NCBI GenBank assembly: GCA_014654165.1
Contig: JACWDK010000006.1
Coordinates: 1 to 59,163 of the forward strand
Source: Pelagibacterales bacterium SAG-MED13
GTDB lineage: Bacteria > Pseudomonadota > Alphaproteobacteria > Pelagibacterales > Pelagibacteraceae
Reading direction: 5' to 3'
DNA length: 59,163 nucleotides
In this document: positions 1 to 59,163 of the stretch, one piece after another
Position numbering within the stretch: position 1 is the stretch's first letter
Layout: every line of letters begins with the position of its first letter
The notes under the pieces: model-generated
The model's input: the letters and a program-made list of their open reading frames with translations, nothing else
Database searches by the model: none
Told to the model about the DNA's origin: nothing
Made by a program: the position numbers and the translations under genes

Positions 1-5
1 TAACA

Positions 6-766
6 ATGGTAATTTACTTATTAAAAAAATCTTATCAGCTTAAAGATCTTAAAGAAATAAACTTTAAAGATTTGTGGGGTGATCACGGCGTATTTACGAC
101 TATGTGGATTTTTGGAAAACCACCTAAAATTTTGTTTTTTAAAAACCATATAGAAAATTTAGTTAAATCCCTTAAAAGTTACGGAATAAAAAAAAGATCT
201 CTTAAAAAAGATATTTTTGAACTAATAAATAAAAATCTATCAAAGAAAACTCAATACAATCATTTACTTAGAGTTGCTCTAAATAAAAAAACAATTTCAG
301 TATCATTAAGAAAAAGAGTTAAACCAAAATTAGATTTTGATTTAAAATTAGTTAAATTGAAACGTGAGAGACCAAAATATAAAAATTTAAAATATAAAAA
401 GATTTTATTTTATTTGTCAAAAATGGATAATTCTAAGTCAGACATTGGTCTAGTATCTAATAAAAAAATTTTAGAATCAGGCACATCAAATTTATTTTTT
501 ATAAAAGATAAGAAAATTTTTACTTCCAAAAAAGATGCATATGAAGGGATTACTTATAAGTTTTTTAAAAGTAAATTAAAAAAGATATATTAATTAAAGA
601 GATTAAAAAATTTGATGAAATAATATTAATTGGTTCGGGAAAAGGTGTTACCTCCATAAAAACAATAAAACAAATTGGATGGAGAAGGAAAAACTTAGAT
701 TACTATAAAATACTTGCAAAATACTATAGTTTAGCAATAAAAAACTGCAGAACATATAAGTTTTAA
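6..766 (+). pseudogene. class IV aminotransferase (PabC/IlvE-like), apparent frameshift
   Basis: The first reading frame (6-593) encodes 195 residues resembling a PLP fold-type IV enzyme such as 4-amino-4-deoxychorismate lyase or a branched-chain aminotransferase. It contains the family-typical ESGTSNLFF strand followed by the YEGIT segment. After its stop, a different frame (from about 575 to the stop at 764-766) continues the fold with FDEIILIGSGKGVTSI, the usual C-terminal PLP-phosphate-binding loop. Adding one A to the A6 run at 578-583 joins the two frames into a protein of about 253 residues. The gene therefore looks whole apart from a 1-base deletion, either a real mutation or a homopolymer sequencing error. 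The specific substrate cannot be told; a PabC role is a guess. Confidence 0.75.
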
Positions 767-770
767 AAAT

Positions 771-1169
771 ATGAGAGATCCAAATAATCCCTGCTTATTT
801 TGTAATATTAAGGAAAGTGGTGTGAGCAAAGAAAATAATTTAGCATATGCTAGTTATGACTCTTACCCAGTATCAAAATACCATTGCTTAATAATACCTA
901 AGAGACATATAAAAAATAGCTTTGAACTTACTAATGAGGAATTAATTGCATGTAATGATATCATAAAAATAGTTCAAAAAGAAATTATTGAAAAAGATAA
1001 CAAAGTTAAAGGATTTAATTTTGGAACAAATATTGGTTCAGTTTCTGGCCAGTCAATTTTTCATTGTCATTTTCATTTAATTCCACGCAGAGATGGTGAT
1101 GTTGACAATCCTCAAGGCGGAGTAAGATCTGTTATTCCAAATAAGCAGCACTATAAGAGAAAAAAATAG
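771..1169 (+). CDS. HIT (histidine triad) family protein
   Basis: This is a 132-residue protein with the nucleotide-binding histidine triad FHCHFHLIP (His98, His100, His102) near the C-terminus. CLFC at residues 8-11 is like the zinc-binding pair found in many Hint-type proteins. Length and layout fit the single-domain Hint/HinT group, which hydrolyses nucleoside phosphoramidates or adenylated compounds in the cytoplasm. The start lies only 4 bases after the end of the broken aminotransferase gene, so the two were probably co-transcribed. A hairpin with a U-tract follows it. The physiological substrate cannot be predicted. Confidence 0.9.
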   Translation: MRDPNNPCLFCNIKESGVSKENNLAYASYDSYPVSKYHCLIIPKRHIKNSFELTNEELIACNDIIKIVQKEIIEKDNKVKGFNFGTNIGSVSGQSIFHCHFHLIPRRDGDVDNPQGGVRSVIPNKQHYKRKK

Positions 1170-1176
1170 CCTGTTA

Positions 1177-1219
1177 TCAACGTTAAATTGCGGTGAGTTA
1201 GCAGTTGAACTATTTTTTT
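1177..1219 (+). terminator. hairpin with T-tract between HIT gene and aprM
   Basis: TCAACGTTAA (1177-1186) pairs with TTAGC (1198-1202) and GTTGA (1204-1208), with one bulged A and an 11-base loop. A T7 run at 1213-1219 follows. This is the form of a Rho-independent terminator for the upstream gene. It could instead be part of a leader RNA for aprM, since it lies 56 bases before that start codon. The fold was worked out by eye only. Confidence 0.45.
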
Positions 1220-1274
1220 AAGTAGATTAGACATCTTTGAAGTTTATATTAAAATAATTTAACATAAGGCGGAA

Positions 1275-2069
1275 ATGTTTAACGTAAACCCATTCTCTGA
1301 TTTATCAGAAATTATATCTCCACTTGTTATGCAAGGATTTATTATTTCTATGGTTGCACTTATTGCTATTGGAACAATTATTCAAATGATACATCATAAA
1401 AATCTCACTTATTTTCTATCTAACGCAAAAAAAGCAAAACTTAATGCTACAAGAGAATTAGGAATTGGAGAAAGAACTTCAATAATAGCAAAAACAACTG
1501 TAGTAGATATAGGCACAACTTCTGAATTAGGATTTGGTAAGAGAAGATTAGCACACGTACTTGGTATGTATGGGACTATATTATTTTGGTTATCTTCTGC
1601 TATGTTGGTTTTTTGTTATACAGGCGTAGACAAAGACAATTCAGAATTATGGTCAACATTATGGCATGCAGGAGCAATCCTAACTTGTTTGGGAGGATTT
1701 TGGTTTTGGTTTTTTTTAAGAGTTGATGTATCTGCAGAAGCTCATCCATGGTATAGAATTATAAAAGCTGATTTATTTGTTTTGGCTTTGCTAGCTTGTT
1801 CAACTTTTGGATTAGCATGGTCTTATACACAATTTAATGGTCAAGTAGGGCTTTCATTTTTATTTTTATCACTGTTTATTGCTGCAAACTTGATTCTTTT
1901 TGGAGGAGTATACTGGTCAAAATTTGCACATATGTTTTATAAACCCGGAGCAGCTATACAAAAAAATTTAGCAGAAGCTGATGGATCTAGAGATAATCTT
2001 CCACCACCAGCAGACGCACCTGAGCAATTTGGCTTAGGTATAAAAAGAGAAGAGCCAAAACATTATTAA
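1275..2069 (+). CDS. aprM: adenylylsulfate reductase membrane anchor AprM
   Basis: This 264-residue protein has about five predicted membrane segments (roughly residues 17-39, 93-115, 132-149, 166-183 and 192-214) and a hydrophilic proline-rich C-terminus. It lies directly upstream of aprB and aprA, as in the proteobacterial sulfur-oxidiser-type apr loci, where AprM is thought to tie the AprBA heterodimer to the membrane and to the quinone pool in place of QmoABC. The start is the first ATG, preceded by a weak GGCGGA ribosome-binding sequence. The family call comes from gene order plus topology. The electron-transfer role is established only by inference for the family. Confidence 0.85.
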   Translation: MFNVNPFSDLSEIISPLVMQGFIISMVALIAIGTIIQMIHHKNLTYFLSNAKKAKLNATRELGIGERTSIIAKTTVVDIGTTSELGFGKRRLAHVLGMYGTILFWLSSAMLVFCYTGVDKDNSELWSTLWHAGAILTCLGGFWFWFFLRVDVSAEAHPWYRIIKADLFVLALLACSTFGLAWSYTQFNGQVGLSFLFLSLFIAANLILFGGVYWSKFAHMFYKPGAAIQKNLAEADGSRDNLPPPADAPEQFGLGIKREEPKHY

Positions 2070-2102
2070 TATGATAATAGAAAAAGGAGAAAAATAAATA
2101 TT

Positions 2103-2573
2103 ATGTCAACTTTTGTATACATGACTAGATGTGATGGCTGTGGACATTGCGTAGATATTTGCCCATCTGATATAATGCATATAGATGAAAATATCAGACG
2201 TGCAAAAAACATAGAACCAAATTTTTGCTGGGAATGTTATTCATGTGTAAAAGCTTGTCCTAATCATGCAATTGATGTTAGAGGTTATGCAGACTTTGCG
2301 CCAATGGGTCATAGCGTTAGAGTACGAAGAGAAGAAGAAAAAGGAACAATCTCTTGGAAAATAAAATTTAGAAATGGTACTGAAAAAAACTTTGTATCCC
2401 CAATAACAACAAAACCTTGGGGAAAATTTATTCCAAAACTTGCAGAAGGTGATAAACCTAATCAGGGTGAAATCAATTCTCAAAGACTTTATAGCGAACC
2501 AGAAGGATTAAATACAAAACAAGAATTACCATCGGTACCAAAAGAGTCTTTTAAAAAAGGAGTTTACTATTAA
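2103..2573 (+). CDS. aprB: adenylylsulfate reductase subunit beta AprB
   Basis: This is a 156-residue iron-sulfur subunit with two complete [4Fe-4S] ferredoxin motifs: CDGCGHCVDIC (Cys10, 13, 16, 20) and CWECYSCVKAC (Cys42, 45, 48, 52). It passes electrons between the FAD of AprA and the membrane partner. The C-terminal tail after residue 60 is the AprB-specific arm that wraps the alpha subunit. A good AGGAGA ribosome-binding sequence lies about 10 bases upstream. The stop and the aprA start overlap as TAATG, indicating coupled translation. In an organism with a sulfonate pathway it probably works in the oxidative direction, from sulfite and AMP to APS. Confidence 0.95.
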   Translation: MSTFVYMTRCDGCGHCVDICPSDIMHIDENIRRAKNIEPNFCWECYSCVKACPNHAIDVRGYADFAPMGHSVRVRREEEKGTISWKIKFRNGTEKNFVSPITTKPWGKFIPKLAEGDKPNQGEINSQRLYSEPEGLNTKQELPSVPKESFKKGVYY

Positions 2574-4432
2574 TGGCTAAACATAAAACTCACATTGAAG
2601 ATTGTGATGTATTGGTAGTAGGTGGAGGTATGGCTGGAACTGGTGCTACTTTTGAAGCTAGACATTGGGGAAGAGATTTAAAAATTGTATGTGTTGAAAA
2701 AGCTAATATTGACAGAAGTGGAGCTGTTGCACAAGGCTTGTATGCTATTAATTGTTACATGGGAATGCAATGGGATGAAAATCAACCTGAAGACCATGTA
2801 AGATATGCACGTAATGATTTGATGGGTATGGTCAGAGAAGACTTAGGATATGACATGGCTCGTCATGTAGATTCAACTGTTCATATGTTTGATGAGTGGG
2901 GTCTTCCAATGATGAAAAATGAAAAAACTGGCAGATATTTAAGAGAAGGTAAATGGCAAATAATGATCCATGGTGAAAGTTATAAGCCTATTGTTGCGGA
3001 AGCTGCAAAAAAATCAGCTGATAAAATTTATAACAGAATAATGATTACTCATCTTTTAATGGATGAAGCAAAAGAAAATAGAGTAGGTGGTGCAGTTGGT
3101 TTTAATATGAGGACAGGAGATTTTCATGTGTTTAGAGCAAAAGCTGTTATTGTTGCTGCAGGTGGGGCATCTCATATTTTTAAACCAAGAGCTGTTGGAG
3201 AAGGCATGGGCAGAACTTGGTACGCTCCTTGGAGCAATGGATCTGCTTATGCATTACCAATTGCTGCAGGTGCAAAAATGACACAAATGGAAAATAGAAT
3301 TGTTCTTTGTAGATTTAAAGATGGGTATGGACCTGTTGGTGCATATTTTTTACATTTAAAAACTTATACTCAAAATGCAAATGGGGAGAATTATGAGAAG
3401 AAATGGTACGATCAAACTAAAGAGTTAGTTGGAGAGTATATTGATCATCATCCAACTCCAACTTGTTTGAGAAATCATGCTTTTATTCAAGAAACAATGG
3501 CAGGTGGTGGACCAATTCAGATGGTCACAACTGAAGCTTTCCAAGATCCTCACTTAGAAACTGTTGGATGGGAAAACTTTTTGGGAATGACTGTTGGACA
3601 AGCAGTTGTTTGGGCTTCCCAAAATATTGATCCAAAATATACAAATCCAGAATTAACTACATCAGAGCCATATGTAATGGGTTCACATGCTACTTGTTCA
3701 GGAGCATGGGTAAGTGGTCCAGAGGATTTATCACCTCCAGAATATTTCTGGGGATACAATAGAATGTTAACTATTGATGGTTTATTTGGCGCTGGTGATA
3801 CTGTTGGTGGAAGTGCACACAAATTTTCATCAGGATCATTTACGGAGGGAAGACTAGCTGCAAAAGCTGCAGTTAAATATATTGAAGATCAAAAAGCAGA
3901 TGGAATTAATATATCTGATAAACAATGTAATGATTTTAAAGCCAAAGTTTACAAGCCTCTAGAAACCTTTACTGTTGCTCAAAATGAAATTACTGGAGGA
4001 ACTGTTTCTCCAAGTTATATTTCCCCAATCCAAGGACTTCAAAGACTTCAGAGAATAATGGATGAGTATGTAGGAGGAATTGCAACAAATTATATGACTA
4101 ATGAAAATATGCTCAAAAGAGGTCTAGAATTACTTGCATGGTTAGAGGAAGATTTAGAAAAAGTTGGTGCAGAGGATTATCATCAATTGATGAGGGCATG
4201 GGAATTAAAGCACAGGGCTTTAACTTCTCAATGTGTAACTGAACATACTCTATTTAGAGAAGAAACTCGTTGGCCAGGCTATTATTACAGAGGAGACCAT
4301 ATGAAACTAGATGATGAAAATTGGCATTGTCTTACTGTTTCAAGAAGAGATCCGAAAACTGGGAAGTTTACCCTAGAAAAGATCCCTGTTTATCATATTG
4401 TAGATGAGAACGAGAAGAAAAAAGCTTCTTAA
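2573..4432 (+). CDS. aprA: adenylylsulfate reductase subunit alpha AprA
   Basis: This is a 619-residue flavoprotein of the succinate dehydrogenase/fumarate reductase type. An N-terminal FAD-binding GGGMAGTGA motif sits at about residues 17-25, followed by the AprA-typical GAVAQGLYAINCYMG stretch and a C-terminal helical domain. It binds the substrate (APS, or AMP plus sulfite) and forms a heterodimer with AprB. Length matches the family. It overlaps aprB by one base. SAR11 bacteria are known to carry aprBA although they lack assimilatory sulfate reduction, and sulfite oxidation or detoxification is the usual interpretation. No sat (ATP sulfurylase) gene lies next to it in this window. Confidence 0.96.
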   Translation: MAKHKTHIEDCDVLVVGGGMAGTGATFEARHWGRDLKIVCVEKANIDRSGAVAQGLYAINCYMGMQWDENQPEDHVRYARNDLMGMVREDLGYDMARHVDSTVHMFDEWGLPMMKNEKTGRYLREGKWQIMIHGESYKPIVAEAAKKSADKIYNRIMITHLLMDEAKENRVGGAVGFNMRTGDFHVFRAKAVIVAAGGASHIFKPRAVGEGMGRTWYAPWSNGSAYALPIAAGAKMTQMENRIVLCRFKDGYGPVGAYFLHLKTYTQNANGENYEKKWYDQTKELVGEYIDHHPTPTCLRNHAFIQETMAGGGPIQMVTTEAFQDPHLETVGWENFLGMTVGQAVVWASQNIDPKYTNPELTTSEPYVMGSHATCSGAWVSGPEDLSPPEYFWGYNRMLTIDGLFGAGDTVGGSAHKFSSGSFTEGRLAAKAAVKYIEDQKADGINISDKQCNDFKAKVYKPLETFTVAQNEITGGTVSPSYISPIQGLQRLQRIMDEYVGGIATNYMTNENMLKRGLELLAWLEEDLEKVGAEDYHQLMRAWELKHRALTSQCVTEHTLFREETRWPGYYYRGDHMKLDDENWHCLTVSRRDPKTGKFTLEKIPVYHIVDENEKKKAS

Positions 4433-4445
4433 ATAAAAAATATCT

Positions 4446-4796
4446 ATGGATCTACTAGCTAAATCTGACCAGGATATATTTGCAATAGGCAAACCTTTAT
4501 GGGAAAATTTAGTCAGATCATCAAATCTCAAGGATTATGGAGGATTTACTAAAGATTTTTCAACTCAAATGTTATTTGGAGCTAATGAAGTAGAGCTTGG
4601 AAAACAGTGGGCTAATAATAAAATAATCACTAATCTAAATGAAACTTACGAGCCTTTTGGTACTCTAAAAAGAGGTGATCACGTCACTGTCCTTATTAAG
4701 CAGACTAACAAAGAAATTAAAGGGGAGTTTCTAGGTAGATTGGTTCTTGGGGTTGAGGATGGAGAAGTAAAGGTATTTGGAGCAACAATCTACTAA
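4446..4796 (+). CDS. uncharacterised small protein in the apr operon
   Basis: This 116-residue soluble protein has no signal peptide or membrane segment. It starts 13 bases after aprA, so it is almost certainly in the same transcript. The C-terminal half alternates hydrophobic and charged residues (HVTVLIKQ, GEFLGRLVLGVEDGEVKVFGA) in a pattern suggesting a beta-sheet, loosely like NTF2/SnoaL-type folds. That resemblance is only an impression. There are no cysteines and so no metal-cluster motif. A role in the maturation or activity of APS reductase, or in sulfite handling, is suggested by position alone. Confidence 0.8.
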   Translation: MDLLAKSDQDIFAIGKPLWENLVRSSNLKDYGGFTKDFSTQMLFGANEVELGKQWANNKIITNLNETYEPFGTLKRGDHVTVLIKQTNKEIKGEFLGRLVLGVEDGEVKVFGATIY

Positions 4797-4865
4797 TATT
4801 AATAATTAACAATTCTTTCAATTAAGATTTGACAATTTTTTCACTGGGTGTATTGAGAAATATAA

Positions 4866-5000
4866 ATGCATATTCCAAATATAAAAATTACTCAAAAACT
4901 TAAAGATAACAAATCAACATTTATAAAAACTGGAATTTTTTCTGCAATAGGTGCTTGCTGGGGAGTAATCTTAGTTGGAACTTTTGTAACTTTTAACTAA
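4866..5000 (+). CDS. 44-residue single-pass membrane protein
   Basis: A short ORF begins at ATG 4866 and ends with TAA at 4998-5000. It encodes a basic N-terminus (KITQKLKDNKSTFIKTG) followed by one hydrophobic helix (IFSAIGACWGVILVGTFVTF). It fills the gap between the apr-operon unknown gene and the TauE/SafE exporter, in the same orientation. Its membrane-anchor character and position suggest a small accessory subunit of this sulfur module, but no family was recognised. Coding status is probable, not proven; ribosome-binding sequence upstream is weak. Confidence 0.55.
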   Translation: MHIPNIKITQKLKDNKSTFIKTGIFSAIGACWGVILVGTFVTFN

Positions 5001-5029
5001 GTTATATTAATAGTTTTTTTTATTTTAAT

Positions 5030-6124
5030 ATGGATGTTTTTTTACCAATAGCTCAAGTATTTATTAATCCAATTGAAATACTCTTATTAAGTGCAATAGT
5101 TGGAGTGCTTTCAGGTTTATTTGGTGTTGGAGGTGGATTTTTAATGACTCCATTTTTAATTTTTATGGGAGTTCCACCTGCATATGCAGTTGCTAATGAA
5201 GCAAACAATATTCTAGCAACTTCTGTATCAGGATCTACTACTCATTATTTAAAAAACACATTGGATTATAAAATGGGCTTTATGATCGTAATAGGTGGTT
5301 CTATAGGAACTGCTTTAGGCATTTATACTTTTACTTATTTTCAAGATATAGGCAAAATTGATACCGTCATTTCTTTAGCTTATATGTATATACTTGCTAT
5401 TATCGGTACATTAATGCTGGTCGAAAGTCTTGGCGAAATTGATAAAGCAAAAAAAAATGTCATAGAGAAAAAAAAGTTACATGTTCATTATTGGATACAT
5501 GGGCTTCCTTTTCGAATGAGATTTCCAAAATCAAAATTATATGAAAGTATATTTACTCCAATTATTATTGGTTTGGCTGTTGGTTTTATAGCAGCAATAA
5601 TGGGTATAGGTGGGGCCTTTATTTTAGTACCTGCAATGATTTATATTATTAAAATGCCCACTAAACTAGTTCCAGGCACATCTTTATTTGTAACTATTTT
5701 TGTAAGTGTCATAGTTACTTTTTTACATTCATTTAATTATGGCTCTATAGACCTAATGTTGGTTGTTATGTTAGTAATAGGTTCGATTATTGGTGTCCAG
5801 GTTGGACAAAAGCTTGGAGAACAAATTGACAGTTCGGGACTTAAAGCATTATTGGCAATTTTATTATTAGTTGTTGGTATAATTATTGCTTATGATACTT
5901 TTTTTTCAGAAGAAGTTCAAAAAGAAACAATTAAAGTTTTAAGCAAAGATCTTAATTTCTTTTCAAGATTTATTAAAGACTTCTCAAAAGATATGCCATT
6001 CTTTTATGGATTATTTTCTATTTTGTTTGCTGTTATTCTAGGAATTTCAGCAGCCTTCATAAGAAGATTTGTTTCAAATTTTAGAAAAAAAAATTTTAAT
6101 AAGTCCTCAAAACAATCTAAATAA
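5030..6124 (+). CDS. TauE/SafE family sulfite/sulfonate exporter
   Basis: This 364-residue membrane protein carries the two repeated TauE/SafE halves, each opening with a glycine-rich motif: SGLFGVGGGFLMTPFLI at about residues 28-44, and IMGIGGAFILVPAMI in the second half. About eight membrane segments are predicted. Family members export sulfite, sulfoacetate or related anions. Its place downstream of aprMBA and near Xsc and SuyAB, both of which produce sulfite, supports a sulfite export role. The C-terminal tail is lysine-rich and cytoplasmic. Its 3' end overlaps the convergent YeiH-type gene by 8 bases. Confidence 0.85.
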   Translation: MDVFLPIAQVFINPIEILLLSAIVGVLSGLFGVGGGFLMTPFLIFMGVPPAYAVANEANNILATSVSGSTTHYLKNTLDYKMGFMIVIGGSIGTALGIYTFTYFQDIGKIDTVISLAYMYILAIIGTLMLVESLGEIDKAKKNVIEKKKLHVHYWIHGLPFRMRFPKSKLYESIFTPIIIGLAVGFIAAIMGIGGAFILVPAMIYIIKMPTKLVPGTSLFVTIFVSVIVTFLHSFNYGSIDLMLVVMLVIGSIIGVQVGQKLGEQIDSSGLKALLAILLLVVGIIIAYDTFFSEEVQKETIKVLSKDLNFFSRFIKDFSKDMPFFYGLFSILFAVILGISAAFIRRFVSNFRKKNFNKSSKQSK

Positions 6125-7190
6125 ATAATTTTAAATAAATTTCGATCGTTAGGACTGAAACAATTCCAACCGTCAGCATAGCTACAAAACCAACAGCAAA
6201 TGGTTTATAACCCATATTTATAATATCTTTTAAGTTTGTTGATAGCCCTATAGCTGCCATTGCCATTGTTAAAAAAACTTTAGATAAGGTTTTAATATAA
6301 AAAATTGTTTCTATCCAATTATCATTATTGTTATTTGTAAAAATTTGATCACCAATATTTCTAAAAACAATCATTACTATAAAGCCCAAAACAAAATAAG
6401 GAAATATATCTAGTACGGAATAGTTTTTCTCCTTAGGAATACCTCTATTATATAAAAATGCAAAAAGGGGGATCATAATAATTAAAAAAGTATTTCTAAT
6501 AAGCTTAGTTACTGTTGCTATATTTAAAGTTTCAGGACTGTTGAATTGTTGGTCATATATTAATCCTGCAGCTGCAACTTGTGAGGTCTCATGAATAGAG
6601 GTTCCTAAAAATAGGCCTGCAAATAATGGATTTCCTTCAAAATACAAATTTGCAAAATATGGATATAATAACATCGATAGTATTCCAAATAGTGTAATGT
6701 TTGCAATTGCATAAGATACTTCATTTTTACTGGCTTTAATTACTGGCGCTGTAGCCATAATAGCTGTTGTTCCACAAACGGTACTACCTATCGATATTAA
6801 GTATGCCATTCTAGTTGGAATATTTAATTTTTTTATTATAAGTTTTATTACAATTAAAACACTTATCATGCAGATTATAATTAATGGTATTGCAATTTTA
6901 CTGAATTCTAAAAATTCAAATGGTTTTAATTGTATGCCAAGGCAGATTATTCCTAATTTTAAAATATATTCTCTTGAAAAATCTAATCCTTTTTGAATAC
7001 TGTTTCTAATTTTAAATATATTACCAAATAATATTCCTAAAAGAATTGCTATCATTGCTGTTGAGATAGGACTTTTATCATATCCAAAAAATTCAATACC
7101 AATAATGTTATTAAAACCTTGAGAAAGCGTATAAAGAACAAAAGCAAGGACAATACCTGGTGCTACTACCAGATATTTTTTATAATCCAT
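6117..7190 (-). CDS. YeiH/UPF0324-type putative sulfate exporter
   Basis: This is a 357-residue polytopic protein of about nine or ten membrane segments. It has the family-typical ISIGSTVCGTTAIMATAP motif (first helix-turn region) and LFLGTSIHETSQVAAAG further on. The family is often annotated as putative sulfate exporter, but its transport substrate is not firmly established. It lies 15 bases downstream of suyB and is read in the same direction, so it is likely part of the suyAB operon. An anion exporter is expected there because SuyAB releases sulfite. Together with the convergent TauE/SafE gene it gives this locus two unrelated exporters. Confidence 0.85.
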   Translation of the reverse strand: MDYKKYLVVAPGIVLAFVLYTLSQGFNNIIGIEFFGYDKSPISTAMIAILLGILFGNIFKIRNSIQKGLDFSREYILKLGIICLGIQLKPFEFLEFSKIAIPLIIICMISVLIVIKLIIKKLNIPTRMAYLISIGSTVCGTTAIMATAPVIKASKNEVSYAIANITLFGILSMLLYPYFANLYFEGNPLFAGLFLGTSIHETSQVAAAGLIYDQQFNSPETLNIATVTKLIRNTFLIIMIPLFAFLYNRGIPKEKNYSVLDIFPYFVLGFIVMIVFRNIGDQIFTNNNNDNWIETIFYIKTLSKVFLTMAMAAIGLSTNLKDIINMGYKPFAVGFVAMLTVGIVSVLTIEIYLKLFI

Positions 7191-7205
7191 AAAATATAAA
7201 ATTAT

Positions 7206-8372
7206 TTATGCACTTCTATAAAGCTTAGTCATGACAAATTCTTTATGACCAAGTGCTTCTGCGCAGGTTAATCTTCCATTAGCAACTCTTAAAGTTGTCT
7301 CTATAAGTTTGTCACCAGCCTCTGATAAATTCATTTCTCTTGAAAGAATTTTTGATACATCACAATCTATGTGCTCACCCATCCCTTTGACGGTTAGAGG
7401 ATTTGCAGTTAATTTAACAACAGGCTCTATAGGGTTGCCAACTATATTTCCTTGTCCTGTAGGGAATAAATGGATATTGAATCCTGCCGCCGCCTGAAGT
7501 GTAACACATTCAGCAGCTGCTGAAGAAGTGTCCATGAAATATAATCCATTACCTTTTTTAGGTTCCTCTGCTGGTTCTAAAACATCAATAAACTTACAAC
7601 TTCCAATTTTTTGAAAGTTACCAAATGCTTTTTCTTCTATGGTTGTTAATCCACCAGCTATATTCCCAGCTGTTGGTTGACTTTCAGAAAGATCATCAGT
7701 TGCTTCTTTTAAAATAAAATCATTATAATCATTCCATGTTTTCATAAATTTATCAGATGCCTCTTTTGTTGCTCCTCTAGTTGCGCATACTTTTTCAGCT
7801 CCAGTAAGTTCAGATGTTTCTCCAAAACATAAATGAACACCTAAAGGCTCTAGTTTATCCATTAAATTTCCCACTGTAGGATTTGAAGCTAGACCTGAAG
7901 TCGTATCCGACTCCCCACATTTTACTGAAATCCACAAATCACTTATTGGACATTCCACTCGTTGTTTTTCTGATGCCCACATTACAAATTCTTGGGCTTT
8001 TTTAGATGCTTTCATTACTGTGCCTATATCTCCAGTGCGCTCTATGTGAAATCCTTCTACTGGCTTTCCAGTTTTAGCAATCCCATCAACAATCTTTTTT
8101 GTCCACTTAGGTTCAATACCAATTACGATAACAGCTGCAACGTTAGGGTTACTTCCGGTGCCTATCATAGTTCTAAAATGTAACTCCAAATCTGCTCCAA
8201 ATTGAAGTCTCCCATATGAATGAGGAAGTGCTATAGTTCCTTTTATATTATTTGCTACCGACTCGGCACAAGCATTTGAAATGTCATCTACTGGTAGAAT
8301 AATTACATGATTTCTTGTTCCGGCTCTTCCATTTTCTCTTTTATAGCCTAAAAAACTTTTTGGAATCTCCAT
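7206..8372 (-). CDS. suyB: (2R)-sulfolactate sulfo-lyase subunit beta SuyB
   Basis: This 388-residue protein belongs to the UxaA/altronate dehydratase large-domain family. It starts with the typical [19 protein letters not shown] segment and contains [17 protein letters not shown], where the cysteine and acidic residues bind the metal. With SuyA it splits sulfolactate into pyruvate and sulfite. The assignment over altronate or galactarate dehydratase rests on the two-subunit form, the SuyA-like partner 4 bases upstream, and the surrounding sulfonate and sulfite genes. No sulfolactate-forming genes (slcD, hpsN, comC) are visible in the window, so the substrate must come from elsewhere. Confidence 0.88.
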
Positions 8373-8376
8373 ACAA

Positions 8377-8661
8377 TTACCACTTTTTTGTTTTTACATT
8401 GTGAACATGAACATGCTCACCTTTTTTAATTGATTTAACCACCTTACCTATATCGTGTCCATATTTAAGAATTGTGTCTCCCTCTTTTAGATCTATCATA
8501 GCAATTTTATGTCCTAAGGGGATTTCATCCATTGATTGAATCTCTGTAGAACTGTCATTTTCCATGATCCAGCACTTGCATTCTTGCTGCGGAGTGATTT
8601 TTTCTATAACTACGACACCTACGTTATCTTTTTGGTCATGTATTATGATGTCTGTAGCCAT
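8377..8661 (-). CDS. suyA: (2R)-sulfolactate sulfo-lyase subunit alpha SuyA
   Basis: This is a 94-residue SAF-domain protein, the small subunit of the UxaA-type lyases. It has [22 protein letters not shown] followed by the SuyA-type C-terminus [10 protein letters not shown]. It is translated just ahead of suyB, with a 4-base gap. A GAAAG sequence precedes the ATG on the minus strand. The gene is divergent from xsc, so the 116 bases at 8662-8777 must hold both promoters and perhaps a shared regulator site. No clear operator was found there. Confidence 0.88.
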
Positions 8662-8777
8662 ATCTTTCTAGTGTCGATTTGTTTGTTTGAAATTTTTAAA
8701 AACTTATATATTAATCGCCTGAATTAACAATTAATTTTTAAAAATATTACAAAATTTAGTTTAGAAAGGTTCTATAA

Positions 8778-10559
8778 ATGACAAAAATGACAACCGAAGA
8801 AGCTTTTGTAAAAGTTTTACAAATGCATGGTATTGAACATGCTTTTGGAATTATAGGATCAGCTTTTATGCCAATCTCAGATATTTTTCCTGATGCAGGA
8901 ATTACTTTTTGGGATGTTGCTCATGAGACTAATGGTGGCTTGATTGCAGATGGTTACACAAGATCTACAGGGAAAATGTCTATGGTCATTGCTCAAAATG
9001 GGCCAGGTATAACTGGATTAGTAACTCCTATAAAAACTGCATATTGGAATCATACCCCACTACTATTAGTAACTCCTCAAGCTGCAAATAAAACTATGGG
9101 TCAAGGTGGATTTCAAGAAGTTGAACAAATGAATCTATTTAAAGATATGGTTTGTTATCAAGAAGAAGTTAGAGACCCTTCTAGAATGGCAGAAGTATTA
9201 AATAGAGTTATTGAAAAAGCGATAAGAGGATCTGCACCTGCTCAAATAAATGTTCCACGAGACTATTGGACTCAAGTAATTGATATTGAACTTCCTCCAA
9301 TTGTAAGGCTAGAACGTCAAGGTGGAGGAGCAGATGCAATTACTAAAGCAGCAGATCTTTTATCAAAAGCAAAATTTCCTGTAATTTTATCTGGTGCTGG
9401 AGTGGTAATTGGCGGAGCAATTGAAGAAACAAAAAAACTTGCAGAGAAATTAGACTCTCCAGTTTGTTCTGGATATCAACATAATGATAGTTTTCCTGGC
9501 AGCCATTCTTTAGCAGTTGGACCTCTAGGTTATAACGGGTCTAAAGCAGCTATGGAACTTATTTCAAAAGCAGATGTTGTTTTAGCTTTAGGAACAAGGT
9601 TAAATCCTTTTTCAACATTACCTGGTTATGGAATTGATTACTGGCCGAAAAATGCAAATATAATTCAAGTAGATATTAATCCAGATAGAATTGGATTAAC
9701 TAAAAAGGTAACAGTAGGTATAAGTGGAGATGCAAAACTAGTTGCGCAACAAATCTTTGAAAAACTATCATCGAATGCTGGTGATGTAGATAGACAAAAA
9801 AGAAAAGATTTAATTCACCAAACTAAATCAGCATGGTTACAACAATTATCTAGTTTAAATCACGAAGATGATGATGAAGGAACAGTTTGGAATAAAGAGG
9901 CAAGAGAAAGAGATTCAGATAGAATGTCTCCACGTCAAGCTTGGAGAGCAATACAGGTAGGTATGCCTGATGATGTAATTATTTCAAGTGATATTGGTAA
10001 TAATTGTGCAATTGGAAATGCTTACCCAACTTTTGAAAAACCTAGAAAATATTTAGCACCTGGTTTATTTGGTCCATGTGGATATGGGTTTCCAGCAATT
10101 CTTGGCGCTAAAATTGGATGTCCTGATACACCCGTAATTGGATTTGCTGGAGATGGTGCATTTGGAATAAGTATGAATGAAATGAGTTCGTGTGCTAGAG
10201 AGGAATGGCCAGCAATAACTATGGTAATATTTAGAAATTATCAGTGGGGAGCTGAAAAAAGAAATACTACTCTTTGGTTTGATAATAATTTTGTTGGAAC
10301 AGAATTAGATCCAGAATTAAGTTACGCAAAAGTTGCAGATGCTTGTGGATTAAAAGGTGTTACTGCAAAAACAATGGAAGAAACTACTGCTGCAATTAAA
10401 CAGTCTTGTGATGATCAAAAAAAAGGAATTACAACGTTTATAGAGGTAATTTTAAATCAAGAACTGGGTGAACCATTTAGAAGAGATGCAATGAAAAAAC
10501 CTGTGAAAGTTGCTGGAATTAAAAAAGAAGACATGAAAAAACAACCTTCTTTAGTTTAA
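8778..10559 (+). CDS. xsc: sulfoacetaldehyde acetyltransferase Xsc
   Basis: This is a 593-residue thiamine-diphosphate enzyme of the acetolactate synthase superfamily. The N-terminal domain has HAFGIIGSAFMPISDIFP and the catalytic-site glutamate in the DVAHETNGGLIADGY stretch. The C-terminal ThDP motif runs from GDGAFG (about residue 458) to NYQWGAEKRN. It converts sulfoacetaldehyde and phosphate to acetyl phosphate and sulfite, the shared step in taurine and isethionate breakdown. The length and the RNYQWGAEKRNTTLWF region fit Xsc rather than acetolactate synthase. It stands alone in its operon. A phosphotransacetylase gene, often found beside xsc, is absent here. Confidence 0.94.
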   Translation: MTKMTTEEAFVKVLQMHGIEHAFGIIGSAFMPISDIFPDAGITFWDVAHETNGGLIADGYTRSTGKMSMVIAQNGPGITGLVTPIKTAYWNHTPLLLVTPQAANKTMGQGGFQEVEQMNLFKDMVCYQEEVRDPSRMAEVLNRVIEKAIRGSAPAQINVPRDYWTQVIDIELPPIVRLERQGGGADAITKAADLLSKAKFPVILSGAGVVIGGAIEETKKLAEKLDSPVCSGYQHNDSFPGSHSLAVGPLGYNGSKAAMELISKADVVLALGTRLNPFSTLPGYGIDYWPKNANIIQVDINPDRIGLTKKVTVGISGDAKLVAQQIFEKLSSNAGDVDRQKRKDLIHQTKSAWLQQLSSLNHEDDDEGTVWNKEARERDSDRMSPRQAWRAIQVGMPDDVIISSDIGNNCAIGNAYPTFEKPRKYLAPGLFGPCGYGFPAILGAKIGCPDTPVIGFAGDGAFGISMNEMSSCAREEWPAITMVIFRNYQWGAEKRNTTLWFDNNFVGTELDPELSYAKVADACGLKGVTAKTMEETTAAIKQSCDDQKKGITTFIEVILNQELGEPFRRDAMKKPVKVAGIKKEDMKKQPSLV

Positions 10560-11360
10560 GTTTAAAACAGACATAGGGTCTAATCTTGTCTGAAACCAAT
10601 TAACTCTAAAGTCTAAATGTGGACCAGTAGATCTTCCTGTTGAACCAACAGTCCCTATTACATCTCCTTTATTAATTTGATCACCTACAGAAACTAAAAC
10701 GTTTTCTAAATGTGAATAGATTGATGATATTCCATGACCATGATCCATAATTATTGTGCCACCAGTATAATAAAGATCATCTTCAGCCATAGTAATAACA
10801 CCAGCACCTGAAGCTTTAATCATTGTTCCTTTTTTTGCTGCTATATCTATACCATAGTGAGGCCACTTAGGTTTACCATTTAAAATTCTTTGACTACCAT
10901 AAACCCCACTTATTATTCCATCAACAGGCATTATAAACTTATCTTTAAAAAATAATAAATCTGAGTTGATTGCTCTTGCCTTACCAATTTTATTATTTTC
11001 TTTTTTAATTCTTTTATAAACAGATTCGGGAGGAGTTACTTTACTTTCCTCTAATCCATCAATTCTTTGAATATTATATTGTCTTTTTAAAACTTGTTTA
11101 ACAAATATTTGTTTGTTTCCATTTATAATTTTAGTGATTTTTAAATCAAATTTTCGATCCCGATCAATTCCAAAAACAAAATAACCATCTTTGGAGACTT
11201 TAACTTTTTTTTTATCAACTGTAATTTCTGCTAAAGGGTTAGTAATACCTATAATATAATGACCTTGAAAAAATTTACCTTTAAATTCAACCGCATATAA
11301 TTGTGTAGTTAAAAAAGTGATTATTACAAAAAATAATTTATAAATTATCTTGCTGTCCAT
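10551..11360 (-). CDS. M23 family metallopeptidase (LytM domain)
   Basis: This 269-residue protein has an N-terminal signal peptide (FFVIITFLTTQLYA) and a C-terminal LytM domain. The zinc-binding signatures are HYGIDIAA, HGHGISSIYSHL and GPHLDFRV. Such proteins cut peptidoglycan cross-links or activate amidases in the periplasm. The middle part (about residues 25-110) looks like the beta-rich N-terminal domain common in secreted M23 proteins. It is the last gene of the minus-strand operon, with its start overlapping the SDR stop by 16 bases. Its 3' end overlaps the end of xsc. It appears unrelated to the sulfonate genes around it. Confidence 0.88.
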   Translation of the reverse strand: MDSKIIYKLFFVIITFLTTQLYAVEFKGKFFQGHYIIGITNPLAEITVDKKKVKVSKDGYFVFGIDRDRKFDLKITKIINGNKQIFVKQVLKRQYNIQRIDGLEESKVTPPESVYKRIKKENNKIGKARAINSDLLFFKDKFIMPVDGIISGVYGSQRILNGKPKWPHYGIDIAAKKGTMIKASGAGVITMAEDDLYYTGGTIIMDHGHGISSIYSHLENVLVSVGDQINKGDVIGTVGSTGRSTGPHLDFRVNWFQTRLDPMSVLNLN

Positions 11361-12115
11361 CCACCATCAACCAAAAGAGAAGTGCCAGTAATCATAGAAG
11401 CTGCATCTGAAGCAAGAAAGACCGTAGCAGAAGCAACATCTGAAAGTTCTGCAAATCTTCCTAAGGGTATATTCCCCAATACTTCTTTCTTAAATTTTTT
11501 ACTTTTAAAAAACTTACTGGTCATTGGTGTTACCACAAAAGTTGGACATACAGTATTTACTCTTATGTTATACTTCGCAAGATCTATTGACATACCTTTT
11601 GTCAAACCTTCTAAACCGAATTTTGTCATATTATAAACACTTCTTATTGGCCCTCCAACATGACCCATTTGTGATGACATATTGATTATAGCTCCACCTT
11701 TTTTTTTTCGGTTTTTAGACTTTATCATTTTTAAAGCGCAAAGTTGAGCTAGATTAAATGTTGCCATCGTATTAATCTTTACCAGGTATTCCATATTTTT
11801 CGTTTTAACTTTTGTAAAATGTTCAGGAATATTATTACCTGCGTTATTAACTAAGATGTCTATTTTAGATTGTTTGTTTATTATTTCTTTAATCTCATTG
11901 TATTTAGTAATATCACAAACATAAGATTTGCATTTTGATTTAAGTTTTTTAATTGTTTTAGAAACCTCATCTAAATCTTTTTTAGTTCTGCTAATTATTA
12001 TTAAGTTAGCACCGGCCTCTGCTAGTGCTATCGCACAAGCTCTTCCAAGCCCTTTACCCGCTCCTGTTACAACGGCAGTTTTATTCTTGAGATTATATTT
12101 TTTTAGAAACATCAT
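11345..12115 (-). CDS. short-chain dehydrogenase/reductase
   Basis: This is a classical SDR of 256 residues. The NAD(P)-binding TGAGKGLGRA motif lies near residue 18, followed by NNAGNN, a catalytic serine in NMSSQMG, the YNMTK active-site pair and a C-terminal LVDGGWTAR. The substrate cannot be read from sequence. Position downstream of a GMC dehydrogenase and beside xsc makes a hydroxy-sulfonate or aldehyde substrate conceivable, since the sulfoacetaldehyde reductase IsfD and some DHPS enzymes are SDRs. That is inference only. It overlaps the TerC gene by 4 bases, consistent with translational coupling. Confidence 0.85.
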   Translation of the reverse strand: MMFLKKYNLKNKTAVVTGAGKGLGRACAIALAEAGANLIIISRTKKDLDEVSKTIKKLKSKCKSYVCDITKYNEIKEIINKQSKIDILVNNAGNNIPEHFTKVKTKNMEYLVKINTMATFNLAQLCALKMIKSKNRKKKGGAIINMSSQMGHVGGPIRSVYNMTKFGLEGLTKGMSIDLAKYNIRVNTVCPTFVVTPMTSKFFKSKKFKKEVLGNIPLGRFAELSDVASATVFLASDAASMITGTSLLVDGGWTAR

Positions 12116-12705
12116 AAAAATAATATTTTAAAATCTGTGTAAATCAACTCAATAGCTACTAGTAAAATTGCTAATAACCCAGCCCAAGCTATCCATTTAT
12201 ATTTTTTTATCCAACTTGATATTAAAGTAGCTGCTGTAGCCATTAAAATTATTGATAGAACCAAGCCAAAAACTAACAGTCCATAGTGATCTCCAGCTGC
12301 ACCCGCAACACCCAAAACATTATCTAAGCTCATTGTAAAATCTGCTAATAAGATTGTCCAAATAGCTTTTAAAAAATTAGAATTATTTACTTTAATGTTG
12401 TCCTGATGATCAACACCTTTGATCACGTCTACGTAAAGTTTATATACTATATATAATAGAAGCAGACCTCCTATTAATCTCAATCCAGTAATCTGCAATA
12501 AATATGCAGTAAGTAAAGTTAAAATAATTCTTAATATTACTGCTCCACCAATACCCCAAAAAATAATTTGTTTTCTTTGCTCCACAGGAAATTTAGATGC
12601 AACCATTCCAATAATAATGGCATTATCTCCTGCCAAAACGAGATCAATTAAAATAATTTGAGTTAAAATAGTTAATTGTTCAGGAGAAAGAAGATCAATC
12701 GGCAT
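12112..12705 (-). CDS. TerC family integral membrane protein
   Basis: This 197-residue membrane protein has about six or seven helices. The family hallmarks are DLVLAGDNAIIIGMVA at residues 21-36 and DFTMSLDNVLGVAGAA in the second half. The paired aspartate-asparagine residues are thought to bind a divalent metal. Relatives such as Alx and YceF are involved in manganese export or metal insertion at the membrane. It overlaps the preceding GMC gene by one base and the next SDR gene by 4 bases, so it is in the operon core. Why it is linked to these dehydrogenases is unclear. Confidence 0.88.
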   Translation of the reverse strand: MPIDLLSPEQLTILTQIILIDLVLAGDNAIIIGMVASKFPVEQRKQIIFWGIGGAVILRIILTLLTAYLLQITGLRLIGGLLLLYIVYKLYVDVIKGVDHQDNIKVNNSNFLKAIWTILLADFTMSLDNVLGVAGAAGDHYGLLVFGLVLSIILMATAATLISSWIKKYKWIAWAGLLAILLVAIELIYTDFKILFL

Positions 12706-14300
12706 TAGTTTTCTAGTATCATATCTGCACCTTTCTCTGCAATCATTATTGTAGGTGCATTAGTATTACCAGAAGTAATATTAGGCATGATAGAAGCATC
12801 TATGACACGTAAATTTTCTATTCCTTTTACTTTTAACTTTTCATCTACTACAGCCATATCATCTTGTCCCATCTTACATGTTCCAACTGGATGAAATATA
12901 GTTTGAGTATAATCTGAACCAGCTTTAACTAATTGCTCATCATCATTTATATCAATTCCTGGTCTATACTCTTCAGGTTTATATTTTTTAAAAGTCTCTG
13001 ACTCCATCACAATTTTTCTAGTTAATTTAATTCCTTTAGCAGCAACTATTCTATCATGATCTGTAGAAAGATAATTTAGTTTCACCTTTGCATAAGTTCT
13101 CGAATCTTTATCAATAATATTTACATGACCTCTACTAGTTGGTCTAATATTTGATACAGTTGGTGTAAAAGCATGAAAGTCATGATTCTTTGTTGCCCCC
13201 AAGGTATCCATACTCATTGGCTGAACATGCCATTGAAGATCTGGTAGTTCTAATGAAGGATCACTTTTCGCAAACATACACATCTGACTCGCTCCCATTG
13301 TCATTGGACCACTTCTGTTAAATACGTATTCTAATCCGATCATTAGTTTACCAAATAAACTATTAACTTTTTTATTGAGCGATTTTATTCCATGAACTTT
13401 ATAAATAGGTCTAAACATCAAATGATCTTGAAGATTTTCTCCTACACCTTTTAATTCTTGAACAACTTCAATACCTAAATTATTTAGTTTATTTGCGTTT
13501 CCTATACCTGAGGTTTGAAGAATTTGAGGAGAACCAATAGATCCTGATGATAAAATAATTTCTCGATTTACAACTAACTTCTTTACTTCGTTATCTTGCC
13601 AATACTCTACTTCTTTAGCTATTTTGTTTTGAAAGTTAATTTTTTTAACGTGTGCATTTGTAATTATCTTTAAATTTTGCCTTTTTTTAATGGGGTTTAA
13701 ATATCCAACAGCTGTACTACATCTAAAACCATCTTTTTCAGTAACTTGAAAATATCCACATCCATTATTGTCACCTGTGTTAAAATCTTTAGTTTTTGGA
13801 ATGCCAAATTCTTCGGCAGCATTTTGAAATTCATTTAATAAAGGTAATTGAATTCTTTGATCAGAGACAGATAAAGGCCCACCAGTTCCATGAAATTCAT
13901 TTTTTCCTCTTTCTTGATTCTCAGCTTTAATAAAATAAGGTAAAACATCATCCCAGCCCCAACCAGTATTACCTAATTGTCTCCAAACATCGTAATCTCT
14001 ACTTTGACCCCTTATATAAAGAAGACCATTTATTGCAGAACTTCCACCTAATGTTTTTCCCCTAGGATATCGAATAGATCTGCCATTCATTGTTTCATCA
14101 GGTTCAGTTTTATAACACCAATCGACAGAGGGATTATGCATCGTCTTGAAATATCCTACTGGAATGTGTATCCAAGGATAATTATCTTTTCCTCCGGCCT
14201 CAACTAAAGCTACTTTATTGTTAGGGTTGGTAGAAAGTCTATTAGCTAAAACACAACCTGCCGATCCTGCTCCAATAATAATGTAATCGAAATTTTCCAT
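12705..14300 (-). CDS. GMC family FAD-dependent oxidoreductase
   Basis: This is a 531-residue flavoprotein of the choline dehydrogenase/alcohol oxidase group. The FAD-binding motif IIGAGSAGCVLANRLS is at residues 8-23, followed by the GMC signatures GKTLGGSSAINGLLYIRG and SSGSIGSPQILQTSGIG. The C-terminus carries the catalytic histidine region HPVGTCKMG and then SIMPNITSGNTNAPTIMIAEK. It oxidises an alcohol group. Without a betB neighbour a choline role is unlikely. The neighbouring Xsc and TRAP genes make isethionate (to sulfoacetaldehyde) an attractive substrate, because a GMC flavoprotein is the reported isethionate dehydrogenase (IseJ) in some proteobacteria. This is a hypothesis. It heads a four-gene minus-strand operon. 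Confidence 0.87.
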   Translation of the reverse strand: MENFDYIIIGAGSAGCVLANRLSTNPNNKVALVEAGGKDNYPWIHIPVGYFKTMHNPSVDWCYKTEPDETMNGRSIRYPRGKTLGGSSAINGLLYIRGQSRDYDVWRQLGNTGWGWDDVLPYFIKAENQERGKNEFHGTGGPLSVSDQRIQLPLLNEFQNAAEEFGIPKTKDFNTGDNNGCGYFQVTEKDGFRCSTAVGYLNPIKKRQNLKIITNAHVKKINFQNKIAKEVEYWQDNEVKKLVVNREIILSSGSIGSPQILQTSGIGNANKLNNLGIEVVQELKGVGENLQDHLMFRPIYKVHGIKSLNKKVNSLFGKLMIGLEYVFNRSGPMTMGASQMCMFAKSDPSLELPDLQWHVQPMSMDTLGATKNHDFHAFTPTVSNIRPTSRGHVNIIDKDSRTYAKVKLNYLSTDHDRIVAAKGIKLTRKIVMESETFKKYKPEEYRPGIDINDDEQLVKAGSDYTQTIFHPVGTCKMGQDDMAVVDEKLKVKGIENLRVIDASIMPNITSGNTNAPTIMIAEKGADMILEN

Positions 14301-14302
14301 TG

Positions 14303-14368
14303 CTAGTTGAATAGTTTTTTAATTAATCTTATTTGAACATCTTTACACTCATATTTATCAATTGTCAC
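14303..14368 (-). CDS. possible 21-residue leader ORF before GMC gene
   Basis: On the minus strand a GTG codon (14366-14368) lies 6 bases after AAGGAG (14375-14380), an unusually strong ribosome-binding sequence for this genome. It opens a 21-residue frame ending in TAG, 2 bases before the GMC start codon. This arrangement could be a leader peptide or a translational-coupling device. The peptide (TIDKYECKDVQIRLIKKLFN after the start) has no recognisable motif. The call is tentative. Confidence 0.25.
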   Translation of the reverse strand: MTIDKYECKDVQIRLIKKLFN

Positions 14369-14402
14369 TTGTGTCTCCTTTATTTTTCTGGTTGTATGAT
14401 CA

Positions 14403-14416
14403 AGTTAAATTTAACT
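14403..14416. promoter_or_regulatory. 14-base palindrome upstream of TRAP operon
   Basis: AGTTAAATTTAACT is a perfect inverted repeat located 16 bases upstream of the dctP start codon, in the divergent promoter region between the GMC and TRAP operons. It could be an operator, or a chance event in AT-rich DNA. The spacing puts it over the probable transcription start or in the 5' untranslated region. Confidence 0.25.
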
Positions 14417-14432
14417 AACAAGAGGAAAAATA

Positions 14433-15527
14433 ATGAAAAAAATCATTTCAATGTTATTTGCAACGGTTTTAGTACTAGGATTTGTTTCTAATGCTAACGC
14501 TGCAAAAACACTAAAATGTCAGACTGTTCTTAACACAAAGGCTGATGAAGTTAAAATGTTAAAGGACTTTACTGATACAGTGACTGAATTAACGAGTGGA
14601 TCGTTAAAGTTTGAAATACTTCCTGCTGGAGCTGTTGTTGGAGTTAAAGAAACTCTAGATGCAGTTGATAAAGGATTGATCGATTGTGGATTCGCATGGA
14701 CTCACTATTGGTCAGGTGATCACCCTGCAGCTATGCTATTTGGTTCTCCAGTAGCTGGTGGTGGAGTAGGTATTGATAACTTAGCGTTCTTATCTTGGTT
14801 CCAATATGGTGGTGGTAAAGAATTATACGACCAACTTTGGAAGGAAATGGGAAGAGACATCAAAGGATTTATGTTACAACCAGTTGGACCTGAAGCTTTA
14901 GGTTGGTTTCCAAAACCAATTAAAGATATGGCTGACTTTAGAAAATATAAATTCAGAACTCCTCCAGGAATTCCAGGACAAACTTACAAAGACATCGGTA
15001 TAGCATCTGTTGCTATGGGTGGTGGTGATATTTTACCAGCACTAGAAGCAGGAACTATTGATGCTGCTGAATGGTGTTGTCCAAAACCAGATATGGTATT
15101 TGGTTTCCAAAAAGTTTTAAAGCACTACTATCTACAAGGTTTACACCAAGTAGTTGTTAATGCTGACTTTTACATTACTGGAAAAACATATAACGCTATG
15201 AGTGCTCATGAGAAGAAGTCTCTTGAAGTTGCTGCTAATGCTTCATTAGCTAAATCTTTGAGTTACAGAATCTATGAGAACGGTAAAGCATTACAAACAT
15301 TGACTACTAAGCATGGTGTAAAATTAGAAGACACTCCATCTGACTATTTCGTAGAATATATGGCAGCTGCTAAAGCAACTTTAAATAAAAATGCAGAGAA
15401 AAATGCATTTTTCAAAGAAGTGTATGACTCTATGAAAGAGTTTGCTGATGTTGCTGTTCCTTTCTGGAGTGGTGCTCAAATGTCTAATGCGAAGCTAGGA
15501 ATGGCTCACGCAGCAACATTAAAGTAA
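14433..15527 (+). CDS. dctP: TRAP transporter periplasmic binding protein DctP
   Basis: This is a 364-residue secreted binding protein with a clear signal peptide ending ...SNANA before AKTLKC. It carries the DctP-family substrate segment KYKFRTPPGIPGQTYKDIG, in which the arginine normally binds the substrate's acid group. The AEWCCPKPDMVFGFQKVLKHYY stretch resembles the TakP/FcbT1 (mannitol/chloroaromatic type) subfamily. Substrates of that subfamily are organic anions such as 2-keto acids. Given the location beside Xsc, a sulfonate is possible. An AGAGGA ribosome-binding sequence precedes the ATG. A stem-loop after the stop probably makes this the most abundant product of the operon. Confidence 0.9.
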   Translation: MKKIISMLFATVLVLGFVSNANAAKTLKCQTVLNTKADEVKMLKDFTDTVTELTSGSLKFEILPAGAVVGVKETLDAVDKGLIDCGFAWTHYWSGDHPAAMLFGSPVAGGGVGIDNLAFLSWFQYGGGKELYDQLWKEMGRDIKGFMLQPVGPEALGWFPKPIKDMADFRKYKFRTPPGIPGQTYKDIGIASVAMGGGDILPALEAGTIDAAEWCCPKPDMVFGFQKVLKHYYLQGLHQVVVNADFYITGKTYNAMSAHEKKSLEVAANASLAKSLSYRIYENGKALQTLTTKHGVKLEDTPSDYFVEYMAAAKATLNKNAEKNAFFKEVYDSMKEFADVAVPFWSGAQMSNAKLGMAHAATLK

Positions 15528-15549
15528 TCAGTAATTAATCTTGATTTAA

Positions 15550-15577
15550 TTAGAGCGGATTTTAAAGTCCGCTCTAA
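15550..15577 (+). promoter_or_regulatory. stem-loop between dctP and dctQ
   Basis: TTAGAGCGGA and TCCGCTCTAA form a perfect 10-base-pair stem around an 8-base loop, 22 bases after the dctP stop. It is GC-richer than its surroundings and has no uninterrupted T-run after it, so it is more likely an mRNA-stabilising or partial-termination hairpin than a full terminator. This lets the binding protein be made in excess over the permease subunits. Confidence 0.65.
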
Positions 15578-15595
15578 CTTCTTATAACAAAATTT

Positions 15596-16210
15596 ATGTC
15601 AGACGAACCATCAAAACTAGATACTTCAGATGAAATGATAGCCGAAAGGCGAGGTGGTTCAGGAAAAATGCCAGATGAAATGCCATTATGGATGGCAAAG
15701 TCTATTGTTAATATTGATAAATTTAGCAAATTAATTGGAAACGTTGTTTGTTGGATATTGATACCATTAATATTTGCAATGACCTATGAAGTTCTAGCAA
15801 GAAAACTATTTTTAGCTCCTACGATATGGGCATATGATATTAGTAGATTTTTATATGGAGCCTTGTTTATGTTAGGAGCAGGTTATGCTCTATCGCGGGG
15901 TGTACATATAAGAGCAGATTTTTTATATAGAAATTTTAAAATTAAAACTCAAGGAACAATAGATTTTTGGTTGTATCTATTGTTTTATTTTCCCGGTTTA
16001 ATTGTTTTTCTTTATATGACAATTGGATTTGTGGGGGAGTCAATACAAAGAGGCGAAAGAGGCATGGATACGACTTGGATGCCATATATGTGGCCTATAA
16101 AGACATGCTTGTTAATAGGAATTATATTTTTACTTTTACAAGGTATTTCAGAGTTATTTAAAAGTTATTGGGCAGCTAAAAAAGGTGAATGGCCTGGAGA
16201 AAATAAATGA
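15596..16210 (+). CDS. dctQ: TRAP transporter small permease subunit DctQ
   Basis: This is a 204-residue membrane protein with four predicted helices after a hydrophilic N-terminus of about 45 residues. It includes the family-typical YDISRFLYGALFMLGAGYALSRG followed by VHIRADFLY. It forms the permease with DctM and uses an ion gradient. The N-terminal stretch is longer than in many DctQ proteins, as is common in the TakQ-like group. Its stop overlaps the dctM start by 4 bases (ATGA). Confidence 0.9.
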   Translation: MSDEPSKLDTSDEMIAERRGGSGKMPDEMPLWMAKSIVNIDKFSKLIGNVVCWILIPLIFAMTYEVLARKLFLAPTIWAYDISRFLYGALFMLGAGYALSRGVHIRADFLYRNFKIKTQGTIDFWLYLLFYFPGLIVFLYMTIGFVGESIQRGERGMDTTWMPYMWPIKTCLLIGIIFLLLQGISELFKSYWAAKKGEWPGENK

Positions 16211-17541
16211 TTGCTGAGTTTATAGACCCAGCTATTTTGGGTTTCATTTTAGTTGGTGTAATGCTTTTTGCAATATTTGTAGGATTTCCTATATCATTTA
16301 CTTTAATATTTCTTGGATTTGTTTTTGGATATTTAGGTTTTGGTAAATTAGTTTTTTATTTAATGACCCTTCAGTTTTCTATGGTAATGACAGAACAAAC
16401 TCTTGCGGCAGTCCCGCTCTTTGTGTTTATGGGAATTATGATGGAACAAGCAGGGTTGATGGAAAGATTATTCTCAGCTTTTCAATTAATGCTCGCTAAG
16501 GTTAAAGGCTCATTGTATTATGCAGTATTATTTGTATCCGTGATATTTGCAGCTGCAACTGGAATTGTAGGAGCTTCTGTCACTATTCTTGGCATCATGG
16601 CGGCGAAATCTATGAACAGATCGGGTTATGATGTAAAACTTGCTGCTGGAACAATTACTGCTGGCGGAACATTAGGAATACTTATTCCTCCTAGTATTAT
16701 GCTTGTTGTTATGGGACCAATTATGGAAATTCCAGTTATTGACTTATTTGCAGCTGCAATTATTCCAGGAATATTGCTTGCCAGTTTATATGCAGCCTAC
16801 ACCACCATTAGATGTATGATTAATCCTGAATTAGGACCAGTCTTACCAGAAGATATGAGGGCAGCTAGTATGAAAGAAGTCTGGATAGAATTTTTTCTAG
16901 GATTAGTTCCACCTGCAGCATTAGTTTTTGCAGCACTCGGAAGTATTTTATTTGGATTTGCTACCCCAACAGAAGCTGCAGGTTGTGGTGCAATGGGTGC
17001 TTTACTTCTTTCACTAGCTTACAAAAAATTAACACTCCCTAAACTTCAAGAAGCTTTAGTAAAAACTTTAGAAATTACTGCGTTAATTATGGTTTTAGTT
17101 GCTGCATCCAATTTTTTTGGTGCTGTTTTTGCGCGATTAGGGACACCAACATTGCTTACAGAATTTTTGCTGGGTTTAGAAATGAATAAATACCTAATTC
17201 TTGCAATGATAATGGTAATGATTTTTTTACTAGGATGGCCTTTGGAATGGGTTCCTATCGTAATGATAATTATCCCAATTATTTTGCCTTTGGTAGAGGC
17301 TTTAGGATTTAACTTAACATGGTTTGCAATTTTAGTTGCTGTAAACTTACAGACCGCCTGGTTGTCTCCTCCCGTAGCATTATCAGCATATTTTTTAAAA
17401 GGTGTGGTGCCAGAATGGGATCTCAAAGATATCTATTATGGAATGATGCAATTTATGGTTTTACAAGTAATAGGATTAGTTTTAATTATTATATTTCCTC
17501 AAATAGCGCTTTGGTTACCGTCTCTCTTATATGGACAGTAG
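16207..17541 (+). CDS. dctM: TRAP transporter large permease subunit DctM
   Basis: This is a 444-residue protein with about 12 membrane helices. DctM motifs include AAVPLFVFMGIMMEQAG, ATGIVGASVTILGIMA and GTLGILIPPSIMLVVMG. It is the ion-coupled translocation channel that receives substrate from DctP. Length is typical. It is coupled to dctQ by a 4-base overlap and followed 25 bases later by an NCS1-type permease gene read the same way, which may share its transcript. Confidence 0.92.
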   Translation: MIAEFIDPAILGFILVGVMLFAIFVGFPISFTLIFLGFVFGYLGFGKLVFYLMTLQFSMVMTEQTLAAVPLFVFMGIMMEQAGLMERLFSAFQLMLAKVKGSLYYAVLFVSVIFAAATGIVGASVTILGIMAAKSMNRSGYDVKLAAGTITAGGTLGILIPPSIMLVVMGPIMEIPVIDLFAAAIIPGILLASLYAAYTTIRCMINPELGPVLPEDMRAASMKEVWIEFFLGLVPPAALVFAALGSILFGFATPTEAAGCGAMGALLLSLAYKKLTLPKLQEALVKTLEITALIMVLVAASNFFGAVFARLGTPTLLTEFLLGLEMNKYLILAMIMVMIFLLGWPLEWVPIVMIIIPIILPLVEALGFNLTWFAILVAVNLQTAWLSPPVALSAYFLKGVVPEWDLKDIYYGMMQFMVLQVIGLVLIIIFPQIALWLPSLLYGQ

Positions 17542-17566
17542 AAATTATTAGTTTAATATATTTCAC

Positions 17567-19024
17567 GTGAGACAGGAAAATTCAAAAAGAGCATTAATTA
17601 ATTGGGATCTAGTCACCGTAAATCCAAGTAATAAAAACTGGGATTGGCAAGACTTGTTTTGTTTTTGGGGTGTAAACATCCAGAGTGTTATTGGATTTTC
17701 CCTGATCACATCTTTATATTTAATCTATGATCTTAATACATTTGTTGTTTTCATAGGCACAATTATTGGTTCAGTCTTGGTTTATTTTTTTTCTAATTTA
17801 ATAGGTAAGCCATCTCAAAAATTTGGACTACCTTTTGTAGTTTTATTGAGATCTTCTTTAGGATTTAAAGGAGCAAAATATTTTGGTTTATTGAGATGCT
17901 CAGTCGGTATTTTTATGTTTGGAATTCAAACATATTTTTTATCTAAAGCATTTGGATACTTAATAAGAGTATTTATTTATTATTTTGAACCATCATTATT
18001 AGACAAAGAAATTTTTTTAATATTTTTTTTAGGTTTAAATCTTATTGATTGGGCTACAATAATAATAACTATAATCATTCAAGCACTTTTATTTAGTGTT
18101 GGAATGATTTTTAATAAAAGATTAATTAAATTTTCTGCTGTGCTAGTTTATTTGGGAATGATATTGTTTTTTTTTATAACCTTTTTAAGTGATGTTAAGT
18201 TTAGTTCCTCAGCATTTAGGGAAGCTCTAGATTTAACAAATTTTTTAGATACTCAAAATTTTATGCCAATAATTACGATTGCGGGAACTATTTTTGCCTA
18301 TTTTTCAATTATAATTTTAACCTTTGGAGATTTCTCACGATATGTAAGAAGCGAAAATCAATTAAAAAAAGGAAATTTTAGTTTATTGTTAAACTTAATT
18401 ATTTTTTCTTTTTTTGCTTTATTCATAGTTGTAAGCGTAGATTCTTATTTAAAATTTGATCCTGATAATATTGGAACAATATACACAAACCCTACCGACA
18501 TAATAGGAAAATTAGATAATTTATTAATTACAAATTTAGTTTTAATTTTTATGATTATTGCTTCAGCATCAACTAATTTGATAGCAAATTTTATTCCTAC
18601 CCAATATACCCTAATCAATTTTATGCCTTCCTCTCTTTCATTAAAAAGTTCAGGTTTTATAATTTCAATTTTGGGTTTTTTAGTAGCTATTTTTTGGTTA
18701 ACTTATTTAAGTCAAATCGGGATTTTGTCTTTTATAGACACCTTTAGTTCTTTTTTTGGTCCATTGTTTGGAATCATGATTTGTGATTATTATTTCATAA
18801 ATAAAGGAAACTTGGTAAATAAAGATATATATTCTTTGGAAACAAATGGAGCTTATTATTTTTCAGGAGGATGGCACGTTAAAGGAGTGTATTCAATATT
18901 CATAGGGTTTATTTTTTCAGCTTCTACTATTTGGAATAGTAATTTGATGTTCCTTCAATCTTATTCGTGGATGATTGGTGCTTTTATTTCTGGTTTTATT
19001 TATTATTTATTAGCTAAAAAATAA
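17567..19024 (+). CDS. NCS1-family nucleobase/cytosine-type permease
   Basis: This is a 485-residue polytopic protein with about 12 helices. It resembles the nucleobase:cation symporter-1 family (cytosine permease CodB, allantoin or hydantoin permeases): an N-terminal PSNKNWDWQDLFCFWGVNIQS, then FGLPFVVLLRSSLGFKGAK, and TFGDFSRYVRS in the centre. Substrates are purines, pyrimidines or related compounds. The start is GTG at 17567. A substrate cannot be fixed. It may be co-transcribed with the TRAP genes and with the following SDR, whose start is 4 bases after its stop. Confidence 0.85.
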   Translation: MRQENSKRALINWDLVTVNPSNKNWDWQDLFCFWGVNIQSVIGFSLITSLYLIYDLNTFVVFIGTIIGSVLVYFFSNLIGKPSQKFGLPFVVLLRSSLGFKGAKYFGLLRCSVGIFMFGIQTYFLSKAFGYLIRVFIYYFEPSLLDKEIFLIFFLGLNLIDWATIIITIIIQALLFSVGMIFNKRLIKFSAVLVYLGMILFFFITFLSDVKFSSSAFREALDLTNFLDTQNFMPIITIAGTIFAYFSIIILTFGDFSRYVRSENQLKKGNFSLLLNLIIFSFFALFIVVSVDSYLKFDPDNIGTIYTNPTDIIGKLDNLLITNLVLIFMIIASASTNLIANFIPTQYTLINFMPSSLSLKSSGFIISILGFLVAIFWLTYLSQIGILSFIDTFSSFFGPLFGIMICDYYFINKGNLVNKDIYSLETNGAYYFSGGWHVKGVYSIFIGFIFSASTIWNSNLMFLQSYSWMIGAFISGFIYYLLAKK

Positions 19025-19028
19025 GCTT

Positions 19029-19781
19029 ATGGAAAAAATTGCTTTTAATTTTAATAAAAGAACTGCTCTTGTAACTGGAGGAGCACAAGGATTTGGCTTA
19101 GATATAGCAAAACGTTTTTTAAAATCAGGAGCTAAAGTGATAATTTGGGATATAGATTCTGAAATGTTAAAAAAAGCAATTAAGAATATAAATGACCCCA
19201 ATCTAACCTCGAATATTATAGATGTATCAAATTATAAAGAGGTAGAAAGTTGCATTAATGATATTACAAAAAATTCTAATATAGATATTTTAATCAATAA
19301 TGCAGGTATTACAGGTCCTACAATGGCTTTATGGGAATATGATATTGAGATGTGGAAAAAAGTTGTAGATATAAATTTAATGGGAACCTTTAATTGCTGC
19401 AGAGCAATTGTGCCAAATATGATTAAAAACAATTATGGTAGAATTGTAAATGTTGCGTCTGTAGCAGGAAAAGATGGCAATGCAAATGCTAGTGCTTACA
19501 GTGTAGGTAAAGCAGGAGCTATTGGATTGACAAAATCTCTAGGTAAAGAGTTAGCAAATAAAAATATTGCCGTAAATGCTATTACGCCAGCTGGGGCCAA
19601 AACTAGAATTTTAGATCAAATGACCAAAGAACACGTTCAACGTATGTTATCAAAAGTACCAAGAGGGAGATTTCTAGAAGTCGAGGAATTTACCTCTTTA
19701 GTTTGTTGGCTTTCTTCTGAAGAAAACACTTTTTCTACAGCAGCTGTTTTTGATATTAGTGGTGGTCGTTCGACTTATTAA
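19029..19781 (+). CDS. short-chain dehydrogenase/reductase
   Basis: This is a classical SDR of 250 residues: TGGAQGFGLDIAK cofactor motif near residue 14, NNAGITG, catalytic serine in NVASVAG, the YSVGK active-site pair and a C-terminal DISGGRSTY. It is the second SDR in the window and is not a close copy of the one at 11345-12115. It lies 4 bases after the NCS1 permease gene, so the two probably share an operon. It may act on the compound that permease imports. Substrate unknown. Confidence 0.85.
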   Translation: MEKIAFNFNKRTALVTGGAQGFGLDIAKRFLKSGAKVIIWDIDSEMLKKAIKNINDPNLTSNIIDVSNYKEVESCINDITKNSNIDILINNAGITGPTMALWEYDIEMWKKVVDINLMGTFNCCRAIVPNMIKNNYGRIVNVASVAGKDGNANASAYSVGKAGAIGLTKSLGKELANKNIAVNAITPAGAKTRILDQMTKEHVQRMLSKVPRGRFLEVEEFTSLVCWLSSEENTFSTAAVFDISGGRSTY

Positions 19782-19915
19782 ATTTGAGGTTTAATTTCCA
19801 ATATTTTGGTAGTATTTGTTTTGGCACGGCTTAGCTTCACATCTTTGGACATAACTGGAGCAAAAATCAAGATTGACCAATAAATTAAGAGTATAAACAC
19901 TGATATTGTCTTCAT
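19778..19915 (-). CDS. possible 45-residue secreted or membrane peptide
   Basis: A 45-residue ORF runs on the minus strand in the otherwise empty 220 bases between the SDR and the DUF3047 gene. Its first half is hydrophobic (ISVFILLIYWSILIFAPVM) like a signal peptide or single membrane helix, and the rest is polar and basic. Its stop overlaps the SDR stop by 4 bases. No family was recognised. It is plausible because this genome leaves little unused DNA, but it is unproven. Confidence 0.4.
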   Translation of the reverse strand: MKTISVFILLIYWSILIFAPVMSKDVKLSRAKTNTTKILEIKPQI

Positions 19916-20001
19916 AGCATTTATATAAAGTTAAAAGTTGATTTTTGGATGTTTAAATCTTGTCAAAATAATGTATTAACGAATTTCTTTAAATTTAATT
20001 T

Positions 20002-20652
20002 ATGAAATTTTTAATAAATCTTCTTATTATCTATTTAGTATTTGTAAAATTAAGCCTAGCAAGTGAATTTAAAGTCTTCGATTTTACTGAAACTGAGCTG
20101 ACGGAGCTAAAAGTCAGAAAAGTGAGAGGGGCGGATAATAAAACTGTCTATACTTTGGGATCCAGTGAGGACGGTAAATTTTTAAAGGCCATTGCAGATA
20201 ATGCAGCATCAGGATTAGGAAAAGAAGTTAAGATAGATCTAAACAAAACACCTTTTTTAAATATTACATGGAAAATTGAGAAAGATTTACCTGGTATTAA
20301 AGAAGAAACAAAAAAAGGTCACGATTTTGCTGCTAGGGTATTTGCAATTAAAAAGACTGGCGCTACTCCACTTTCAAATAGAGCAATTAATTATGTTTTT
20401 TCAAGTAATAATGAAATTGGATTTAATTCGCCAAGTCCATATACAAAAAAATCTATAGATATGGTTCTCTCGACTACCAAAAATAATTTAAACGAATGGG
20501 TTAAAGTAAAAGTTAATGTAAAAGATGATTTTAAGAAATTTCATGATTTAGATGTAAATGAACTAGATGGATTAGCCATTATGTCTGACACAGATAATTC
20601 AAAAATGAAAGCTATTGCTTATTATAAGAATATTTATTTTTCAGCAAAATAA
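20002..20652 (+). CDS. DUF3047 domain-containing secreted protein
   Basis: This 216-residue protein has a signal peptide (MKFLINLLIIYLVFVKLSLA). The body matches the DUF3047 pattern: NITWKIEKDLPG, then GHDFAARVFAIKK, AINYVFSSN, an NEWVKVKVNVKDDFKKF segment and the IMSDTDNSKMKAIAYYKNIYF ending. The family is beta-rich and periplasmic with unknown function, possibly ligand binding. It is 24 bases before the thioesterase gene, likely in the same transcript. Confidence 0.8.
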   Translation: MKFLINLLIIYLVFVKLSLASEFKVFDFTETELTELKVRKVRGADNKTVYTLGSSEDGKFLKAIADNAASGLGKEVKIDLNKTPFLNITWKIEKDLPGIKEETKKGHDFAARVFAIKKTGATPLSNRAINYVFSSNNEIGFNSPSPYTKKSIDMVLSTTKNNLNEWVKVKVNVKDDFKKFHDLDVNELDGLAIMSDTDNSKMKAIAYYKNIYFSAK

Positions 20653-20676
20653 TTAATTATTTGATACAATATTTTT

Positions 20677-21099
20677 ATGCATGAAAATTTTTTTCATAAT
20701 GTGAAAATTTACTATGAAGATACAGACTCAGGGGGTGTAGTTTATTATGCTAATTACTTAAAATTCTTAGAAAGAGCTAGAACAGAAGCTTTATTTTCTG
20801 TTGGATTTAGTAATAAAAAAATTGAAAAAGATTATAATTCTTTAATAATAGTAAAGTCATGCAATATTGAATATAAGAAATCAGCATACCTTGAAGATGA
20901 ATTATCTGTGAGGTCATTTGTTAAATCAATCTCTAAAACTTCTTTTTTTATGAACCAAATAATATCAAAAAGTGATGAAGTTATTGTAGAGGCACAAGTT
21001 CATCTAGTTTTTGTGAACAAAAAAGGAAAACCTGTTAAAATTCCTGAAGAGATATATTCAAAATTTATACCTTTTTTTTGTGATAGCATTAAAGTTTAG
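20677..21099 (+). CDS. YbgC/Tol-Pal-type acyl-CoA thioesterase
   Basis: This is a 140-residue hotdog-fold thioesterase of the 4-hydroxybenzoyl-CoA thioesterase/YbgC group. The active-site motif VYYEDTDSGGVVYYANYLKF type is visible as YYEDTDSGGVVYYANYLKFL, with the catalytic aspartate in TDSGG. It hydrolyses acyl-CoA or acyl-ACP thioesters and in many proteobacteria is linked to the Tol-Pal genes, which are not adjacent here. Its 3' end overlaps the convergent uracil-DNA glycosylase gene by 11 bases. Confidence 0.88.
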   Translation: MHENFFHNVKIYYEDTDSGGVVYYANYLKFLERARTEALFSVGFSNKKIEKDYNSLIIVKSCNIEYKKSAYLEDELSVRSFVKSISKTSFFMNQIISKSDEVIVEAQVHLVFVNKKGKPVKIPEEIYSKFIPFFCDSIKV

Positions 21100-21769
21100 C
21101 TAGTTTTTTAGCCTTTTTAAATAAATCTATCATCATCTTGCTAGAGATTAGTTTTGTATTAACATTTCGAGGGCTTGGATGGTAACTTGGAATAATGATT
21201 AATCCATTTGGTAAGTATTGAATTTTTCCGTGTTTGAAAACTAATTTTTTTTTGATCTGAAACTTATCTTTATAAAAATTTCCACAGTTATCGAATGCTA
21301 CTTTTCCAAGAGTAACTATTACTTTTAATTTTCTTAGATATAGGATTTCTTCACTAAAAAATTTCGAACAATTGGATAATTCTTTAAGAAGAGGTTTATC
21401 CTCTGGTGGCACACATTTAAGAATATTTGTAATATATGTCGATTTTAATTTAAGGTTATCCTTTAAATTTATAGAATACGGATTATTTGAAATTCCCACT
21501 TTATGCAAACATTTAAATAAAAAATCTCCAGATTTATCTCCGGTAAAAGCTCTACCGGTTCTAGTACCTCCATGAGCAGCTGGTGCTAAACCAATAATTG
21601 CTAATTTTGAATTTAAATTACCAAATCCTGGCACAGGTTTCCCCCAATATACTTCATCTAAATTTTGTTTTCTTTTATTGGTACTAACTTTATTTATAAA
21701 TTTAACTAATCGAGGACATTTTTTACAGTTAACTATTGTTTTATTCAAATTATTTAATTTAATATCCAT
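21089..21769 (-). CDS. type-5 uracil-DNA glycosylase (UDGb)
   Basis: This 226-residue protein of the uracil-DNA glycosylase superfamily has the UDGb active-site motif GLAPAAHGGTRTGRAFTGD, the downstream SGDFLFKCLHKVGIS, and the C-terminal SYHPSPRNVNT motif. Cysteines near the N-terminus (CKKC, residues 15-18) and later (LKC, DNC) are placed to hold the [4Fe-4S] cluster of families 4 and 5. It removes uracil, and in family 5 also hypoxanthine and other deaminated bases, from DNA. It is divergent from the histidine phosphatase gene with only 2 bases between start codons. Confidence 0.87.
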   Translation of the reverse strand: MDIKLNNLNKTIVNCKKCPRLVKFINKVSTNKRKQNLDEVYWGKPVPGFGNLNSKLAIIGLAPAAHGGTRTGRAFTGDKSGDFLFKCLHKVGISNNPYSINLKDNLKLKSTYITNILKCVPPEDKPLLKELSNCSKFFSEEILYLRKLKVIVTLGKVAFDNCGNFYKDKFQIKKKLVFKHGKIQYLPNGLIIIPSYHPSPRNVNTKLISSKMMIDLFKKAKKLAKL

Positions 21770-21771
21770 AA

Positions 21772-22329
21772 ATGAAATTTTTAAAATTCATAATTATATT
21801 ATTTATATCTTTAACATCATCTGTTAAAGCAGATTTAAATAAAAATTTATTAGACCAATTAAGTGAAGGGGGAAAATTAATATTTATAAGACATGCTTAC
21901 GCACCTGGAAATGGTGACCCAGACAATTTCAATTTAAACGATTGTTCCACTCAAAGAAATTTAAGTGAAGAGGGCAGAATCCAAGCAAAAAATATTGGTA
22001 AATTTTTTAAAAAAAATAAGGTTAAAATAGAAAAAATTTTATCAAGTGAATGGTGCAGATGCAAAGAAACCGCAGATATATCCTTCCAAAAGTATAATAC
22101 AAAAGAATTTTTAAATTCATTTTATAGTGCCAGATTTTCAAAAAATAAAACTAAGCAAATATTAGATTTAAAGAAATATATTAAAGATTTCAATAGTAAG
22201 AAAAATTTAGTATTGGTGACTCATTATGTGGTAATTTCAGAAGTTTTAAACTATGGTCCTTCTTCAGGTGAAATTGTTATCTCTGATAAAAAATTTAATA
22301 AGATAGGCAGAATTGAAATAGATTATTAG
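21772..22329 (+). CDS. secreted histidine phosphatase superfamily protein
   Basis: This 185-residue protein has a signal peptide (MKFLKFIIILFISLTSSVKA). The phosphoglycerate mutase-like active-site sequence is LIFIRHAYAPGNGDP, with RHA in place of the common RHG, followed by LSSEWCRCKETA and a second catalytic histidine in LVLVTHYVVISEV. It is probably a periplasmic phosphohydrolase with unknown substrate. The gene starts 2 bases from the divergent UDG start, so its promoter must lie inside that gene. Confidence 0.83.
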   Translation: MKFLKFIIILFISLTSSVKADLNKNLLDQLSEGGKLIFIRHAYAPGNGDPDNFNLNDCSTQRNLSEEGRIQAKNIGKFFKKNKVKIEKILSSEWCRCKETADISFQKYNTKEFLNSFYSARFSKNKTKQILDLKKYIKDFNSKKNLVLVTHYVVISEVLNYGPSSGEIVISDKKFNKIGRIEIDY

Positions 22330-22336
22330 AAATATT

Positions 22337-22462
22337 ATGTCTTCAAAAAGAGCAATGAAACAAGCCCAGAAACAAGCTTATGCTAAGCACAGAAGTAATA
22401 TAACGAACAATAGATTTGGATCAAAAAAAAGAAATATCTCTAAAAATAAGAAAAAAAATTAA
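22337..22462 (+). CDS. 41-residue highly basic small protein
   Basis: This short ORF starts 7 bases after the histidine phosphatase gene. About a third of its 41 residues are lysine or arginine (SSKRAMKQAQKQAYAKHRS, then KKRNISKNKKKN at the end). Such a composition suggests nucleic-acid or ribosome binding, but no family was recognised. Its stop overlaps the stop of the convergent gene by 4 bases. Confidence 0.5.
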   Translation: MSSKRAMKQAQKQAYAKHRSNITNNRFGSKKRNISKNKKKN

Positions 22463-22887
22463 CTTTCTTTCTGAAATTTCTCAATTTTTTTACAAGTAGA
22501 AATTTTTGTCAAACCAACTTCATCATTTAATACAGTTTTCATAAAAATTTCTTGTTTTCCGATTTCAAATAAGATTTGAGTATAAAATTGTGGATATCCA
22601 TGTTTGTGGGTTAATATTTTTTTATCCTCAACGTAGATATTTCTAACATAAGAATTGGATTTTTTAACACTCAGATCGGTAATCTTATATTTTTTAAATG
22701 TCTTCTCTTTGTATACGTAATTTCTTTTTAAAATTAATTCATCTAAATTTAATATGTACTCATTTTTTATAAATTCGTCCTGCTTATCATCACATGAACT
22801 CATAATTATTATTTCTGAACTAAGATTTTGTATTGGATAAAAAATTGTAAATATTAATAAAAATTTAAAAAAATTACTTTTTTTCAT
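22459..22887 (-). CDS. uncharacterised secreted protein
   Basis: This 142-residue protein has an N-terminal signal peptide (FFKFLLIFTIFYPIQNLSS). The mature part is polar, with two cysteines (SSCDD near the N-terminus, STCKK near the C-terminus) that could form a disulfide in the periplasm. No family was recognised. It is the last gene of a three-gene minus-strand group and overlaps the start of the small membrane-protein gene upstream by 14 bases. Confidence 0.75.
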   Translation of the reverse strand: MKKSNFFKFLLIFTIFYPIQNLSSEIIIMSSCDDKQDEFIKNEYILNLDELILKRNYVYKEKTFKKYKITDLSVKKSNSYVRNIYVEDKKILTHKHGYPQFYTQILFEIGKQEIFMKTVLNDEVGLTKISTCKKIEKFQKES

Positions 22888-23047
22888 GTTTGTCAGAAAA
22901 AAATATGCCTATTAAAAGTAAGGCTGTCCAACCAAGACCCAAGAGGCCTTTAAGTATACTTGTTTCTGCACTCCAAATATCAAGAAATAAAGCGCCAAAA
23001 ACAAGACCTAAAATATAGATTATTATTACAATTGAAGTTCTACTCAT
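22874..23047 (-). CDS. 57-residue two-helix membrane protein
   Basis: This ORF has an ATG at 23045-23047 and a stop at 22874-22876. It encodes two hydrophobic helices (IVIIIYILGLVFGALFLDIW and LLGLGWTALLLIGIFF) joined by a short polar turn, and ends in charged SDKHEKK. It overlaps the DUF1289 gene upstream by 8 bases and the secreted-protein gene downstream by 14, the coupled arrangement expected of a real operon member. Function unknown. Confidence 0.65.
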   Translation of the reverse strand: MSRTSIVIIIYILGLVFGALFLDIWSAETSILKGLLGLGWTALLLIGIFFSDKHEKK

Positions 23048-23291
23048 TATTTAAATTTTTTTTGAAAAGAGAAATACCATTTTTTATTTTATATGTATAG
23101 GACTCTTGGAAACTTTCTAATTGCCAACCTGTCAATCTTCTTTTTATAACTTCAATATTTTCTATCTTCCATTGATCATTAGTTTCTTCTAGCTTCCAAA
23201 TTTTTTTTTCATCCTTCGTTCTACCACAACCATAACAATATCCAGTTTTTGGATCAGTTTTACAAATACTTATGCACGGTGAAACAATCAT
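23040..23291 (-). CDS. DUF1289 domain-containing protein
   Basis: This is an 83-residue protein with the DUF1289 cysteine pattern SPCISICKTDPKTGYCYGCG followed by RTKDEKKIWKLE. The four cysteines probably bind a metal or iron-sulfur cluster. The function of the family is unknown. It is the first gene of a minus-strand three-gene group and is divergent from the tRNA-Leu/trigger factor unit. Confidence 0.88.
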   Translation of the reverse strand: MIVSPCISICKTDPKTGYCYGCGRTKDEKKIWKLEETNDQWKIENIEVIKRRLTGWQLESFQESYTYKIKNGISLFKKNLNNE

Positions 23292-23337
23292 ATTAATATT
23301 ATAGAGGAAAATTAATCTAATTTACAATAAATGTCGT

Positions 23338-23365
23338 TGGACAAATAGTTTCAATAATATATAAA
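23338..23365 (+). promoter_or_regulatory. candidate sigma70 promoter of tRNA-Leu
   Basis: TGGACA (23338-23343) and TATAAA (23360-23365) are separated by 16 bases. The predicted start of transcription falls about 8 bases before the tRNA. This would drive both the tRNA and the trigger factor gene behind it. Confidence 0.5.
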
Positions 23366-23379
23366 ACCACCTAATTTGT

Positions 23380-23464
23380 GGGGCGATGGCGGAATTGGTA
23401 GACGCGTCGGTCTTAGGAACCGATAGAGCAATCTGTGAAGGTTCGAGTCCTTTTCGCCCTACCA
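23380..23464 (+). tRNA. tRNA-Leu (anticodon UAG)
   Basis: The acceptor stem GGGGCGA pairs with TCGCCCT, followed by discriminator A and an encoded CCA (23462-23464). The anticodon loop CTTAGGA carries TAG at 23414-23416. A long variable arm (after ACCGATA) fits tRNA-Leu, and the T-arm GGTTCGAGTCC is standard. The trigger factor start codon follows only 11 bases later, so the two genes are surely co-transcribed and separated by tRNA processing. Confidence 0.95.
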
Positions 23465-23475
23465 TTAATTTGATT

Positions 23476-24909
23476 ATGAAAGTTACAATAGAAAATAAAA
23501 AAGGTTTAACCAAAGATCTTAAAGTATTCATAGATAAAAAAACTATGAATTCTTATATGGATGATAAATACGAGGAAATCAAAGGATCAGTAAATTTAAA
23601 AGGTTTTAGACCAGGAAAGGTTCCTAGAGAAGTTTTAAAAAGACAATTCGGTAAAGCAGTTTTTAATGAGGTTCTTGACAAAGTTATAAAAGATACTTCA
23701 ACTAAGGCATTAGCAGAAAATAAGATTAAACCTGCTGGACAACCCAAGTTAGATCTTAAAACCTATGGTGAAGATAAAGAGTTAGAATATACAATATCAG
23801 TAACTGAACTTCCTAAAGTAGAACTAAAGTCTATAAATGATATAAAGTTTGAGGACTATTCTGTAAAGATAGATGAAAAAGAAACAGAGAAAAGAATTAA
23901 AGAAATAGCAAAAAATCAACCTAATTTTAAGGATGCAGGTAAAGATACTAAAGCGAAAGAAGGTGATCTAGTAGTTTTTGATTATAATGCCACTGTAGAT
24001 GATAAACCATTTAAAGGCAGTGAAGCTAAAAATACTCAGCTTACATTAGGTAAAGATTTATTCCTTAAAGGTTTTGATGCTCAATTAGTTGGTACTAAAA
24101 TAGAAGATGAAAAAATAGTTGAAGCAATATTACCAGAAAATTTTCCTGAAAAAGAATTAATAAAAAAAAAAGCAAAGTTTAAATGTAAAATTAAATCTGT
24201 TAAAAATCCTGAGGAAGTAAAAATAAATGATGAATTTGCAAAAAACTTGGGAGCAAAAGATTTAAAAGATTTACAAAGTTTAATATCTAAACAGATTAAT
24301 GATGAATACAAAAATTCTTTAGATAGGCTATCAAAAAATCAAATACTTAAACAAATTGAAAAATTCAAAGTAGAAGAAATACCTCAAAATTTGATTGATG
24401 AAGAAATGAAAATCCTTTCACAAGGAATGTCAGAAGAAGATACAAAAAAAAGTAATAAAAATTTCGAGGAAGTTGCAAAAAAAAGAATAAAAGTTGGTTT
24501 GATATTAAATGAATTTGGTGAACAGAATAAAATTAAAGTCACAGAGCCAGAGTTACAGGCAGAAGTTCAAAAACAAATTCGAATGATGCCAGGTCAAGAA
24601 AAGATGGTTATGGATTTTTACCAAAAAAACCCTTCAGCCATCGCAAGTTTAAGAGGTACTGTCTATGAAGAAAAAATTTTAAATTTAATAAAAGAAAAAG
24701 CAAAATCTATCAAAAAAGAAGTTTCGAAGGATGAAGCAGAAAAAATTTTAAAAGAATCTCAAAAACAACAACTTGACGATGAACTTAAGGATCAAAGAAA
24801 ACTAAACAAAAAGATTGACACAAAAAAACCAATAAAGAATAAAACTCAGGTAAAAGAGAATAAAACTAAATCTGTTATAAAAAAAACAAAAAAAGTTAGC
24901 AAAAAGTAA
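23476..24909 (+). CDS. tig: trigger factor (ribosome-associated chaperone)
   Basis: This is a 477-residue chaperone with the usual three parts. The N-terminal ribosome-binding domain contains the signature GFRPGKVPREVLKRQFG. An FKBP-type prolyl isomerase domain follows (EGDLVVFDYNATVDDKPFKG). The C-terminal helical domain ends in a long lysine-rich tail (after about residue 430). I chose ATG 23476: the open frame runs upstream into the tRNA, so earlier starts are impossible. There is no ribosome-binding sequence in the 11 bases after the tRNA. It is followed by clpP and clpX, the classic order. Confidence 0.93.
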   Translation: MKVTIENKKGLTKDLKVFIDKKTMNSYMDDKYEEIKGSVNLKGFRPGKVPREVLKRQFGKAVFNEVLDKVIKDTSTKALAENKIKPAGQPKLDLKTYGEDKELEYTISVTELPKVELKSINDIKFEDYSVKIDEKETEKRIKEIAKNQPNFKDAGKDTKAKEGDLVVFDYNATVDDKPFKGSEAKNTQLTLGKDLFLKGFDAQLVGTKIEDEKIVEAILPENFPEKELIKKKAKFKCKIKSVKNPEEVKINDEFAKNLGAKDLKDLQSLISKQINDEYKNSLDRLSKNQILKQIEKFKVEEIPQNLIDEEMKILSQGMSEEDTKKSNKNFEEVAKKRIKVGLILNEFGEQNKIKVTEPELQAEVQKQIRMMPGQEKMVMDFYQKNPSAIASLRGTVYEEKILNLIKEKAKSIKKEVSKDEAEKILKESQKQQLDDELKDQRKLNKKIDTKKPIKNKTQVKENKTKSVIKKTKKVSKK

Positions 24910-24942
24910 TCCCAAGCTATATAATTAATACGAATCGATTTT

Positions 24943-25554
24943 ATGACTAATAAATTGTCTGAACAAATGAATAATCTTGTACCAATGGTTGTTGAACAAT
25001 CAAATAAAGGTGAACGTGCATATGATATATATTCAAGATTATTAAAAGAAAGAATTATATTTTTAACTGGTCAAATTAACGATAATGTTGCTTCATTAGT
25101 TACCGCTCAATTATTATTTTTAGAGGCCGAAGATCCAAAAAAAGAAATTTATTTATATATTAATAGTCCAGGTGGGCTAGTAACTGCTGGATTAGGTATT
25201 TATGATACTATGCAGTATGTAAAACCTGACATATCTACGCTATGTATAGGACAAGCAGCATCTATGGGCTCATTTTTATTGTCAGCTGGAACAAAAGGAA
25301 AAAGATTTTCATTACCTAATTCCAGAATTATGGTTCACCAACCTTCTGCAGGTTTTCAAGGTCAGGCTACAGATATAGAAATTCACGCTAATGAAGTTTT
25401 GTCACTAAAGAAAAGATTAAATGAAATTTATTCCAAACATACAGGTAAAACAGTTGACGAAATTAAATCAGCATTAGAAAGAGATAATTTTATGACTGCT
25501 GATAGTGCTAAATCTTTTGGTTTAATTGACTCTGTAGTAGAAAAAAGATCTTAA
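24943..25554 (+). CDS. clpP: ATP-dependent Clp protease proteolytic subunit
   Basis: This is a 203-residue serine protease. The catalytic triad is visible as Ser107 in GQAASMGS, His132 in MVHQPSAG and Asp181 in ERDNFM. It forms the 14-mer barrel that degrades proteins unfolded by ClpX. A short propeptide is likely at the N-terminus (about 10 residues longer than mature E. coli numbering). It lies 33 bases after tig and 88 before clpX. Confidence 0.96.
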
Positions 25555-25642
25555 GATACCATATATAGCAAGCATCTATTAGAAACTTGATTATTATTAG
25601 TCTTATATAATAAGATATTTAAATTGATTCGTTTATAAATAT

Positions 25643-26911
25643 ATGAGCACTAATAATAAAAATATTCTCTATTGTTCCTTTTGTGGAAAAAGTCAACACG
25701 AAGTTAGAAAACTTATAGCTGGACCTACTGTTTTTATTTGTGATGAGTGTGTCGAATTATGTATGGATATAATCAAAGAGGAAAGTAAAGATTCATTTGT
25801 TAAACATCAAGATGGCTTACCTTCTCCAAAAGAAATTTGCTCTGTTTTAGATGATTATGTAATTGGTCAGACTCATGCAAAAAAAGTTTTATCAGTAGCA
25901 GTTCATAATCATTACAAAAGACTTAACTATGAAAACAAAACAAGTAAAAATGTTGAGCTCGCGAAATCAAATATTCTTTTAGTTGGTCCAACAGGATGTG
26001 GAAAGACATTGTTAGCTCAAACTTTAGCAAGAATTTTAGATGTACCTTTTACTATGGCTGACGCAACAACTTTAACTGAAGCTGGTTATGTAGGTGAAGA
26101 TGTTGAAAATATAATTTTAAAACTATTACAAGCCGCAGATTACAATGTAGAAAAAGCTCAACGAGGAATTGTTTATATAGACGAAGTAGATAAAATTAGT
26201 AGAAAATCTGAAAATCCCTCGATAACGAGAGATGTATCTGGTGAAGGTGTTCAACAAGCATTACTTAAAATAATGGAAGGTACTGTTGCGAGTGTTCCTC
26301 CTCAGGGAGGTAGAAAGCACCCTCAACAAGAATTTTTGCAAGTAGATACAACAAATATTTTGTTTATTTGTGGGGGAGCATTTGCTGGATTAGATAAAAT
26401 TATTTCTCAAAGAGACAAAGGAACCTCAATAGGCTTTGGAGCAGATGTGAAGAATACACAAGATAAAAAAATTGGCGAATGGATGAAAAGCTTAGAACCT
26501 GAAGATTTATTAAAATATGGATTAATTCCAGAGTTTATTGGTAGACTGCCTATGATTGCAACTTTAGAAGATTTAAATGAAAAATCTTTAATTAAGATAC
26601 TTCAAGAACCAAAAAATTCACTAACTAAACAATATCAAGAGCTATTTAAATTAGATGGAGCTAAACTAGTTTTTAAGGATGCTGCTCTTAAAGAAATTGC
26701 TATTAAGGCAATTAATAAAAAAACAGGAGCTAGAGGTCTGAGATCAATATTAGAAAATATACTTTTAAAAACAATGTATGATTTACCAAGTCAAGAAAAT
26801 ATTGAAGAAGTTATTATTGATGCTTCAGCTGCAAAAGGACAAACACAACCAATTATAGTACATTCAAAAACTGACAATAAAGCCAAAACTAGCAAAACAT
26901 CAGCGGCTTAA
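25643..26911 (+). CDS. clpX: ATP-dependent Clp protease ATP-binding subunit
   Basis: This is a 422-residue AAA+ unfoldase. The N-terminal zinc-binding domain has Cys11, Cys14, Cys33 and Cys36 (CSFC, CDEC). Walker A is GPTGCGKT at about residue 116, Walker B is [10 protein letters not shown], the pore motif is GYVGEDVE, and an [20 protein letters not shown] stretch is typical of ClpX. It recognises and threads substrates into ClpP. The 88 bases upstream may hold its own promoter. Confidence 0.96.
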
Positions 26912-26971
26912 TAACCATAATAACTTGTAAAAAGGTATTGCAATATTTTTTTTAATATCCATATTTAACAC

Positions 26972-29350
26972 ATGGATGTAAAAATTTCTTTACCGTTATT
27001 GCCTCTAAGAGACATTGTAGTATTTCCAAATATGGTAATCCCTTTATTTGTTGGAAGAGACAAATCTATTTCAGCCTTAAACGAAGTAATGAAAAAAGAA
27101 AAAAAAATCATTCTTGTTACTCAAAAGAATTCAGAGATTGATGATCCAAAAAAAACAGACGTGTTCACATATGGTTGTGAAGGTAGTATCCTCCAGCTTT
27201 TGAAACTTCCTGATGGAACAGTAAAAGTTTTAGTTGAAGGTGTCAAAAGAGTCAAAATATTAGATTTCAAAGATAATGAAAAATTTATAACTTGCGATTT
27301 TACGCCTCATAATGATGTAATTATTGATAATGAAGATCTTTATCCACTAGCAGTTACTGCAATTAGAAGAATGGAGAAACTTTCATCAATAAATAAAAAA
27401 ATATCAAGTGAAACAATCAATACAATTAAACAATTAAAAGATCCTGCACAGATTTCTGATAATATTGCTTCACACCTAACAGCAACAATTTCCGAAAAAC
27501 AACAAATATTTGAAACTGTAGATGTAAAAAAAAGACTTAATGCAATAATCAAAATAATGGAAAATGAAACTAGTATTATTGGTGTTGAGAAAAGAATTAG
27601 AGGTAGAGTTAAAACTCAAATGGAAAAAACACAAAGAGAATATTATTTAAATGAACAACTTAAAGCAATTCAAAAGGAACTAGGTGAAATAGAAGAAGGT
27701 AAAGATGAAAATACCAGCCTAAATAAATCTATTCTAAAAGCAAAAATGCCTAAAGAAGTTGAAAAAAAATGTTTACAAGAATTAAAAAAATTGAAAAACA
27801 TGAGTCCTATGTCAGCAGAGGCAACAGTTGTTAGAAATTATTTAGATTGGATGGTTGATCTTCCTTGGCATAAAAAAAGTGAAGTGGATATAGATTTGCT
27901 TAAAGCTTTAAGTATACTTGATAAAGATCATTTTGGATTAGAAAAGGTAAAAGAAAGAATTATAGAATTCCTAGCTGTTCAAAAAAGAATGGATAAAATC
28001 AAAGGACCTATACTTTGTTTAGTGGGCCCTCCTGGTGTTGGAAAAACATCTTTAGGTAAATCAATAGCCAAAGCTACAAACAGAGAATTTGTAAGAATGT
28101 CCGTAGGCGGCATGAGAGATGAGGCGGAAATAAGAGGTCATAGACGAACTTATATTGGATCTTTGCCAGGAAAAATTATTCAAATGATGAAAAAAGCAGG
28201 AACTAAAAATCCTCTAATTTTATTGGACGAAATTGACAAGATTGGAAATGATTACAGAGGAGATCCATCATCTGCTTTATTAGAAGCTTTAGACCCTGAA
28301 CAAAACACTACATTTAATGATCATTATCTTGAAGTAGATTATGATTTATCTGATGTTATGTTTGTCACAACGGCTAATACGCTAAATATTTTACCGCCAT
28401 TATTAGATAGAATGGAAGTTATAAGACTGGCGGGATATACAGAAGATGAAAAAATAAATATAGCTAACAAATATCTTCTTCCAAAACAAATAAAAGATAA
28501 TGGTGTTAAAGAACAAGAGATGAAGTTAGGAGAAGATATTATAAAAGAGGTTATTAGAAGTTATACAAAAGAATCTGGAGTGCGAAATTTGGAAAGAGAG
28601 ATTTCAAAAATAGCAAGAAAAGTAGTCAAAAAAGTTGTATCTGGAGAAGAAAAAGAAGTTAATGTTACTGGAAAAAACTTATCAGATTTTTTAGGTGTAG
28701 CTAAATACAAATCTGGTGAATTAGAGACTGAAAACAGAGTGGGAATAGTGACCGGTTTAGCATGGACTGAATATGGTGGAGAAATTTTAAAAATAGAGAC
28801 AGTTACAATGCCTGGTAAAGGAAGAATGCAAATTACTGGTAAGTTAGGTGATGTAATGCAAGAGTCTGTAAAGGCAGCTAAATCTTTTGTAAGATCTAAA
28901 TGTTTAGAATATGGAATAATTCCTCCAGTATTTGAAAAAAAAGATTTTCATATTCATGTTCCTGAGGGTGCGACACCCAAAGATGGCCCCTCCGCTGGTA
29001 TTGGAATGGTTACATCAATAGTCTCATCAATCACTAATATTCCAGTTAAAAAAGACGTTGCTATGACAGGGGAGGTTACTTTAACTGGCCAAGTTCTACC
29101 GATTGGTGGGTTGAAAGAAAAATTATTAGCTGCCCACAGAGCAGGAATTAAACAAGTTTTAATCCCAAAAGAAAATGAAAAAGATCTTGTAGATATGCCG
29201 AAAAAAATTATTGACGAGATTAAGATTACTTCAGTTGAATTTGCAGATGAGGTTTTGAAGATTGCTTTAACGAAAGAACTTAAAAAAACTGAGTGGGTTG
29301 AAGTAGATTTATCTAAAAAAGATGATAAATCACAAGCAAGTATTCAATAA
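26972..29350 (+). CDS. lon: ATP-dependent Lon protease
   Basis: This 792-residue LonA protease has an N-terminal substrate-binding domain (LPLLPLRDIVVFPNMVIPL), a AAA+ domain with Walker A GPPGVGKT at about residue 352, and a C-terminal protease domain. The catalytic serine is in PKDGPSAGI (about residue 675) and the lysine in GGLKEKLLAAHRAG (about 718). It degrades damaged and regulatory proteins. It follows clpX after 60 bases. Confidence 0.96.
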   Translation: MDVKISLPLLPLRDIVVFPNMVIPLFVGRDKSISALNEVMKKEKKIILVTQKNSEIDDPKKTDVFTYGCEGSILQLLKLPDGTVKVLVEGVKRVKILDFKDNEKFITCDFTPHNDVIIDNEDLYPLAVTAIRRMEKLSSINKKISSETINTIKQLKDPAQISDNIASHLTATISEKQQIFETVDVKKRLNAIIKIMENETSIIGVEKRIRGRVKTQMEKTQREYYLNEQLKAIQKELGEIEEGKDENTSLNKSILKAKMPKEVEKKCLQELKKLKNMSPMSAEATVVRNYLDWMVDLPWHKKSEVDIDLLKALSILDKDHFGLEKVKERIIEFLAVQKRMDKIKGPILCLVGPPGVGKTSLGKSIAKATNREFVRMSVGGMRDEAEIRGHRRTYIGSLPGKIIQMMKKAGTKNPLILLDEIDKIGNDYRGDPSSALLEALDPEQNTTFNDHYLEVDYDLSDVMFVTTANTLNILPPLLDRMEVIRLAGYTEDEKINIANKYLLPKQIKDNGVKEQEMKLGEDIIKEVIRSYTKESGVRNLEREISKIARKVVKKVVSGEEKEVNVTGKNLSDFLGVAKYKSGELETENRVGIVTGLAWTEYGGEILKIETVTMPGKGRMQITGKLGDVMQESVKAAKSFVRSKCLEYGIIPPVFEKKDFHIHVPEGATPKDGPSAGIGMVTSIVSSITNIPVKKDVAMTGEVTLTGQVLPIGGLKEKLLAAHRAGIKQVLIPKENEKDLVDMPKKIIDEIKITSVEFADEVLKIALTKELKKTEWVEVDLSKKDDKSQASIQ

Positions 29351-29363
29351 CAGATTATTTAAA

Positions 29364-29483
29364 ATGGAATTTCTTTATATTTTGATAGGAATAATAATTG
29401 TAGGATATTATTTATTGAGACCTACATCTAAAGAAGAAGAAGAAGATTTTAACTCCAAAAATAATTGGAGAGGTGGATTTTAA
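29364..29483 (+). CDS. 39-residue single-helix small protein
   Basis: This short ORF lies 13 bases after lon. It has an N-terminal membrane helix (FLYILIGIIIVGYYLL) followed by an acidic cluster (SKEEEEDF) and a polar tail (NNWRGGF). A small membrane protein in the lon transcript is plausible. No family was recognised. Confidence 0.45.
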   Translation: MEFLYILIGIIIVGYYLLRPTSKEEEEDFNSKNNWRGGF

Positions 29484-29516
29484 AAATTTTCTGCATAATA
29501 TAACAACTATTAAATC

Positions 29517-29544
29517 TTGACGTTGATAGGCTAAAGGATATAAA
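29517..29544 (+). promoter_or_regulatory. sigma70-type promoter of tRNA-Val/tRNA-Asp
   Basis: TTGACG (29517-29522) and TATAAA (29539-29544) are 16 bases apart. The expected start of transcription is near 29551, 10 bases before tRNA-Val. This is one of the best matches to the sigma70 consensus in the window. Confidence 0.6.
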
Positions 29545-29560
29545 TCACTCTTTTGGTTTT

Positions 29561-29636
29561 GGGCGGTTAGCTCAGTTGGTAGAGCATCTCGTTTACACCG
29601 AGGGGGTCAAAGGTTCGAGTCCTTTACTGCCCACCA
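29561..29636 (+). tRNA. tRNA-Val (anticodon UAC)
   Basis: Acceptor stem GGGCGGT pairs with ACTGCCC, with discriminator A and encoded CCA. The D-arm is AGCTCAGTTGGTAGAGCA. The anticodon loop TTTACAC carries TAC at 29594-29596. The T-arm is AGGTTCGAGTCCT. It is 15 bases before tRNA-Asp, likely one transcript. Confidence 0.96.
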
Positions 29637-29651
29637 AAATGAATCAAAAGT

Positions 29652-29728
29652 GGGGGTGTAGCTCAGTTGGTTAGAGCGATCGCCTGTCACGCGATAGGTC
29701 GAGGGTTCGAGTCCCTTCACTCCCGCCA
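29652..29728 (+). tRNA. tRNA-Asp (anticodon GUC)
   Basis: Acceptor stem GGGGGTG pairs with CACTCCC, then discriminator G and encoded CCA. The anticodon loop CTGTCAC carries GTC at 29686-29688. The T-arm is GGGTTCGAGTCCC. It is the second gene of the tRNA-Val/Asp pair upstream of the nuo operon. Confidence 0.96.
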
Positions 29729-29764
29729 CTTTTAAATTTTACATATAAATAACTGCATTTAATG

Positions 29765-29781
29765 TTGATAATCATTATCAA
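29765..29781. promoter_or_regulatory. Fur-box-like palindrome in the nuo promoter region
   Basis: TTGATAATCATTATCAA is a perfect 17-base palindrome centred on C29773. Its inner 15 bases match the 7-1-7 Fur box TGATAATnATTATCA exactly. It overlaps a possible -35 (TTGATA, 29765-29770) and lies 9 bases before a possible -10 (TATATT, 29790-29795, spacing 19), so a bound repressor would block transcription of nuoA. The match is seen directly; the regulator is inferred. Confidence 0.6.
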
Positions 29782-29854
29782 ATATAGTGTATATTTTGAA
29801 TAATGTGACCTATCACCACTACATCTACCTTTAAAAAATGATATATATTCCTCA

Positions 29855-30223
29855 ATGACTGCGGATTTTTTAAAAGATTACCTACCTATAATTTTATTCC
29901 TAATAATCGCATTAGGTTTAAGTTGTGCATTTGTACTATTAAACTTTATCTTATCACCAAAAAAACCTGATCCAGAAAAATTATCTGCTTATGAATGTGG
30001 TTTTGAACCGTTTGAAGACTCAAGAATGGAGTTTGATGTGAGATTTTACTTAGTTGCAATTTTATTTATTATTTTTGATTTGGAAATAGCTTTTCTATTT
30101 CCATGGGCAATATCATTGGGCAATATTGGAATTCTTGGTTTTACATCAATGATGATTTTTTTATTCATACTTACAGTTGGTTTTATATATGAATGGAAAA
30201 AAGGTGCTTTGGACTGGGAATAA
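29855..30223 (+). CDS. nuoA: NADH-quinone oxidoreductase subunit A
   Basis: This is a 122-residue three-helix membrane subunit of complex I with the conserved [23 protein letters not shown]-type loop, seen here as [14 protein letters not shown] then [11 protein letters not shown]. The loop cysteine (ECGF) sits near the quinone site. First gene of a complete 14-gene nuo operon in standard order; its transcript probably begins near 29800, after the Fur-like palindrome. Confidence 0.96.
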
Positions 30224-30235
30224 TTAGGAATATAA

Positions 30236-30751
30236 ATGAATAATAAGTTAGATCAAGTTCCAGAAGAATTTAAACAACTAGCTGCAGATTTTAGCAAGAA
30301 TGGTTTTATAACAACTTCATTAAATAACTTGATAAATTGGTCACGATCAGGATCGTTGCATTGGATGACATTTGGACTTGCATGTTGTGCTGTTGAAATG
30401 ATGCAAACAGCGATGCCTAGATACGACCTAGAAAGATTTGGAGCTGCCCCACGAGGATCACCAAGACAATCTGATGTAATGATTGTTGCTGGAACTTTGA
30501 CAAATAAAATGGCACCAGCACTTAGAAAAGTTTATGATCAAATGCCTGAACCTAGATATGTTATATCTATGGGAAGTTGTGCTAATGGAGGTGGTTATTA
30601 CCATTATTCATATTCAGTTGTTAGAGGATGTGATAGAATAGTACCAGTAGACATTTATGTACCTGGCTGCCCACCTTCTGCTGAAGCCTTATTATCAGGA
30701 ATAATGCAACTTCAAAAAAAAATTAGAAATAAAGGATCCATAGATAGATAA
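30236..30751 (+). CDS. nuoB: NADH-quinone oxidoreductase subunit B
   Basis: This 171-residue subunit holds iron-sulfur cluster N2, the last step before quinone. The cluster ligands are Cys50 and Cys51 (LACCAVEM), Cys115 (GSCANGG) and Cys145 (VPGCPPS). It sits in the peripheral arm beside NuoD. It starts 12 bases after nuoA, and nuoC starts one base after its stop codon. Confidence 0.97.
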
Positions 30752-30752
30752 A

Positions 30753-31358
30753 ATGAAAAATTTAGTAGACTTAGAAAAAAAAATTAATTCTGAATTAACA
30801 ACTAAAATAAATAAAACAGAGATAAAATATGATCAAATTTATATTGAAATAGATAAAAATGATTTAATAGATGTAATTTTGTTTTTAAAAACAAATAAGG
30901 ATACTAAATTTAGACAGATTATTGATATTACAGTTGTTGATTATCCAGAGCGAAATCAAAGATTTAAAGTAGTTTACTTACTTTTAAGTCATGAATTTAA
31001 TCAAAGAATAATTTTGAATTTTTATATTAACGAAAATGAAGTCATAACTTCATTGACATCTATTTTTCCTGCAGCTAATTGGATGGAAAGAGAAGTATTT
31101 GATATGTATGGGGTAAATTTTAAAGATCATCCAGATTTAAGGAGAATTTTAACTGATTATGGATTTGAAGGACATCCTTTAAGAAAAGACTTTCCTTTAA
31201 CAGGTCATACAGAAGTAAGATATAGCGAGGATAAGAAAAAAGTTATTAATGAACCAGTCAAACTAGAACAAAATTATAGAAATTTTGATTACGAGAGTCC
31301 TTGGGAAGGAACCAACTATATAAAAGACCAAACAGAAAAAAATGACCAAAAAAATTAA
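30753..31358 (+). CDS. nuoC: NADH-quinone oxidoreductase subunit C
   Basis: This is the 201-residue 30-kDa-type subunit, a separate gene rather than the fused NuoCD of enterobacteria. The family signature is visible as [20 protein letters not shown] then [20 protein letters not shown]. It is a structural subunit of the peripheral arm. Its 3' end overlaps the nuoD start by 17 bases. Confidence 0.95.
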
Positions 31359-32517
31359 AAATTTGAATTTGAATTTTGGACCTCAACACCCTGCTGCGCA
31401 TGGAGTGTTAAGATTAATACTAGAATTAGATGGAGAGGTTGTTGAGAAAGCTGATCCACATATAGGTTTATTGCATCGTGGAACTGAAAAATTAATAGAA
31501 AACAAAACATATATGCAAGCAGTGCCATATTTTGATCGTCTTGATTATGTTGCCCCAATGAATCAAGAACATGCTTTTGCTTTAGCAATAGAAAAAATTT
31601 TAAAAATTGAAGTCCCAATTAGAGCACAATTAATAAGAGTAATGTTTTGTGAAATTGGAAGAATTTTAAGTCATATTTTAAATGTAACGACCCAAGCACT
31701 AGATGTTGGTGCTCTTACTCCATCTTTATGGGGGTTTGAGGAAAGAGAAACTCTAATGACTTTTTATGAAAGAGCATCTGGATCTAGACTTCATGCAAAT
31801 TATTTTAGAGCTGGAGGAGTGCATCAAGATTTACCAGCAGGACTAGAAGACGATATAGAAAAATTCTGTAAAAGTTTTCCAAAAATTATTAATGATTTAG
31901 AAAATTTATTAACAGACAATAGAATATTTAAACAAAGAAACGTAGATATAGGTATAGTCACTAAAGAGGATGCTCTAGACTATTCTTTTAGTGGAGTAAT
32001 GATTAGAGGATCAGGTATTTCATGGGATCTTAGAAAGTCTCAACCATATGATTGTTATGAACAATTAGAATTTAAAATTCCAGTTGGAAAAAATGGTGAC
32101 TGTTATGATCGTTATTTATGTAGAATAGAAGAAATGAAAGAAAGTGTGTCAATAATTAAACAATGTTTAGCTAAAATGGAAAAAGGTCCTATCAAAAGTT
32201 TAGATGGAAAAATTACACCACCATCAAAAAAAGATATTAAACAGTCAATGGAAGCATTAATTCATCATTTTAAATTATTTACCGAAGGTTACCGTGTCCC
32301 TAAAGATGAGACTTATACTGCAGTGGAAGCACCCAAAGGTGAATTTGGAGTTTATCTAATTTCAGATGGGACAAGTAAACCTTATAAATGTAAAATAAGA
32401 GCTCCTGGTTTTTCCCATTTACAATCAATGGATTATCTAATTAAAGGTCATATGTTAGCAGATGTGCCAGCTGTGCTAGGCTCTTTAGATATTGTTTTTG
32501 GAGAGGTAGATAGATGA
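31342..32517 (+). CDS. nuoD: NADH-quinone oxidoreductase subunit D
   Basis: This is the 391-residue 49-kDa-type subunit that forms the quinone pocket together with NuoB. It begins with the conserved [20 protein letters not shown] and has [14 protein letters not shown] and the C-terminal DIVFGEVDR. It lacks any metal cluster of its own, as expected. Its stop overlaps the nuoE start by 4 bases (ATGA). Confidence 0.97.
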
Positions 32518-33122
32518 GTTTAAAAAGACCAGCAAAGGATCAACCAAAAAATTTTGAATTTAATTCTTCTTCTTTACAGGCAGCAAACGCTATGGTTGCT
32601 AAATATCCAGAAGGTAAAAAACAAAGCGCTGTAATGGCATTACTTTACATTGCACAAAAACAAAATGATAACTGGATACCATTAGTAGCAATGAAATATA
32701 TCGCAAAATTTTTAGATATGCCTTACATCAAAGTTTACGAGGTAGCAACTTTCTACTCTATGTATAATTTATCGCCAGTGGGAAAATATTTTGTTCAAGT
32801 TTGTACAACTACTCCATGCATGATTAGAGGAGCAGGAAAATTAGTAGAGGCATGTAAAGAAAAAATCTCAGAAAATGAATCACAATTATCTATTGATAAA
32901 AATTGTTCTTGGGTAGAAGTTGAATGTCTAGGTGCTTGTGTCAATGCACCAATGATGCAAATTAACGATGAATATTATGAAGATCTTGACAAAAATAAAA
33001 CCTTAAAAATACTCGATAAAATTTTAAAAGGTGAGACACCAAAACCTGGCTCATATAGAGGAAGAATAAACAATGAACCCGAAAATAATAGAAAAACACT
33101 TATGGATTTAAAAAATGCTTAA
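32514..33122 (+). CDS. nuoE: NADH-quinone oxidoreductase subunit E
   Basis: This is a 202-residue thioredoxin-like subunit with the [2Fe-2S] cluster N1a. The ligands are Cys97 and Cys102 (VCTTTPCM) and Cys138 and Cys142 (CLGAC). It is part of the NADH-oxidising module with NuoF and NuoG. The tail after residue 165 is basic and poorly conserved. It overlaps nuoF by 8 bases. Confidence 0.96.
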
Positions 33123-34443
33123 AGATAAAGATAGAATTTTTCAAAATTTATATAATGATTTGGATTCAAGTATAATCTCATCTAAAAAAAGAGGTGATTG
33201 GATTAAAACTAAAGAACTCGTAGATAATGGCAGAGATTGGATAATTAATGAAATTAAAGAGTCTCAATTAAGAGGAAGAGGCGGTGCGGGTTTTCCTACT
33301 GGATTGAAATGGTCTTTTGCTCCAAAAGAAGTTGGATCGAGACCTCATTATTTAGTAATAAATGGAGATGAATCAGAACCGGGCACTTGTAAAGATAGAG
33401 ATATATTACGATTTGAACCTCATAAATTGATAGAAGGCTGCCTGTTAGCATCTTATGCTGTGCAAGCTCATGTTTGTTATATTTATATTAGAGGTGAATA
33501 TTTTATTGATGGACAAAAACTCCAAACTGCAATCGATGAAGCTTATAAAGAAAACTTAATAGGAAAAAATGCTGCAGGAACTGGATGGGATTTAGATATC
33601 TACATTCATTATGGTGCTGGTGCTTATATTTGTGGTGAAGAGACTGCTTTACTTGAAAGTATAGAGGGTAAAAAGGGTCAACCAAGATTGAAACCACCAT
33701 TTCCTGCACTAATTGGACTTTATGGATGCCCTACAATCATTAATAACGTTGAAACTATAGCTGTCGTTCCAACAATTCTTAGAAGAGGTGGTAAATGGTT
33801 TGCTTCTTTAGGTAGAGAAAAAAATACAGGTACTAAAATTTTCTGTATATCTGGAAATGTTAATAACCCATGCAATGTTGAAGAAGAGATGAACATACCA
33901 TTAAAAGAATTAATAGAATTTCATGCAGGAGGTGTAGTAGGAGGTTGGGAAAACTTACAAGCTGTAATTCCTGGAGGTTCATCAATGCCTTTAATACCTA
34001 AAGAAAAATGTGAAACATTGACTATGGATTTCGATTCATTAGTAGCTGAAAAAAGCGGATTAGGTACTGCAGGTATAGTAGTTATTAATAATGATCAAGA
34101 TATTATTAAATGTATGGCTAGAATTGCAAGATTTTATAAACATGAAAGTTGTGGGCAATGTACTCCTTGTAGAGAAGGATCAGGATGGATGTGGCGAATG
34201 CTAGAAAGAATGGCTAGAGGAGAGGCGTCAAAAGACGAAGTAGATATGTTAAGTGATGTTACAAAACAGATAGAGGGACATACCATCTGTGCTTTTGGTG
34301 AAGGTTCTTCATGGCCAGTACAAGGTTTATTAAGACATTTTAAAGATGAAATTAAAAAAAGAAATAAATTTGATCCAATTGTGAAGGAAAATAAAAATAT
34401 TCCTTATTTAGTAGATCAACACTTGTTAGATAAAAATGCTTAA
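33115..34443 (+). CDS. nuoF: NADH-quinone oxidoreductase subunit F
   Basis: This 442-residue subunit is the site of NADH oxidation. The NADH-binding motif [13 protein letters not shown] is at residues 54-66, and the FMN region is [19 protein letters not shown]. The [4Fe-4S] cluster N3 motif [12 protein letters not shown] is at about 344-355, with a fourth cysteine in HTICAFGE. Electrons pass from FMN to NuoE and NuoG. It overlaps nuoG by 8 bases. Confidence 0.97.
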
Positions 34444-36469
34444 ATTAAAAGTAAATGATAGAGAGATTGAGGTTGAAGAAGGTTTAACTGTCCTTCAAGC
34501 CTGTGAAAAAGCTGGCGTCGAAATTCCAAGGTTCTGTTATCACGAAAAATTATCAATAGCTGGTAATTGCAGGATGTGCTTGGTTGAAATGGAAAAATCT
34601 CCTAAACCTGTAGCATCGTGTGCTATGCCAGCAGCAGATGGAATGGTAATTAAAACAAATACTCCTAGTATTGAGAAATCTAGAAAAGGTATAATGGAAT
34701 TTTTATTAGCTAATCATCCCTTAGATTGTCCAGTTTGTGACCAAGGTGGTGAATGTGATCTTCAAGATCAATCAATGTTTTATGGAATAGACAAATCAAG
34801 ATTTAAGGAAAATAAAAGAGCAGTACCTGATAAAAATATGGGACCTTTAATTAAAACCCAAATGACTAGATGCATTCATTGTACCAGGTGTATTCGATTT
34901 GCAACAGAAATTGCTGGTGTCCCTGAATTAGGTGCTATTGGAAGAGGGGAAGATATGCAAATTACAACTTATCTAGAACAATCAATACAATCTGAACTTT
35001 CTGGTAATGTTATAGATCTTTGTCCAGTTGGAGCATTAACTTCCAAACCATACGTATTTGAAGCAAGACCATGGGAATTAAAAAAAACAGATACAATTGA
35101 TGTAATGGACGCTATTGGATCAAATATAAGAGTTGATACTTATGATTGGGAAGTAAAAAGGGTTTTACCTATTATCAATGACGATATTAATGAAGAGTGG
35201 ATTTCTGATAAAACAAGATATGCATGTGATGGATTATTGAATCAAAGGTTAGATAGTCCATTTATTAAATACAATAATAAGTTTGAAAAAGCTTCTTGGA
35301 CAGAAGTTTTCAAGATTATTAAGTCAAAAATAGAGAACACAAAAAATGATAAGATATGTGGATTTGTAGGAGATCTTACAAATATGGAGACAAGCTTTAT
35401 ATTTAAGGAGTTTTTTGAAAGAACTTTAAATAGCAATAATTATGAATCAAGATCATTCCAAAGTTTTTTAGATACATCAGCAAGAGAAAATTATTTGTTT
35501 AATTCTACAATCAATGGAATTGAAGAAACAGATTTAATTTTATTAATTGGAGCTAACCCAAGATTTGAGGGAACAATTCTTAATGCAAGAATAAGAAAGG
35601 CTTATATAAGTAATAAAACAAAAATTATTTCTTTGAATGATGTAGGGGATTTAAATTATCCATATCAAAATTTGGATGGAAAAACACAAACAATTAAAGA
35701 TATTTTTGAAGATAAAAATGAAATTTCAAAAAAAATATTAGATTCAAAAAAACCAATGATTATATTAGGTGAATCTTTTTTAAGATCTTATTCTGCAGAA
35801 TACCTATTTTCCTCTATAAAAAATTATTTATTGGAAAATAATAAGATCACAGAAGATTGGAATGCGTTGAATATATTATCTTCCGATGCTGCCACTGTAG
35901 GAAATCTAGATTTGGATATAATAAATCAAAAAAAAGAATTAATAAATCAACTCAATGAAAATAAATTTGATTTAGTTTATTTTCTAGGACAGGATAATTT
36001 AAGATTTGATAAAAAGAATGAATTTATAATATACCAAGGTAGTCACGGCGATAATGGAGCAGAAATAGCTGATATTATTCTTCCAGGTGCAGCGTATACT
36101 GAACAATCTGGTCATTTTACAAATTTAGAGGGTAAAATCCAGAAAGCTTATAAAGCATCATACCCTCCAGGAGATTCTAAAGAAGATTGGCAGATTATCA
36201 ATGAGCTTGCTGAGATTATGAACAATAGAAAACTATTTAATGATAAAGAAGAACTTGAAAGCAGTATGTTTAATTATTTAAATCTTAAAAAAGAAAAACA
36301 AAAAACTATTGAAATAATAAAAAATAATCAAAGTGATTTTAAAAATGAGGATTTGAAAATTAAATTTAAAGATTATTATTTTTCTAATGTAATTGCACGT
36401 TCTTCAAAAACAATGCTTAATTGCAACAATTCAAAATTGAGCATCAAACGCACTGGTACAGAGGGTTAA
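34436..36469 (+). CDS. nuoG: NADH-quinone oxidoreductase subunit G
   Basis: This 677-residue subunit carries three clusters. The [2Fe-2S] N1b ligands are Cys34, 45, 48 and 62. N5 is held by His94 with Cys98, 101 and 107. N4 is held by Cys146, 149, 152 and 196. The rest is a degenerate molybdopterin-oxidoreductase-like domain. The extra N7 cysteine motif of some bacteria was not seen. Length is typical of alphaproteobacteria. Confidence 0.96.
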
Positions 36470-36472
36470 AAA

Positions 36473-37471
36473 ATGGAATATATTAATATTATTTTTCATG
36501 AAACTTATAAGATATTATTTTTACTTGTACCAGTTCTGGTTTCTGTAGCAATGATTGTTTGGCTAGATAGAAGAGTTTGGGCATTTGTTCAAAAAAGACA
36601 AGGACCTAATGTAGTTGGCCCTTTTGGTTTGCTACAATCTTTAGCTGATGCATTAAAATATATTTTTAAAGAAATAATAATTCCTGCAAGCTCTAATAAA
36701 GTAATTTTTATTATTGCACCCATAATAACAATGACACTTGCGTTGATAGCTTGGGCAGTAATTCCTTTTGGTGAGAACAATGTTTTGTCAGATATAAATG
36801 TAGGAATATTGTATATTTTTGCTATTTCTTCTTTAGGAGTTTATGGAATAATTATGGGTGGCTGGGCTTCTAATTCTAAATACCCCTTTTTAGGAGCAAT
36901 TAGATCAGCGGCACAAATGGTTTCTTATGAAGTGTCGATTGGAATAATTATAATTAATGTTTTATTGTGTGTTGGATCGTTAAATTTAAGTGACATCGTA
37001 TTAGCTCAACAAAACATTTGGTTTATAATACCGTTATTTCCAATGTTTGTAATATTTTTTATTTCTTCTTTGGCTGAAACAAACAGACCCCCTTTCGACT
37101 TGCCCGAAGCAGAAGCTGAATTGGTTGCAGGTTATCAAACTGAATACTCTGGAATGATGTACGCAATGTTCTGGTTAGGTGAGTATGCAAATATTTTGTT
37201 AATGTGTGCATTAGGCTCTATTTTATTTTTAGGTGGATGGTTATCCCCTATAGATTTATATCCTTTTAATATTTTACCAGGAGCAATTTGGCTTATTTTT
37301 AAGATTGTTTTTTTATTTATTCTTTTTGCGTTAGTTAAGGCAGTAGTCCCAAGATACAGGTATGATCAACTTATGAGACTAGGTTGGAAAATTTTCTTGC
37401 CGTTGTCCTTGACCTATGTTGTATTGACTGCAAGTTACCTTTTTTATTTCAACCTTTTACCAGTAAATTAA
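36473..37471 (+). CDS. nuoH: NADH-quinone oxidoreductase subunit H
   Basis: This is a 332-residue membrane subunit of about eight helices that joins the arms of complex I and lines the quinone tunnel. Family motifs are [20 protein letters not shown] near residue 33 and [20 protein letters not shown], whose acidic residues are in the quinone-to-pump link. It starts 3 bases after nuoG and directly precedes nuoI. Confidence 0.97.
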
Positions 37472-37957
37472 ATGAAAATTACAAGATTTTTAAAAACTAT
37501 TTTAATGACAGACTTCATTGGTGGTTTATTTATTGCCATTAAGGAACTTTTTAAATCTAAAAAAACTATCAATTATCCCTTCGAAAAAGGAAAAATAAGC
37601 CCCAGGTATAGAGGGGAGCATGCTCTTAGAAGATATCCAAACGGAGAAGAGAGATGTATTGCATGTAAATTATGTGAGGCCGTGTGTCCTGCACAGGCCA
37701 TAACAATTGAATCAACTGAAAGAAAAGATGGTAGTAGAAAAACTACTAGATATGATATTGATATGATGAAATGTATATACTGTGGTTTATGTGAGGAGTC
37801 ATGCCCAGTAGATGCAATTGTGCAAGGTCCAAATTTTGAATTTTCTACAGAAACTAGAGAAGAACTGTATTACACTAAAGAAAAACTTCTTGATAATGGA
37901 GATAGATGGGAAAATATTTTAGCAGCGAATATCAAATCAGATAATCCTTATAGATAA
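37472..37957 (+). CDS. nuoI: NADH-quinone oxidoreductase subunit I
   Basis: This is a 161-residue ferredoxin-like subunit with two [4Fe-4S] clusters, N6a and N6b. The motifs are [11 protein letters not shown] (Cys62, 65, 68, 72) and [11 protein letters not shown] (Cys101, 104, 107, 111), with the swapped fourth cysteines expected. It links NuoG to cluster N2 in NuoB. It abuts both neighbours without a gap. Confidence 0.97.
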
Positions 37958-38593
37958 TTGATGATAGCTCACGCAATATTTTTTTATATATTCTCGCTGA
38001 TAGCCATTATATCCGCAATTATGGTTACTGTATCTAAAAATACAGTCCACTCAGTATTTTTTTTAATTTTAGATTTTATAAGTATATCGTGCCTTTTTAT
38101 CATGATAGGAGCTGAATTTCTGGGCATGATTATGTTAATCGTTTATGTGGGAGCTGTTGCGGTTTTATTTTTATTTGTTGTTATGATGTTAAATGTAGCT
38201 CAACAAAAAAACCAGTGGTTATTATCTGAAGATAGTTCGGGTCATATTCCAGTAGGACTTATTATAAGTGCTTTAATATTTTTTGAATTAATTATTGTAA
38301 TTGGCGGATGGAAGTATAAACCTAATTTATTAGAATCCACAAATCAAAATCTATCAATTGGATTAAGCAATACTCATTCTTTAGGACAAATTTTATACAC
38401 AGACTACATACATATTTTTCAAATAAGTGGGATGATTTTATTAATAGCAATGATAGGAGCTATAGTTCTTACTTTTAGACAGAGGGAAGGAGTGAAAAAA
38501 CAGAGTTATATAAAACAAATTTCCAGAGAAAGATCTGAAGGGGTTGAAGTAGTAGATGTAACTTCAAACAAAGGGGTCAAAATTGATGACTGA
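37958..38593 (+). CDS. nuoJ: NADH-quinone oxidoreductase subunit J
   Basis: This 211-residue membrane subunit has five predicted helices. The conserved pi-bulge helix [20 protein letters not shown] (about residues 53-73) is part of the proton path. A hydrophilic C-terminal tail follows the last helix. Its 3' end overlaps nuoK by 11 bases. Two ATG codons stand near the start (ATGATG); the first was used. Confidence 0.95.
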
Positions 38594-38897
38594 AATTGGT
38601 TTAGGGCATTATTTAACTTTAGGAGCAGTAATTTTCACTATTGGAATAGTTGGAATATTTTTGAATAGAAAAAATATTATTGTAATTTTAATGAGTATAG
38701 AGCTTATTTTGTTAGCGGTTAATATTAATTTAGTTTCATTCTCAATATATTTACAAGACTTAACAGGTCAAGTTTTCACTTTATTTATCTTAACTGTTGC
38801 TGCTGCTGAAGCAGCAATAGGCTTAGCAATTATAGTTGTTTACTACCGAAATTCAGGAACTATAAGAGTTGAGGAAATAGATAAATTAAAAGGTTGA
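38583..38897 (+). CDS. nuoK: NADH-quinone oxidoreductase subunit K
   Basis: This is a 104-residue three-helix membrane subunit. The two buried glutamates of the proton path lie in [15 protein letters not shown] and [17 protein letters not shown]. An ATGATG pair is present at the start as well; the second ATG (38586) is an equally possible start. It lies one base before nuoL. Confidence 0.96.
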
Positions 38898-38898
38898 T

Positions 38899-40812
38899 AT
38901 GGAAATTTCAATTATAGCGTTACCTTTAATAGCTTCAATTATATCTGGATTTTTTGGAAAATTTATAGGCGATAGAAATTCAGAAATTATTACAAGTCTA
39001 TTGGTAACAATTTCAGCAATATTATCAGCTATAGTATTATATGAAGTTGCTATTAATCAATATCAAGACAATATAATTATTGCAAAGTGGATTAGTTCAG
39101 GATCATTAGATGTTAATTGGTCTATGAAAATAGATCCTTTGTCCAGTATAATGTTAGTAGTCGTAACATCTGTTTCATCTTTAGTTCATATTTATTCTAT
39201 TGGATATATGTCTCATGATCCACACAAACCAAGATTCATGGCTTATTTGTCTCTTTTTACTTTTGCAATGTTAATGTTGGTAACCTCAGATAATTTTATT
39301 CAATTATTTTTTGGTTGGGAAGGTGTCGGTTTATGCTCGTATTTTTTAATAGGTTTCTGGTTCAAGAAAGATACGGCCAATGCTGCCGCAATTAAAGCTT
39401 TTCTAATTAATAGAGTTGGTGACTTTGGATTTGCTATAGGAATTTTTTTAATTTTTTACTTATTTGGTACAGTAAATTATTTAGAAGTTTTTGAATTAAT
39501 TCCAACTGTAGTAGATAAAAAATTAATATTTTTAGGCATTAATATAAATGCGATCGATTTAATTTGTTTACTTTTATTTATTGGCGCAATGGGAAAATCT
39601 GCACAAATTTTTCTACATACTTGGTTGCCAGATGCTATGGAGGGTCCAACACCAGTTTCTGCCCTCATACATGCTGCAACCATGGTAACTGCAGGTGTTT
39701 TTTTAGTTGTAAGATGTTCACCTATTTATGAATTTTCTGAGCTTGCATTGAATGTTATTACTATTGTAGGGATGAGCACAGCTTTCTTTGCAGCAACTGT
39801 AGCACTTGTCCAGACAGACATAAAAAAAATAATTGCATATTCAACTTGTAGTCAATTGGGGTATATGTTTTTTGCTACAGGAGTTGGTGCGTATAATGTA
39901 GCTATGTTTCATTTATTTACGCATGCTTTCTTCAAAGCTTTATTATTTTTAGGATCAGGTTCTGTTATTCATGCATTTAAGGATGAGCAAAATATAAATA
40001 AAATGGGGGGAATTTGGAAAAAATTACCCTACACATATACTTTGATGGTAATAGGAACTTTAGCTTTGACTGGTTTTCCATTTTTATCAGGATTCTATTC
40101 AAAAGATGCAATAATAGAATTCGCTTATTTAAGAGGAAATACGACTGGATACTATGCGGCTGGTATAGGTATATTGACCGCCTTTCTCACTTCAATTTAT
40201 TCATGGAGATTAATATTCAAAACTTTTCATGGCGAATATAATAACAAAGATATAAAGATCGAAGATACACATGAATCTCCATTAGTGATGTTGCTTCCTC
40301 TATTTATACTTTCTATAGGTGCAATATTTGCAGGATACTTATTCAAAGAATTATTTCTAGGTTATGGGGAATTAAATAATTTTTGGCAAGAATCAATCTT
40401 TTTTCTTAAACCTCTAAGTATTGACCACCCACCTTTTTGGTTTTTAATTTTAACTCCTATTTTGGTCATGTTATCTATTCCTATTGCTTATTATCTATTT
40501 GTAAAAAATAAAAACTTACCAGAACAAATTTCCAAAGTGAATAAACCTTTATATCAATTTTTGATAAATAAATGGTACTTCGATGAACTTTATGATGTTT
40601 TATTTGTTACGCCTTCCAAAAAAATAGGATTATTTTTATGGAAATTTTTTGATATTAAAATAATTGATGGTTTTGGCCCTGATGGTATTTCTTTATTTAT
40701 TAAGAAATGTTCGTTAAAGGCTAATAAATTTCAAAGTGGATATATATATCAATATGCATTTATAATGTTACTTGGTTTTTCTGCTTTATTAACTTTCTTG
40801 ATAGTTAGATAA
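38899..40812 (+). CDS. nuoL: NADH-quinone oxidoreductase subunit L
   Basis: This is a 637-residue antiporter-like proton-pumping subunit, the outermost of the membrane arm, with about 16 helices and the long lateral helix at the C-terminus. Key motifs are FFGWEGVGLCSYFLIGFW with the conserved glutamate, and HTWLPDAMEGPTPVSALIHA with the helix-breaking proline. Its stop overlaps the nuoM start (TAATG). Confidence 0.97.
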   Translation: MEISIIALPLIASIISGFFGKFIGDRNSEIITSLLVTISAILSAIVLYEVAINQYQDNIIIAKWISSGSLDVNWSMKIDPLSSIMLVVVTSVSSLVHIYSIGYMSHDPHKPRFMAYLSLFTFAMLMLVTSDNFIQLFFGWEGVGLCSYFLIGFWFKKDTANAAAIKAFLINRVGDFGFAIGIFLIFYLFGTVNYLEVFELIPTVVDKKLIFLGININAIDLICLLLFIGAMGKSAQIFLHTWLPDAMEGPTPVSALIHAATMVTAGVFLVVRCSPIYEFSELALNVITIVGMSTAFFAATVALVQTDIKKIIAYSTCSQLGYMFFATGVGAYNVAMFHLFTHAFFKALLFLGSGSVIHAFKDEQNINKMGGIWKKLPYTYTLMVIGTLALTGFPFLSGFYSKDAIIEFAYLRGNTTGYYAAGIGILTAFLTSIYSWRLIFKTFHGEYNNKDIKIEDTHESPLVMLLPLFILSIGAIFAGYLFKELFLGYGELNNFWQESIFFLKPLSIDHPPFWFLILTPILVMLSIPIAYYLFVKNKNLPEQISKVNKPLYQFLINKWYFDELYDVLFVTPSKKIGLFLWKFFDIKIIDGFGPDGISLFIKKCSLKANKFQSGYIYQYAFIMLLGFSALLTFLIVR

Positions 40813-42293
40813 TGAATTTCCCTATACTTTCCTCTTTAATCTTATTACCTTCGATAGGAGCTCTTTTTCTTTTTTTTTCAAGAAGTAATAAAGAAAATAA
40901 TATAACTGTAAAATACGTTGCTTTGTTTACTTCATTAGTAAATTTTTTTTTATCTATTTATTTATGGATATTGTTTGATCAATCAACATCAGATTTTCAA
41001 TTTGTTGAAGATAGAATTTGGATTGAAGGTCTCATCAATTATAAAGTGGGCATTGATGGTATATCAATATTATTTATAATTTTAACAACATTTATAACTC
41101 CACTATGTATAATTTCAGTTAATAATTCTATTAAAAATAGACTCAATGAATTTCTTATTGCTATTTTAGTAATGGAGTCTTTTATGATTGGAGTTTTCTG
41201 TTCATTAGATCTTGTAGTTTTTTATTTATTTTTTGAAGCAGGATTAATTCCAATGTTTTTAATCATTGGAATATGGGGAGGCACTAGAAGAGTTTATTCA
41301 GCTTTTAAATTTTTTTTATTTACACTTTTAGGATCAGTCTTAATGTTAGTAGCTATAATTTCTATATATTGGATTTCGGGTACCACTGATGTAATTGAAC
41401 TTTATCAACAAGGGATTGACTCAAAATATCAAAATCTTCTATGGCTCGCATTCTTTAGTTCTTTTGCAGTCAAAACTCCAATGTGGCCAGTTCATACTTG
41501 GTTACCAGATGCTCATGTAGAAGCACCAACGGCGGGTTCTGTTCTTTTAGCTGCAATTTTACTTAAAATGGCAGGATATGGATTTATAAGATTTTCATTA
41601 GGTTTATTCCCTGTCGCATCAGAAATTTTCACTCCATTAATTTATACTTTAAGTGTCATAGCTATTATTTTCACCTCTTTTATTGCTTTAATGCAAGAGG
41701 ATATGAAAAAATTAATTGCATATTCCTCTGTTGCACATATGGGTTTTGTAACTTTGGGAATTTTTACAATTCAACAACAAGGGTTAGAGGGAAGTATTTT
41801 ACAAATGATAAGCCATGGATTAGTTGCAGCAGCACTTTTTTTATGTGTAGGAGTTGTATATGATAGAATGCATTCTAGATTAATAGATACATATGGTGGT
41901 ATTGTGAGTATTATTCCAAAATATTCAGTTTTCTTTATGATATTTACATTGGCAGCTTTAGGATTACCAGGAACAAGTGGATTTGTAGGTGAGTTTTTAA
42001 TTTTGATGGGTGCATTTAAAGACAATTTTTTAGTGGCAGTTATTGCCAGTTTAGGAGTGATAATAGGAGCGGCATATATGCTTTGGTTATACAAGCGAGT
42101 CGTTTTTGGAAAATTGATTAATTCAGATTTAAAACAAATGGTAGACCTTAATAGATCTGAATTGTTTATTTTATCTTGCTTAGCAGTTCCAATTTTATTA
42201 TTTGGATTTTATCCAGATCCATTAATTAATACGATTGAAGTTTCTATTAGTGATTTAATAGACACCTATAATATTAATACTATGAATAATTAA
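40812..42293 (+). CDS. nuoM: NADH-quinone oxidoreductase subunit M
   Basis: This is a 493-residue antiporter-like proton-pumping subunit with about 14 helices. Key motifs are FEAGLIPMFLIIGIWGG with the pump glutamate, and HTWLPDAHVEAPTAGSVLLA. It has one base between its stop and nuoN. Confidence 0.97.
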   Translation: MNFPILSSLILLPSIGALFLFFSRSNKENNITVKYVALFTSLVNFFLSIYLWILFDQSTSDFQFVEDRIWIEGLINYKVGIDGISILFIILTTFITPLCIISVNNSIKNRLNEFLIAILVMESFMIGVFCSLDLVVFYLFFEAGLIPMFLIIGIWGGTRRVYSAFKFFLFTLLGSVLMLVAIISIYWISGTTDVIELYQQGIDSKYQNLLWLAFFSSFAVKTPMWPVHTWLPDAHVEAPTAGSVLLAAILLKMAGYGFIRFSLGLFPVASEIFTPLIYTLSVIAIIFTSFIALMQEDMKKLIAYSSVAHMGFVTLGIFTIQQQGLEGSILQMISHGLVAAALFLCVGVVYDRMHSRLIDTYGGIVSIIPKYSVFFMIFTLAALGLPGTSGFVGEFLILMGAFKDNFLVAVIASLGVIIGAAYMLWLYKRVVFGKLINSDLKQMVDLNRSELFILSCLAVPILLFGFYPDPLINTIEVSISDLIDTYNINTMNN

Positions 42294-42294
42294 G

Positions 42295-43713
42295 ATGATA
42301 AATTTAGAGCTAGTTTTTCCTGAAATTTTTCTTTCTTTATCAATTATGTTTTTGCTAATTTTAGGAGTTTTCAAAAAGAATAGCTCTGTATTAATTCATA
42401 ATCTATCATTAATTGTTTTATTAGTTACAGCTGTAATTACTATAAATGAAACCTTAGGTATTGAAGAAACATTTTTGTTTAATGGTAGTATTGTAATCGA
42501 TTATTTATCATCTTTTATGAAAATAATGACTTTAATTGCAGCATTTTTAGTTTTAGTAATTTCATCAAATTATTTAAAAGCATTTAAGATTTTTAAAATT
42601 GAGTATCCAATTTTAATTTTAAGTTCTGTATTAGGAATGATGGTAATGATTAGTTCTAACGATTTAATTGTTTTTTATATGGGATTAGAGCTTCAATCAT
42701 TAGCATTATATGTTTTAGCCACATTTAATAGAGATCAACTTAAATCTTCTGAAGCTGGATTAAAATATTTTGTTTTGAGTGCCTTATCTTCAGGTCTTTT
42801 ACTTTACGGATGTTCTCTAATATACGGATTTACTGGTGCAACAAATTTTATTTTAATTGCTGATCAACTAGGTTCAAATGAATATGCATTAACTTTTGGA
42901 ATTGTTTTTATTTTAGTTGGATTAGCATTTAAAATTTCAGCCGTTCCATTTCACATGTGGGCTCCTGATGTTTATGAAGGATCACCAACATCTGTAACTT
43001 TATTTTTTACAATGGTTCCTAAAATTGCAGCTCTTAGTGTTTTTATCAGATTTTTATATGTCCCTTTCTTAAATTTAATTGAACAGTGGCAAATGATTTT
43101 AGTTTTTTTATCTATCGCTTCCATGCTCTTTGGTGCAATTGCTGCTATTGGACAAACTAATCTAAAAAGACTTATAGCTTACAGTTCAATAAGTCATGTC
43201 GGTTATGCTCTCGCTGGACTAGCTACATCTTCAAATGATGGTATCCAGAGCTCTGTTATTTATATAACTATATATATAATAATGAATCTTGGTTTATTTT
43301 CTTGTTTATTGATGATGAGAAGAAATAATGAATATTATGAGGATATTAATGATTTATCTGGATTATCAAAAAATCATCCACTTTTATCGATATCACTGTT
43401 AGTAATTTTATTTTCTTTAGCAGGCATTCCACCATTAGCAGGTTTTTTTGCTAAATTTTATATTTTTAAATCTGTTCTTGAACAATCTATGTATTTTTTA
43501 GCTATCGTAGGCTTATTATCAACAGTTGTAGCTGCATTTTACTATTTAAGAATAATAAAGATTATGTATTTTGATAAAGAAAAAGAAAAATTTGACACTG
43601 ATCACAGTATGTGGCTAAAATTTTCACTAACTGCATCTACATTATTAATTCTAATATACTTCATATTTCCTAGTCAATTAATAGAAGTTGTTTCGAGGAT
43701 TAATATTATTTAA
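42295..43713 (+). CDS. nuoN: NADH-quinone oxidoreductase subunit N
   Basis: This is a 472-residue antiporter-like proton-pumping subunit with about 14 helices. Key motifs are FYMGLELQSLALYVLATF and FHMWAPDVYEGSPTSVTLFF. It is the last gene of the nuo operon, but its stop overlaps the birA start by one base, so the transcript must continue into the housekeeping genes behind it. Confidence 0.96.
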   Translation: MINLELVFPEIFLSLSIMFLLILGVFKKNSSVLIHNLSLIVLLVTAVITINETLGIEETFLFNGSIVIDYLSSFMKIMTLIAAFLVLVISSNYLKAFKIFKIEYPILILSSVLGMMVMISSNDLIVFYMGLELQSLALYVLATFNRDQLKSSEAGLKYFVLSALSSGLLLYGCSLIYGFTGATNFILIADQLGSNEYALTFGIVFILVGLAFKISAVPFHMWAPDVYEGSPTSVTLFFTMVPKIAALSVFIRFLYVPFLNLIEQWQMILVFLSIASMLFGAIAAIGQTNLKRLIAYSSISHVGYALAGLATSSNDGIQSSVIYITIYIIMNLGLFSCLLMMRRNNEYYEDINDLSGLSKNHPLLSISLLVILFSLAGIPPLAGFFAKFYIFKSVLEQSMYFLAIVGLLSTVVAAFYYLRIIKIMYFDKEKEKFDTDHSMWLKFSLTASTLLILIYFIFPSQLIEVVSRINII

Positions 43714-44243
43714 TGAAATTTAAAAGATTTAAATTTAAAAATGTAAAGAGTACAAATAATACCGCAGTAAGAATAATTAAAAATTCTAACATTGAATATG
43801 GAATGGTGATCTCGGAAACACAAAAAAATGGAAGAGGTCAATATGGAAAAAAATGGATTTCTTATAAAGGGAATTTATTTGTTAGTTTTTTTTTTAAATT
43901 AGAAAATTTGAATATTAGTCTTAAAAAGTTAACTAAGATAAATTGTTTGTTGGTCAAGAAGTTATTATCAATTTATTACAAAAAAAAAATTATATTTAAA
44001 AAACCAAATGATTTAATGATAAATAAAAAAAAAATTTGTGGAATATTACAAGAAACTTTATCCAAACTTGATAAAACATTTTTAATTGTAGGAATTGGAA
44101 TTAATTTAGTTAAAAACCCAAATATAAACGATTATCCAACAACTAATCTATTTAGTTTAATGAAGAAAAAAATATTAAAAAAAGAAATTGAGAATCATTT
44201 AGAAAAAATTTTTGAATTAAATTTAACAAAATTGTATAAATAA
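43713..44243 (+). CDS. birA: biotin--[acetyl-CoA-carboxylase] ligase, catalytic domain only
   Basis: This is a 176-residue class I biotin protein ligase. The biotin/ATP motif NGRGQYGKKWIS lies near residue 38, and KKPNDLMINKKKICGILQE further on. It attaches biotin to the carrier protein of acetyl-CoA carboxylase. It lacks the N-terminal DNA-binding domain of E. coli BirA and the usual C-terminal SH3-like part is very short, so it cannot be a repressor. The gene order nuoN-birA-coaX-rnj is common in alphaproteobacteria. Confidence 0.9.
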   Translation: MKFKRFKFKNVKSTNNTAVRIIKNSNIEYGMVISETQKNGRGQYGKKWISYKGNLFVSFFFKLENLNISLKKLTKINCLLVKKLLSIYYKKKIIFKKPNDLMINKKKICGILQETLSKLDKTFLIVGIGINLVKNPNINDYPTTNLFSLMKKKILKKEIENHLEKIFELNLTKLYK

Positions 44244-44252
44244 ATAATTATA

Positions 44253-44999
44253 ATGTATATTTTCGGCGATATAGGTAATTCAGAAACTAAAATTTTTTTA
44301 GTCAATTCAAATTATAATATCGTTAAAAATATAAGTTTCTCTACTAAAAAATTAAACAATAATATTCTTAAATCAAAATTTAATTTATTGGTAAAAGATT
44401 TTACAAAGATACAAAAAATCTTATTTTGTAGTGTGGTTCCAAATTCTTACAATACTATAAAAAAATTTCTTTTAAAAAATAAAAAAAAAAAATGTTTTGA
44501 AGTAAAAGATTTAAAATTGAAATCACTAATAAATGTCAATGTTAATTACAAACAGGTAGGTTCAGATAGATTAACAAATGCAATTAGTTTACTTAATAAT
44601 AAAGATAATTTTATAATTATAGATTTTGGTACAGCTACTACATTTGATGTTGTATCTAAAAATAATTATCGAGGCGGTATAATTGCACCTGGTATACAAA
44701 TATCTTTGAATACACTGACTGACAAAGCTACTTTAATTCCTAGAGTCCAATTAAAAAAAATTTATAATGTTATTGGTAATGACACAATTAGTGCTGTTAG
44801 ATCAGGTTTTTTCTGGGGCTACAGTGGTTTAATTGACAATATTATTAATTTGATTAAGAAAGAGACTAGAAAATCTTTTAAAGTTATAATTACAGGTGGA
44901 TTTTCAGAATTATTTAAAAATTCTACTAAAAATAAACTAACACAAGACAATTATATCACTATAAAAGGTCTAATTAAAATTTCTAAATTGATTAATTAA
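44253..44999 (+). CDS. coaX: type III pantothenate kinase
   Basis: This is a 248-residue kinase of the ASKHA fold. The N-terminal phosphate loop is FGDIGNSETKIFL, followed by VGSDRLTNAISL and the catalytic DFGTATTFDVV at about residues 124-134. It phosphorylates pantothenate in the first step of coenzyme A synthesis and, unlike CoaA, is not inhibited by CoA. The stop directly abuts the rnj start. Confidence 0.92.
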   Translation: MYIFGDIGNSETKIFLVNSNYNIVKNISFSTKKLNNNILKSKFNLLVKDFTKIQKILFCSVVPNSYNTIKKFLLKNKKKKCFEVKDLKLKSLINVNVNYKQVGSDRLTNAISLLNNKDNFIIIDFGTATTFDVVSKNNYRGGIIAPGIQISLNTLTDKATLIPRVQLKKIYNVIGNDTISAVRSGFFWGYSGLIDNIINLIKKETRKSFKVIITGGFSELFKNSTKNKLTQDNYITIKGLIKISKLIN

Positions 45000-46658
45000 A
45001 TGAAAGAAGAACTATTATTTTGCCCCTTAGGTGGATCTGGAGAAATTGGGATGAACATGAACTTATTTGGTTATGGCAAACCAGGGGATCATAAATGGAT
45101 TATGGTAGATATTGGGGTGACTTTTGCCGATGATTCCATTCCAGGAGTAGATCTAATTTATCCTGATCCTGGTTTCATTGTAGAAAGAAAGGATAATTTA
45201 CTGGGAATAATTTTAACTCATGCCCACGAAGATCATATAGGAGCAATCGCGCACTTGTGGCCAAAATTAAAATGTAAAATATATGCAACAGCATTTACTG
45301 CAGTATTAATAAAAGAAAAGTTTAAAGAAAAAAATATTGATATAACAAAAGACTTAAAAATTGTTGAATTAAATGGCAATGTTTTATTAGATCCATTCAA
45401 TATTGAATATATTACTTTAACTCATTCAATTTTAGAACCAAATGGATTAAAAATTAAAACTCCTGTGGGGTCTATTTTACACACTGGAGATTGGAAAATT
45501 GATCCCAACCCTTTAGTAGGAGGCGATATTAACTCTAAAAGATTAAAAGAAATTGGAAATGAAGGTGTACTTGCCATGATTTGCGACTCAACAAATGTTT
45601 TCAGCCCTGGAAGATCTGGCTCAGAATTAGACGTGAGAAAAAATTTATTAAATATTATGAGTCGATTAAAAAAAAGAATAATAATAACTTCATTTGCATC
45701 AAATGTAGCAAGAATGGAAACAGCATTTTATTGTGCTGAAAAGACTGGTAGACAAATATCATTAGTTGGTAGATCAATGTATAGAATTTATAAAGCTGCA
45801 AGACAATGTGGTTATTTAAAAAATACTATCGAACCTATTGATCCAAGAGAAGCAAAAAATTTTTCAAGAGAAAAAATAGTTTATTTGTGCACAGGAAGCC
45901 AAGGAGAACCTATGGGAGCGATGATGAGAATATCAAGTTATATACATCCTGATGTATTTATAGAAAATGGAGACGCTGTTATTTTTTCTTCAAAAATAAT
46001 TCCTGGTAATGAAAAAAAACTTTACAAATTACACAATCAACTTGTTAAAGATGGTATAGAAGTTATATCAGAAGAGACTGAATTTATTCATGTTTCAGGC
46101 CACCCTAATAGGGAAGATCTTAAGGATATGTATAAATGGGTTAAACCTAAATGTGTTATTCCAGTTCATGGAGAGCATAGGCACATGATCGAACATATAA
46201 ATTTTGCAAAAGAAATGCAGGTACCTCATCCTGTTCAAGTTGAAAACGGTGATATCGTAAAATTGTATCCAGGAGAAAAACCTGAGGTTTATGATAAGGC
46301 ACCAAGTGGTAAACTATATTTAGATGGAAATGTTAGCGTAGAAGAAGACTCTCAGTCAATAAAAGATAGAAAAAACTTAAGTTCCAATGGATATTTAGAA
46401 ATAACTATTTTGATTACACCAAAAGGAAATATCCATAACAGTCCAATAACAACTTTTAGAGGACTTCCAATTTATGAAAAAGAGGAATTTATTTTTGGTC
46501 TAGAGGATGAAATTGAAAAAACAACAAGATCATTTAAACTTGGTAATAAACAGCAAGAACACAATCTAATAGATGCTCTTAAAATATCTTGTAGAAAATT
46601 TACAAAAGAAAAAATAGGAAAAAAACCATATACAAACATTAATTTAGTAAAAATTTAA
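45000..46658 (+). CDS. rnj: ribonuclease J
   Basis: This is a 552-residue metallo-beta-lactamase-fold RNase. The zinc motif LTHAHEDHIGA holds His74, His76, Asp78 and His79. The beta-CASP region follows (CTGSQGEPMGAMMRIS, then HVSGHPNREDLKDM and VIPVHGEHRHM). The C-terminal domain is short. Such enzymes combine 5'-to-3' exonuclease and endonuclease activity in RNA decay and rRNA maturation. It overlaps the DUF1467 gene by one base. Confidence 0.93.
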   Translation: MKEELLFCPLGGSGEIGMNMNLFGYGKPGDHKWIMVDIGVTFADDSIPGVDLIYPDPGFIVERKDNLLGIILTHAHEDHIGAIAHLWPKLKCKIYATAFTAVLIKEKFKEKNIDITKDLKIVELNGNVLLDPFNIEYITLTHSILEPNGLKIKTPVGSILHTGDWKIDPNPLVGGDINSKRLKEIGNEGVLAMICDSTNVFSPGRSGSELDVRKNLLNIMSRLKKRIIITSFASNVARMETAFYCAEKTGRQISLVGRSMYRIYKAARQCGYLKNTIEPIDPREAKNFSREKIVYLCTGSQGEPMGAMMRISSYIHPDVFIENGDAVIFSSKIIPGNEKKLYKLHNQLVKDGIEVISEETEFIHVSGHPNREDLKDMYKWVKPKCVIPVHGEHRHMIEHINFAKEMQVPHPVQVENGDIVKLYPGEKPEVYDKAPSGKLYLDGNVSVEEDSQSIKDRKNLSSNGYLEITILITPKGNIHNSPITTFRGLPIYEKEEFIFGLEDEIEKTTRSFKLGNKQQEHNLIDALKISCRKFTKEKIGKKPYTNINLVKI

Positions 46659-46903
46659 TGAGCCCGACAGGATTAGCTATAATCTACATAATTATTTGGT
46701 GGATAGTTTTTTTTGCAATTCTACCAATAGATGTAGAAAGACAAAAATCAATTAAAATAGAAGGCGAAGATTCTGGTTCACCAGAAAATCCCAAAATGTT
46801 TAAAAAATTCATATATTGCACAGGAATTACAACAATTTTATTTATAGTAATTTATCTACTAATGAAATTTGAATATTTAAATTTAAGAAATATAATCAAT
46901 TAG
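46658..46903 (+). CDS. DUF1467 family membrane protein
   Basis: This is an 81-residue protein with two helices (IIYIIIWWIVFFAILPI and FIYCTGITTILFIVIYLLM) joined by a polar loop with the DUF1467-typical VERQKSIKIEGEDSGSPENP. The function of the family is unknown. Position between rnj and proS is a conserved alphaproteobacterial arrangement. Confidence 0.85.
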   Translation: MSPTGLAIIYIIIWWIVFFAILPIDVERQKSIKIEGEDSGSPENPKMFKKFIYCTGITTILFIVIYLLMKFEYLNLRNIIN

Positions 46904-46904
46904 T

Positions 46905-48239
46905 ATGTATATTTCAAAATCTTTTATTCCTATCCTTAAAAATAGTCCCTCAGAAGCCAAAATAAAATCTCATAAACTAATGCTTAGAGTTGGAATGATA
47001 AAACAATCTTCAGCAGGAATTTATTCTTGGTTACCATTAGGTTTTAAGGTTATGAAAAAAATTGAAAAGATAGTTAGAGAGGAACAAGACAGAATTGGTG
47101 CCCAAGAAATTTTAATGCCTACTATTCAATCAAGTGAAATATGGAAAGAGAGTGGAAGATACGAAGATTATGGAGATGAGATGCTTAGAATTAAAGATCG
47201 CCAAGATCGAGAAATGTTATATGGTCCAACTAATGAGGAATTAGTTACTGATATATTTAGGTCCTCTATAAAATCATACAAGTCACTTCCTCAACTTTTA
47301 TATCACATACAGTGGAAATTTAGAGATGAGATAAGACCTCGATTCGGAATTATGAGATGTAGAGAGTTTTATATGAAAGATGCTTATTCGTTTGATGTTA
47401 ACGATGAAGAAGCTTTATTTTCTTATAATAAATTTTTTTTATCATATTTAAAAACATTTAAAAGATTAGATTTAACAGCTATACCTATGGCAGCAGATAC
47501 AGGTCCCATAGGTGGGAGTCTTTCTCACGAATTTATTATACTTGCTGAAACTGGAGAAAGTAAAATTTTTACTGACAAAAGGATTTTTGATCTTAATAGT
47601 GATGGTACTAGACTAGAAAAAAAATCTTTAGATGATCTTAGAAAAAAATATGAACAATTTTATTCTGTAACAGATGAAAAATTTAATAAAGAAGAGTTTG
47701 AAAAGAAAGTATCTGAATCAAATCGACTTAAAACAAAAGGCATTGAAGTCGGTCATATTTTTTATTTTGGGGATAAATATTCTAAATCTATGGGAGCGTC
47801 AGTTGATTTACCAGGTGGAAAAAAAGATTTTGTCAAAATGGGATCATATGGAATAGGAGTGTCTCGATTGGTTGGTGCCATAATAGAGGCAAAATATGAT
47901 GAAAAAAATGAAATCATGAAATGGCCAATTTCTGTTGCTCCTTATGATGTCTCTATTATAGCTATGATTAATAAAAATGATACATCATCTCTTGACAGAG
48001 CTAATAGGATTGCGTCTGAATTAGAAAAAAGTGATATTCAATCAATTATAGACGATACAGACGAAAACATTTCATCAAAAATAAAAAAAATGAATTTAAT
48101 TGGAGCTCCTTTTCAAATCATAATTGGAAAGCAAGCTGAAGCAGATTTAATCGAATTTAAAGAATTGGGAAAAGAAAGTCAAAAAATTAATTTAACTACA
48201 ATAATTAAAATTATAAAAGAACAAAAAGTAATAAATTGA
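46905..48239 (+). CDS. proS: proline--tRNA ligase (short form)
   Basis: This is a 444-residue class II aminoacyl-tRNA synthetase. Motif 1 and 2 regions are QSSAGIYSWLPLGFKVMKK and FRDEIRPRFGIMRCREFYMK. Motif 3 lies in MGSYGIGVSRLVGAI. A C-terminal anticodon-binding domain is present. It lacks the INS editing insertion of the E. coli enzyme, as is usual in alphaproteobacteria and mitochondria. The stop overlaps the TTG start of the next gene by 3 bases. Confidence 0.95.
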   Translation: MYISKSFIPILKNSPSEAKIKSHKLMLRVGMIKQSSAGIYSWLPLGFKVMKKIEKIVREEQDRIGAQEILMPTIQSSEIWKESGRYEDYGDEMLRIKDRQDREMLYGPTNEELVTDIFRSSIKSYKSLPQLLYHIQWKFRDEIRPRFGIMRCREFYMKDAYSFDVNDEEALFSYNKFFLSYLKTFKRLDLTAIPMAADTGPIGGSLSHEFIILAETGESKIFTDKRIFDLNSDGTRLEKKSLDDLRKKYEQFYSVTDEKFNKEEFEKKVSESNRLKTKGIEVGHIFYFGDKYSKSMGASVDLPGGKKDFVKMGSYGIGVSRLVGAIIEAKYDEKNEIMKWPISVAPYDVSIIAMINKNDTSSLDRANRIASELEKSDIQSIIDDTDENISSKIKKMNLIGAPFQIIIGKQAEADLIEFKELGKESQKINLTTIIKIIKEQKVIN

Positions 48240-49468
48240 TTTCTACATTAGAAAAAGAGATTACATTAAGATTTTTGAAAGCCAGAAAAAAAGATGGTTT
48301 TTTAAATATAATATCAATTTTTTCATTTATTGGAATTAGTCTTGGAGTTGCAGTTTTAATCATTGTTATGTCTGTAATGAATGGTTTTAGAACTGAATTA
48401 ATTAATAAGATAGTAGGGTTTAATGCACATATTACAGTAAAACCATATGAAAATAAAATTGATACAAATAAATTAAATCAACAAAGCTTGAATTTAATTT
48501 CTAAAAGTTTAATTTTAAGTAATTCAGGTGAAGCCATAATTATTAAAGATAAAACTTCGAAAGGCATAATCTTAAGAGGTTATTCAGATACAGATTTCTC
48601 TAAATTAGAGCTTGTAAAAAACAAAAAATTTATAGGAGATGAAAATAATCTAATTAAAAACTTCATATCTATCGGCAAAGAACTTAGCTATTCATTAAAT
48701 CTCAATATCGGAGATGATATTACTATAATGTCTTCAAGTGGGATAGAGACAATTATAGGAAATATACCGAAACAAAAAAAATTTACAGTTGTTTCAGTTT
48801 TTGAGAGCGGACTAATTGATTTTGATAATAATATTGCTTTCATAAATTTATCAACTTTAGAAGAGTTTTTTAATTTAAGTAGTAATGATCGAAATTTAGA
48901 AATTTACTTAAATAATCCCAAAAAAATTGAAAGACAAAAAGCCATAGTTCAGAAAATTTTTCCTAGTGATTTTGTTTATAGCTGGTCAGATATGAATAAT
49001 TCATTGTTTTCAGCACTAAAAGTTGAGAGAAATGTTATGTTTATAATCTTATCATTAATTATAATTGTTGCTGCTTTTAATATAATTTCAGGTTTAACAA
49101 TATTAGTTAAAAATAAGACTAAAGATATTGCCATTTTAAAATCAATAGGAGTTTTAAATAAATCTATTATAAAAATTTTTTTTTTAATTGGTGTTATAAT
49201 AGGTACATCAGCAACTATCTTCGGAATTATTTTAGGAGTTACTTTTTCTATTTACATTGAAAACTTTAGACAATTCTTGAGTACAATATTCAATATTAGT
49301 TTATTTCCAGAAGAAATATATTTTTTAAGTACAATGCCTTCAGAAATTAATTCATTATCTATTATTATTATCTCCACTAGTTCAATAATTATTACGATTA
49401 TAGTTTCGATTTTTCCGGCTTTAAAAGCCTCAAAACTAGATCCTATTAAAGCACTTAAATATGAATAA
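48236..49468 (+). CDS. lolC: lipoprotein-releasing ABC transporter permease (LolC/E)
   Basis: This is a 410-residue permease of the MacB/FtsX type. One helix near the N-terminus (about residues 24-45) is followed by a large periplasmic domain and three C-terminal helices. With LolD it extracts lipoproteins from the inner membrane for transport to the outer membrane. Only one permease gene is present, as in many alphaproteobacteria where LolC and LolE are merged into LolF. The start is TTG 48236, the first codon aligned with the family, overlapping the proS stop. It overlaps lolD by 8 bases. Confidence 0.87.
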   Translation: MISTLEKEITLRFLKARKKDGFLNIISIFSFIGISLGVAVLIIVMSVMNGFRTELINKIVGFNAHITVKPYENKIDTNKLNQQSLNLISKSLILSNSGEAIIIKDKTSKGIILRGYSDTDFSKLELVKNKKFIGDENNLIKNFISIGKELSYSLNLNIGDDITIMSSSGIETIIGNIPKQKKFTVVSVFESGLIDFDNNIAFINLSTLEEFFNLSSNDRNLEIYLNNPKKIERQKAIVQKIFPSDFVYSWSDMNNSLFSALKVERNVMFIILSLIIIVAAFNIISGLTILVKNKTKDIAILKSIGVLNKSIIKIFFLIGVIIGTSATIFGIILGVTFSIYIENFRQFLSTIFNISLFPEEIYFLSTMPSEINSLSIIIISTSSIIITIIVSIFPALKASKLDPIKALKYE

Positions 49469-50159
49469 TTTAATTAAAATTAAAAATATTAATAAATCTT
49501 TTGACAATTTAAAAAAAATTAAAGTTCTCAAAAAATTATCTTATAATTTTAAATGTGGAAAAATTTACTCATTAATGGGCCCATCAGGTTCAGGAAAAAC
49601 AACTTTACTGAATTTACTTTCTTTAATAGATAGACCCTCTCATGGCACCATTCATTTTGGAGATAAGCAGATCAATTTTCAAAACTCAGAAGAAAATGAT
49701 ATTTTAAGAGCAAAAAAAATAGGTATTATTTACCAAGAAGATAACTTATTACCTGATTTTACTGCGCTGGAAAACATATACCTTGCTAATCTGAATGTAG
49801 AAAAGAAAAAAGAAAAATCAATTGAAATAGCCAAAAAATTTCTTAAAAAAGTTGGTCTTACAAGCAGAACTCATCATTATCCCTCAGAACTATCGGGGGG
49901 AGAAAGGCAAAGAGTTTCTATAGCAAGGGCTTTAGTAAATAATCCTCAAGTCATTTTGGCTGATGAACCAACTGGTAGTTTGGATTTTGATACAGCTAAA
50001 GGAATTTTTGAATTATTAAAAAAACAAATAAATTCTCAACGAATGATTATATTTGCAACTCATAATAGATTTTTTGCTAATAAGGCTGATTATTTATTGG
50101 AAATAACTAATGGTAGTATAAAAACTACTAATGTCCGAGTTAAAAAATCAAAAATTTAA
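49461..50159 (+). CDS. lolD: lipoprotein-releasing ABC transporter ATP-binding protein
   Basis: This is a 232-residue ABC ATPase. Walker A is GPSGSGKTT near residue 40, the signature is LSGGERQRVSIARAL, Walker B is VILADEPTGSLD, and the H-loop histidine is in IFATHN. It powers the LolC/E permease encoded just upstream. Its last 29 bases overlap the start of dnaE, an unusually long overlap. Confidence 0.92.
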   Translation: MNNLIKIKNINKSFDNLKKIKVLKKLSYNFKCGKIYSLMGPSGSGKTTLLNLLSLIDRPSHGTIHFGDKQINFQNSEENDILRAKKIGIIYQEDNLLPDFTALENIYLANLNVEKKKEKSIEIAKKFLKKVGLTSRTHHYPSELSGGERQRVSIARALVNNPQVILADEPTGSLDFDTAKGIFELLKKQINSQRMIIFATHNRFFANKADYLLEITNGSIKTTNVRVKKSKI

Positions 50160-53100
50160 CCACTTAAAAATTCACTCTCAGTATTCAATTTGTGAAGGAG
50201 CAATTAAGATAGATGATCTCCAAAATTTTTGTAAAGAAAATAAAATTAAATCATTAGGACTTAGCGACACTACAAATTTATGCGGTGCCTTAGAATTTTC
50301 TGAAAAAATATCCAAATCAGGCACTCAACCAATAATTGGAACTCAAATTAATTTTAAGTATGGTGATATATCTGGACTACTGCCATTATTTGCCTTAAAC
50401 GAAGAGGGTTATAAAAGAATTATAGAACTATCTTCCTTATCGTTTCTAAATAACAATGAAATTTCAGATCCTCATTTAGATATTAATGAATTATTAAATA
50501 AGACAAAGGGAATATCAGTATTTTCAGGAACAGTTTTTGGTTTATTTGGAAAATTATTCAACAAAGGTAAATTTACTGAAATTAAAGAATTATACTCTTC
50601 CTTAAAAAAAAAGTTTGATGATCGATTTTATATCGAAATCCAGCGTCATAACGATTCAAATGAAAACGTTTTTGAAAAATTTAATTTAAATAAGTCGTTA
50701 GAATTAGAAATTCAATTAATCGCTACTAACGAAGTTTTCTACTTAAATAAAGATATGCATGAAGCTCATGATGCATTGATATGTATTAAAAATAAAACAT
50801 ATATTAATGAAAAGAATAGAGTTAAATTTACTAATCAACATTATTTAAAAAATAATTCTGAAATGTCAGAATTATTTTCAGATTTACCTGAGGCTTTAGA
50901 AAATAATTATAATTTTCCAGTTCGTTGTAGTTATAGACCATTATTTTCGAAACCTATTTTACCTAATATTAGTTCATCAAAAAGTGGAAATGCAGATGAG
51001 GTTTTAAAAAAAGATTCATTACAAGGTTTAAAAGACAAATTTGTCAATGTATTCAAAATTAAACATGAAAATCTTTTAAGTGACGAAAGGTTTCTTGTCT
51101 ACGAAGATAGATTAAATCATGAATTAGATATTATAATTGAGATGAAATATGCTAGTTATTTTTTAATTGTTTCAGATTATATAAAATGGGCTAAAAAAAA
51201 TGATATCCCAGTTGGCCCAGGTAGAGGTTCTGGTGCTGGGTCCCTGGTTGCTTGGTGCCTTTCAATTACAGATGTTGACCCTATTCAATTTAATTTAATC
51301 TTTGAAAGATTTTTAAATCCTGATCGTATTTCAATGCCAGATTTTGATATTGATTTTTGTGAAGAAAAAAGAGATTTAGTTTTCAAATATTTAACAAAAA
51401 AATATGTAGATAGTGTTGCTCATATTATTACTTTTGGAAAACTAAAAGCTAGAATGGTTATTAGAGATGTGGGAAGAGTTTTAGGCTTACCCTATGGCTT
51501 TGTTGATAGTATTTCTAAAATGATACCATTTGATCCTTCAAGACCACAAAATTTAACGGAATGCATTGGAGGGGAACCTCGACTTCAAAAATTAATTAAT
51601 GAAGACGCAAGAGTAAAAAAACTTATCGATCTTTCATTAAAATTAGAGGGTTTAAATCGTAATTTTGCTACACATGCAGCTGGTGTGGTTATTGCAGATA
51701 AGAAATTAACAGATGTTGTTCCGCTGTACAAAGATATTTCAGCTAATTTATTACTTCCCTCAACTCAATTTGATATGTATTCAGCTGAAAATGCCGGATT
51801 GATTAAATTTGATTTTTTAGGATTAAAAACATTAACTGTTATTAATAACACTCAAAAGTTAATAAAGAAAAAAAATAAAGATTTCAAAATCGAAGATATT
51901 AGTTTTGAAGACCAAAATGTTTTTGACTTATTATCAAGTGGTAAAACGGTAGGTTTATTTCAAATTGAAAGTGCCGGTATGAGAGACGCACTAATCCAAA
52001 TGAAACCCAATCATATAGAAGATATAATCGCTTTAGTTGCTCTATACCGACCTGGACCAATGAGCAATATACCAATTTATAATGATTGTAAACATGGCAG
52101 ACAAAGTCCTGATTATCTTCATCCATTGTTAGAAGATATTCTTAAGCCAACCTATGGTGTAATTATTTATCAAGAGCAAGTAATGCAAATTGCTCAAAAA
52201 CTATCAGGATTTACGGCTGGTCAAGCTGATATTTTAAGAAGAGCAATGGGAAAAAAAAAAAGAGCAGAACTAGAAAAACAGAAGCAAAATTTTATAGATG
52301 GAGCAGTTAAAAATGGAATTAGTAAAGATATTGCTGCAGGTATCTTTTTGAAAATTGAACCTTTTGCTGAATATGGTTTTAATAAAAGTCATGCCGCTGC
52401 TTATGCAATTATTTCATATCAAACTGCTTATTTAAAAACTTATTATCCTAAAGAATTTATTGCAGCATCAATGACTATGGATATTTCAAATCAAAATAAG
52501 TTGAGTGAATTTTACGAGGAGCTTAAAAGATTAAATGTTAAAATTATAAGACCTGATATAAATGAATGTTTTGCTGATTTTAGAACTAAGGATGATAAGT
52601 TTTACTATGCTTTAGGAGGCATTAAAGCAGTTGGATACGATGCAATATCAAATATAGTCGAAGAAAGATTAAAGAATGGAAAGTTTACGTCTTTAGATGA
52701 ATTTTTACACCGCACTAATCCTAAAGACATCAATAAACTTCAGTTAGAAGGTTTAATAAAAGCAGGCGCATTTGATAGCTTGAATACAAACAGACAATCA
52801 ATGTTTAATTCTGTACCAAATTTTATAATTAAATCTAAAAATATTTTTGAAAATAAATCAGCAAATCAAATAAATCTATTTAATGAAAATGAAATTGATA
52901 AAGACGATATAATTTTAGATGTTGAAGATTGGAAATTTGAAGATAGATTGTCTAAAGAGTTTGAAGCCATTGGTTTTTTTGTTTCAGATCATCCACTTAA
53001 TCAATATAAAGAAATATATAAAGATTATAATATTATAGATTATGAATTTTATAACAGTAGTGAAATGAAAGAGGCAAATATAGCAGCAACGTTATTAAAG

Positions 53101-53544
53101 ATTCAAGAAAGAAGAACTGCTAAAGGGAATTCATATGCAGTATTAAAATTAACTGATTTATCCAGTGTATTTGAGTTATTTATATTTTCGGATGTATTAG
53201 ATTTAAATCGAGATATATTAAAAGAGGGTTCCTCAGTGATACTTACATTAGTCAAATCTATTTCAAACGATGATAATCGACTTAAAAGAATTAACGTTCA
53301 AAAAATAGCTTCGTTAAAAGATTTATTAAACAAATCTATTGAAGAGATAACTTTTAACCTAAAATCATTAAAAGAATTAGATGAAATATCTAAATTTTTA
53401 CTTAAAAATGGGGAAACATTAATCCGTATAAAATTAAGTGATCAAAATAGTATTTTTACATTCGAATTAAAAAATAAGAGAAATATTGACAGAAAAACAA
53501 TAAATTTATTAAGAAATAAGGAAATTTCAGCTTTTTTACATTAA
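50131..53544 (+). CDS. dnaE: DNA polymerase III subunit alpha
   Basis: This is a 1137-residue replicative polymerase. The N-terminal PHP domain opens HLKIHSQYSICEGAIKIDDL. The C-family polymerase core has PGRGSGAGSLVAWCL, and the catalytic aspartates sit in MPDFDIDFCEEKR (about residues 402-414). The beta-clamp and OB-fold regions lie at the C-terminus. The PHP motif begins 11 residues after the start, so ATG 50131 is the latest good start despite the overlap with lolD. Confidence 0.96.
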   Translation: MSELKNQKFNHLKIHSQYSICEGAIKIDDLQNFCKENKIKSLGLSDTTNLCGALEFSEKISKSGTQPIIGTQINFKYGDISGLLPLFALNEEGYKRIIELSSLSFLNNNEISDPHLDINELLNKTKGISVFSGTVFGLFGKLFNKGKFTEIKELYSSLKKKFDDRFYIEIQRHNDSNENVFEKFNLNKSLELEIQLIATNEVFYLNKDMHEAHDALICIKNKTYINEKNRVKFTNQHYLKNNSEMSELFSDLPEALENNYNFPVRCSYRPLFSKPILPNISSSKSGNADEVLKKDSLQGLKDKFVNVFKIKHENLLSDERFLVYEDRLNHELDIIIEMKYASYFLIVSDYIKWAKKNDIPVGPGRGSGAGSLVAWCLSITDVDPIQFNLIFERFLNPDRISMPDFDIDFCEEKRDLVFKYLTKKYVDSVAHIITFGKLKARMVIRDVGRVLGLPYGFVDSISKMIPFDPSRPQNLTECIGGEPRLQKLINEDARVKKLIDLSLKLEGLNRNFATHAAGVVIADKKLTDVVPLYKDISANLLLPSTQFDMYSAENAGLIKFDFLGLKTLTVINNTQKLIKKKNKDFKIEDISFEDQNVFDLLSSGKTVGLFQIESAGMRDALIQMKPNHIEDIIALVALYRPGPMSNIPIYNDCKHGRQSPDYLHPLLEDILKPTYGVIIYQEQVMQIAQKLSGFTAGQADILRRAMGKKKRAELEKQKQNFIDGAVKNGISKDIAAGIFLKIEPFAEYGFNKSHAAAYAIISYQTAYLKTYYPKEFIAASMTMDISNQNKLSEFYEELKRLNVKIIRPDINECFADFRTKDDKFYYALGGIKAVGYDAISNIVEERLKNGKFTSLDEFLHRTNPKDINKLQLEGLIKAGAFDSLNTNRQSMFNSVPNFIIKSKNIFENKSANQINLFNENEIDKDDIILDVEDWKFEDRLSKEFEAIGFFVSDHPLNQYKEIYKDYNIIDYEFYNSSEMKEANIAATLLKIQERRTAKGNSYAVLKLTDLSSVFELFIFSDVLDLNRDILKEGSSVILTLVKSISNDDNRLKRINVQKIASLKDLLNKSIEEITFNLKSLKELDEISKFLLKNGETLIRIKLSDQNSIFTFELKNKRNIDRKTINLLRNKEISAFLH

Positions 53545-53551
53545 TTAATAC

Positions 53552-53580
53552 TTGTGAATTTAAATATATCTTTGTAAATA
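53552..53580 (+). promoter_or_regulatory. candidate promoter of the rpsB-tsf operon
   Basis: TTGTGA (53552-53557) and TAAATA (53575-53580) are 17 bases apart. Transcription would begin near 53587, just before the structured leader and about 88 bases ahead of the rpsB start. The -35 is good and the -10 moderate. Confidence 0.4.
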
Positions 53581-53589
53581 GTTCCTAAA

Positions 53590-53674
53590 ATTAAATTAAC
53601 ACGCACACAGTTGTTGGTTTTATACCTCCGGTCCTTAATTGGAAATTACTGTGGTGGCTTAACCGGGAAAAAAT
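53590..53674 (+). ncRNA. rpsB leader, cis-regulatory RNA candidate
   Basis: The bases before rpsB are clearly GC-richer than other gaps here. CACAG (53606-53610) can pair with CTGTG (53649-53653). TCCGGT (53627-53632) can pair with ACCGGG (53662-53667), which crosses the first stem and forms a pseudoknot. The second stem would cover the GGG just upstream of the ATG. A structured leader upstream of the S2 gene has been described in Candidatus Pelagibacter ubique, and autoregulation by S2 is the usual model. The pairings were found by eye. Confidence 0.65.
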
Positions 53675-54484
53675 ATGAAAATACCTAACGTTACAATTCA
53701 GCAATTACTTGAAGCAGGTGTCCACTTAGGTCACAAAACTTTAAGATGGAACCCAAAAATGAAAAAGTATATTTTTGGTAAAAGAGATTCTATTCACATA
53801 ATAGATCTTACTCAAACTTTAGAACTAACAAAAATAGCACTTCAAAAAATTCATGACACAGTTGCAAATAATGGAAAAATTTTATTTGTATCAACTAAGA
53901 AACAAGCATCTGAAGCAGTAGCAGAAGTTGCAAAAGAGACAGATCAATATTTTGTTAATTATAGATGGTTAGGAGGTATGCTAACTAACTGGGGTACAAT
54001 ATCTAATTCAATTAAAAAATTAAAAAAATTAGAATTAGATTTAGTTTCTGAAAATAGAGGATTTACAAAAAAAGAACTTCTTAAAATGAGTGTTAAAAAA
54101 GATAAATTACACAGATCATTAGGTGGAATTTCAGAAATGAAAAAAGTACCAGATTTAGTTTTTATTATAGATACAAATTATGAGTCATTAGCAATTCAAG
54201 AGTCTGTTAAATTAGGAATACCTATAGTTGCAATATTAGATAGTAATTCAAATCCTGATGGTATAGATTTTCCAATTCCAGGTAATGATGATGCCAGAAG
54301 ATCAATTGATCTTTATTGTAATTTAATTAAAGAAACAATTATCTCAGCCAAAAAATTTAAACCTGTTGAAGAAAAAAAAGTTGATGATAAAAAAATACCT
54401 AAAAACAACAAAACAGTTCAAGAAATAGATAGAGAAAAATTAGAGAATAAATTTGCTGACAAAAAAAAGGAGACTCTGAATTAA
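53675..54484 (+). CDS. rpsB: small ribosomal subunit protein uS2
   Basis: This is a 269-residue S2 protein with the conserved [20 protein letters not shown] start, then [16 protein letters not shown], and [18 protein letters not shown] followed by [15 protein letters not shown]. It helps bind S1 and the mRNA platform of the 30S subunit. The C-terminal 40 residues are a lysine-rich extension. It starts the rpsB-tsf-frr operon. Confidence 0.97.
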
Positions 54485-54485
54485 A

Positions 54486-55337
54486 ATGAGCGATATAGAA
54501 AAGGTAAAAAAACTTAGGGAAGCCACGGGTGCAGGTTTTAAAGACTGTAATCTAGCTATAAAAGAGTCAAATGGAGATTTAGATAAAGCTGTAGAAATTT
54601 TAAGAGTTAAAGGTATATCAAAAGCTTCAAAAAAGATGTCCAGAGATGCAAAGGAGGGCGTTGTCGCTGTAAGTGGAGATGAAAAAAAAACATCAATAAT
54701 TGAAGTTAACTGTGAAACAGATTTTGTAGCTAAAAATGCTGATTTTATAAACTTTGTAAAAGAATTGAGTGAATTAAATAATTCTATAAATTCAAACCTT
54801 GAAGAACTCAAAAAATCTAAAATGAAAAACGGATCATCTGTTGATGATAATCTTGTAGCTTTAATAGCTAAGATTGGTGAAAAAATTACAATTGGACAAA
54901 CTAAAACAATTTCAAATTCTTCTTCAGTAAATTATCAATATTTACATACTGTTGTTAAAGATAATTTAGGTAAATTAGCAGTAGTTGTTTCTTTAGAGAC
55001 AAAAGAAAATTCTGAAACAGTTAAAACATTTGGAAAACAATTATCTATGCACATTGCAGCATCAAATCCTTTAGCATTAGAGTCTGGTCTGATTGACAAA
55101 GCAATTATAGATAAAGAACAAGAATTAATCACAGAAGAGTTAAAAAATTCTGGTAAACCCGAGGAAATTGCAAAAAAGATAAGCTTAGGTAAGATGAATA
55201 AATTCAAAGAGGAAAATGCTCTTTTAACCCAAGCTTGGGTGATGGAACCAAAAAAAAAGGTTCAAGATGTTTTAAAGGAATTAGCTATTAATGATTTAAA
55301 AATTAAGGAATTTAGTAGAATTAAGATAGGCGAATAA
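54486..55337 (+). CDS. tsf: translation elongation factor Ts
   Basis: This 283-residue nucleotide-exchange factor for EF-Tu begins with the UBA-like domain ([20 protein letters not shown]) and carries the core signature [12 protein letters not shown] near residue 80. It follows rpsB by one base and abuts frr. Confidence 0.97.
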
Positions 55338-55889
55338 ATGTTTGATGAAAAATCACATAGCCTTAAAATGGATAAAGCGATTGAAGTATTTTCTAAAGAA
55401 CTATCTTCATTAAGAACAGGAAGAGCTAATTCTGCAATGTTAGACTTAGTTAAAGTAGATGTTTATGGTCAGCAGATGCCTATTAATCAAGTTGGTAGCA
55501 TCACAACGCCCGAACCTAGAATGATCAATATCCAAGTATGGGATCAAAATAATGTACCTTTAGTAGATGCAGCCATAAAAAAATCTGAACTAGGTTTAAA
55601 TCCTCAGATAGATGGTCAACTAATAAGATTGCCAATACCAGAATTAAATGAAGAGAGAAGAACTGAACTTAAAAAATTAATTAAAGCTATGGGAGAAAAG
55701 TGCAAAATTTCAATAAGAAATATAAGACGAGATGCAAATGAAGAATTAAAAAAACTTCTAAAATCTAAAGAAATTGGAGAAGATGAGGAAAAGTCCTACG
55801 AAAAAAATGTTCAAACTATAACTGATAAACATATTGCAACTGTTGATGAAAAAGTTTCAACTAAAGAAAAAGAAATAATGACCATATGA
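55338..55889 (+). CDS. frr: ribosome recycling factor
   Basis: This is a 183-residue factor with the family signature LSSLRTGRANSAMLDLVKVD near residue 26 and the C-terminal helix RRDANEELKKLLKSKEIGED. It splits terminated ribosomes together with EF-G. The pyrH gene often found between tsf and frr is absent here. Its stop overlaps the uppS start by 4 bases (ATGA). Confidence 0.96.
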   Translation: MFDEKSHSLKMDKAIEVFSKELSSLRTGRANSAMLDLVKVDVYGQQMPINQVGSITTPEPRMINIQVWDQNNVPLVDAAIKKSELGLNPQIDGQLIRLPIPELNEERRTELKKLIKAMGEKCKISIRNIRRDANEELKKLLKSKEIGEDEEKSYEKNVQTITDKHIATVDEKVSTKEKEIMTI

Positions 55890-56560
55890 ACCCATTAAAT
55901 CATGTAGCCATTATAATGGATGGTAATGGCAGGTGGGGATTAAAAAAAAAAAATTCACGAAATGCGGGTCATAGAGCAGGTTTAAATACTGTTGAAAAAA
56001 TAATAAAAGGAACTATTAGAAATAATATCAAGTTTCTCACTTTATATGCGTTTTCAACAGAAAACTGGAAACGGCCAAAAAAGGAGATAAAGTTTCTATT
56101 CAATTTATTAGAAGATTTTCTAAAAGATAAAATTAAAGAGCTTAATAAACAAAAAATTAAGTTGAAAATAATTGGAAAAAAAAATTTTTCGCCAAAATTG
56201 AATAAACTTTTAAGACTATCTGAAAAAAAAACTGCTAAAAATAAAAGGTTACAAATTAATCTAGCTTTAAACTATGGTTCTAAAATAGAATTAATTGATG
56301 CTTTTAAAGGATTAAAAAAAAATAAAGAAGCTATTAATGAGAAAAATTTAAAAAAATACCTACAAACAAAGAATATACCAGATCCAGATCTATTGATTAG
56401 AACAGGAAATACAAAAAGATTAAGTAATTTCTTATTATGGCAATTAGCTTATTCAGAGATTTTTTTTGAAAAAAAATTATGGCCTGATTTTAATGAAAAA
56501 GACTATAATAAAATAATTAATAAATATAAGAGTATTAAAAGGAATTTTGGAAATATTTAA
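55886..56560 (+). CDS. uppS: isoprenyl transferase (undecaprenyl diphosphate synthase)
   Basis: This is a 224-residue cis-prenyltransferase. The catalytic aspartate is in the HVAIIMDGNGRWGLKK motif at residues 6-21, followed by GHRAGLNTVEKI, LYAFSTENWKRPKKE and DLLIRTGNTKRLSNFLLWQ. It makes the C55 lipid carrier for cell-wall synthesis. It overlaps cdsA by one base. Confidence 0.95.
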   Translation: MNPLNHVAIIMDGNGRWGLKKKNSRNAGHRAGLNTVEKIIKGTIRNNIKFLTLYAFSTENWKRPKKEIKFLFNLLEDFLKDKIKELNKQKIKLKIIGKKNFSPKLNKLLRLSEKKTAKNKRLQINLALNYGSKIELIDAFKGLKKNKEAINEKNLKKYLQTKNIPDPDLLIRTGNTKRLSNFLLWQLAYSEIFFEKKLWPDFNEKDYNKIINKYKSIKRNFGNI

Positions 56561-57198
56561 TGATCAAAGAATTTGAAAAAAGATTATTGAGTTCATTTAT
56601 TTTGATTCCAATAGCTATATTCGTTATTATTCAAGGATCAGTATTTTTTATATTTTTTCTAAGCATATTATTTTTTACTACAAGTTATGAATGGTTAAAA
56701 ATGAATAAAAAAAATAATTCCATGAAAATCATTGGAACAATATTCTTATTATTTTCTTTTTATACTGCTTTCAATGTAAGAGAATCTGGTTCTAATTTAT
56801 TTTTATTTATTATAATTGTTTGTATCTTCACTGATATAGGTGGCTATGTATTTGGAAAAACATTTAAAGGTCCAAAATTAACTAAAATTAGCCCTAACAA
56901 AACTTATTCTGGTGTTATTGGAAGTTTTTTATTTTCTGTAATAGCAGGTTCTATTTTTATAAGATATATAGATAATCTAGGTGCTGATAGCTTAGATAAT
57001 GATCTATCAGCAGTCCTCTTAGTAATTTTATTAATTTCTTTTATAAGCCAAATAGGTGATTTGATCATATCTTATTTTAAAAGGAAAGCTAAATTGAAAG
57101 ATACAGGAAAAATTTTACCTGGCCATGGAGGTCTATTAGATAGAATTGATGGTTTAGTCTTTGTAATGCCCATAATTTATCTTTTGGATAAAATATGA
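56560..57198 (+). CDS. cdsA: phosphatidate cytidylyltransferase
   Basis: This is a 212-residue membrane enzyme with about five helices. The C-terminal CDP-diglyceride synthase signature is SYFKRKAKLKDTGKILPGHG followed by GLLDRIDG. It makes CDP-diacylglycerol for phospholipid synthesis. At 212 residues it is short for the family (usually about 260-285), but the catalytic part is complete. It overlaps dxr by 4 bases. Confidence 0.92.
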   Translation: MIKEFEKRLLSSFILIPIAIFVIIQGSVFFIFFLSILFFTTSYEWLKMNKKNNSMKIIGTIFLLFSFYTAFNVRESGSNLFLFIIIVCIFTDIGGYVFGKTFKGPKLTKISPNKTYSGVIGSFLFSVIAGSIFIRYIDNLGADSLDNDLSAVLLVILLISFISQIGDLIISYFKRKAKLKDTGKILPGHGGLLDRIDGLVFVMPIIYLLDKI

Positions 57199-58358
57199 AA
57201 AAAAAAATTGTAATTTTAGGTTCAACAAGTTCCATTGGTAAATCTTTACTAAATATAATTAAAAAAGATAAAAAAAATTTTAAAATAGAATTATTGACAG
57301 CCAATACCAATTATAAAGATTTAATAAAGCAAGCAAAAAAATTTAGAGTTAAAAATATAATTGTAACCAATCCTACTAGTTTCGAAAAAACTAAGATTAT
57401 TTGTAAAAATAAAAAGATTAATATTTTCCAAAATTTCGAAAGTTTAAAAAAAATTTTACCAGAGAAGGTCGATTATGTTATGAGTGCTATTTCTGGGATT
57501 GGTGGATTATTACCAACATATAAAATAATTAGTCGGACAAAATTAATAGCGATAGCTAATAAAGAGGCGATTGTATGTGGATGGCCACTTATTAAAGAAG
57601 AACTTAAAAAAAACAAAACAAAATTTATACCTGTAGATTCGGAACATTTTTCAATATTTTCACTTCTTAATGATAAAAATAAAAATGAGGTTGAAAAAAT
57701 TTTTATTACTGCCTCTGGAGGCCCATTTATCAACTTACCTAAAAGTCAGTTTAAAAAAATAAAATTAAATGATGCACTTAAACATCCTAACTGGAGTATG
57801 GGGAAAAAAATTACAATTGATTCTGCAACCTTGATGAATAAAGTTTTTGAAGTAATAGAAGCAAAAAATATTTTTAATATTGATTATAAAAATATTTCAA
57901 TATTAACTCACCCGAAATCATATGTTCATGCTATTATTAAGTTTAAAAATGGTTTAACCAAATTTCTTATACACGAGCCAGATATGAAAATACCAATCTA
58001 TAATTCTATTTATTATCAAGCAAAAAAAACTCAAATAAACAGACCTTTAGATTTCAATACTTTAAATAATTTAAATCTTAAAAAAGTAGATGAAAATAAG
58101 TTCCCATTAGTTAGATTACTTAACAAATTTCCAAAAAAATCGTCTTTATTTGAAACTGTCTTGATTACTGTTAACGACTATTTAGTTTATAAGTTTTTAG
58201 AGAAAAAAATCAATTTTCAAAAACTTATTAAATTGATATATAAAATTTCAAATTTAAAAGAATTTCAAAAATTTAAGAAAATTAAGCCAAAAAACTTAAA
58301 AGAGATATATAATTTAAGAGATTATGTTCATTTAAAATTAGATACTTTAGGTATATAA
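57195..58358 (+). CDS. dxr: 1-deoxy-D-xylulose 5-phosphate reductoisomerase
   Basis: This is a 387-residue enzyme of the MEP isoprenoid pathway. The NADPH motif is LGSTSSIGKSLL at residues 8-19, the metal-binding Asp148 and Glu150 lie in PVDSEHFSIF, and the substrate loop is TASGGPF. It makes 2-C-methyl-D-erythritol 4-phosphate, which feeds the UppS pathway. It overlaps cdsA and is followed 11 bases later by bamA, without the rseP gene often found between them. Confidence 0.96.
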   Translation: MKKKIVILGSTSSIGKSLLNIIKKDKKNFKIELLTANTNYKDLIKQAKKFRVKNIIVTNPTSFEKTKIICKNKKINIFQNFESLKKILPEKVDYVMSAISGIGGLLPTYKIISRTKLIAIANKEAIVCGWPLIKEELKKNKTKFIPVDSEHFSIFSLLNDKNKNEVEKIFITASGGPFINLPKSQFKKIKLNDALKHPNWSMGKKITIDSATLMNKVFEVIEAKNIFNIDYKNISILTHPKSYVHAIIKFKNGLTKFLIHEPDMKIPIYNSIYYQAKKTQINRPLDFNTLNNLNLKKVDENKFPLVRLLNKFPKKSSLFETVLITVNDYLVYKFLEKKINFQKLIKLIYKISNLKEFQKFKKIKPKNLKEIYNLRDYVHLKLDTLGI

Positions 58359-58369
58359 ACCGTTTGTTT

Positions 58370-59163
58370 ATGGTTAATTTAATATTAAAAGTCATATTGG
58401 TTACTTATTTATTTTTAGCAAATGCTTTTGCTGAAAATTTAAAAAATATTGAAATCAGTGGAAATAAAAGAATTTCAGATCAAACTATAAAAATTTTTTC
58501 TGATATAGAAATTAATAATGAAATTAATAACTCTATTTTAGATAAAGTTTTAAAAAATCTTTATAAAACAAATTTTTTTAAAAATGTAAATTTATCTTTC
58601 GAAAACCAAATCCTTTATATAAATGTAGAAGAAAATCCAATTGTTGAAGATCTTCAAATTACAGGTGTAAAAAATAAATCCTTATTAGAATTTTTAACTG
58701 ATAACATCAATCTTGCAAATATGAAATCTTTTGATCAAGAAATATTAGCTTCAGATCTTGATGTTATTGATAATATTTTAAAAACTAACGGTTATTATTT
58801 TAATAAGATATCATCATCAAAAAGTTTTAATGATGATTTAAATACTGTTAAGATTAAGATTAATATTGAACTAGGTGATAAAGCAAAAATTAAAAAAATT
58901 GTTTTTTTAGGAGATAAAGTTTTTAAAGATAAGAGATTAAAAGAAGTAATCGCTTCAGAAGAACATAAATTTTGGAAATTTATTTCAAAAAATGTTTATA
59001 TAAATCAAGAAATTATTAAATTAGATAAAAGATTACTGACAAATTATTTTAAAGATAATGGATATTATAATGTCAAGGTTGATAATTCATTTGTTGAATT
59101 TGATAAAAAAGGAAATTTTAATTTAATCTTTAATATTACATCTGGAAAAAAATTTTTTTTCAA
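58370..59163 (+). CDS. bamA: outer membrane assembly factor BamA, 5' part
   Basis: The frame starts at ATG 58370 and is still open at the window edge, giving 264 residues. A signal peptide (ILKVILVTYLFLANAFA) is followed by repeated POTRA domains. The first has IEISGNKRISDQTIKIFSDI, and a later one has KAKIKKIVFLGDKVFKDKRL. These periplasmic repeats guide outer-membrane proteins to the beta-barrel, which lies beyond the window. Assignment rests on the POTRA pattern and the dxr neighbour. Confidence 0.85.
   Translation, partial: MVNLILKVILVTYLFLANAFAENLKNIEISGNKRISDQTIKIFSDIEINNEINNSILDKVLKNLYKTNFFKNVNLSFENQILYINVEENPIVEDLQITGVKNKSLLEFLTDNINLANMKSFDQEILASDLDVIDNILKTNGYYFNKISSSKSFNDDLNTVKIKINIELGDKAKIKKIVFLGDKVFKDKRLKEVIASEEHKFWKFISKNVYINQEIIKLDKRLLTNYFKDNGYYNVKVDNSFVEFDKKGNFNLIFNITSGKKFFF

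Follow-up and report, generated by a model that had tools for sequence, protein, structure and literature searches.

A conserved Fur-box palindrome upstream of nuoA-N in SAR11, a possible iron-dependent switch on complex I

Upstream of the complex I operon nuoA-N of Pelagibacterales bacterium SAG-MED13, we found a 17-nt perfect palindrome, TTGATAATCATTATCAA, in the gap between tRNA-Asp and nuoA (29765–29781, + strand) of the window, i.e., the whole 59,163-nt stretch of contig JACWDK010000006.1 that was analysed. We favor the reading, with some reserve, that this palindrome is a SAR11 Fur operator from which iron-loaded Fur activates nuoA-N, acting from ~80 bp upstream. Binding of Fur to the palindrome is itself very probable, because the site is conserved among relatives, varies in the manner of Fur boxes, and matches the boxes upstream of sfuC, and because a Fur ortholog is encoded in the genome.

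The palindrome and its conservation upstream of nuoA

The features around the palindrome are given below with their coordinates in the window.

29561–29636, + strand: tRNA-Val (tac), the neighbour on the upstream side (ARAGORN, Rfam tRNA)
29652–29728, + strand: tRNA-Asp (gtc), which adjoins the box upstream in most relatives (ARAGORN, Rfam)
29765–29781, + strand: predicted 7-1-7 Fur box TTGATAATCATTATCAA, with its conserved core at 29766–29780 (TGATAATCATTATCA)
29790–29795, + strand: possible secondary −10, TATATT, in the window's sub-lineage only (spacer alignment)
29805–29819, + strand: conserved promoter-proximal element GTGACCTATCACCAC (GTGAC-nTAn-...-CAC), at about −50 to −35
29839–29847, + strand: inferred extended −10, TGaTATATA, mostly 37 nt from GTGAC in relatives, those with the ~100-nt longer leader included
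29855–30223, + strand: nuoA, first gene of the complex I operon (NCBIfam NuoA models, ORF)
30236–43713, + strand: remainder of the nuo operon, nuoB-nuoN (NCBIfam profiles and ORFs)

Among the nuo genes, nuoA-I and nuoN were identified by NCBIfam profile, and nuoJ-M from gene order only. As an earlier, sequence-only reading had claimed, the palindrome in the tRNA-Asp/nuoA gap is perfect and fits the 7-1-7 Fur consensus at all fixed positions: it matches TGATAATnATTATCA at 15/15 positions, the free centre included. Neither the window nor the 1.01-Mb genome (86% complete) contains another zero-mismatch copy, and the runner-up matches in the genome carry 2 mismatches.

The conservation in relatives on which that reading depended was also found. 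Allowing at most one departure, TGAKAAYNRTTMTCA occurs in 95 of 186 distinct SAR11 nuoA upstream regions, compared with 0.2 expected from dinucleotide shuffles, and it occurs exactly in 74 of the 186 (0.0 in shuffles); these counts come from related genomes, many of them single-cell assemblies, and do not represent independent events. The 17-mer itself is matched with ≤2 mismatches in 25/56 SAR11 nuoA upstream regions and with ≤3 mismatches in 35/56, versus 0.04 and 0.4, respectively, in dinucleotide shuffles. Permuted palindromes of equal composition averaged 0.15 loci among the 56 upstream regions, and the single permuted palindrome that reached 25 loci was the motif itself redrawn. The excess of boxes over the shuffled expectation argues that the palindrome is functional rather than a chance occurrence.

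Promoter geometry and direction of control

Downstream of the box lies a conserved promoter module (GTGAC-N8-CAC ... TGaTATATA; 29805–29847). GTGAC is present in 146/186 nuoA upstream regions, together with a conserved TA at +6/+7 and C.C at +12/+14, and the −10 hexamer TATATA (29842–29847) ends seven bases ahead of the nuoA ATG; the leader is therefore predicted to be very short or absent. Transcription likely starts at ~29853–29855, and the box centre would then probably lie near −82 relative to this predicted main start. The sequence-only reading had set the box between plausible −35 and −10 elements of the nuoA-N operon. For the main nuo promoter this is probably not its position, since the conserved module is downstream and relatives show no conservation over the 25 nt preceding the box, the would-be −35 region. 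A generic sigma-70 scan around the box was near background (10 sites vs 6.8 expected). The GTGACnTAn...CAC element (29805–29819) is among the most conserved non-coding stretches here; we rejected it as a genome-wide regulator site, as it has one good match in the genome, at nuo.

The spacing of the box among relatives ties it to this promoter. Box and GTGAC are separated by 14, 23, 35–37, or 47 nt, with no intermediate values. This gap is constant within lineages, even where the spacer is <50% identical, whereas the tRNA-Asp 3' end can be as near to the box as 2 nt or as far as 37 nt. In relatives whose leader is extended by ~100 nt, the position of the box follows the promoter and not the gene. 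Because the promoter gap is fixed, the tRNA-Asp gap is variable, and the place is kept with the longer leader, the box most likely belongs to the nuo promoter, upstream of it. The gaps of 14, 23, 36, and 47 nt resemble an ~11-bp ladder (p ~0.09 by a hand estimate for ~four independent architectures), so helical phasing of the box is only suggestive. Close relatives (L027, L030, L041, L053, L056, L067, and L081) have a mixture of two nuo leader types, a short one and one that is ~100 nt longer, which gives the impression that recombination has swapped the promoter region.

Fur control of nuo has been described in other bacteria. In Caulobacter crescentus, nuoA-N is bound and activated by Fur (da Silva Neto 2009, as cited in PMC6120978 and PMC11475020), and nuo expression is reported to drop when iron is limiting and when fur is mutated (PMC6120978, PMC11475020; microarray, PMC3751524). 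In Neisseria meningitidis, the boxes of the Fur-activated genes nuoA, norB, and pan1 lie ~100 bp ahead of the transcription start (Delany 2004, as cited in PMC3788343). A Fur box overlapping the promoter mediates repression, whereas one ~100 bp ahead of the start, as in these Neisseria genes, mediates activation (PMC3788343). A fur box has also been predicted upstream of nuoA-N in Gluconacetobacter diazotrophicus (PMC9368920), like SAR11 an alphaproteobacterium with a box before nuo, although that prediction comes without a position relative to the promoter. Caulobacter resembles SAR11 in being an alphaproteobacterium with nuo as the target operon and a Fur site in the nuo regulatory region; the SAR11 operator differs in being a predicted one, in a genome with a much smaller set of strict boxes (three loci), and in being lost in many lineages. 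Neisseria shares nuoA as a target and, given the predicted SAR11 start, a box outside the core promoter, but it is a betaproteobacterium with experimental proof, while the SAR11 box centre, at approximately −73 to −106, is placed by inference.

The sequence-only reading had held that direct Fur control of nuo is not known as a standard feature of alphaproteobacteria. This premise of novelty fails, because direct Fur activation of nuo has been published for the alphaproteobacterium Caulobacter (and also for Neisseria). What is new here is the nuo box of SAR11, its patchy loss, and the fact that published Fur-box surveys of SAR11 do not include this box; the literature searched, with subscription papers outside its scope, yielded no report of a Fur box at SAR11 nuo.

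Based on the upstream position of the box and the Caulobacter and Neisseria precedents, we propose activation by Fur, which, given Fur binding, is the probable direction of control. In iron-replete cells, iron-loaded Fur would occupy the palindrome ~80 bp upstream of the main nuo start and would most likely switch nuoA-N transcription on. When iron is low, Fur would leave the site and complex I synthesis would drop, which would spare iron for other uses. The sequence-only reading had proposed that Fur-type control of nuo saves iron and had left the direction unsaid; its Fur operator is supported, with iron saving as the natural reading, and iron saving requires activation by iron-loaded Fur, a direction that the upstream position suggests.

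Repression of nuo by Fur, with nuo going up when iron is scarce, is unlikely. Fur would in that case block a second promoter with its −10 at TATATT (29790–29795) and its −35 inside the box. The −10-like TGTATATTTTG just 3' of the box is common to most of the window's sub-lineage, in which a second promoter under the box is possible, and the sfuC boxes of the same genome overlap their promoter region in the manner of repressor sites. However, the −10-like element is found in that sub-lineage only, and the 36-nt-gap class, L048, L204, and L047 all keep the box without having this element. More complex I under iron scarcity would also make little physiological sense, and the Fur control of nuo known so far is activation.

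Fur might instead sit downstream of tRNA-Asp as a roadblock or boundary against tRNA read-through into nuo, given that the box begins only 2–8 nt past the tRNA-Asp 3' end in many relatives. We consider this improbable in view of the variable tRNA distance and fixed promoter distance described above, and two loci (L064 and L228) keep the box without an adjoining tRNA-Asp.

The probable regulator and its other sites

The genome encodes three FUR-family proteins, namely a Fur, a Zur-like protein, and an Irr-like protein encoded next to katG, so the sequence-only reading's supposition of a Fur-family regulator is borne out. The Fur gene (G000:C1:103273-103647, minus strand) encodes a protein that matches PF01475 at 1.4e-38 and keeps both the SIATVYRTV recognition-helix region and the HHDH metal-ligand motif. 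Its best match is the NCBIfam Fur model, yet it scores below the equivalog cut-off (99.9 vs 146 bits). The nearest solved chains are the Rhizobium (5fd5/5fd6) and Magnetospirillum (4ray/4rb1) Fur proteins, and the nearest relatives of this Fur include rhizobial Fur/Mur.

The nuo boxes follow the substitution pattern TGA[T/G]AA[T/C]n[A/G]TT[A/C/T]TCA with free flanks, tolerating T/G at position 5 and C/A/T at position 13, in a profile that is biased toward the consensus because the box was defined by similarity. Fur boxes show this same pattern. The genome scan proposed with the sequence-only reading also located the motif ahead of a known iron gene: a tandem pair, 16 bp apart, lies over the promoter region of sfuC, an iron-transporter gene whose product is the periplasmic Fe(III)-binding protein. 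These tandem boxes recur in 22/22 relatives with an identified sfuC, some of which have no nuo box. The strict motif occurs at three loci only in the genome (nuo, sfuC with its two boxes, and C1:84824); sdh and acnA are not among these strict-motif loci.

Several minor sites were also observed. The strict box at C1:84824 (L249:1501-1515; G000:C1:84824-84838) is 42 nt upstream of a small, unlisted Cys-rich ORF (..NCKKCGLTISSTCSKCNKVVDVEVLDDGCIVQKTKCLDCANVPVLKDICSQQK) on the minus strand, and it is not clearly conserved among the few relatives checked. A Fur-like box with one departure (L008:1501-1517; G000:C45:44476) precedes the iscR-suf operon by ~108 nt; this operon also has a TTGACTATTTTAGTCAGG...TATATA promoter, which has the appearance of IscR control. 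Between the irr-like gene and katG is TTTATAATGATTCTAAA (L017:1372-1388, near G000:C1:88033), which is more like an Irr/PerR-type site than a Fur box. Loose matches (2–3 mismatches) were rejected as a wider regulon: they are mostly inside genes, at 55 places vs 31 in the control, i.e., ~2x.

A site for another regulator, whether of the FNR/CRP type (TTGAT...ATCAA), Irr, Zur, or IscR, is very improbable. The outer bases of the palindrome do read TTGAT...ATCAA, and the genome encodes Irr-like, Zur-like, and IscR proteins; however, the motif is that of the sfuC Fur boxes and is unlike the Irr/PerR-type TTTATAATGATTCTAAA. The half-sites are spaced by 7 bp here, not by the 4 bp of FNR/CRP (TTGAT-N4-ATCAA), and the CRP/FNR-type HTH (PF13545) had no match in the 86% complete genome, with the control detected in 14/14. 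An FNR/CRP site was thus rejected based on the spacing of 7 and the lack of a PF13545 regulator among the proteins found.

A role at the RNA level, in which the palindrome would serve the tRNA transcript as a terminator or processing hairpin, is scarcely credible: any perfect palindrome folds into a hairpin by construction, but this one has no T run 3' of it, folding of the region is not above shuffles (z −0.67), and because changes at positions 5/13 are one-sided (27/56 distinct sites changed, 1 of them on both sides; 29/56 paired), stem pairing is not kept. Only tRNAs reached threshold in an Rfam scan of the region. A phage-derived element was rejected, as phage matches are confined to the tRNA.

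Distribution of the box among SAR11 lineages

In the NuoA-D tree, the deepest split of the Pelagibacteraceae part has boxed groups on either side, and the presence and absence of the box require a minimum of nine changes of state. We read this as old presence followed by repeated loss, although the change count alone fits gain or loss equally. Within the 186-upstream set, g5 and g6 have the box in 10/10 sampled upstream regions and g1 has it in part of them, and it was not found in g2, g4, g7, or family f2; g3 gave one 3-mismatch match only, which is not convincing. Around half of the SAR11 genomes lack the nuo box and most of these nonetheless encode Fur, which indicates that the box is dispensable. 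Loss of Fur was therefore rejected as the cause of box loss, and the box-less genomes that were checked also keep their sfuC boxes. The box is absent from two complete SAR11 genomes, which we take to be HTCC1062 and HTCC7211; it has thus apparently been lost in these laboratory strains too. Altogether, we suggest tentatively, as a reading somewhat less probable than its alternatives combined, that an ancestral Fur iron-sparing switch on nuo with a helically phased site is polymorphic in SAR11, kept by about half of the lineages and lost in others, including cultured model strains.

A 2016 survey of SAR11 placed Fur boxes always before iron transporters, namely Fe3+ ABC transporters and FTR1 permeases, and scored HTCC7211 as having no Fur boxes (PMC4771312). 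Those boxes have the same 7-1-7 motif and the same Fur as here, and our analysis confirms the ones at sfuC. The nuo box is not mentioned there; it would correct this picture of boxes before iron transporters only. A 2011 study found HTCC1062 to be without a classic Fur box and only guessed at an energy regulon (PMC3090418). Under iron limitation of HTCC1062, sfuC was the most iron-responsive transcript (16-fold up) and suf was up ~2-fold, while the array did not list nuo (PMC2864753), in a strain that apparently has no nuo box.

SAR11 are among the most numerous cells in the ocean and have very few regulators. If Fur activation of nuo is correct, a direct iron switch on the largest iron consumer of these cells would couple their respiration to the supply of iron in the ocean. 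Some SAR11 populations, but not others, would then adjust their main respiratory enzyme to iron, with patchy box loss predicting which lineages respond. If our identification of HTCC1062 and HTCC7211 is right, the usual laboratory strains cannot be used to test control of nuo and may lack the switch.

A separate observation concerns the nuoA leader of g5 and g6, which is ~45 nt long and has the form TTAATATAAGAATC[CCTCAA...TTGAGG]TAGATATT with a 6-bp stem (L065, about 2959–3000; L063, L066–L070, L078, L080, L219, and L223–L231). Rfam gave no match at the two loci scanned. All cells of the stem (100%) are paired, with both-sided changes in 4/6 pairs, and we consider this leader a candidate cis-acting RNA for nuo.
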